DNA of 34,974 nt, from positions 1-34,974 of the forward strand of contig CALUTD010000021.1 in NCBI GenBank assembly GCA_944323625.1. The letters are read 5' to 3'. The DNA is from Candidatus Gastranaerophilales bacterium (GTDB lineage Bacteria; Cyanobacteriota; Vampirovibrionia; Gastranaerophilales; Gastranaerophilaceae). Each line of letters starts with the position of its first letter. Position 1 is the stretch's first letter. The position numbers and the translations under genes are program-made. Below the pieces are notes generated by a model that saw only the letters and a list, made by a program, of their open reading frames with translations, did no database searches and was not told the DNA's origin. Of the stretch, positions 1 through 34,974 are shown piece after piece.

Positions 1-150
1 GCGAAGCAAACACTTGTCCGAGAGGAAGCAAAAACAAGACAGCAGCAAGAAACCGAAAGGTTTCTGAAAGCGGAGATGCAAGATTGAGCCGGGAGGAAAA
101 TCTAAGAAGTCTAAAAATCGAGCAATTTATTGCGTAGATTTTGACTTGTT

Positions 151-262
151 CAGGATCTTACCATTGTGGAACAACCGGCATGAGGCTATGAATATTAAAC
201 ATTGAAAATACATGTGTAATTCCGGATTGGTAAGATCCTGAGCTCGCTTCGCCCCTCAGGAT
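151..262. repeat. Composite palindromic repeat built on CAGGATCTTACCA
   Basis: A perfect 13-bp inverted repeat lies at 151-163 (CAGGATCTTACCA) and 228-240, with a 64-nt loop. Its right arm runs into a second hairpin with arms ATCCTGAG (235-242) and CTCAGGAT (255-262) around a GC-rich loop. The words resemble the dispersed AGGATC/CCTGA palindromes found in many bacterial genomes, so this is probably a non-coding dispersed repeat rather than a terminator for a known gene. There is no U tract. Confidence 0.6.
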
Positions 263-314
263 GACGATTAAAGTGTTATCTTTTAAACAAGTAACAAGAA
301 GCTTCCATTTTGTC

Positions 315-335
315 AACCTGAACTTGTTTCAGGTT
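315..335. repeat. Short hairpin repeat, AACCTGAA / TTCAGGTT
   Basis: Arms at 315-322 and 328-335 pair perfectly around a 5-nt loop. The sequence is related to the CCTGA/TCAGG words at 151-262, so the two probably belong to one dispersed palindromic family. Confidence 0.5.
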
Positions 336-476
336 CTTATCGACTTGGGAGAACAAAATGAATCGATGAAGAAAAACCTTGTAAAATCAAGTATATCTTT
401 CGTGCTTGTAAATTTTGAATTCGTTTAATACCCCATGGCGCTTCGCGTTCCATTCTCAAATACAAATAAAAACTTA

Positions 477-965
477 TTATTTATTTTTTTTATTATATTC
501 AACAATAAAATCAGCGAGTTTAGACTTAAATTCTTTAGGGCTTCTGAATTTCTTATCCTGAATAAATTCATCTTTTACTGTTTGCCAAAACTTTTCAAAT
601 TCTCCGTTTTGCTGTGGTCTATATGTGTTTGTATATTTATGTTTAATTTGCATTTCCGAGAAAAAGCGCTCAACAGGGTGAGTATTTTTATTATTGGCAT
701 AGTCACCCGAACAAAATTCACCTGCATTATCGGTTTCTATTATATTCGGTTCAAGTCCGTAGTTTTCTTTCAAATGTTTTAATGTTTTTAAAATAGAGAA
801 CATTACAGTCAAAGAGGTTTTATCTTCCATAAATTCAAGCCAACAAATTTTCGCTTCCGAATCTAAAGCTCCCAAAAGATAGTATCTTTGATTCGGTTTA
901 ACCGTCAAGTTTTTTTTAGATATTTTCAAGCAATCTAAATGAAGTATTTCTTTTTTTCTAGCCAT
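477..965 (-). CDS. Orphan DDE transposase core domain (rve / IS481-like), probably a fragment
   Basis: The 162-residue product covers little more than an RNase H-like integrase core. The first catalytic Asp is in HLD near residue 11, the second in ETDNAGEF near residue 80, and the Glu is expected in RPQQNGEFEKFW. The N-terminal helix-turn-helix of IS481/IS3-type transposases is absent. The protein also stops at VEYNKKNK, just short of the usual C-terminal segment, so it is about half normal length. The start is nevertheless plausible: AAGGAG lies 8 nt upstream. No upstream frame carries a helix-turn-helix, because the next gene ends 62 bp away. It is either an IS remnant or a solo catalytic subunit. 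Family assignment is moderately sure, activity unlikely. Confidence 0.7.
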   Translation of the reverse strand: MARKKEILHLDCLKISKKNLTVKPNQRYYLLGALDSEAKICWLEFMEDKTSLTVMFSILKTLKHLKENYGLEPNIIETDNAGEFCSGDYANNKNTHPVERFFSEMQIKHKYTNTYRPQQNGEFEKFWQTVKDEFIQDKKFRSPKEFKSKLADFIVEYNKKNK

Positions 966-1016
966 AACATAAACTCCTTGTTCCGTAATTATAAATATTC
1001 TATACTGTTATGGCTA
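959..1016. repeat. 11-bp inverted repeat overlapping the transposase start codon
   Basis: TAGCCATAACA (959-969) and TGTTATGGCTA (1006-1016) are perfect inverted copies with a 36-nt loop. The left copy contains the ATG of the transposase fragment, so its mRNA could fold with the start codon in a stem. It may be what is left of an insertion-sequence end. No matching copy was seen at the other side of the gene near 420-480. Confidence 0.5.
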
Positions 1017-1026
1017 AAAAAGCAAG

Positions 1027-1437
1027 TTAAAGCAGCTTTTGAAAACTTGCTTTATTGTTATTATCAATATATGTATGCAGTTTTTGAATCAATACAGGAG
1101 AAAAATTATAAACATTATCAGCCGGTATTATTTTTATGAAAGAGTTATAACCGTCCTGAGCAGACACAGAGGCAATAAATTCTTTTGTATAAGCTTTAAA
1201 CAGTACACTTCCGGTTTTAAATTGTATTTCTTCAATAGAGTAATTATGTTCATTCAATGCAGATAATAAAAGGTACATAAGATTTTCTGTTGACGTTCTG
1301 TAAGATTTAGCGAATGCTCCGTTTGTTGAAACTGTTTTTATTACAGTATTTGCAGGTATAATATTTTCCGCAAAACAACATTGCGGAAAAGCCGTAAAAA
1401 TACTTAACAATAATAATATAACAGTACTTTTCTTCAT
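1027..1437 (-). CDS. Small exported protein of unknown function
   Basis: I do not recognise a family. The 136-residue product starts with a classical signal peptide: MKK, a hydrophobic core (VILLLLSIFTAF), then QCCFAE with likely cleavage after CFA, so the mature part is periplasmic or secreted. The remaining ~110 residues look like a mixed alpha/beta domain with no catalytic motif. The start is taken at MKKS because its ATG overlaps the polA stop by one base (TAATG) and GGAG lies just upstream. The longer frame (MDGDL) starts inside polA. The overlap implies translational coupling to polA, perhaps simply as the last gene of its transcript. Confidence 0.75.
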   Translation of the reverse strand: MKKSTVILLLLSIFTAFPQCCFAENIIPANTVIKTVSTNGAFAKSYRTSTENLMYLLLSALNEHNYSIEEIQFKTGSVLFKAYTKEFIASVSAQDGYNSFIKIIPADNVYNFSPVLIQKLHTYIDNNNKASFQKLL

Positions 1438-4307
1438 TAAATCTCCATCCAAGATTTTCCTGCATAAACATCTACTTTTAAAGGAACCAAAAAGGGTTGA
1501 TTCAGTTCCATAGCGTTTATAACCAATTTTTTCACCTCTTCTATTTCAGTATTAACGGTTTCTATAACAAGTTCATCATGCACTTGGATGATTATTTTAG
1601 ATTTAATGTTATTTTTTGTAAAGTCATCTTGTAATCTTACCATAGCCAATTTCATGACATCCGCTGCCGTGCCTTGAATAGGAGCATTTATAGCTGCGCG
1701 CTGTGCCGCCTCTTGAATTTTTGAATTAGTACTCAACAATCCCGAACTTAAATATCTTTTTCTGCCGTATAATGTTTCTACATATCCATGAGAATATGCA
1801 AATTTAACTGTATTATCCATATATTCTTTTATACCGGGATATGTTTTAAAGTATCTGTCAATAAAATCCTGAGCTTCCAAAGGAGAAATGCCCAGTGCTG
1901 ATGCTAAGCCATAACGGGATTGACCGTAAACAATTCCGAAGTTAACCGCCTTGGCCCTGGAGCGCATATCTTTTGTTACTTCATCTAAAGGCACTGAGAA
2001 AACCTTACTGGCCGTCATACTGTGTACATCTTCATCTTCACAAAAAGCCTCTATCATATTATCATCTCTTGATATATGAGCAAGAAGTCTTAATTCTATT
2101 TGAGAATAGTCTGCCGAAATTATAAAATTATTTTTATCTTCCGCAACAAAAGCACCCCTTATCCTGTTTCCGAGCTCTGTTCTTATGGGAATATTCTGTA
2201 AATTCGGATTAGATGAAGACAATCTTCCGGTTGTTGTTATCGTTTGGTTAAAACTTGTATGTATTCTTCCGTCATAAGGACTTCTCAGTTCAGGCAAAGC
2301 ATCAACATAAGTACTTTTCAATTTTGCCAAATGCCTTTGTTCCAATATATCTTTTGCTATTTGGTTTTCCTGTGCCAAACTTTCCAAAACTTTTGCACTT
2401 GTTGAATATCCTGTCTTAGATTTCATGCCCTTTGCTTTAAGATTCAACTTACCAAAAAGCATATCTGCAACTTGTTTAGGTGAGTTTATATTGAATTTTT
2501 CTCCGACTTCATCATAAATTTTATTTTCTATTACAAAAAGTTTATCGTTAATTTCTTTCTCTATAACATTTAAATACTCAACATCAATACTTGCGCCGTT
2601 TTCTTCCATCTGTGCAAGCACAAGAGTTAAAGGAACTTCAATATTATATAGTAAATCCAATTCTTTTTCGTCGAGATTCTGCTGCCAGTATTTTGTTAAA
2701 AGCAATGTTGCAAAAGCATCATCACAAGCATAAGACGCAGCTTCCTTAATATCAACAGATTCTATACTGTAAGAACCTGAAGTTTTGACAAGCTGCTCAA
2801 ACTCAACCATAATATAATCCAAATAATCACTTGCCTGTTGTTTTAAGCCGTGTTTTCTTGATGAATCTTTTATATAACTTGCAAGCATTGTATCAAATAT
2901 TATATTTTTTAACGGCAGTCCGTGGCGTTTCAGTACATGGTAATCATATTTTGCATTTTGCAGAGTTTTAGCAATATTTTCATCAGCCAATACAGGCGCA
3001 AGAACAGGTATAACTTCTTCTAAATCCAATTGTTGCCCAACTTGATGAAAAACGGGTATATAGTATGATTTTATCAAATCATCTTTTGTTTCATCTATTT
3101 TTATTCTGTTATTTTTCATTTGTATTTGCTCGGAATATGCAACGGAAATTCCGACTAAATCACACTCTAAAGAATTTAATCCCGTTGTTTCAACATCAAT
3201 TGAAAAAACAGATTGCTTTTTTAGTTCATCAATAAATGAGTTCAGTTTATCAACAGTATCAACAATATTTTTTTGATGATTATATTCCTTATGAGAAGCC
3301 TGAACAAGCATATCCCCTATACCAAGTCCGAGCTGCATTTGTCCTTGAACAGATTCTTGCACACTATTTGTTTCATTACAATGCGCAGCAACTTTTGCTC
3401 CCATCGAGGCAATTTTAAAAGGTTTTAATATATTATCGGAATTTTTCAAAAAATTATAAAATTGATTTTTCTTAAAAAATTCAATAACTGAATCATAATT
3501 TGGCATTTCGAGCTTAGCACAGTCAAAATCAAACTCAATATCTAAGTTGCGCTCAATTGTAGCCAATTTTTTACTTAATAATGCTATTTCCATCCCCTCT
3601 TCAAGTTTTTTATGCAGAGCTTTCTCTTTTATTTCATCTATTTCTTCATAAATATGTTCAAGTTTATCAAATCTTGAAAGCAGTTTACAAGCAGTTTTTT
3701 CACCTATTCCTTTTATACCGGGGATATTATCGGATGAATCACCGCTCAATCCTTTAAAATCTGTTATTTGATAAGGGTAAACACCCATTTTATCAAAGAC
3801 TTTATACCAATCATACTCAATTAATTCACCTTTTGAAGGAACTATAACTTTTATAAATCCCTCTCTGTCCACAAGTTGGAAAGAATCCCTATCACCTGTC
3901 AGAATATATGTTTTATGTTGTTTTTGTTTGGCTTTTGTAGCAATTGTACCTATTACATCGTCGGCTTCATAACCTTCTTTTGTCAGAATAGGAATATTTA
4001 AAGCCTGAAGTCCTTCAACTATAAGCGCAATTTGACTGCTTAATGTTTCGGGCATAGTTTCACGTTGTGCCTTATATTCGGAATAAAGTTCCGTCCTGAA
4101 TGTATGCCTTGATACATCAAATGCAACCGCAATAGAATCAGGTTTTATAGTTGTATTTTGAAGTAAATCAAAAAGAGCTTTGAAAAAACCGAATACAGCC
4201 CAGGTCGGCTGGTTATCCGTTGTTTTCATTGCCGTTCTTTCAAGTGCAAAAAAATATCTGTAGGCCAGTGCATGCCCATCTATTAATATAAAATTTTTAT
4301 CCTGCAT
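1437..4307 (-). CDS. polA: DNA polymerase I
   Basis: This 956-residue enzyme has three domains in the usual order. The N-terminal 5'-3' exonuclease (residues 1 to ~290) has ADDVIGT and the helix-hairpin GDSSDNIPGIKGIGEKTA. The 3'-5' proofreading domain (~370-550) keeps its metal ligands (SIDVETTGL, NAKYDYHVL, YACDDAFAT) and so looks active. The polymerase domain carries motif A (ADYSQIELRLLAHIS), motif B (RAKAVNFGIVYGQ) and motif C (QVHDELVIE). It fills gaps in repair and removes Okazaki primers. The frame extends to a TTG at 4322, but the ATG at 4307 has AAGGA six bases upstream and gives the conserved start MQDKNFILIDGHALAYR. It lies 76 bp behind the TPR gene and is coupled to the exported-protein gene downstream. 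Confidence 0.97.
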   Translation of the reverse strand: MQDKNFILIDGHALAYRYFFALERTAMKTTDNQPTWAVFGFFKALFDLLQNTTIKPDSIAVAFDVSRHTFRTELYSEYKAQRETMPETLSSQIALIVEGLQALNIPILTKEGYEADDVIGTIATKAKQKQHKTYILTGDRDSFQLVDREGFIKVIVPSKGELIEYDWYKVFDKMGVYPYQITDFKGLSGDSSDNIPGIKGIGEKTACKLLSRFDKLEHIYEEIDEIKEKALHKKLEEGMEIALLSKKLATIERNLDIEFDFDCAKLEMPNYDSVIEFFKKNQFYNFLKNSDNILKPFKIASMGAKVAAHCNETNSVQESVQGQMQLGLGIGDMLVQASHKEYNHQKNIVDTVDKLNSFIDELKKQSVFSIDVETTGLNSLECDLVGISVAYSEQIQMKNNRIKIDETKDDLIKSYYIPVFHQVGQQLDLEEVIPVLAPVLADENIAKTLQNAKYDYHVLKRHGLPLKNIIFDTMLASYIKDSSRKHGLKQQASDYLDYIMVEFEQLVKTSGSYSIESVDIKEAASYACDDAFATLLLTKYWQQNLDEKELDLLYNIEVPLTLVLAQMEENGASIDVEYLNVIEKEINDKLFVIENKIYDEVGEKFNINSPKQVADMLFGKLNLKAKGMKSKTGYSTSAKVLESLAQENQIAKDILEQRHLAKLKSTYVDALPELRSPYDGRIHTSFNQTITTTGRLSSSNPNLQNIPIRTELGNRIRGAFVAEDKNNFIISADYSQIELRLLAHISRDDNMIEAFCEDEDVHSMTASKVFSVPLDEVTKDMRSRAKAVNFGIVYGQSRYGLASALGISPLEAQDFIDRYFKTYPGIKEYMDNTVKFAYSHGYVETLYGRKRYLSSGLLSTNSKIQEAAQRAAINAPIQGTAADVMKLAMVRLQDDFTKNNIKSKIIIQVHDELVIETVNTEIEEVKKLVINAMELNQPFLVPLKVDVYAGKSWMEI

Positions 4308-4383
4308 ATAAATCCTTAACAATGTATAGATTTATTTTAGAATATTATTAGCCTTTTAACAATAAAACATTACTTTTAATTAA

Positions 4384-6159
4384 TCAATTTTCACATTGAT
4401 GTTCTTCAATCTGCTTTAAAAGTTCAAGTCCTTCTTCATGTTCGGGGAAAATCTTGAATAAAACATCAAGGTGTTCCCGTGCAGTTTTATAATCTTTCAT
4501 CAAATATTTACATTTTGCCAGTTCAAATAATATAAAAGTTGATTCAGGGTTTGATAAATGTAGGATATTAAAAAGTAAATAAGCCTCATTATACAGTTCT
4601 AAATTCATATATACCATTGCAAGAAGATTTGCAATTTCTGAATTTGGTTCTAAATTATAAGCATCTTCAAGCAGCTGCCTTGCATTTGCGTAGTTCTTTT
4701 CGCTGTAATATACCTGTGCAAGATAGAACAAAACCTGCAGATTTTGAGGTTCTTTTGTTATACATTCAAGCAATATTTTTTTGGCTTTTGACATCATGCC
4801 CATTGAAATATAGTTTATTGCAACTCTAACAAGCATATAAACAGGAATATTCTCGTGTTGCATAAGTTTTGAATAGAGTTTTTTTGCATTTTCAAAATCA
4901 GCCATCATATGGAAATAATTACCGTATTCAAAAAGGACATAAATATTATCTGGAGCAAGCTTATATGCCTTTTTAAAATAACTTATTGCACGGTCAAAAA
5001 TTCGTCTTGACATATAAATTATGGCTAAATCCTTATATGCCAAAACATAATTCGGATCTAATGAAATAATCTTTTTAAAAAGTTCTTCAGCCCTGTCTGT
5101 TTCATCTGTTTTGGCACATAATACAGCATAATCATAAAGCACATTTGCATTCATCATACCTGAAGAAACCAGTTCAGAATACAATACTTTAGCACCTTCT
5201 AAATTATTTGTCCTTGAATATAAAGATGCTAAATAAAGTTTTAACGGAATAGAACTCATATTAAAAATTATAAGTTTTTCAATTATTTCGACAGCCTTTT
5301 CAAGTTGTTTCTTCCCTTCGTAAGCACAAGCAAGGTTGTATAAATTATTATCATTATCAGAAACAGTTTCAATGATTTTTTCATAAGCTTCAACAGCCGC
5401 AGAAAATTTTTGAGCTTTGAGTGCCGCAAGTGCATAAGCTTCAAGATACTGATATTTATTATCGGATTCATACGCCCTTTTTAAATGAGTATATGCTTTA
5501 TCAAATCTTTTTTGAGCGAAATATGCTATACCCGTATTATAAAGAATTGAAGAATTATCAGGCTCTGATTCCAATGCTTTTTTATAAGATTCCAACGCCT
5601 GTTTTACATCACCCGATGTAAAATACGCCAAACCCAATTTATTATAGTACCGTGATTTATCTTCAGAATATTCTGCCGCCTTTTGAAGATAATCTATAGC
5701 CGCTTCCGTACGGTTTGTTTCCATTGCTGCAGATGACAATATATCATAAACTTGGACATCTTCGTTATCAATTGAAAGCATTTTTTCTGACAAAGAAAAT
5801 ATATCTTCAAATTTTCTTTGTTTTATCAGAACAATACACAAACTTTTGTATGCGTCTAAATAATCCTCCCTCTCTTGTATTAATTGCCTTAAAAGATTCT
5901 CGGCTTCCGTAAGATTCCCGTTTTCAATATTTATTATTGCAAGATAATACATTGCCACGGTATTATTAGAATCTCTTTCAAGAACATATGAAAAATTCTT
6001 AAATGCTTCTTGCATATTATTCAAATTAACATTACAAAGCCCCAAAAGTTTATTTAATTCAATATTATCTTTTTGTTCTTCTAATGTTTGCAAAATTAGC
6101 TCTTTTGCTTGTTTATATTGTTTATTATTTATTAAATTTTGTATTTCTTTTTCACTCAT
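4384..6159 (-). CDS. TPR-repeat protein
   Basis: The ~591-residue product is almost entirely tetratricopeptide repeats, 34-residue helical hairpins with the W/L-G-A/Y-A-F-A-P pattern (for example YNKLGLAYFTSGDVKQALESY and ILYNTGIAYFAQKRFDKAY). They run from the N-terminus to the last residues. There is no signal peptide or membrane helix, so it is probably a cytoplasmic scaffold. No catalytic domain is attached and the partner cannot be read from sequence. The start is taken at MSEKEI. The upstream extension uses a TTG and overlaps a TATAAT box (6172-6167). No Shine-Dalgarno is visible and that box ends 7 nt from the ATG, so the mRNA may be leaderless. It heads a probable transcript with polA. 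Confidence 0.9.
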   Translation of the reverse strand: MSEKEIQNLINNKQYKQAKELILQTLEEQKDNIELNKLLGLCNVNLNNMQEAFKNFSYVLERDSNNTVAMYYLAIINIENGNLTEAENLLRQLIQEREDYLDAYKSLCIVLIKQRKFEDIFSLSEKMLSIDNEDVQVYDILSSAAMETNRTEAAIDYLQKAAEYSEDKSRYYNKLGLAYFTSGDVKQALESYKKALESEPDNSSILYNTGIAYFAQKRFDKAYTHLKRAYESDNKYQYLEAYALAALKAQKFSAAVEAYEKIIETVSDNDNNLYNLACAYEGKKQLEKAVEIIEKLIIFNMSSIPLKLYLASLYSRTNNLEGAKVLYSELVSSGMMNANVLYDYAVLCAKTDETDRAEELFKKIISLDPNYVLAYKDLAIIYMSRRIFDRAISYFKKAYKLAPDNIYVLFEYGNYFHMMADFENAKKLYSKLMQHENIPVYMLVRVAINYISMGMMSKAKKILLECITKEPQNLQVLFYLAQVYYSEKNYANARQLLEDAYNLEPNSEIANLLAMVYMNLELYNEAYLLFNILHLSNPESTFILFELAKCKYLMKDYKTAREHLDVLFKIFPEHEEGLELLKQIEEHQCEN

Positions 6160-6187
6160 ATTAATGATTATAACACACAATAAAAAA

Positions 6188-6216
6188 TTGAAAAAAAAGA
6201 TAGTTTATGTTTAAAT
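6188..6216 (+). promoter_or_regulatory. Candidate ndk promoter
   Basis: TTGAAA (6188-6193) is followed after 17 bp by TTAAAT (6211-6216), giving a transcript start about 30 nt before ndk. It overlaps the divergent promoter region of the TPR gene. The -10 matches the consensus at only four of six positions. Confidence 0.4.
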
Positions 6217-6251
6217 AATTAGGAGATTTAAGACATTAGGGGAGAAAAACT

Positions 6252-7809
<1,558 letters not shown>

Positions 7810-7820
7810 CATCTTATAAT

Positions 7821-9113
7821 TTATATATCAAATCTTTTATATATTTCATCAATATTGTTAAGGTAATCTTCAATATTAAAGCAATCTTTAATTTCAGACT
7901 CATTTAAAATTTTAACTACATCAGTATCTTGAAGCAAATTATTAATAAAGCTTGAATGATTATTAAATGCATCAAGAGCATTTCTTTGTACAAGCTTATA
8001 TGCATCTTCACGAAGCATACCTTTTGAACAAAGCTTTAATAAAACCTTTTGCGAAAATACTATACCTCCGAATAAATTAGTATTTTTTAACATATTATCT
8101 TTATGTACAACAAGATTTTTTATGGTATTTTCAAGCCTTGAAAGCATATAATCAATCAATATTGTTGAATCGGGGAAAATAATTCTTTCTACGGAACTGT
8201 GAGAAATATCTCTTTCATGCCAAAGCGGAATATTTTCCATTGCTGCAATTGAATTAGAACGAACAACCCTCGCTAGTCCCGATAAATTTTCACCCGATAT
8301 GGGATTCTTTTTATGCGGCATAGCCGATGACCCTTTTTGCCCTGTTGAAAAGCCTTCCTCAACTTCTAAAACCTCTGTTCTTTGAAGATGTCTTAATTCA
8401 ACGGCCACCTGCTCAATAACACATGCAATTAATGCCAAAGCTTGAATATACTGTGCATGGATATCCCTTGCTATAACTTGAGTTGAAAATTTTGCACTCT
8501 TTAAATTAAGCAAAGAACAAGCTTTTTTTTCAATTTCAGGACTTATATTACTATAGGTACCTACAGGACCTGAAATTTGACCTACACATGCTTCTTCAAG
8601 TGCTTTTTCAAAATTCCGTTTATTTCGTTCAAAAAGGTCAATCCAACCGCATATTTTGACTCCGAAAGTCATCGGTTCTGCATGAACACCGTGTGAACGT
8701 CCTATACAAATCGTTTTTTTATGCTCTTTTGCTTTTTCTTTTAAAGTTGAAATTAAGTTATCAATGTCTTCTAAAATGATTTTGCCCGCATCTCTCATTT
8801 GGAGCGCAAGCGCCGTGTCTATTACATCTGAGCTTGTAAGCCCCATGTGAATAAATCTTGAATTTTCACCCACATTTTCATTTACATTTGTAAGGAAAGC
8901 AATTAAATCATGCCTGACCTCTTTTTCAATTTCATCTATTCTTTCAACAGAAAAAGCAGCCTTCGAAATTATTTCATTTAAAGCCTCATCAGAGATTTTT
9001 CCCGACATATTGTAAGCTTTACAAACAGCAAGCTCAACATCAAGATAGTATTTAAACTTAGAGTCAAGCTCCCATATTTTTTTCATTTTTTCACGGGAAT
9101 ATCTTTCAATCAT
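7821..9113 (-). CDS. purB: Adenylosuccinate lyase
   Basis: PurB acts twice in purine synthesis: it releases fumarate from SAICAR and from adenylosuccinate. The 430-residue protein has the superfamily signature SSAMPHKKNPISGENLSGLAR around residues 260-280, the TSSDVIDTAL motif, and the His region GRSHGVHAEPMTFG. AAGGAAAG lies just upstream of the ATG and a good promoter stands before it. It lies apart from the large pur operon at 25728-32693, as is common for this gene. Confidence 0.97.
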   Translation of the reverse strand: MIERYSREKMKKIWELDSKFKYYLDVELAVCKAYNMSGKISDEALNEIISKAAFSVERIDEIEKEVRHDLIAFLTNVNENVGENSRFIHMGLTSSDVIDTALALQMRDAGKIILEDIDNLISTLKEKAKEHKKTICIGRSHGVHAEPMTFGVKICGWIDLFERNKRNFEKALEEACVGQISGPVGTYSNISPEIEKKACSLLNLKSAKFSTQVIARDIHAQYIQALALIACVIEQVAVELRHLQRTEVLEVEEGFSTGQKGSSAMPHKKNPISGENLSGLARVVRSNSIAAMENIPLWHERDISHSSVERIIFPDSTILIDYMLSRLENTIKNLVVHKDNMLKNTNLFGGIVFSQKVLLKLCSKGMLREDAYKLVQRNALDAFNNHSSFINNLLQDTDVVKILNESEIKDCFNIEDYLNNIDEIYKRFDI

Positions 9114-9136
9114 AAACTTTCCTTTTTAATGCTTTT

Positions 9137-9165
9137 ATTCTACAATAACACCATAAAGAGTTCAA
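9137..9165 (-). promoter_or_regulatory. purB promoter
   Basis: On the minus strand TTGAAC (9165-9160) and TAGAAT (9142-9137) are separated by exactly 17 bp, about 23 nt before the purB start. The 10 bp ATTCTACAAT at 9137-9146 also contain a plus-strand TACAAT that could serve leuA, but its -35 is poor. Confidence 0.65.
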
Positions 9166-9186
9166 CTCAAAAAGGAAGGCGGAATT

Positions 9187-10722
9187 ATGACATCGGAAGC
9201 AAACAAAAGACAACCGTTTTTTTATGACATTACATTAAGAGACGGTAATCAGTCGCTTAAGAAACCATGGAATACATACGAAAAAGAACTTATATTTAAC
9301 CACCTTGTTGAACTTGGAATACAAGGCGTTGAAGTCGGATTTGCCGCAGCCTCGGAAATGGATTTTGAAGCTTGTTCAAAACTTGCTTCCGTGGCTCCCG
9401 ATAATATAGTAATATCCGCACTGGCAAGATGTGTAGAAAACGACATAATAAAAGCGGCAGAATCAATTAAAGCGGCTAATAAACGCAGAATTCACACATT
9501 TATTGCCATGAGTCCGTTTAATATGGAATATGTACTAAATAAAAAACCTTTAGAAGTAAGAAAACAGGCAATAGAAGCAGTACAATTCGCAAGAAAAACA
9601 ATAGGTGAAAACGCACAGGTGGAATTTTCGGTTGAACACTTCGGAGATTGCGGTGAAAATTTAGATTTTGTTATTGATACTCTCAAAGAGATAGTAAAAG
9701 CAGGTGCAGATGTTATAAATCTTCCAAACACAGTTGAACGAACAAGACCAAAAACCTTCGTTGATATGGTTGAAAGAGTATATAATGAATTACCAAAAGA
9801 TATTATTATTTCAGTACACAACCATAACGACCTTGGTATGGCAACTGCAACAACAGTAGAAAGCTATTTTGCCGGAGCATTGCAATTGGAATGCGCTCTA
9901 AATGGGTTAGGAGAGCGTGCAGGCAATACAAATTTATATGAAGTTGCAATTGCACTCCATAATTCAGGTGTTGAAACAGGTTTGAACCTTTCAAAAATTT
10001 ATGAACTCGCTTTGACTATATCAGATATGTCGGGCGTAAAAATATATGAAAAAGCACCGTTAATAGGACCAGAATCGCTTGCGCACAGAAGCGGAATACA
10101 TCAAGATGGCGCAATCAAAACAAAAGATATGCAAAAAGGCGCCTACAGACCGATTCATCCTTCTTTAATCGGCAGAAAAGATGACGAAAAACTCGGATTC
10201 ACTTCTCAATCAGGCAAAACCGCAATATTTGAAATAATATCGGAAGCAGGTTACCCGATTACACTTCAAGAGGCTCAAAGAATAGCCCCATGTGCAAAAG
10301 AAATAGCGGAAAAAATCGGTGAGCTTTCAACTAAAAATATTATTGATATCTATTATAAACAGGTATTTAACGTCCAAGGCGCATTCAAACTCTGTAAAAT
10401 GGATAAAATTGATAACGAAAATATGAACCTCCATTTCATGTACCACGATAAAGAATATGATATTCAAGTACTTGGTAACGGCCCTGTTGATGCTTGTATA
10501 AAAGCTATCCAAAAAGCAGGTTTTAACTGTGAATTACTTCACTATGAACAAAAAGCATTAAATGAGGAATTAATGGGTTCAGGTGCAACCGCTATGAGTA
10601 TTATGCACTTTAAAGCTCCTAACGGCCAAACAATAATATCAAGAGGCCGCGACGAAAACACCGTTAAAGCTAATATCAAAGCTATTTTCAACGGTCTGAA
10701 TATTATTGAAAACATGAAATAA
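9187..10722 (+). CDS. leuA: 2-isopropylmalate synthase
   Basis: LeuA condenses acetyl-CoA with 2-oxoisovalerate, the first committed step of leucine synthesis. The 511-residue protein has an HMGL-type TIM barrel (residues ~12-290) with YDITLRDGNQSL, FSVEHFGD and the metal-binding VHNHNDLGMATATT, then GLGERAGNTNL. The C-terminal LeuA allosteric domain (~400-510) includes VLGNGPVDACIKAIQ and SGATAMSIMHF, so leucine feedback is likely. The DGNQSLKKPW variant is not the most common form (DGEQSPG). Homocitrate or citramalate synthase is less likely because the C-terminal domain fits LeuA. It has a good AAGGAAGGCGG Shine-Dalgarno and stands alone, divergent from purB. Confidence 0.88.
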   Translation: MTSEANKRQPFFYDITLRDGNQSLKKPWNTYEKELIFNHLVELGIQGVEVGFAAASEMDFEACSKLASVAPDNIVISALARCVENDIIKAAESIKAANKRRIHTFIAMSPFNMEYVLNKKPLEVRKQAIEAVQFARKTIGENAQVEFSVEHFGDCGENLDFVIDTLKEIVKAGADVINLPNTVERTRPKTFVDMVERVYNELPKDIIISVHNHNDLGMATATTVESYFAGALQLECALNGLGERAGNTNLYEVAIALHNSGVETGLNLSKIYELALTISDMSGVKIYEKAPLIGPESLAHRSGIHQDGAIKTKDMQKGAYRPIHPSLIGRKDDEKLGFTSQSGKTAIFEIISEAGYPITLQEAQRIAPCAKEIAEKIGELSTKNIIDIYYKQVFNVQGAFKLCKMDKIDNENMNLHFMYHDKEYDIQVLGNGPVDACIKAIQKAGFNCELLHYEQKALNEELMGSGATAMSIMHFKAPNGQTIISRGRDENTVKANIKAIFNGLNIIENMK

Positions 10723-10746
10723 AACTGTTAAGTAATTTAAAATAAA

Positions 10747-10775
10747 TGAAAAGTTTTACTAATTTCATATATAAT
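10747..10775 (+). promoter_or_regulatory. Candidate promoter of the restriction-modification operon
   Basis: A perfect TATAAT at 10770-10775 lies only 9 nt before the ATG at 10785, with a weak -35 (TGAAAA, 10747-10752). Transcription would start within a few bases of the start codon, and no Shine-Dalgarno is present, so the mRNA may be leaderless or nearly so. Confidence 0.5.
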
Positions 10776-10784
10776 AAATAAATT

Positions 10785-12641
10785 ATGATAGAGCAATATA
10801 CTGAAGATATAACATTAAAAGAAATGAAATGCTCAATTGGAGAAAATTCATTTGGGTATGTTTTTCCTCAGGGAGATATAGAATTTGTTGATAAAATTGA
10901 CAAAATACTAAAAAAAATAGGAGGAAAGCCAAAAGAATGCGAAATCGAGGATTATTCCTGTTATAACAGCGGAAAAGCAAAACCTGAGTATATCATTACT
11001 TTTAATGAAGATATTTCTACAATTATTGTTGTAGAATGCAAAAAGTCAATATTAAAACATTCTACATCCAATTTTAATCATCCTAAAGATTATGCGGTTG
11101 ATGGTGTATTGTATTATGCAAAGCACCTTAAACAGGAATATAATGTTATAGCTATTGCAGTAAGCGGAACAAAAAAAGATAACTTAAAAGTTAATACATA
11201 TTATTGGCAAAAAAATCAAAATAAATATACTGAACTGACTAAAGCAAGGGATATTATTTTAGAACCGCAAAATTATATCCATCTTATAAAAGGAAGCAAA
11301 CTAAGAAAAGAATATTCTCTTGACGAAATACGTGAAATAGCAATAATGATGCATAACTCTCTTCGGGAGATAAAAGTAACAGAAGCCCATAAGCCTATAT
11401 TTATTGCTGGAATATTGATAGCTTTAAATGATTCTGATTTTTGTAAAACATATTCTTCTTTAACTTCTTATAAACTTATCATACAAAATATACAAAATGC
11501 CATAGAAAATGTTTTATCTGAAAGTGATATTAAGAATAATAGAATAAACTACATCAAACAAGTATTTAAAACACTTCAAGATAACACTAAATTTTCAGAA
11601 ATACCCCTTGGGCATAAAAAATCCATAATTTGGTATATAGAACAATTAGAAATGAAAATAAAACCAATGATGGACTATGCAGACAGTACTATTGATGCAT
11701 TAGGTGTATTTTATCATGAATTTATTAAATACTCAGGAGGAGATGGAAGCGGACTCGGTATAGTACTTACTCCACAACATTTAACTGAATTTATGTGTGA
11801 TTTAGCAAATGTTAATAAAAATAGTAAAGTAGTTGATATATGCTGCGGTTCAGCTTCTTTCCTAGTTACTGCAATGAGTAAAATGTTTAAAAATGCCAAT
11901 CAGCAAGAAATAGAAAAAATAAGAACTAATGGTTTATTTGGAGTTGAATTTGACGATGGATTATATACACTTGCCGTTGCAAATATGATTATAAGAAAAG
12001 ACGGAAAATCAAATATTTATAAGGGTGATTGTTTTAATGAAGTAATTACAAAAAAATTAAAAGAGCAAAATATCAATATAGGACTTATTAACCCGCCATA
12101 TTCACAAAATGATAAAGAAGAACTCGAATTTACTGAACATCTTCTTGATATACTTGTCACCGGCGGTACCGGAGTAGTTGTAGTACCTATGAGTTGTGCT
12201 ATAGGTACAAAATTTAAAGCAACACGCGAAAGACTAATGAAAAAACATACTTTAAAAGCTGTATTTAGTATGCCTGATGATATTTTTTATCCTACCGGAA
12301 CAAATGTATGCGTTATGGTTTGGCAAGCTCATGTACCTCATGATACTTCTATAGAAACATATTTTGGATATTGCAAAGATGATGGTTTTGTAAAAAGAAA
12401 AAAACTGGGACGTATTGATGCTCATTCAAAATGGCAAAAAATAGAAAAAACCTGGCTTGAATTATACAGAAATAAAGAAATAAAAGATGGATTTTCAGCA
12501 CGACATAGTGTTAATTATAATGATGAATGGTTATGTGAAGCATATATGAAAACTGATTATTCAAAGTTAACACAAACCGATTTTGAACAATCTGTAAGAG
12601 ATTACCTATCATATTTAGTTCAGAATGGTGGTACAAAATGA
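10785..12641 (+). CDS. BcgI-like type IIB restriction-modification subunit A (nuclease-N6 methylase fusion)
   Basis: One 618-residue chain carries both cutting and methylating activities. The N-terminal ~160 residues show a PD-(D/E)XK-type core, with PE at 67-68 and ECK at 84-86 (IIVVECKKS). After a helical linker comes an N6-adenine methyltransferase of the HsdM/gamma type: LTPQH at ~328-332, the SAM site VVDICCGSASFL (349-360) and the catalytic NPPYS (436-440). Length and domain order match BcgI subunit A (about 640 residues) rather than type I HsdM, which lacks a nuclease. No helicase HsdR gene is nearby. Known BcgI-type enzymes cut on both sides of a bipartite site. The stop overlaps the specificity gene (ATGA), so the two are coupled. 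Confidence 0.85.
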   Translation: MIEQYTEDITLKEMKCSIGENSFGYVFPQGDIEFVDKIDKILKKIGGKPKECEIEDYSCYNSGKAKPEYIITFNEDISTIIVVECKKSILKHSTSNFNHPKDYAVDGVLYYAKHLKQEYNVIAIAVSGTKKDNLKVNTYYWQKNQNKYTELTKARDIILEPQNYIHLIKGSKLRKEYSLDEIREIAIMMHNSLREIKVTEAHKPIFIAGILIALNDSDFCKTYSSLTSYKLIIQNIQNAIENVLSESDIKNNRINYIKQVFKTLQDNTKFSEIPLGHKKSIIWYIEQLEMKIKPMMDYADSTIDALGVFYHEFIKYSGGDGSGLGIVLTPQHLTEFMCDLANVNKNSKVVDICCGSASFLVTAMSKMFKNANQQEIEKIRTNGLFGVEFDDGLYTLAVANMIIRKDGKSNIYKGDCFNEVITKKLKEQNINIGLINPPYSQNDKEELEFTEHLLDILVTGGTGVVVVPMSCAIGTKFKATRERLMKKHTLKAVFSMPDDIFYPTGTNVCVMVWQAHVPHDTSIETYFGYCKDDGFVKRKKLGRIDAHSKWQKIEKTWLELYRNKEIKDGFSARHSVNYNDEWLCEAYMKTDYSKLTQTDFEQSVRDYLSYLVQNGGTK

Positions 12642-13612
12642 GATTAAAAAACTTTTTAATCGAAGATATTTTTGATGAAATCAACATTGCCATAAGCTTA
12701 GATAAACAATATTTAAACAAAGGTAAAATACCTTTTGTTGGCAGAAGTTCATCAAATAATGCATTACAATGTTATGTTGAAGCACCTGAAAATTATTTAA
12801 CTAAAGGTAATTGTATTACTATTGGTATGGTTGGAACTTTTAAAGCATTTTGGCAACCTGAAACATTTGTAGCCAGCCAAAATATTCTAGTTTTGAGGAA
12901 CAAAAAACTTAATAAATATTCAGCACTTTACATTTGTTCTGTTCTAAATTTAACAGTAAAAGAAAAATTTTCGTATAATCGTCCAATACAAAAAAATAAA
13001 TTTATTAAAGAAATTATTAAACTTCCTGAAAAAAATAATATGCCTGATTTTGATTATATGGAAAATCATATAAAAAAAATTTATAATAAACAGTTAAGTT
13101 TAATTGAAACAAAAAATAAAAATTTAGAAATACCCACTCTAAATACAGAAAAATGGAAAGAATATAAATTATCTAATTTATTTAATGTCTCTGTTTCAAA
13201 AGATGATAATCTTCAAAACAGCAATTTAGGTGAAACTTTATATATAGCCTCATCAGCAGAAAATAATGGAGTAACTGGACACGTTGATTCAAAAGCTTCT
13301 CAAAAATCAAACACAATGACTATTGCTAGAAACGGTTCTGTTGGTTCTGTGTTTTATCAACCTATTCCATATTGCGCATCTCCCGATGATATAAGAATTC
13401 TTACTCCAAAATTTAAATTAAATGTTTACATTGCTTTGTTTCTTAAAACAGTAATTGAAAAAGAAAAATTTAAATACGCATACGGGCGAAAACTGGGAAC
13501 TAAAAGAATTGAAAACTTAGTTATTAAACTTCCTTATAAAGATGAAAAAAATCCTGATTTTCAATATATGGAAAATTATATTAAATCTCTTCCTTATGCA
13601 GATTTAATTTAA
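12638..13612 (+). CDS. BcgI-like restriction-modification specificity subunit B (two target-recognition domains)
   Basis: This 324-residue protein has two tandem halves of the HsdS/BcgIB type. Half one (1 to ~165) has FVGRSSSNNAL, ITIGMVGTFKAFWQPETFVASQNI and ends in LPEKNNMPDFDYMENHIKKIY. Half two (~171-324) has LYIASSAENNGVTGHVD, MTIARNGSVGSVFYQPIPYCASPDD and ends in LPYKDEKNPDFQYMENYIKSL. The two LP..(N/K)..PDF(D/Q)YMEN(H/Y)IK segments are the conserved spacer helices, and each half should read one part of a bipartite site. Length is close to BcgIB (about 340). It overlaps subunit A by four bases and converges on the next gene with a 4-bp gap. Confidence 0.88.
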   Translation: MRLKNFLIEDIFDEINIAISLDKQYLNKGKIPFVGRSSSNNALQCYVEAPENYLTKGNCITIGMVGTFKAFWQPETFVASQNILVLRNKKLNKYSALYICSVLNLTVKEKFSYNRPIQKNKFIKEIIKLPEKNNMPDFDYMENHIKKIYNKQLSLIETKNKNLEIPTLNTEKWKEYKLSNLFNVSVSKDDNLQNSNLGETLYIASSAENNGVTGHVDSKASQKSNTMTIARNGSVGSVFYQPIPYCASPDDIRILTPKFKLNVYIALFLKTVIEKEKFKYAYGRKLGTKRIENLVIKLPYKDEKNPDFQYMENYIKSLPYADLI

Positions 13613-13616
13613 TAGT

Positions 13617-14337
13617 TTATAATTTCAATGGATAGTCATCCTTGAATTCCCAGCCGTCAAACTGAACAAGTTTTGAACAATTAAAACCACTTTCTTTACA
13701 TAATCTTATTAACTTATCTCTGTCCGAGATTCTTTCGGACGAACTACCCACATAAAAATGAGGAGAATCACGCTTAACCTCTAATATTCCAAATGCAAAT
13801 ATATCTCTGCCAAGTTTATTAGGTCCTTTTTCTCCATTAGTATCATAATAATATTGACTAAATACATCAAGCGTCCAAAAAAAAGTTCCGTCCTGTAAAT
13901 AAACTACGACATCAGAATATATTCTATCTTTAAGTTCAAACTCCAAAGAATTATAGTAGTCTGTATTATCACTGATATAACCGATACTTGTATAATTCAA
14001 ATATTTTAAATAATTTCTCTCTATAAACGCTTTAACAACTTCAGGGTCATCACAACGTTCTTCAGTATACCAGTCATACACAGGAATACCTTGCTCTATT
14101 TCTGCAAGTCTTATGGCATTTGTCATTGTGGAATAAAATTTTTTCAATTTTGCTGCCGTCTCTGTTTTTTTATGATTTGCCATTACTACAGGAACTGTTA
14201 TTGCCGCTATAATTCCTATAACAACAAGAGTAATTAATACTTCCGCAAGTGTAAAAGAATATTTTATATTAGAGAAAGAGTTTTCTAAATTTAGTCTGTT
14301 TCTACCCCCCCCCGTGGCAGTTATTCGATTTATTCAT
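13617..14337 (-). CDS. Prepilin-like protein, start codon out of frame through a 9-G tract (switch locus 1)
   Basis: From the ATG at 14337 (AAGGAGGA upstream) translation reads M-N-K-S-N-N-C-H-G-G-G and stops at TAG straight after nine G (14305-14313). With eight G the frame would continue as RNRLNLENSFSNIKYSFTLAEVLITLVVIG, a prepilin cleavage site and helix, and run unbroken to 13617 (239 residues). As sequenced, only the part from MANHKK (14183 to 13617, 188 residues) has its own ATG, and it lacks most of the helix. The globular part has the family loop DTNGEKGPNKLGRD and ends DGWEFKDDYP. No in-frame start lies between tract and helix. Phase OFF is the simplest reading; frameshifting at GGG-TAG is an alternative. 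The XRE gene lies just upstream. Confidence 0.75.
14305..14313 (-). repeat. Poly-G contingency tract, 9 G (locus 1)
   Basis: Nine consecutive G on the coding strand lie 25 bases into the prepilin gene. Eight or eleven would restore the frame to the prepilin helix. In an AT-rich genome an unbroken G run of this length inside a coding leader, repeated at two homologous loci, points to selection for slippage. Confidence 0.85.
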
Positions 14338-14358
14338 AGTTATCCTCCTTTTTTATCT

Positions 14359-14388
14359 ATACTATCATATATTCCCTGTTTTTGACAA
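14359..14388 (-). promoter_or_regulatory. Prepilin-family promoter (locus 1)
   Basis: TTGTCA (14388-14383), an 18-bp spacer and TAGTAT (14364-14359) lie 21 nt before the start. The spacer ends in GGGAATATATGA, so the -10 reads TATATGATAGTAT with an extended TGN. The same layout stands before the other three prepilin genes. Confidence 0.75.
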
Positions 14389-14395
14389 ATACAAA

Positions 14396-14608
14396 CTAAT
14401 AAATCAAATCATTCACGGTAATTTCAAGTTCTTTTGATATTTTATAAAGTACATAAATACTCGGATTTACTTTTTCATTTTCAATTTTACATATATATTG
14501 CTGGCTTATCTCGGTTAATTCCGCCAGTTTATCCTGAGAAATTCGTTTTTTCGCCCTTATTTGTCTTAAATTGTCGGCAATATTTTTATTTAATTGTTTA
14601 TTATCCAT
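14396..14608 (-). CDS. XRE-family transcriptional regulator
   Basis: The 70-residue product is a single lambda-repressor-like helix-turn-helix domain: NLRQIRAKKRISQDKLAELT, then SQQYICKIENEKVNPSIYVLYKISKEL. It has no sensor domain, like many small DNA-binding autoregulators. The start is taken at MDNKQL; the frame further up begins with a TTG. There is no Shine-Dalgarno, and TATAAA (14623-14618) lies 9 nt before the ATG. It sits between two prepilin genes: its end overlaps the -35 region of locus 1 and its start is back to back with the promoter at 14628-14657. That makes control of the prepilin genes a reasonable guess. Confidence 0.88.
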   Translation of the reverse strand: MDNKQLNKNIADNLRQIRAKKRISQDKLAELTEISQQYICKIENEKVNPSIYVLYKISKELEITVNDLIY

Positions 14609-14627
14609 AAACAAAATTTTATATTAA

Positions 14628-14657
14628 TTGACAAAGAAATTTTATACATGATAGTAT
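14628..14657 (+). promoter_or_regulatory. Prepilin-family promoter (14700 gene)
   Basis: TTGACA (14628-14633), an 18-bp spacer, then TAGTAT (14652-14657) in the context TACATGATAGTAT. It is the best consensus match of the four prepilin promoters. It lies directly upstream of the divergent XRE gene start at 14608. Confidence 0.8.
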
Positions 14658-14699
14658 TATTTTAATCAACTATAGTTTATAAATATAAAAGGATGTTTT

Positions 14700-15500
14700 A
14701 TGAAAAAAACTTTTACTCTATCGGAAGTACTGATTACACTTGTTATTATAGGTATAATTGCAGCTATAACAGTACCTGTTGTAATGGCCGAATATCAAAA
14801 GAAAGCTTACGTGACTAAACTAAAAAAAGCTTATTCTTCGATACAATCGGGCTTTAAACTCAGTATGGCAAACTCGGGAGTATTTGAATTGGCCGATTCT
14901 GATTTATTTGACGATATAAGAACCGACCCGGGTACTTCCAGTTCAACATCTTGCTCTATAGGACAAGTGAACTATGCTTTTAAAAGTATATGTATTGACC
15001 TTACTAATGAGTTTGCAAGGATTTTTAATGCACAAATAAGTAAAACACCTAAAAATTATATAATTAAATATTTTGATAAAAGCGGACAATCTGATATGTC
15101 AAATAGACCATTATTAATATTTCCTGACGGCATGTTTGCAATAATACAGATTTTTTATTTTGAAAAAACTGAATTCGAATGTCAAAGGGTTTTAGATTAT
15201 GGAGGCAATAAATCAGCTTGCATAAAGCTTGGAAGTGTTACTATTGATATAAATGGAGATAAGGGGCCAAATACATACGGAAAAGATGTATATGCTTTTT
15301 CTATAGGGAATAACGGTTTAAGGCCGGTAGGAAGCATAGAAGATGCTTTGTCTATGAATGTAAGACCATTATCATCAAATGGGAACTACTGGAAAACTTC
15401 CGGTGATTGCGGAAAAGAAAATCTTACGAAAGGCGGTGTTAAAATGGGATATCGATGTGCTGCAAGAATCATGGACAATGGTTGGGAAATAGACTACTAA
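14700..15500 (+). CDS. Prepilin-like protein (type IV pilin / pseudopilin N-terminus), intact
   Basis: The 266-residue product starts MKKTFTLSEVLITLVIIGII, a very short leader followed by the conserved Glu-5-type prepilin helix, so a prepilin peptidase should process it and it should assemble through a type IV pilus or type II-like machine. The globular domain carries DINGDKGPNTYGKDVYAFSI (a possible metal-binding loop) around residue 180 and ends CAARIMDNGWEIDY, as in the neighbouring prepilin genes. It has several Cys. Unlike the other three copies it has no G tract and is in frame. AAAGGA lies 8 nt upstream. Whether it is a structural pilin or a minor one cannot be told, since no assembly gene is in the window. 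Confidence 0.88.
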   Translation: MKKTFTLSEVLITLVIIGIIAAITVPVVMAEYQKKAYVTKLKKAYSSIQSGFKLSMANSGVFELADSDLFDDIRTDPGTSSSTSCSIGQVNYAFKSICIDLTNEFARIFNAQISKTPKNYIIKYFDKSGQSDMSNRPLLIFPDGMFAIIQIFYFEKTEFECQRVLDYGGNKSACIKLGSVTIDINGDKGPNTYGKDVYAFSIGNNGLRPVGSIEDALSMNVRPLSSNGNYWKTSGDCGKENLTKGGVKMGYRCAARIMDNGWEIDY

Positions 15501-15608
15501 TGTTAAGTAATTCGTTAACAAGCTTTAGCAAAAAGCAAATCAAAAGTTAGCCCGAAAAAAAGGAAGATGAGGAGAAAAAATTAAGTAACTTTTTATTTGG
15601 ATAGGTTT

Positions 15609-16425
15609 TTACCAAGGATAATCATCTTTTATTTGCCAGCCGTCAATAGCAATTACGGCCGCGCAGGCCGTTCCGACTCCGGGGCGATTACCGCCGAAAT
15701 CACTTGCTTTTTTATTACATCCTCGCACTAAACTGGCACTTAAAAGTTCTTTTCTAGAGAAAAATGCATGAGCAGGCCCGCAATTATGGGCTCCACCCGG
15801 ATAAAGCCCGTCTTTACCCGGATAAATTTTGGCTCCGCCGCAAAAAGAAAAACTTGAACTGTATATATAAAACGAAAAAATATCCCGTCCTAGTTTGTTT
15901 GGTTTTTTACTGCCGTTTATATCTACTATGTATGATAAAATATTTGTTCCGTTAATTTTGTTTATACCTAAAATCATACCGTTATTCAGAACAAGAGAAT
16001 ATGGAACAGACTCTGTTATTTTATTACCGGCTAAATCGTAATATCCGTTAAATCCATCTGTTACCCAGCAGCCATCTGACATTTCGGTACATTCTTTTAC
16101 AAAAGAAAAATAAGGTTTAATATATTTTTGTCCGTAATCTTTTGTAGAAAGTGATAAATCCCAATCGGCAATATTACCCCAATCTAATAATGCTTTATTT
16201 GCCCCTTGAGATACAATTGAATAAGCAGCTTGGAGTTTAGATACAGTTTCTTTTTTCTGAAAAGATATTAATAGATTAGAAATTGTTATAGCTGCAATTA
16301 TACCTATAATAACAAGGTAATTAATACCTCTGCAAGGGTAAAAGAATCTTTTTTATAATAGAAGGAGTTTCCAAAATTTAATCTGTTTCTACCCCCCCCC
16401 CGTGGCAGTTAAAAAGTTTATCCAT
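15609..16425 (-). pseudogene. Prepilin-like gene with a 10-G tract and a frameshift (locus 2)
   Basis: From the ATG at 16425 (GGAG upstream) the frame reads M-D-K-L-F-N-C-H-G-G-G and then, after ten G, ends at a TAA within five codons. Eight G would give RNRLNFGNSFYYKKDSFTLAEV. A second lesion follows: ITLL runs into TAG because one base is missing near 16316 (AACAAGGTAATT against AACAAGAGTAATT in locus 1). Beyond it the frame is open again, from IGIIAAIT through VDINGSKKPNKLGRD to DGWQIKDDYPW, and an ATG at 16082 starts a 157-residue tail. One change of tract length cannot repair it. It is a pseudogene, or a silent donor for recombination. Confidence 0.8.
16392..16401 (-). repeat. Poly-G contingency tract, 10 G (locus 2)
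   Basis: Ten consecutive G on the coding strand occupy the same place in the leader as at locus 1. The count differs from the other two loci, which suggests length instability. Eight or eleven would be in frame to the prepilin helix. Confidence 0.8.
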
Positions 16426-16447
16426 TTTTTATCTCCTTTTTTGATTT

Positions 16448-16477
16448 ATATTAGCATATACTACTTGTTTTTTGCAA
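16448..16477 (-). promoter_or_regulatory. Prepilin-family promoter (locus 2)
   Basis: TTGCAA (16477-16472), an 18-bp spacer, then TAATAT (16453-16448) in the context TATATGCTAATAT. It keeps the shared layout even though the gene behind it is broken. Confidence 0.7.
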
Positions 16478-16492
16478 ATGCAAATTAAAAAT

Positions 16493-16800
16493 CTAATCCA
16501 GTGTCGCCCACATTTTTCGCCGTGTGTCTTGAATTTTCTTTACGCTCCAAGAGTATCGCCTCTGAGGCTTTGCCTCTGCCGGCTCTTGCTTGTCGCTTAC
16601 CGGGCTGCGCCCGTCCGAAAATTCGCTCATCCACGCCGAAAAATTGGGGCTCACCTTTTAAAGCGCCACTCACCTAGCAGCTACGCTGCGTCGGATACAA
16701 GCTCACAAGCATCGCCTTTGGCTCTGCTGTTCGAGCAAAAAGTTACTCACACCCTTCGGGCTTATCGTAACTTTTTGCTCGAACAATATCTAGCGGAGAA
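16493..16800. repeat. GC-rich structured intergenic repeat, long copy
   Basis: This ~300-bp non-coding block is much richer in GC than its surroundings. Its start (CTAATCCAGTGTCGCC) and its last ~75 bp recur at 20512-20602. The right part folds into a perfect 19-bp stem, arms at 16728-16746 and 16767-16785 (TGTTCGAGCAAAAAGTTAC), around a 20-nt loop with CCCTTCGGG. Between the shared ends lie ~200 bp absent from the second copy. The frames crossing it have no recognisable protein features. It may be a non-autonomous mobile element or a structured RNA. Confidence 0.7.
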
Positions 16801-16935
16801 TTTTATTTTTTAACTTACTTTTCCACTTAATCAATCTCAATGATAATTGTTTTTTCGATTTTTCATACTGTCATTTAATAAATACAAAGTAATATAACTT
16901 TTGTTATTGAATTCCGCAACATTTACAAGTAATAT

Positions 16936-16968
16936 AAAAAAGCCACACCTTTAAGGTAATGGCTTTTT
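16936..16968 (-). terminator. Terminator of rpmI-rplT
   Basis: AAAAAGCCA (16937-16945) pairs with TGGCTTTTT (16960-16968), extended by ACCTTTAAGGT in the loop. On the minus strand a run of T follows, 20 nt past the rplT stop. Confidence 0.85.
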
Positions 16969-16988
16969 ATATTTTATATTAAAATAAC

Positions 16989-17342
16989 TTATGCTTTAGC
17001 AGACTTAGCTGTTTCTACTATTATTGAAAAAGCTTCAGGCTCATTTACGGCTAAATCGGCAAGCATTTTTCTGTTTATAACAACATCGGATTTCTTTAAA
17101 GAATTCATAAATCTTGAATAGCTTAATCCATATTGTCTAACAGCTGCATTGATTCTTACAATCCATAAACGACGCATATTTCTCTTTAAATTACGTCTGT
17201 CTCTGTATTGATATTTCAACTTTTTCATTACAGCAGTATTTGCAACTTTAAATATTCTGCTTCTTGCACCTTTAAAGCCTTTTGCCAACTTTAATATTTT
17301 TTTATGTCTTTTTCTTAAGACATTACCACGTTTTACTCTCAT
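16989..17342 (-). CDS. rplT: 50S ribosomal protein L20
   Basis: L20 binds 23S rRNA early in large-subunit assembly. The 117-residue length and the sequence ([41 protein letters not shown]) are typical. It follows rpmI after 28 bp and is closed by a strong terminator. Confidence 0.98.
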
Positions 17343-17370
17343 TTTTCTAATTTCCTTTCTTCATTAAACA

Positions 17371-17580
17371 TTAACCTGAACACTTCGCATAGGGAAGTTC
17401 TTTAAGTACAAGTTTCTTATGTGTAGCAGAAACTTCAATCATAGAAGAAAGTTTTCTTTTTCTTGAGCCGCTTTTGTGTTGAAGCAAGTGGCCTTTACCT
17501 GCTCTTCTTCTTAAAATTTTGCCGCCAGCGGTAATTTTATATCTTTTTGCACCGCTGCGGTGTGTTTTCATCTTTGGCAT
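17371..17580 (-). CDS. rpmI: 50S ribosomal protein L35
   Basis: A 69-residue basic protein with the L35 pattern MPKMKTHRSGAKRYKITAGG, then LRRRAGKGHLLQHKSGSRKR. AAAAGGAG lies just upstream of its ATG. It is first in rpmI-rplT. The leader between 17581 and ~17660 has a small TATTATG/CATAATA hairpin that could take part in control, but no L20-binding mimic is recognised with confidence. infC, usually just upstream on the same strand in many bacteria, lies here on the opposite strand. Confidence 0.97.
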   Translation of the reverse strand: MPKMKTHRSGAKRYKITAGGKILRRRAGKGHLLQHKSGSRKRKLSSMIEVSATHKKLVLKELPYAKCSG

Positions 17581-17697
17581 AGTTTTCTCCTTTTCTTGAT
17601 TTTAACTTTACCGGCCGATATTATGACATGCCTCCATAATATAGAACCTTTACTATTTTAAAATAAACATAAAATTAATCAAATAATTTTTTACCAT

Positions 17698-17726
17698 TTG
17701 CAAAGTTATTTCTTCTTTGTTACAAT
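17698..17726 (+). promoter_or_regulatory. infC promoter
   Basis: TTGCAA (17698-17703), a 17-bp spacer and TACAAT (17721-17726) predict a transcript start near 17733, about 12 nt before the infC Shine-Dalgarno. This argues that the in-frame TTG at 17698 is a -35 box, not a start codon. Confidence 0.7.
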
Positions 17727-17754
17727 AACTGTTGTAGTTATAACGGAGGATAGA

Positions 17755-18279
17755 ATTATTACTAGAGATAATAACCAGCCCAATACAATAATAAATAGAA
17801 ATATTAAAGCAAAAGAAGTCAGACTTATTGATGATGAGGGCGTTAACCACGGTGTTGTGGCAACATCAAAAGCATTACAAATGGCAGAAGAAAAGGGGTT
17901 GGATTTAATACTGGTATCTCCTAATCAAGCACCTCCGGTCGCAAAAATCTTGGATTACGGCAAGTATAAATATGAAATAGAAAAACGTGCTAAAGAATCA
18001 AGAAAAAAACAACATACTGTTGATATTAAGGAAGTAAAAGTAAGATATAAAATTGATGTAAATGACTATAATGTTAAAATTAACAGTATAAAAAAGTTTA
18101 TTGCCAAAGGAAATAAAGTTAAAATTGTTGTTATGCTAAGAGGTAGAGAAATGCAGCATAATCATTTGGCTTATGATTTAGCAAACAGATTTTTGGCCGA
18201 CCTTGAAGGTGAAAAACTCACTGTTGAGAAAAAACCCTCAATGGATGGCAGAAATGTTGTTACTATTTTAGCGCCATAA
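17755..18279 (+). CDS. infC: Translation initiation factor IF-3, AUU start
   Basis: IF-3 binds the 30S subunit and polices start-codon choice. After the N-terminal stretch the sequence is canonical: RNIKAKEVRLIDDEGVNHGVV, APPVAKILDYGKYKYE, the linker, and the C-terminal domain with IKEVKVRYKIDVNDYNVK and VVMLRGREMQH. No ATG, GTG or well-placed TTG fits. GGAGG (17745-17749) is followed by two in-frame ATT codons at 17755 and 17758, spaced 5 and 8 nt from it. Either gives a protein of normal length, and 17758 has the better spacing. AUU initiation is the known basis of infC autoregulation. The stop abuts the stop of the convergent EF-hand gene with no gap. Confidence 0.93.
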   Translation: MITRDNNQPNTIINRNIKAKEVRLIDDEGVNHGVVATSKALQMAEEKGLDLILVSPNQAPPVAKILDYGKYKYEIEKRAKESRKKQHTVDIKEVKVRYKIDVNDYNVKINSIKKFIAKGNKVKIVVMLRGREMQHNHLAYDLANRFLADLEGEKLTVEKKPSMDGRNVVTILAP

Positions 18280-19119
18280 TTATTCCGCAAAGAATGCATC
18301 ATAGAATTTTGTTCTTATTGCAAGCTCTGATTGATAAGTTTCATTAAACGGGTCAGCAGCTACGCTATTGTAATTGTAGAAATCAAGTTTCCCGTCCAAA
18401 ACATCCATTGCATCAGCGCCTGCGGCAAAACTTTCCCAGTCCAAATCGCCCATCATTAGCTGCGAAGCAAATTCGCCTGCATTGATGTTGTCTGATTCTT
18501 CATCCATTTGAAAATCGTTAAACAATTGAGAATATAAAGCTAAATGTTCGTCCGTAACTTCGCCTTCAACATTGTCATGAGCCATTGTTGCGAATTCATC
18601 TTCACTCCATACTCCGTCACCATTTGAATCATATTTATCAATATATTCTTGGGCAAATTGTTTTATATTCGAAAGATATTGTGATTTATCACTTGCATCA
18701 AACATTTCAAAATCTTCAACCGTTTCACCGGCAAGGTATTTATCCAATGTTTCATCAGAGTTCCAATTATTTAACTCATCTGCTTTAGTAATTTCATATA
18801 ATCCTGTTTCACCTGAAACTTCGCCGTTTTTAACAGTAGTGTGTATTATTTTATTTTCACCGCCGTCATCTACAACTCTATAAAATTCTTGTGTACCATC
18901 ATCATTAATTCGTGTAAAATAATCATGATCACCGGCTTGTTTCACTTCAAAATTATCAAAATCATTTAAAAAATCAGCCAAAATTACTGCTTGCGAATCT
19001 TTCTCAAGCGTTTTAACTTCCTGCGGATTAGAAAAGCCGCTTACATTTTCGGCTCTGTTATTATTAACATTTGAATTTGTAAATGAACTATATTGTGTAA
19101 CATATCCTATATTTGTCAT
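18280..19119 (-). CDS. EF-hand domain protein
   Basis: The 279-residue product has no signal peptide and is rich in Asp, Asn and Glu. A canonical calcium-binding EF-hand loop lies at residues ~164-175 (DSNGDGVWSEDE) after a helix FAQEYIDKY. A second, degenerate loop follows at ~206-217 (DEESDNINAGEF), and a third possible one near 239-250 (DVLDGKLDFYNY). The N-terminal ~50 residues are Ser/Asn-rich and look disordered. Calcium sensing or calcium-stabilised folding is inferred; the target is unknown. Similar cytoplasm-start, EF-hand-bearing proteins may leave the cell by non-Sec routes, but nothing here shows that. Confidence 0.8.
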   Translation of the reverse strand: MTNIGYVTQYSSFTNSNVNNNRAENVSGFSNPQEVKTLEKDSQAVILADFLNDFDNFEVKQAGDHDYFTRINDDGTQEFYRVVDDGGENKIIHTTVKNGEVSGETGLYEITKADELNNWNSDETLDKYLAGETVEDFEMFDASDKSQYLSNIKQFAQEYIDKYDSNGDGVWSEDEFATMAHDNVEGEVTDEHLALYSQLFNDFQMDEESDNINAGEFASQLMMGDLDWESFAAGADAMDVLDGKLDFYNYNSVAADPFNETYQSELAIRTKFYDAFFAE

Positions 19120-19276
19120 CTCTTATACCCTATATTTTGTAATACATGTATTCATGAAAAATTTTTATTGAGTGAAATTTACATTTAAAACAAAATTTTT
19201 ACAAAAATTAACAATAAATCAATAATTAGATTAATAACAACTTGATTTTAAAACATGTTTTTAATAAACTAAAAAA

Positions 19277-19390
19277 GTAACCGTAGACCGCAGGGGGCTG
19301 TTATATATAAACAGGGGCCTTTTAAAAAGGAGAGTTCTTTGGTTTAGATGTAAAAGCCTTAAAACATAACCCCGCCGAGGATTAACAAAA
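19277..19390 (+). promoter_or_regulatory. Ribosomal protein L10 leader (autoregulatory RNA)
   Basis: The untranslated leader of rplJ holds GTAACCGTAGACCGCAGGGG near its start and CCCCGCCGAGGATTAAC at its end, matching my memory of the conserved parts of the L10(L12)4-binding RNA. CAGGGG pairs with CCCCG and the GCCGAGG side forms the kink-turn-like arm. In known cases the excess L10-L12 complex binds here and lowers rplJL expression. A weak promoter (TTGATT at 19242, TAAACT at 19265) lies upstream. Confidence 0.8.
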
Positions 19391-19438
19391 TAAAATTTAA
19401 GTCAATATTCAGATTGGTTTATATATGTTTGTTGAAGG

Positions 19439-19464
19439 ATTTACGGTTTGACGTAAATTTTTTT
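19439..19464 (+). terminator. Attenuator between the L10 leader and rplJ
   Basis: ATTTACG (19439-19445) pairs with CGTAAAT (19452-19458), followed by seven T, 44 nt before the rplJ start. Placed inside a leader just after the L10 site, it fits transcription attenuation. The stem is short and AT-rich, so strength is uncertain. Confidence 0.6.
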
Positions 19465-19507
19465 ATGTCTTATTTTAGGTCGATAAACAAAAACAAAGGA
19501 GCTGAAT

Positions 19508-20029
19508 ATGTCAACAAAAGCCTTTAAACAAGAAAAAATAGAAGCAATGAAAGAAAATTTTGCTAAGGCTAAAGTTGCCGTAGTAACTGAATACAGAGGT
19601 TTAACAGTAGAAGAAATTACAAATCTTCGCCGTTCACTTCAAAAAGAAAACAGTGATTACATGGTAACAAAAAATACTTTAGCAAAAGTAGCATCAAAAG
19701 GAACTCAATTTGAAGTTCTTGATGATGTATTAAAAGGACCTGTTGCTATTGCGTTCGGTTTCCACGATGAAGTTGCACCCGCTAAAATTTTAACAAAATT
19801 TGTAAAAGACGTTAAAAAAGGTGAAATTATTGCAGCAGCATTAGACGGCAAACTTTTAGACGCAAAAGAAACACAAGTTCTTGCAAGTCTTCCTTCAAAA
19901 GAAGAACTTTATGCAAAAATGCTTGGCAGTATCAATTCACCGGCTTCAGGTATCGTCGGTGCGCTTAATGCCGTTATGTCAGGCATGGCAAGGGCTATGG
20001 AACAAATAGCAAAACAAAAAGCTAATTAA
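19508..20029 (+). CDS. rplJ: 50S ribosomal protein L10
   Basis: L10 is the base of the ribosomal stalk and anchors L7/L12 dimers. The 173-residue length is normal. Seen: [33 protein letters not shown] and GPVAIAFG, with C-terminal helices for L12 binding. AAAGGAG lies 8 nt upstream of the ATG. rplK and rplA, often just before it, are not in the window. Confidence 0.98.
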
Positions 20030-20079
20030 CAGATACCTATTATCAACAAGTAAAACAATACAACAAAAGGAGAAATAAA

Positions 20080-20451
20080 ATGAGCGTAGAATCTATTTTA
20101 GAATCAATTGAAAAATTAACATTAATTGAAGCAGCTGAATTAGTAAAAGCAATGGAAGAAAAATTTGGTGTTTCTGCCGCTGCTCCGGTTGCTGTTGCAG
20201 CAGTTGCCGCTGCTCCTGCTGAAGCTGCAGCTGAAGAAGTTTCAGAAGTTAATGTTATTTTAGCTTCTGCAGGCGGAAATAAAATTGCAGTTCTTAAAGA
20301 AGTAAGAGCTATTACAGGTCTTGGCTTAAAAGAAGCTAAAGATTTAGTTGATGCTGCACCTAAAGCAATTAAAGAAGGTGTTAAAAAAGAAGAAGCCGAA
20401 GCTATTAAAAAACAATTAGAAGCTGCAGGCGCTACTGTTGAAATCAAATAG
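20080..20451 (+). CDS. rplL: 50S ribosomal protein L7/L12
   Basis: The stalk protein that recruits translational GTPases. The 123 residues show the N-terminal dimerisation helix pair, an Ala-rich hinge (residues ~34-55), and the C-terminal domain with [20 protein letters not shown] and GATVEIK. AAAGGAG lies upstream. It closes the rplJL operon. Confidence 0.99.
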
Positions 20452-20471
20452 TTTTGATTTTAATAAAATGT

Positions 20472-20505
20472 AAAAGCAGAAGAATTAATTTCTTCTGCTT
20501 TTTAT
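20472..20505 (+). terminator. Terminator of rplJL
   Basis: AAAAGCAGAAGAA (20472-20484) pairs perfectly with TTCTTCTGCTTTT (20490-20502) and continues into more T, 20 nt past rplL. Confidence 0.9.
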
Positions 20506-20511
20506 TTTAAC

Positions 20512-20602
20512 CTAATCTAGTGTCGCCTTTGGCTCTGCTGTTCGTTTTGTAACAAAAAGTTACTCACACCCTTCGGGCTTATCGTAACTTTTTGCTCGGA
20601 CA
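20512..20602. repeat. GC-rich structured intergenic repeat, short copy
   Basis: A shorter relative of 16493-16800, starting CTAATCTAGTGTCGCC and going straight into TTTGGCTCTGCTGTTCG and the hairpin. The stem is 11 bp here (CAAAAAGTTAC at 20553-20563, GTAACTTTTTG at 20584-20594) with the same loop, CTCACACCCTTCGGGCTTATC less its last base. It sits directly behind the rplJL terminator. Confidence 0.7.
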
Positions 20603-20679
20603 AAATTCAAAAAAATATTTATTTATCTTTTTTATCGTGATATGATATAGAACTATAACCTCAAAAAAAGAGAGTAAAA

Positions 20680-21363
20680 ATGAAATATAAATCAAGATTA
20701 AATGAACCACATAATCTGCCGGGAACATTGGTATGTGTTGAAGGAATAGACGGCTCCGGTAAATCTACCCAGCTTGTAATTCTGCGTGATTGGCTAAAAT
20801 CCTTAAAACAGGATGTAATTTTTACCGAATGGAATTCCTCGGACTTAATTTCCCAAACTACAAAACTTGCAAAAAAGAAGAATTTACTTAGTCCTCGGAC
20901 ATTTTCACTTTTACATGCCGTTGATTTTGCGGACAGACTTGAACAAATAATTATACCGGCATTAAAAGCGGGTTTTATTGTTCTTGCAGACAGATATGTT
21001 TATACGGCATTTTCGCGTGATGTTGCACGAGGAGTAGACAGAGATTGGGTCAGAAAAGTTTACGGGTTTGCCGTTAAACCTGATTTAACCTTGTATTTCA
21101 GAGTCAGTGAAGAAGTTTCGCTGGAAAGAATATGTTCTAACCGTTCTCCCAAATTTTATGAAGCGGGTATGGATTTAAAAATCAGTAATGACCCTTATGA
21201 AAGTTACAAAATATTTCAAAAACGGGTCAACGACGAATATAAAAAGATGATAGACGAATACGGACTTATAGAAGTTGATGCAAATGAAAGCATACACAAA
21301 AAGCAGTTGTATTTCAGAGAAAAAGTAAAAGAAGTATTGGCACAAAAAGGAATAACATTATAA
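20680..21363 (+). CDS. tmk: Thymidylate kinase paralogue 1
   Basis: A P-loop kinase of the dTMP kinase family (dTMP to dTDP). The 227 residues have VCVEGIDGSGKST (P-loop, ~18-30), the DR(Y/H) substrate motif ADRYVYTAFSRD, and VDFADRLEQIIIPALKAG before it. The lid region has RICSNRSPKFYEAGMDL, shorter and less Arg-rich than in well-studied enzymes. It is followed with no gap by a second, clearly related copy, so the pair arose by tandem duplication. GAGAG is the only Shine-Dalgarno-like sequence. Which copy is the true dTMP kinase cannot be decided here. Confidence 0.85.
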   Translation: MKYKSRLNEPHNLPGTLVCVEGIDGSGKSTQLVILRDWLKSLKQDVIFTEWNSSDLISQTTKLAKKKNLLSPRTFSLLHAVDFADRLEQIIIPALKAGFIVLADRYVYTAFSRDVARGVDRDWVRKVYGFAVKPDLTLYFRVSEEVSLERICSNRSPKFYEAGMDLKISNDPYESYKIFQKRVNDEYKKMIDEYGLIEVDANESIHKKQLYFREKVKEVLAQKGITL

Positions 21364-22023
21364 ATGGCTCAATATAAATCAAAACATGGATATGAAGGAT
21401 TACTCATAGTAATTGAGGGTACGGACGGCTCAGGTAAATCTACCCAAATAAGCCGTCTGAAACGCTGGATAGAAGACCAATCATACGGAGTTATGGTTAG
21501 TGAATGGAAAACTTCTATGTTTATAGCCGATGCCATTAATGATGCAAAAGAAAGAAATTTATTGAATGCTACAACTTTTAGTCTGCTGTATGCGGCCGAT
21601 TTCGCTGACAGACTTGAAAATATTATATTACCGGCTTTAAAAGCAGGTTTTGTTGTTATACTCGACCGTTACGTATATACTGCTTATGCCCGTGATAAAG
21701 TTAGAGGGCATGATATAGAATGGTTAAAAAATTTATATGATTATGCACCTGAGCCGGATATGGTATTTTATTTAGATGTACCTGTTGAAATCTTGCTAAA
21801 ACGAATTATAGGTACAACAGGGCTTGATTATTGGGAATCAGGACGTGATATAGGGCTTAGCAGAGATTTTTATAAAAGTTTTCAAATATATCAAGGTAAG
21901 TGTCTTGAAGAATATCATAAAATGATTGATGAATACGGTTTTATTTCTTTAGACGGAACGCTTAACGAAAAAGATATTCACAAAAAAATAGTTAATGAAG
22001 TAAAAAAATTGCTTGACGTTTAG
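21364..22023 (+). CDS. tmk: Thymidylate kinase paralogue 2
   Basis: The 219-residue product starts on the base after the stop of paralogue 1 (TAA-ATG). It has IEGTDGSGKSTQISRLKRW, AADFADRLENIILPALKAG and LDRYVYTAYARD, and its lid segment GTTGLDYWESGRDIG resembles that of its neighbour. The common FYKSFQIYQ(G/K)...EYHKMIDEYG end matches the first copy's SYKIFQKRVNDEYKKMIDEYG. The zero-gap arrangement suggests equal, coupled synthesis, as for a heterodimer; that is inference. Confidence 0.85.
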   Translation: MAQYKSKHGYEGLLIVIEGTDGSGKSTQISRLKRWIEDQSYGVMVSEWKTSMFIADAINDAKERNLLNATTFSLLYAADFADRLENIILPALKAGFVVILDRYVYTAYARDKVRGHDIEWLKNLYDYAPEPDMVFYLDVPVEILLKRIIGTTGLDYWESGRDIGLSRDFYKSFQIYQGKCLEEYHKMIDEYGFISLDGTLNEKDIHKKIVNEVKKLLDV

Positions 22024-22230
22024 ATATTAATATTTGTATTTTCGTTTAGATTTCAAAATTCGCAAAATAAATGCGACGTAACGCCGCATAAGTCAAGAAA
22101 GGAATGGTTAGACTATTAATTTATTTGTATTATTACACAGAATTACATACTACGCAAATTTATGAATATTTGTTAATAATTTTTAACATTTTAATTATAA
22201 TGATAAGCTTTTATCAAGAGGTAGTTTTTT

Positions 22231-23040
22231 ATGAAAATAGGCATTATAAGTTTAGGTTTAATCGGAGGCTCTTTATTTAAAGCGCTTTGCGCTAACTTTG
22301 ATACAATATATGCCGTAACCCGCAATAAAGAAACCATTCAAAAGGCAAAGTCTTATTCTCCAAATATATCCGATAATCTTAATACGCTTTCTGAATGTGA
22401 TATGGTTTTTGCGGCATGCCCGATTAACAAAACTCTTGAAATTCTAGATAAACTGGAGAATATTGTTTCAAAGGATTGTATAGTGCTTGATTGCGCCAGC
22501 GTGAAAGAATTTGTAATGAAAAAAGAACGCCCATATAAATTTATAGGTTCACATCCGATGGCAGGTACGGAATTCAGCGGATTCGATGCTTCTTTTAAAG
22601 AACTTTTTCAAGGAGCAAAATGGGTTTTGACTCCCGCAGAAAATATTTCGGATGAAGATATAAAAAAAGTACAAACAATAATTACAATGACAGGTGCAGA
22701 AACTATTATTACAAATGCAAAAGAACATGACTACGCTGCGGCTTTAATCAGTCACATGCCACTTTTGGTATCTGAAGCAATATTCAAATGCGTCTCTGAT
22801 AATAACCTTGCCTTAAAGCTTGCTTCTTCAGGATTTAGGGATATGACAAGACTTGCAATGTCAAACCTTGAAATGGCGCAGGATATGAATACTTTTAATT
22901 CCGTTAATATTCAAAAAGCTTTAGATAAATTAGTCAATGAAATAAATTTTTTAAAAAATACTAAAGATTTAAAAATTTTTGCCGATATTAAAAATACACG
23001 GTCGAGCATGTACTCAAGTGAAGGGAAAAATATTTTCTAG
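22231..23040 (+). CDS. tyrA: Prephenate dehydrogenase
   Basis: The enzyme oxidises and decarboxylates prephenate (or arogenate) on the way to tyrosine. The 269-residue protein starts with the NAD(P)-binding fold IGIISLGLIGGSLFKAL and has GSHPMAGTEFSGFDAS and the catalytic region LISHMPLLVSEAI. No chorismate mutase or ACT domain is fused, so it is the minimal form. Prephenate versus arogenate preference cannot be read from the sequence. AGAGG lies upstream and TATAAT at 22196-22201. The 207 bp before it hold no gene. Confidence 0.92.
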   Translation: MKIGIISLGLIGGSLFKALCANFDTIYAVTRNKETIQKAKSYSPNISDNLNTLSECDMVFAACPINKTLEILDKLENIVSKDCIVLDCASVKEFVMKKERPYKFIGSHPMAGTEFSGFDASFKELFQGAKWVLTPAENISDEDIKKVQTIITMTGAETIITNAKEHDYAAALISHMPLLVSEAIFKCVSDNNLALKLASSGFRDMTRLAMSNLEMAQDMNTFNSVNIQKALDKLVNEINFLKNTKDLKIFADIKNTRSSMYSSEGKNIF

Positions 23041-23374
23041 TATCATCTTTTTATAATACGAATAATTGTTATTACATAATTTATTCTGCTTTTTGCTTTT
23101 TAAATTATTACAATAACAAAAAACCGATGTCTTATAAAGCTATCGGTTAAGTTCACTATATATCAGAGAGAGGAAACAGGGAAAAGGGAATACTTATTTT
23201 TTGTCTAATACTTTTTTTCCTCTACATTATTAATGCCACATGTTTATTTTTTATTATCGTGTACTTTTTACACTTTTAACATTTTGTTACATAAAATTTT
23301 AAAAGCATTGTTATTATTGAAATTGTAATTTTAAAAATAAGAATAAATCTTATTATTTTTATTTATATTTATTA
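23041..23374. other. AT-rich intergenic region, possible minus-strand terminator
   Basis: No gene is visible. AACCGAT (23122-23128) pairs with ATCGGTT (23142-23148); on the minus strand the stem is followed by TTTTTTGTT, so it would stop transcripts running left from the transposase at 23422. Between 23150 and 23374 nothing else is recognised apart from an A/G-rich stretch (23160-23190). Confidence 0.5.
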
Positions 23375-23407
23375 GTAGGATGCGGTAAATCTTTGATTTA
23401 CCGCATC
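23375..23407 (+). repeat. REP hairpin, left of the REP-associated transposase
   Basis: GTAG (23375-23378) precedes a perfect 13-bp hairpin, GATGCGGTAAATC (23379-23391) and GATTTACCGCATC (23395-23407), with a 3-nt loop. A GTAG foot before a hairpin is the known layout of REP elements recognised by RAYT transposases. It lies 15 bp from the transposase stop. Confidence 0.85.
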
Positions 23408-23421
23408 AAAAACTAATTAAA

Positions 23422-23958
23422 TTATTCACAATCCAAATCCGCAATTTTATATTTATCTTCAAAATTACACCAATTTATTTCATAAAATCCATTTTTAACA
23501 AAATTATCAAACGTTGAATATTTCCAATCTTTTGGCATTATTTGATAATGTTTCATAGGATTATAATGAATATAATCTATGTGGCGATATAGATCTTCTT
23601 CCGCCCTGATTGTGTGTTCCCAAAAACGTCTTTGCCAAACATCACGTTCTTTGCGATTAATGTTACTTTCACTTAGTTTATAATCTTCAATGCTATTAAT
23701 ATCAAATTTTTTAGAAAATGTCCGTTTTATCAATAAAATTATTTTTGAATATTCATTAATGTTGTCAGGCTTTATCAGTAAATGTACGTGATCTTTCATT
23801 ACACAAATTGCATAAATTTTAAAGTTATAATATTTGTGTGCATTCAGGATAGAAAGCTTTAATAATTCAATATTTTTAATTAAAATATTACGTCTTTTGC
23901 TTGTAACAATAGTTATAAAAACTATACTATTGGGAATATATAATCTTTTATAATCCAT
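23422..23958 (-). CDS. REP-associated tyrosine transposase (RAYT, Y1 HUH family)
   Basis: The 178-residue product belongs to the IS200-like/TnpA-REP group: SIVFITIVTSKRRNIL, the HUH metal site DHVHLLIKP, RRFWEHTIRAEEDLYRHIDYIHYNP with the catalytic Tyr in this segment, and the KHYQ...DWKYS end. Such single-strand endonucleases cut beside REP hairpins and are thought to spread them, the gene itself usually staying put. Here it is bracketed by two hairpins in inverted orientation, which strongly supports the call over plain IS200. No Shine-Dalgarno precedes the ATG. TAAAAT (23970-23965) with an extended TGC lies 6 nt upstream, so the mRNA may be leaderless. Confidence 0.92.
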   Translation of the reverse strand: MDYKRLYIPNSIVFITIVTSKRRNILIKNIELLKLSILNAHKYYNFKIYAICVMKDHVHLLIKPDNINEYSKIILLIKRTFSKKFDINSIEDYKLSESNINRKERDVWQRRFWEHTIRAEEDLYRHIDYIHYNPMKHYQIMPKDWKYSTFDNFVKNGFYEINWCNFEDKYKIADLDCE

Positions 23959-23983
23959 AAATGTATTTTAGCATACATTAAAT

Positions 23984-24016
23984 GATGCGGTAAATCAGAG
24001 ATTTACCACATCCTAC
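23984..24016 (-). repeat. REP hairpin, right of the REP-associated transposase (inverted)
   Basis: On the minus strand this reads GTAG (24016-24013), GATGTGGTAAATC, a 3-nt loop, GATTTACCGCATC. It is the mirror of the left element, with one C-to-T change in the first arm. It ends 25 bp before the transposase start. Confidence 0.85.
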
Positions 24017-24379
24017 AACTCTGAATGCGAAGAAGATGAAAACGGGTTATTAACTATCGATTGTTACAGGCAGCCATCTAAAGAATTTAGTTTTAATGAT
24101 TTAGGCATAGATGAAAACAAACTTTTTAAAAAAATAAAAGCTATTAAAGGTAAGGCAAATTTTGAAAATTCAAATATAACATCTCTTGGAAATTTACAAT
24201 CCATTGGCAGTGATGCAAATTTTGAAGGAACCAATATAACAAATCTTTCCGAATTAAAATTTATTGGTCGTGATGCAAATTTTAAATCAACATTAATAGA
24301 TAGTAGCAAATACAAACCCATTGCCATTGGCGGAGAAATTTACTCCGATGAACATAGCAATTGGTGGTTGAGTGAATAA
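24017..24379 (+). pseudogene. Headless repeat-protein remnant next to the REP element
   Basis: The frame is open from 23972 through the REP hairpin to a TAA at 24377-24379 but has no ATG, GTG or TTG start. From about 24020 it looks protein-like: NSECEEDENGLLTIDCYRQP, then two and a half 20-residue repeats (KGKANFENSNITSLGNLQSI, GSDANFEGTNITNLSELKFI, GRDANF...) with a leucine-rich flavour, and the end GGEIYSDEHSNWWLSE. It is the C-terminus of a gene whose front is gone, probably replaced when the transposase/REP unit arrived. The front was not found left of the transposase. Function unknown. Confidence 0.65.
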
Positions 24380-24395
24380 AAATAAGAAACTTAAA

Positions 24396-24425
24396 GGCAG
24401 GAAATACCCTTCCTGCCTTCCTTTT
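24396..24425. terminator. Terminator after the repeat-protein remnant
   Basis: GGCAGGAA (24396-24403) pairs with TTCCTGCC (24410-24417), followed by TTCCTTTTT on the plus strand. It lies between convergent genes and may act in both directions, though the T run is weaker on the minus strand. Confidence 0.75.
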
Positions 24426-24448
24426 TACTCCAAACTGTTTGATTTAAT

Positions 24449-25603
24449 TTATGCTGCAAACGGATTTGTTGAAGTTTGTGTTGCTCCTTGAGCTTCTTCT
24501 TCAAGTTCCGCCAAAATTTCTTGTATTTCTTTTGAATCTTCAGTTATTACTCCATCATCAGCCGCATCAGCCGCAACTTTTTCTTCTGCTGCTTTTTTGA
24601 TTTCGTCTAACGACTCATTATTTTTAGAAAGCTCTTGTGCTTGCTGTTCTTCTTGTTGCTCTTTTGCTATTTCTCTTTCGGATTTACCTGTAATACCTTT
24701 TGTTACTTTACCCATTACGAAAGAACCAAGCATACCGCCTACAAAACCTGCCGCAGCCCCGATAACTGTTCCGACACCCGGGAATAATGCCGTACCTATT
24801 GCCGTGCCTATTGCTGTACCTGCAGCTTCACCTGCTACAAATCCGACTGTATCACCTGCAACTTTTACGGCAGATTTACCAAGCTGTTTCATCCCTTTTT
24901 CTTTACCAAGTTCTTTAAATGTAGGTACAACTTCGGTAAACAGTTCGGCCAAACCGCTAAATACTACCATAATTCCGGCACCGCTGGATTTTAAATATTT
25001 ACCGATTTTACCAAATTTTCCGGCTGCTTTTCCTGCTTGCTGTGCTGTTTTTAATGCCGTTTTTTCTCCAATTGCTTTTTCTGCCAATTTTGTTGATTTA
25101 TTTAGCGCTTTTGCAGCTTTACCTGTTAATTTTTCAGTCGGTTTTTTCGCCAATTTTTCGGCAATATTTGCATATTTATTACTTGCTTTTATAGCTTTTG
25201 TTTCCGCTTTTGCTATTCTTCTTAATTCAGAATAAGATAATCTTGACTCATTTGAAGTTGAAATAAAGTTCAAAATTCTTTTGCCCAAACTTCCTTCACC
25301 TTTCAAAATTTGTTTTAACGCCATTCTGTTATTTTGTCCTAAGGTATTCATTGAATCCTTTACAAATTCTGAGCCATTTTTCTTAAGTGATAGATTTCTT
25401 TTTATAAAGTTTAGAAGTGGAATTCCTTCAAATACTGCTACACTGCCCATCGCACTTTTTGTAGTACTTGTAAACGTATCCGGAACTTCTTTTAAAGCTT
25501 CACCATTTACATATTTTATAAGTTTTTTTGTATTTGAAGGTTTTACATTACCCGTTTGTACTGTTTTACTAATATTATTTACATTTTGTACTGCGTTTGA
25601 CAT
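24449..25603 (-). CDS. Glycine-zipper, Lys/Ala-rich protein of unknown function
   Basis: I do not recognise the family. The 384-residue product has no signal peptide. Residues ~120-205 are Lys/Ala-rich helix (KLAKKPTEKLTGKAAKALNK and similar), followed by a short hydrophobic stretch (GIMVVFSGLAELF, ~210-222). A glycine-zipper region at ~250-298 (GTAIGTAIGTALFPGVGTVI, then GAAAGFVGGMLGSFVMG) could insert in a membrane as a hairpin. An acidic, Gln/Glu-rich tail follows (QQEEQQAQE; ILAELEEEAQG). The start at MSNAV is chosen because CAGG precedes it; an ATG at 25633 adds ten unlikely residues. Membrane disruption or an effector role is a guess. It is transcribed away from the pur operon. Confidence 0.7.
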   Translation of the reverse strand: MSNAVQNVNNISKTVQTGNVKPSNTKKLIKYVNGEALKEVPDTFTSTTKSAMGSVAVFEGIPLLNFIKRNLSLKKNGSEFVKDSMNTLGQNNRMALKQILKGEGSLGKRILNFISTSNESRLSYSELRRIAKAETKAIKASNKYANIAEKLAKKPTEKLTGKAAKALNKSTKLAEKAIGEKTALKTAQQAGKAAGKFGKIGKYLKSSGAGIMVVFSGLAELFTEVVPTFKELGKEKGMKQLGKSAVKVAGDTVGFVAGEAAGTAIGTAIGTALFPGVGTVIGAAAGFVGGMLGSFVMGKVTKGITGKSEREIAKEQQEEQQAQELSKNNESLDEIKKAAEEKVAADAADDGVITEDSKEIQEILAELEEEAQGATQTSTNPFAA

Positions 25604-25679
25604 AAAATATACCTGTAATCCTTTTCCACACATGTATATAAAGTATTTTTATTTTTAAAAATTTACATAATATTTAAAT

Positions 25680-25708
25680 TTGTTAAGAGGTTGTTAACAT
25701 GGTAAAAT
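25680..25708 (+). promoter_or_regulatory. Promoter of the pur operon with an overlapping palindrome
   Basis: TTGTTA (25680-25685), a 17-bp spacer and TAAAAT (25703-25708) with an extended TGG just before it. GTTAA (25682-25686) and TTAAC (25694-25698) form an inverted repeat over the -35 and spacer, a possible operator. The start of transcription would be ~13 nt before purS, and no PurR box or purine riboswitch is seen. Confidence 0.6.
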
Positions 25709-25727
25709 TTAGTCGGGAAATTTTATT

Positions 25728-25982
25728 ATGAAATATTATGCAGAAATAAAAGTAACATTAAAAGACGGAATTAAGGACCCACAGGGACTTGCCGCAGAAA
25801 CAGTTTTAAAAAGAACCGGAATAAATGAATCTGCATCTATAAGAGCAGGTAAATTTTTTGAAATAGAACTTGAAGCAGCAAAAAAGGAAGAAGCACTCGA
25901 GAATATACAAACAATTTGCGAAGAAGTTCTTTCAAATCCCTGCCTTGAAAAATATGAAATTTTAAAGGTTAAACAAGTATGA
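25728..25982 (+). CDS. purS: FGAM synthase subunit PurS
   Basis: The small subunit of the three-part formylglycinamidine ribonucleotide synthase (PurS-PurQ-PurL). At 84 residues it is normal. Seen: KYYAEIKVTLKDGIKDPQG, VLKRTGINESASIRAGKFFEI and the end CEEVLSNPCLEKYEI. It heads the operon and overlaps purQ by four bases (ATGA). Confidence 0.96.
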   Translation: MKYYAEIKVTLKDGIKDPQGLAAETVLKRTGINESASIRAGKFFEIELEAAKKEEALENIQTICEEVLSNPCLEKYEILKVKQV

Positions 25983-26596
25983 AAGCGGGAATTATAGTTT
26001 TTCCCGGCACAAATTGCGACCGTGATACTTTTGAGGCATGCAGTTTTTTTGGTTGGGAATGCCGTTATATTTGGCATAATGAAACCGATTTAAACAATCT
26101 TGACGCAATATTTCTGCCCGGAGGTTTTTCATACGGTGACTACATTTGTTCGGGCCGATTAGCAAAATTCAGCCCAATAATTCAAGAGGTCAAAAATTTT
26201 ATAAAAAGGAAACAGGGAATTATAATAGGAATATGTAACGGATTTCAAATTTTATGCGAAACAAAGCTTCTTCCGGGAGTACTTACAACTAACATAAATA
26301 ACAAATTTATATGTGATGATACTGTTCTAACTTTTCAAAACACAGAAATAACCCTCCCGATAGCTCACAAAGAAGGACGATATATAGCTCCCAAAGGCAA
26401 AAATCTTTGTAATATGATGTTTCTGCAATATAAGAATAATCCTAACGGTTCAGACTATGATATTGCCGGTTTATATGACAGAGAAAACAAAATACTTGCA
26501 ATGATGCCGCACCCTGAAAGAGCCGTATTTAAAGAAACAGGACTAACAGACGGAAGAAAAATTTTTGAATTTATTCAAAAGGAGCTTAACAAATGA
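25979..26596 (+). CDS. purQ: FGAM synthase glutaminase subunit PurQ
   Basis: The class I glutamine amidotransferase that feeds ammonia to PurL. The 205-residue protein has GIIVFPGTNCDRDTFEAC, FLPGGFSYGDYICSG, the nucleophile Cys in GICNGFQIL, and the His/Glu of MMPHPERAVF. It overlaps purS and purL by four bases each, which suggests coupled translation of the three subunits. Confidence 0.97.
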   Translation: MKAGIIVFPGTNCDRDTFEACSFFGWECRYIWHNETDLNNLDAIFLPGGFSYGDYICSGRLAKFSPIIQEVKNFIKRKQGIIIGICNGFQILCETKLLPGVLTTNINNKFICDDTVLTFQNTEITLPIAHKEGRYIAPKGKNLCNMMFLQYKNNPNGSDYDIAGLYDRENKILAMMPHPERAVFKETGLTDGRKIFEFIQKELNK

Positions 26597-28740
26597 CACA
26601 ATTATATAAAAATTTAGGTTTAAGTGACTTAGAATATGAAGAGATAAAAAAACGTCTGAAAAGAGAGCCCAATGAGCTTGAAACTTATTTATTTTCGGCA
26701 ATGTGGTCAGAACATTGCGGTTATAAACATTCTAAAAAATATATATCAATGTTCCCTAAAAAGAATGCAATTTGTGCACAGGAGAACTCAGGAGGAATTG
26801 GAATAGGAGAGCATGTAATATTTTTTAAAGCCGAATCCCACAACCATCCTTCTGCAGTAGAACCCTTTCAAGGTGCAGCAACAGGAATAGGCGGCATTAT
26901 AAGAGATATATTAACGCTTGGCGCAAGACCAATTGCTCTTTTAAATTCTTTAAAATTCGGCAGTTTACAAGAAGGAAGGAACAAATATCTTTTAGACGGC
27001 GTAGTTAAAGGGATATCAAGCTACGGCAATTCTACGGGCATTCCGACTATAGGGGGCGAAACAGGGTTTGAGGATTGCTTTTCTTTATCTCCTTTAGTCA
27101 ATGTTTTAGCTGTCGGAATAGTAAAAAAATCAGATATAAAAAAATCCTCTGCAATGCCGGGAGGAATTGTTATGCTTCTTGGCTCATATACAGGGAAAGA
27201 CGGCATTCACGGAGCTTCTTTTGCCTCAAAAGAACTAAAAAAAGATAAAAAAGAAGATAAATTGTCAGTTCAAATAGCAGACCCGTTTACCAAAAAAGTT
27301 GTTATTGAAGCCACACTTGAAATTTTAAAATCCGAAGGAATAATTGCAGCACAAGATTGCGGTGCTGCAGGGCTTTTATCATCAACATCAGAAATGGCAT
27401 ATAAGGGCAATTGCGGTATGGAGCTTTATTTAGACAAAGTTCATTTAAGAGAACACGATATGAAGCCATGGGAGATTATGCTCTCTGAATCTCAAGAAAG
27501 AATGGTTTTCATAGTAAAACCAAATTTCGTTCAAGAAATTACAAATATAGCAAATAAATATGATATAAAAATTTCAGAAATAGGAAAAACAATTGAACAA
27601 AAAGAATATAGAATTTTCTTTAACGGTAATATGGAAGCAAATATTCCGCCTGAGGTTTTAAATAATTGCATAACTTATGATTTAAAAGACTCTGAACCAA
27701 ATTATATTAATGAATATAAAAGAAAAACATACAAAGAATTACCTCTTCAAAAACAAAATATTATAGATATACTAAAATGCCACGATATTGCTTCAAAGAA
27801 ATATATATATTCACAATATGACTACACTGTAGGCAACAGAACACTTACAAAACCCGAAAGCACATCTTCAAGCGGATTATGGATAAAAGAGGAAAATAAA
27901 TTTATTGCATTTACAATGGATTCAAATCCCCGTCAATGTTTTTTAAATCCGTATGAAGGAAGTGTAAATACAGTATATGAAGCTTTTAGGAATATTACGG
28001 CTTCAGGATTCAAACCTTCCGGAATTACTGATTGTTTAAATTTTGCCTCTCCCGAAGATATCGGAGTTCAATATCAATTTGTAAAATCCGTGGAAGGTAT
28101 CTCTAAAGCCTGTATAGAACTTAATATTCCCGTTGTTTCAGGAAATGTATCTTTTTATAATGAAACTCCCGATAATAAAATATATCCTACTCCGGTTATA
28201 GGCATGATGGGAATTTCAGAAAATAATATCTTTAAAAATTCTATAAAAGAAAATGATTTTGTATATTTAATAGGCAAAGATATTGATGAAAAAACGTATA
28301 CGGGAGGCTCCTTATATCAAAAACTTTTTTATAACTTTACAGGGGGTGAAATTGATACCGTAAACAGCGAGCTTGAACTTAAATTAAGCACTTTTATATT
28401 GCAAATGATTAATAAAAATAACATATCAGGATGTAATGATATATCAAAAGGCGGTTTATTTATAAGTTTATTTGAACTTCTTCACAATGCAAAAAAAGGG
28501 TTTAAAGGTGACATAATAAATATAAAAGAAGGTCAAAAAGCTCTTTTTGGAGAAATAACCGGACGCTATATAATAACATCACACAGAACTTTAGAGGAAG
28601 AGATGAAAAAGAATTTAATTCCTTATAGATTTTTAGGCAAAATTCAAAGTGAAACATTGGAATTTAATGATTTTAGATTTAATATAAAAGAGTTATTTGA
28701 TATATATGAAAAAGCTTTTGAATCGGAGTTAAACAGTTGA
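26593..28740 (+). CDS. purL: FGAM synthase subunit PurL (small form)
   Basis: The ATP-dependent synthetase subunit, converting FGAR to FGAM. The 715 residues match the short PurL that works with PurS and PurQ, not the ~1300-residue enzyme of gamma-proteobacteria. Seen: FSAMWSEHCGYKHSK, FKAESHNHPSAVEPFQGAAT, GEGETGFEDC-like IGGETGFEDC, and MLSESQERMVF. The last four bases overlap the TTG start of purF. Confidence 0.97.
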   Translation: MTQLYKNLGLSDLEYEEIKKRLKREPNELETYLFSAMWSEHCGYKHSKKYISMFPKKNAICAQENSGGIGIGEHVIFFKAESHNHPSAVEPFQGAATGIGGIIRDILTLGARPIALLNSLKFGSLQEGRNKYLLDGVVKGISSYGNSTGIPTIGGETGFEDCFSLSPLVNVLAVGIVKKSDIKKSSAMPGGIVMLLGSYTGKDGIHGASFASKELKKDKKEDKLSVQIADPFTKKVVIEATLEILKSEGIIAAQDCGAAGLLSSTSEMAYKGNCGMELYLDKVHLREHDMKPWEIMLSESQERMVFIVKPNFVQEITNIANKYDIKISEIGKTIEQKEYRIFFNGNMEANIPPEVLNNCITYDLKDSEPNYINEYKRKTYKELPLQKQNIIDILKCHDIASKKYIYSQYDYTVGNRTLTKPESTSSSGLWIKEENKFIAFTMDSNPRQCFLNPYEGSVNTVYEAFRNITASGFKPSGITDCLNFASPEDIGVQYQFVKSVEGISKACIELNIPVVSGNVSFYNETPDNKIYPTPVIGMMGISENNIFKNSIKENDFVYLIGKDIDEKTYTGGSLYQKLFYNFTGGEIDTVNSELELKLSTFILQMINKNNISGCNDISKGGLFISLFELLHNAKKGFKGDIINIKEGQKALFGEITGRYIITSHRTLEEEMKKNLIPYRFLGKIQSETLEFNDFRFNIKELFDIYEKAFESELNS

Positions 28741-30050
28741 AATTACACGAAGAATGCGGAGTTTTTGCCTGTTATACAAAAAATAATAATGCCTTCGACT
28801 TTATAAAATACGGATTGTCGCTGCTTCAGCACAGAGGGCAGGAAAGTGCCGGAATAACGGCCGGTGATATTGAATTTGTGACAATAAAAGATACAGGGCT
28901 TGTATGTGAAGTATTTAAAAATAAAGAACCTATTAAAGGCTACTTTGGAATAGGGCATGTCAGATATTCAACGTCAAAACTACAAGGAAAAGAATACGCT
29001 CAGCCTTTTTGCAAAAACTTTATGAATGAAACTGCAGCACTTGCACATAATGGCAATATACCAAATAAAATCAACGACATAACCGATTCTGAACTTATAT
29101 TAAAAACTCTTATTGAAAATATAAACAAAAAACCTTCTCAATGGAGTCTTGATGACATAACAAAGGTTTTATACACAAATTTTAAAGACAGCGCTTGGTC
29201 AATTGTAATGGCACTGCCCGAAAAGATAGCAGGAATAAAAGACCCGTCGGGATTCCATCCGTTAATGTTTTGTATTGCAGAAGAAGGAATGTTTATTGCT
29301 TCTGAAGATTGTGCATTTACAGGGCTCAATATAAAGCAAATTATTGAAATTCAAAACGGTGAATATATTGAAATAACAAAAAACGGTTACAAAATAGAAA
29401 AATATTGCAAAACAACAGGAGCAAAACAATGTGTTTTTGAACAAATATACTTTGCGAATCCTGCCTCAAAAATATTTTCAAGAAATGTATACGAAACAAG
29501 GGTTGAACTAGGAAGATTATTAGCAAAAGAAGACAATACAAAAGCAGATGTTATAATTCCCGTAATGTCATCAGGGTTAGCAGCAGCAATAGGATATAGC
29601 GAAATATCAAAAATCCCTATGCATTTAGGATTAAAAAAGAATAAAGCAATAAGAAGCTTTATTGAGCCAAAACAACAAGCCCGTGAAAAAGCAACAAATG
29701 AAAAATATATGCCCATAAAAAGCGTAATAGAAAATAATCGCATTATTCTTGTTGATGATTCTATAGTGCGCGGAACAACAATGAAACATTTAACAAAACT
29801 TTTAAAGCAAAACGGTGCAAAAGAAATTCATATACGGCTTTCCTCTCCGGCGATTATAAACAGCTGTTTTTGGGGAATAGATATTCCAGATAAAAATGAG
29901 TTAATAAGCAGGAAATACCAATTGGAACAAGAACTTGCGGACTATTTTGGCGCCGATGATTTAAAATATATTTCAATAAAAAGTTTTAAAAAACTTTTTG
30001 ATACGACAAAATGGTGCTACAATTGTTTTAATGAGGATCAGGAGTATTAA
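28737..30050 (+). CDS. purF: Amidophosphoribosyltransferase, TTG start
   Basis: PurF makes phosphoribosylamine from PRPP and glutamine, the first step of purine synthesis. The start is a TTG overlapping the purL stop (TTGA), with GGAG 9 nt upstream. It gives MKLHEECGVFACYT, so Cys7 would become the N-terminal nucleophile after removal of six residues. The glutaminase half runs to ~225 (LLQHRGQESAGI, LAHNGNI). The PRTase half has the PRPP loop ILVDDSIVRGTTMKHL. The 437 residues are slightly short for the family. Its Cys residues near the end (WCYNCF) resemble those that bind an Fe-S cluster in B. subtilis-type PurF, but ligands cannot be assigned surely. Confidence 0.95.
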   Translation: MKLHEECGVFACYTKNNNAFDFIKYGLSLLQHRGQESAGITAGDIEFVTIKDTGLVCEVFKNKEPIKGYFGIGHVRYSTSKLQGKEYAQPFCKNFMNETAALAHNGNIPNKINDITDSELILKTLIENINKKPSQWSLDDITKVLYTNFKDSAWSIVMALPEKIAGIKDPSGFHPLMFCIAEEGMFIASEDCAFTGLNIKQIIEIQNGEYIEITKNGYKIEKYCKTTGAKQCVFEQIYFANPASKIFSRNVYETRVELGRLLAKEDNTKADVIIPVMSSGLAAAIGYSEISKIPMHLGLKKNKAIRSFIEPKQQAREKATNEKYMPIKSVIENNRIILVDDSIVRGTTMKHLTKLLKQNGAKEIHIRLSSPAIINSCFWGIDIPDKNELISRKYQLEQELADYFGADDLKYISIKSFKKLFDTTKWCYNCFNEDQEY

Positions 30051-31021
30051 TGTTAAATTACGAAAAATCGGGAGTAAACATAGAAAAAGCAAATAAGCTT
30101 ACAAATATATTAAAAACAACACTGGAAAATAAAAATATAGGCTCATTTGCAGGTATATACGAGCACCCTTCAATGCCTGACAGATATTTTGCCGCAGCAA
30201 CCGACGGAATAGGGTCTAAAATTATTCCATTAATTGACTATAATAAACCCGAAATTATTGCAAATGATTTAATTGCAATGAATTTAAATGATTTAGCCTG
30301 TATTGGTGCCACGCCAATGTTTTTTTTAGACTATATTGCCACAAGCAACCTTGATGTTGAATTTACGGCAAAAGTAATCGAACATCTGCAAAATAAGCTT
30401 AAAAAATATAACACAATTTTACTTGGCGGCGAAACCTCCGAACTTAAAGATTTAATAAAATCAAACTATTTTGATATGGCAGGCTTCATTGCAGGTTTTG
30501 TCGAAAAAGATAAAATTTTAAAAAAAGAGAACGTAAAAAACGAAGATATAATCATAGGGCTTGCTTCAAACGGAATCCACTCAAACGGTTTTACCTTAAT
30601 TCGAAAACTATTTGAACAAAAATATCTGACTGAAGAAGAATTTAAAGATACTTTAAAACCCACACATATTTATTTCGATAAAACTGAAATACTATGTTAT
30701 AAAAAACTTATAAAAATATGCGCAAATATAACGGGAGGCGGAATAAAAGACAATATTACAAGAGTTATCCCCGATAATTTATGCGCCGAAATTGACCTTG
30801 GCAAAATTCCGATTCAACCCATTTTTGAAAAACTTAAAACCCTAATAGGTGAAGAAGAAGCTTATAATACATTTAATATGGGAGTCGGATTTTGTATAAT
30901 AACAAGCCCTCAAAATGCAGAAAAAGTAAAAGATATCTGCAAAAAATATAATCCGTTTGAGCTCGGAGTAATAAAAAAGAATGACAAAAATTGCAATATT
31001 TGCTTCAGGCAGCGGATCTAA
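30050..31021 (+). CDS. purM: AIR synthetase
   Basis: PurM closes the imidazole ring (FGAM to AIR). The 323-residue protein has YEKSGVNIEKANKLTN, ATDGIGSKI, NDLIAMNLNDLACIGATPMF, LLGGETSEL, GLASNGIHSNGFTLIRK and NITGGGIKDNI. It starts on the last base of the purF stop (TAATG). Its final 41 bases overlap the purN-purD start, longer than usual in this operon. It is about 20 residues shorter than typical PurM at the C-terminus, where the sequence (IKKNDKNCNICFRQRI) looks unconserved and is constrained by the overlapping frame. Confidence 0.95.
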   Translation: MLNYEKSGVNIEKANKLTNILKTTLENKNIGSFAGIYEHPSMPDRYFAAATDGIGSKIIPLIDYNKPEIIANDLIAMNLNDLACIGATPMFFLDYIATSNLDVEFTAKVIEHLQNKLKKYNTILLGGETSELKDLIKSNYFDMAGFIAGFVEKDKILKKENVKNEDIIIGLASNGIHSNGFTLIRKLFEQKYLTEEEFKDTLKPTHIYFDKTEILCYKKLIKICANITGGGIKDNITRVIPDNLCAEIDLGKIPIQPIFEKLKTLIGEEEAYNTFNMGVGFCIITSPQNAEKVKDICKKYNPFELGVIKKNDKNCNICFRQRI

Positions 31022-32693
31022 TTTTGAAGCAATAATAAACTACTTTAAAAACACAACAATTGAATTTACCTGCATAAGTGATAATCCAAATGCATACGTA
31101 CTAGAGCGCGCAAAAAAATTGAATATTAACAGTTTTATTATTCCGTTTGAAAAAACTTATGATTTTTTAAAAGAGAATAAATTTGATTTGGTTGTATTAG
31201 CAGGCTATATGCGAATATTACCCGAAAGAGTACTCAAGCTGTCAACTTTTATAAATGTTCACCCTTCCCTGCTTCCTGAATTTAAAGGCAAAAATGCAAT
31301 AAAAAGAGCATTTGAATCTAAAGTAAAAGAAACAGGTGTGACAATTCATTATGTCTCAAAAGATGTTGATTCAGGGGAAATAATTGAACAGAAAAAAATA
31401 AACATATCACACTCGATGACTCTTGAAGAAATTGAAAAGATAATTCATAAAACAGAACATTCTCTTCTACCTCAAACTATTGAAAAACTGATAAAAAAAT
31501 ATAACGTTTTACTTGTAGGTTCAGGCGCAAGAGAACATGCTATCGCAACTAAGCTTTTAGAATCCAAAAAATTAAATAAACTATACCTGTATGGTGCTAA
31601 TGACGGCTTTAAAAATCTCGGCGAAGTGTTGAACGCAAAAAATTATCGTGAACTTGCAAAAACAGCAAAACAAAAAAACATAGATATTATGATTTCAGGT
31701 CCAGAATTTCCTTTGGCAGAAGGTATTGTCGATATATTTGAACAGGAAGGAATAAAATGCATAGGGGCAAATAAATACTGGTCACAGCTTGAAAGTTCCA
31801 AATCTTTTGCAAAAGAATTTATGACCAGGAATAACATACCTTGCGCAAAATACAAAGTTATCACAAAAGAAGAGGAAATAAATATATTTCCCTCCGTAAT
31901 AAAGGCAGACGGACTTGCAGCAGGGAAAGGCACTGTTATAGTTTACACAAAAGAGGAAGCACAAAAAACAATAAAAGAATTTTTAGACGGCAAGTTCAAC
32001 GAAGCTTCAAAAAAAATTGTTATTGAAGAATTTTTGGAAGGTGAAGAAATTTCTTTAATATGTTTATGGGACGGTAAAACACTTCTTCCTTTTGAATGTG
32101 CAAGAGATTATAAAAAATTATATAATTCACCAAATGCTCCAAATACAGGAGGAATGGGCTCAATATGTCCGGTTAAAGTTGACAGTGAAGAACTTAACAA
32201 CTATATTAAACTGCTTCAAACAGCTCTAATACATGAAAATGCAGATTTCACGGGAATTATATATTCGGGACTTATAAACACAAAAGAAGGTTTAAAAGTG
32301 CTTGAATATAACATGCGCTTTGGTGATCCCGAAACTCAAGCAATAATGATGAACCTTGAAAGTGATTTACTGGAACTTTTTATAAACACAATTGAAAAGC
32401 GCCTCGATAAAACGAATATAAAACAAAAAAAAGAAGGTGCAATATGCGTTGTACTTGCTTCAAAAGGCTACCCCGAAAATCCTTTGAAAGGATTTCCTAT
32501 ATCAATAACTTCTAACATTAAAGCTAAAATCTTTTATGCAGGCGTAAAACAAGAAAATAATACATTATTAACAAATTCGGGACGCGTGCTTTCAGTTGCT
32601 GCTCAAGGTAAAAACGCCCGTGAAAAAGCTTATAAAGCCATAGAAAACATAAATTATGAAGGTAAAATATTTAGAAAAGATATCGGAGAATAA
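30981..32693 (+). CDS. purN/purD: Fused GAR transformylase-GAR synthetase (PurN-PurD)
   Basis: One 570-residue chain carries two purine enzymes. Residues 1 to ~171 are PurN, which formylates GAR: IAIFASGSGSNFEAIINYF, VLAGYMRILP, the catalytic INVHPSLLPEF with His94, and VDSGEII around Asp130. From ~173 PurD begins with no linker (YNVLLVGSGAREHAIATKLL) and continues with the ATP-grasp parts VIKADGLAAGKGTVIV, NTGGMGSICPV and EYNMRFGDPETQAIM. PurD makes GAR and PurN uses it, so the fusion joins consecutive steps. All motifs are present in both halves, so both should work. The order N-D differs from animal GART (D-M-N), though purM lies directly upstream with overlap. Confidence 0.95.
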   Translation: MTKIAIFASGSGSNFEAIINYFKNTTIEFTCISDNPNAYVLERAKKLNINSFIIPFEKTYDFLKENKFDLVVLAGYMRILPERVLKLSTFINVHPSLLPEFKGKNAIKRAFESKVKETGVTIHYVSKDVDSGEIIEQKKINISHSMTLEEIEKIIHKTEHSLLPQTIEKLIKKYNVLLVGSGAREHAIATKLLESKKLNKLYLYGANDGFKNLGEVLNAKNYRELAKTAKQKNIDIMISGPEFPLAEGIVDIFEQEGIKCIGANKYWSQLESSKSFAKEFMTRNNIPCAKYKVITKEEEINIFPSVIKADGLAAGKGTVIVYTKEEAQKTIKEFLDGKFNEASKKIVIEEFLEGEEISLICLWDGKTLLPFECARDYKKLYNSPNAPNTGGMGSICPVKVDSEELNNYIKLLQTALIHENADFTGIIYSGLINTKEGLKVLEYNMRFGDPETQAIMMNLESDLLELFINTIEKRLDKTNIKQKKEGAICVVLASKGYPENPLKGFPISITSNIKAKIFYAGVKQENNTLLTNSGRVLSVAAQGKNAREKAYKAIENINYEGKIFRKDIGE

Positions 32694-32699
32694 TTTAAA

Positions 32700-33425
32700 A
32701 TGACCAAAAATAAACTATCCGTTATAATTCCCACACTTTATAAAAAACCTTTAGTTTTGATTAAATCTATTGAACAACTTGACAGAGATGAATCAGTTAA
32801 TGAGATTATTATAATAAGTAACTGCGAATGCAAAATTCAGTTTCCTCAAACAGAAAAATTACAGGCCTGGGCGCCTGAAACAAACGCATTTGTTAACCCA
32901 AGCTGGAATTTGGGAATAAAATTAAGCAAAAATAATAACTTTCTATTATTGAATGATGATATTCTTTTATGTGAAAATTTTTGCAGCAAAGTTGTAAATT
33001 CAGATGTATTTAATGACCCGAAAACAGGGCTTATGGGGCTTGCAAATGAATGTATTAATAATTTTGACTCAAAAGAAACAGATGATATTGACTACCCTGA
33101 TTCTGATAACAATGAATTAAAATACATTCCGACAACGGAATACAAAATCCCCCAATATTGGGGCAGTGCTATATTCGGAAGAAAAGAAAATTATCACACA
33201 ATTCCCGACTGTTTTAAAATAATATATGGTGATAATTATTTGCTGTATCAAAATCTTATTCATAACAAAATTAATTACAAAATTGCAGGTTCAAAATATA
33301 ATCACATAACCTCTTCTTCTTCATTGGAAAAAGAATGTTATATAATCAAAGAAAAGGATAGGTTTGCCTGGGCTTATTATTATTTAAATTATATAAAACC
33401 ATCAAATTCAAACAAAAACAATTAA
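32700..33425 (+). CDS. Glycosyltransferase, GT-A fold (family 2-like)
   Basis: The 241-residue product opens with LSVIIPTLYKKPLVLIKSIEQL, the nucleotide-binding start of a family 2-like glycosyltransferase. It then has NPSWNLGI and the metal-binding Asp pair in FLLLNDDILLCENF near residue 85. The C-terminal part (IPQYWGSAIFGRKENY, IIYGDNYLLYQNL) fits the acceptor side. There is no membrane helix. Donor and acceptor are unknown. It begins 6 bp after purD with GGAG upstream, so it is probably carried on the pur transcript although nothing links it to purines. Confidence 0.8.
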   Translation: MTKNKLSVIIPTLYKKPLVLIKSIEQLDRDESVNEIIIISNCECKIQFPQTEKLQAWAPETNAFVNPSWNLGIKLSKNNNFLLLNDDILLCENFCSKVVNSDVFNDPKTGLMGLANECINNFDSKETDDIDYPDSDNNELKYIPTTEYKIPQYWGSAIFGRKENYHTIPDCFKIIYGDNYLLYQNLIHNKINYKIAGSKYNHITSSSSLEKECYIIKEKDRFAWAYYYLNYIKPSNSNKNN

Positions 33426-33561
33426 CTATTTGATTTTAAAAGCTACATTTAAGTGTAAGAAATTGGCTCCTAACAGATAAAACCCTTTTATAATAAGAAA
33501 AAACAAAATTGTGTACAAACAGTATGCAGACAAAAGTGACTAACTGGTCCACAATATAATT

Positions 33562-33783
33562 ATGTTAAATAAAGTTGCTAAATTAAAATTACTTGGGGCC
33601 AGGATTAAAGAATTCAGAAAAAAGAGAAATATGACTCAAGAAAAACTTTCTGAAAAGCTTGATATATCCAGAAATTATCTAAGTAAAATTGAGAACGGTA
33701 AAAAGACTATGAGCCTGGATTTATTATTTGAAATAAAGGATATTTTAGAGATGTCCGGCAATGATATGTTGGAGTTTAATTAG
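33562..33783 (+). CDS. XRE-family transcriptional regulator
   Basis: A 73-residue single-domain helix-turn-helix protein: LGARIKEFRKKRNMTQEKLSEKLDISRNYLSKIENGKKTMSLDLLFE. It resembles the regulator at 14396 in size and layout but is not a close copy. It converges on the broken prepilin gene at 33800 with a 16-bp gap. TATAAT at 33555-33560 is too close to the ATG to be its promoter. TTGTGTACAA (33510-33519) upstream is a candidate operator half-palindrome. No Shine-Dalgarno is visible. Confidence 0.85.
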   Translation: MLNKVAKLKLLGARIKEFRKKRNMTQEKLSEKLDISRNYLSKIENGKKTMSLDLLFEIKDILEMSGNDMLEFN

Positions 33784-33799
33784 TATTCCGGCACGTTAT

Positions 33800-34520
33800 T
33801 TAATTGTAAAGCCAGGAATAAAAATAACAAGGAGGATTAGGACAAACTGTGCTTTGGTTACTCTCTAAGATATCTATCTCTTTATACGGTGCAATTTTAT
33901 AAGGAGTACCAATATTTGAACAAGGCTGCGGATTTTTTTGATCATCACCTTCAGGGCATATTCTGTCGCCGTTTGAATCCACAAAAGTAAATATCCACCT
34001 GTCTTTTCCCATTTGATTCGGTTTTTTTTCACCCATTTACATCTACAATATAAAGATTTTCATACCTGTTAAAAACTACCCATGCTCGACCCTGATTATC
34101 TATAAAAGCCTCCGATTGTCCCTTCCTTGGCATATTCCAATATCTTTCATTATCAACATAACAATCATTAAAATTTTCTTTATCACATTCTTCTATTATA
34201 TTAAATTGTTGTTTAATACAAGACCATTCTTCTTTTGTAGTTTCAAGAGAATATTTGTTTTCTCTGACGGGAAATTCACCAAAGGCAATACTTTTTTGTA
34301 CGGCATTAGTTAAATCAGAATGGGCTTTTTTATACCCGGTTTTATATTCACTATTTTGTATTCCCTGAACAATAGAAGGAACAGTTATTGCAGCAACTAT
34401 CCTATGACTACAAGAGTAATAAGTACTTCTGAAAGAGTAAACGCAGCTTTTCTTAAAGAAAAGTTATCAAAATTTAATCCGTTTTTACCCCCCCCCGTAA
34501 CAGTTTCGTGATATATTCAT
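33800..34520 (-). pseudogene. Prepilin-like gene with a 9-G tract and two frameshifts (locus 3)
   Basis: From the ATG at 34520 (GAGGAG upstream) the frame reads M-N-I-S-R-N-C-Y-G-G-G and stops at TAA after nine G. Eight G would give KNGLNFDNFSLRKAAFTLSEVL, then ITLVVIG. A base is missing near 34402 (GGATAG for GGAATAG), giving a stop in the helix. From IVAAITVPSIVQG the frame then runs well to VDVNG and stops again because an extra G at ~34035 (AATGGGTGA) shifts the frame. The rest, EKKPNQMGKDRWIFTF to the end at 33800, is open. Three lesions make it a decayed copy. Long genes elsewhere in the window have no indels, so poor sequencing is a weak explanation. Confidence 0.82.
34488..34496 (-). 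repeat. Poly-G contingency tract, 9 G (locus 3)
   Basis: Nine G on the coding strand follow AACTGTTAC, in the same leader position as at loci 1 and 2. The protein leader around it is conserved (NC[HY]GGG[RK]N.LN), so the tract is an ancestral part of the gene, not a chance run. Confidence 0.8.
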
Positions 34521-34542
34521 AATTATAACTCCTCTTTAACTC

Positions 34543-34572
34543 ATAATAACATATATTCCCCGTTTATATCAA
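34543..34572 (-). promoter_or_regulatory. Prepilin-family promoter (locus 3)
   Basis: TTGATA (34572-34567), an 18-bp spacer containing GGGGAATATATG, and TATTAT (34548-34543) in the context TATATGTTATTAT. It is closest to the locus 1 promoter, sharing GGGAATATATG. Confidence 0.7.
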
Positions 34573-34643
34573 CTATTAACATAAAATTTTTTCGTTTAAA
34601 GTTTTTTTAATTCTTGAAATACTATATACTAAATGCAAATAAA

Positions 34644-34678
34644 AACCGGGGGTTAGAGTTGTTATCTAACCCCCGGTT
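34644..34678 (-). terminator. rRNA operon terminator
   Basis: AACCGGGGGTTAGA (34644-34657) pairs perfectly with TCTAACCCCCGGTT (34665-34678). On the minus strand TTTTTATTTG follows. It lies 11 bp past the 3' end of 5S rRNA. Confidence 0.92.
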
Positions 34679-34688
34679 CAAACTTGAA

Positions 34689-34803
34689 TCCGGCAACTAG
34701 TTATTTTCCCGGGCGGTCTTCCGCCGAGTATTTTCACCGCAAGCAGTCTTTACGACCGTGTTCGGAATGGTTACGGGTGGTTTCCTGCCGCTTGGTCACC
34801 GGA
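34689..34803 (-). rRNA. rrf: 5S ribosomal RNA
   Basis: On the minus strand the ~115-nt segment begins TCCGGTGACC and ends GTTGCCGGA, which pair as helix I. The universal loop CCATTCCGAACACGG, followed by TAAGACT-like TAAAGACT and GCTTGCGGTGA, identifies 5S rRNA. It should be the last gene of an rRNA operon whose 23S lies beyond the right edge. End positions are good to a few bases. Confidence 0.93.
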
Positions 34804-34974
34804 AAATTTTTTTCGATGGTTTTTTTCTTAAATTTTGACCATCTTGAAGCATTTCCGCTTGTACTCTGATTACTGCATAGAAAAATTTTAATCATCAAAT
34901 TTCGCTTCTTAAAATTTTTGCACTAAACGGGTCTCCACGTGAAAACTCATCGTTTCCCCGTTTCGCCCTCTGCA
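34804..34974 (-). other. Probable 23S-5S spacer
   Basis: AT-rich on the 5S side, then GC-richer at the window edge (34925-34974). I do not recognise the 3' end of 23S rRNA or a tRNA here, so the 23S gene probably ends just outside the window. Confidence 0.4.

What the first reader, a model, noticed from the sequence alone, without database searches (positions are those of the whole stretch)
10785..13612. BcgI-like type IIB restriction-modification system
A PD-(D/E)XK nuclease and an N6 methylase in one 618-residue chain, coupled by ATGA overlap to a two-TRD specificity subunit, match the rare BcgI layout, in which DNA is cut on both sides of a bipartite site. The two recognition halves differ, so the target should be an asymmetric bipartite sequence that may be new.
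Basis: partly seen in the sequence, partly recalled or inferred. Interest (0 to 1): 0.65.

Follow-up and report, generated by a model that had tools for sequence, protein, structure and literature searches.

The report
BcgI-like type IIB restriction-modification system
The two genes encode a DNA-cutting-and-methylating enzyme and its separate DNA-recognition subunit, a member of the known BcgI (type IIB) kind of bacterial phage defence, whose target sequence is still unknown; the finding is sound but mostly ordinary.

Summary
Window 10785-12641 encodes a 618-aa RM protein and 12638-13612 a 324-aa S protein, overlapping by ATGA. The RM protein has an N-terminal nuclease-like domain (PE67-68, E84-C-K86) and a gamma-class N6-adenine methyltransferase (DICCG, NPPY). 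The S protein has two different target recognition domains (TRDs, 34% identical), each ending in a short helix. PE, E-x-K and NPPY are invariant in 38 aligned relatives and in the pair on the phage phi-42 record, the phage whose BcgI-like Sau42I system is in the literature; window RM is 31% and S 32% identical to that pair. No helicase belongs to the locus; the genome's HsdR lies on another contig behind its own S gene. Verdict: new member of a known kind (BcgI-type IIB). Cutting on both sides of the site is inferred, not tested, and the target is unknown. Relatives add some interest. RM genes 55-82% identical to this one occur in many phyla and switched about 9-11 times between 'RM + two-TRD S' and 'RM fused to one TRD' (HaeIV-like). 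The window's TRD2 class also occurs as the fused single TRD and in slot 1; its TRD1 class also occurs in slot 2. Sequencing the methylome of a fused relative would therefore reveal half of this enzyme's target.

The parts
10785..12641 (+). RM gene: PD-(D/E)XK nuclease + gamma-class N6-adenine methyltransferase, 618 aa
10785..11294 (+). N-terminal nuclease-like domain (residues 1-170)
   Evidence: alignment and AlphaFold2 model; matched from residue 1 to BsaXI RM
10983..10988 (+). PE (residues 67-68), nuclease motif II
   Evidence: invariant in 38/38 relatives and in the phi-42 RM protein
11034..11042 (+). E-C-K (residues 84-86), nuclease motif III (ExK)
   Evidence: E84 and K86 invariant
11835..11849 (+). 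DICCG (residues 351-355), AdoMet-binding motif I
   Evidence: invariant in 38/38
12090..12101 (+). NPPY (residues 436-439), N6-adenine methyltransferase catalytic motif IV
   Evidence: invariant
12638..12641 (+). ATGA overlap of RM stop and S start
   Evidence: sequence; the same overlap is seen in about 10 of 51 split relatives, others use different overlaps
12638..13612 (+). S gene: specificity subunit with two TRDs, 324 aa
12644..13033 (+). TRD1 (about residues 3-132)
   Evidence: AlphaFold2 model, mean pLDDT 91; TRD clustering
13049..13087 (+). CR1 helix (residues 138-150), first copy of the internal repeat
   Evidence: 58-nt direct repeat D1 at 13043-13100
13157..13543 (+). TRD2 (about residues 174-302)
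   Evidence: 67-74% identical to the single TRD of fused relatives L029/L060/L062 and to slot 2 of L044
13559..13588 (+). CR2 helix (residues 308-317), second copy of the internal repeat
   Evidence: second copy of D1 at 13553-13610, 72% identical

Best explanation
This is a complete, probably functional BcgI-type (type IIB, also IIG/IIC) restriction-modification system in a gut Gastranaerophilales (Melainabacteria) genome. Two RM chains would assemble on one S chain, each docked on one TRD. The S chain reads a bipartite target, one half-site per TRD, with a short spacer set by its short CR helices. Each RM chain would methylate one adenine in its half-site, and hemimethylated host sites would be re-methylated. 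On DNA with several unmethylated sites the N-terminal nuclease domains would cut on both sides of each site, excising a short fragment. Shown here: gene layout, domain composition, conserved motifs, two different TRDs, near-full-length homology to the pair on the phi-42 record. Inferred from BcgI, BsaXI and Sau42I: stoichiometry, two-sided cutting, methyl-adenine, need for two sites. Unknown: the target sequence.
For: layout and profiles; PE, ExK, NPPY invariant in 38 relatives and in the phi-42 RM protein; 31% over 588 aa, E 8e-76, and 32% over 294 aa, E 6e-37, to the two proteins of phage phi-42 record X94423, described there as a restriction modification system; a BcgI-like system Sau42I from phi-42 is cited; S model: two TRDs each followed by a short helix; matches type I HsdS and BsaXI S, 8w0p; RM model matches type I HsdM and BsaXI RM; no helicase at the locus, separate type I system elsewhere; dN/dS 0.10 for RM, 0.18 for S, 0.08 for the nuclease part.
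Against: No biochemical or methylome data. The window has PE-X15-ECK, three residues longer than the PE-X12-ExK reported for BcgI (PMC9159934) and seen in the phi-42 protein. A counterpart of BsaXI's fourth essential residue (E73, PMC11997821) was not identified. The nuclease domain has no Pfam hit and no sequence-profile hit in the PDB.
Confidence: 0.9

Rival explanations
1. A modification-only (methylase) system: the N-terminal domain is a decayed nuclease remnant and the pair acts as an epigenetic methyltransferase.
For: No restriction activity is shown; the fourth residue essential in BsaXI (E73) has no identified counterpart.
Against: PE, E84 and K86 are invariant in 38 relatives and in the phi-42 RM protein; the nuclease part is under purifying selection like the rest (dN/dS 0.08, dS saturated).
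Confidence: 0.06
2. The M and S part of a type I system whose HsdR acts in trans from elsewhere in the genome.
For: A type I HsdR gene start lies on contig C36 of the same genome, and HsdM and HsdS homology is real.
Against: That HsdR gene lies behind its own two-TRD S gene, and a type I HsdM with a partial S is on C34; the window RM carries its own conserved nuclease domain, which HsdM lacks, and matches type IIG models over most of its length.
Confidence: 0.02
3. A type IIG enzyme that cuts on one side only, despite the two-TRD S subunit.
For: Cleavage geometry cannot be read from sequence.
Against: Characterised enzymes with an RM chain and a separate two-TRD S chain (BcgI, BaeI, CspCI, BsaXI, NgoAVIII) cut on both sides (PMC3874165 Table 4).
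Confidence: 0.02

Closest known systems
Sau42I of Staphylococcus phage phi-42 (record X94423; BcgI-like system cited as Dempsey et al. 2005)
   Same: Overlapping RM (639 aa) and S (337 aa) genes; 31% and 32% identity; PE, ExK and NPPY conserved; two TRDs.
   Different: PE-X12-EDK against PE-X15-ECK; the region before residue 61 did not align; different TRDs, so presumably a different target. The record itself calls both products hypothetical; linking it to the name Sau42I rests on the phage name.
BcgI (Bacillus coagulans), type IIB archetype
   Same: RM chain plus separate two-TRD S chain, N-terminal nuclease with PE...ExK, gamma-class NPPY methylase (PMC4081073, PMC9159934, PMC3874165).
BsaXI (type IIB, structures 8w0p, 8w2p, 8w2q)
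   Same: RM fold matched from residue 1 (Z 26.7); S fold matched.
   Different: BsaXI RM is about 300 residues longer with knob and paddle domains; S is 476 aa with longer CR regions (PMC9159934, PMC11997821).
HaeIV-type single-chain RM with one TRD
   Same: About 15 of the window's closest RM relatives have this layout (RM fused to one TRD, 718-808 aa), some with a TRD 67-70% identical to window TRD2.
   Different: The window itself keeps S as a separate two-TRD protein.

Membership tests
BcgI-type (type IIB) restriction-modification | One RM chain with N-terminal PD-(D/E)XK nuclease and gamma-class (NPPY) adenine methyltransferase | tested here: met
   PE/ExK and NPPY invariant, type IIG profile match over residues 65-615
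BcgI-type (type IIB) restriction-modification | Separate specificity subunit with two tandem TRDs | tested here: met
   Two Methylase_S stretches, AlphaFold2 model, PADLOC Specificity_II
BcgI-type (type IIB) restriction-modification | No separate HsdR helicase-nuclease serving the system | tested here: met
   Flanks are a LeuA-like synthase and pilin-like genes; the genome's HsdR is on another contig behind its own S gene
BcgI-type (type IIB) restriction-modification | Sequence homology of both subunits to a BcgI-like system reported in the literature | tested here: met
   31% over 588 aa and 32% over 294 aa to the phi-42 pair (citation of Sau42I)
BcgI-type (type IIB) restriction-modification | Direct homology to BcgI A and B chains | not tested
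   BcgI sequences not in the collections searched
BcgI-type (type IIB) restriction-modification | Double-strand cuts on both sides of a bipartite site | not testable with these tools
   needs biochemistry
BcgI-type (type IIB) restriction-modification | 2 RM : 1 S assembly | not testable with these tools
   needs biochemistry; no complex prediction offered
Type I restriction-modification | HsdR with helicase domain together with HsdM and HsdS | tested here: not met
   No HsdR at the locus; RM has its own nuclease domain

The most novel reading that the evidence does not exclude
In this RM clade the enzyme repeatedly toggles between a two-chain form with two different TRDs (asymmetric target) and a single-chain form with one TRD (presumably a homodimer with a palindromic target), while the same TRD classes move between slot 1, slot 2 and the fused position. 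The clade would then be a natural switchboard between symmetric and asymmetric targets, and TRD specificities could be read from the fused members and transferred to the split ones.
Probability: 0.55. Interest if true: 0.4.

Novelty: new member of a known kind. Interest (0 to 1): 0.28.

Why it matters
It adds a BcgI-type system, with a target that may be new, to an uncultured gut lineage (Gastranaerophilales), for which the library search found no restriction-modification paper. More usefully, its relatives give a way to decode specificity: window TRD2 is 67-70% identical to the lone TRD of single-chain relatives in Intestinimonas, Flavonifractor, Blautia and a Synergistaceae MAG. A 59%-identical TRD swap in BsaXI kept its specificity (PMC9159934). 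One methylome of such a relative should therefore give half of this enzyme's target.

Tried and rejected
Residue-level match of the nuclease domain to solved structures by sequence profile: no hit even at E=10, so the nuclease assignment rests on motif conservation, the phi-42 protein and the model. Empty-site comparison: purB-leuA synteny is kept in most of the genus (leuA in all 41 genomes), but homology ends within about 20 bases of the leuA stop in all 29 relatives compared, so no clean empty site or insertion ends could be read. Promoter and terminator: TATAAT at 10770-10775 with a poor -35, but promoter-like matches in the region are no more than chance (18 found, 21 expected). Phase-variable inversion of TRDs: no second S gene or strong inverted repeat near the S gene; only the 58-nt CR direct repeat (72%) was found. 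BcgI paper PMC3592470 not held. Locus L138 (another staphylococcal phage record annotated bcgIA/bcgIB) was fetched but not used further, since the shorter phi-42 record sufficed.

Full report
WHAT IS THERE. Upstream is a LeuA/HMGL-type synthase (9187-10722), 62 bases away; downstream, on the other strand, is a pilin-like gene (13617-14183).

THE RM PROTEIN. Pfam sees only N6_Mtase; PADLOC matches a type IIG restriction enzyme-methyltransferase model over residues 65-615 at 2e-95. Aligning 38 close relatives shows P67, E68, E84, C85, K86, D351, C354-G355 and N436-P-P-Y439 invariant. AlphaFold2 (mean pLDDT 84) gives an N-terminal domain in which E68 starts strand 69-73 and E84/K86 end strand 79-86, followed by helix 104-115 and strand 120-127, the order expected of a PD-(D/E)XK core, then a helical connector and the methyltransferase. 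Structure search finds type I HsdM chains for residues 175-600 and the type IIB enzyme BsaXI from residue 1. Coordinates of the model were not inspected, so active-site geometry is inferred from sequence and strand order.

THE S PROTEIN. Two Methylase_S stretches. The model (mean pLDDT 91) shows two TRDs, each ending in a short helix of 10-13 residues (138-150, 308-317), much shorter than the coiled coils of type I HsdS (comparison from general knowledge). Nearest folds are type I HsdS proteins and BsaXI S. TRD1 and TRD2 are 34% identical, within the range of other two-TRD relatives (19-45%).

COMPARISON WITH A REPORTED SYSTEM. The two proteins encoded by phage phi-42 record X94423 ('restriction modification system') are 31% (588 aa, E 8e-76) and 32% (294 aa, E 6e-37) identical to the window's. 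A BcgI-like system, Sau42I, from phi-42 is cited in the literature; equating it with this record rests on the phage name. The phi-42 protein has PE-X12-EDK, the spacing quoted for BcgI (PMC9159934); the window has PE-X15-ECK. BsaXI's essential residues are E73, D90, E105 and K107 (PMC11997821). By spacing and motif D90, E105 and K107 would correspond to E68, E84 and K86; E73's counterpart was not identified.

NOT A TYPE I SYSTEM. The genome has a type I HsdR gene start on contig C36 behind its own two-TRD S gene, and a 502-aa HsdM with a partial S on C34. These are separate from the window system.

DISTRIBUTION. A peptide-pattern scan of one genome per species fetched 64 relatives, mostly 55-82% identical, in Treponema, Lachnospiraceae, Oscillospiraceae, Sulfurimonas, Helicobacteraceae, Synergistaceae, Alphaproteobacteria and others (a lower bound). 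The nearest is another Gastranaerophilales genome, L044, the same locus as L067 in genome G025 of the window's genus (81%); it sits next to a glutamyl-tRNA synthetase-like gene, not next to leuA. In the genus 3 of 41 genomes have a close relative, with more distant ones in several others; in the phylum 6 of 292 match the type IIG model at E<=1e-40. This pattern indicates horizontal transfer. The organism label is an inference from the L044/L067 match.

SPLIT AND FUSED ARCHITECTURES. In 15 of 62 rows of the RM tree the RM protein continues into one TRD (718-808 aa) and no separate S was found; most others have a separate S gene. The tree needs 11 changes of state, at least 9 of them forced by well-supported branches (10 when truncated or doubtful rows are left out). 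Examples: L049 split and L052 fused are sisters; so are L007 split and L016 fused. The tree was a quick one under a simple model, so counts are approximate. HaeIV is a characterised single-chain, one-TRD enzyme with a symmetric target (PMC3874165).

TRD MOBILITY. Clustering TRDs at 50% identity puts window TRD2 with L044 slot 2, L058 slot 1 and the fused TRDs of L029, L030, L060 and L062; window TRD1 clusters with L044 slot 1, L056 slot 1 and L034 slot 2. For L060 the TRD (69-70%) is more alike than the RM (58%), pointing to TRD exchange between systems. A 58-nt direct repeat over the two CR helices, 510 bases apart (72% identical), is the kind of repeat proposed to let TRDs move between slots (DOMO, PMC3077401, shown there also for a type IIG S gene). 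So TRD movement itself is known.

MECHANISM. Best explanation: a BcgI-type complex (2 RM: 1 S) that maintains m6A at a bipartite target and cuts on both sides of unmethylated targets. Layout, domains, motifs and homology are shown here; stoichiometry, chemistry and cut geometry are inferred from BcgI, BsaXI and Sau42I. dN/dS against L044 is 0.10 (RM), 0.18 (S) and 0.08 (nuclease part), suggesting all parts are kept working, though dS is saturated.

VERDICT. New member of a known kind. A target that is new is plausible and untested. The more interesting point is the clade's repeated switching between split and fused forms, which makes half of this enzyme's target readable from a cultured relative.

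Noticed in passing
window 13617-14183 (-), also 14700-15500 (+) and 15609-16082 (-): Pilin-like proteins with a type IV prepilin-type N-terminal helix (FTLAEVLITL...) and a conserved GPNKLGRD.F region. The 13617-14183 protein has 92 matches in this 2-Mb genome, 53 in G025 and 40 in G008, but 0-9 in the other 38 genomes of the genus; many other genera of the family also carry many copies. A large expansion of unknown purpose.
   Followed up: partly
window 13617-14399 (-): The N-terminal pilin helix is in frame upstream of the listed ATG (238-aa open frame), but no ATG precedes it in that frame; it may use another start codon or be a start-less copy.
   Followed up: no
immediately downstream of leuA-like gene, about 10723: purB-leuA order is conserved across most of the genus, but what follows leuA differs from the window in all relatives compared: a variable spot, here holding the RM system.
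   Followed up: partly
L042:7815-8387: A relative with a separate S gene holding only one TRD (191 aa): a third architecture besides two-TRD S and fused single TRD.
   Followed up: no
G000 contigs C34 (L133) and C36 (L132): Pieces of a separate type I system: HsdM with a partial S on C34; two-TRD S, small genes and an HsdR start on C36. Probably one locus split by assembly.
   Followed up: no
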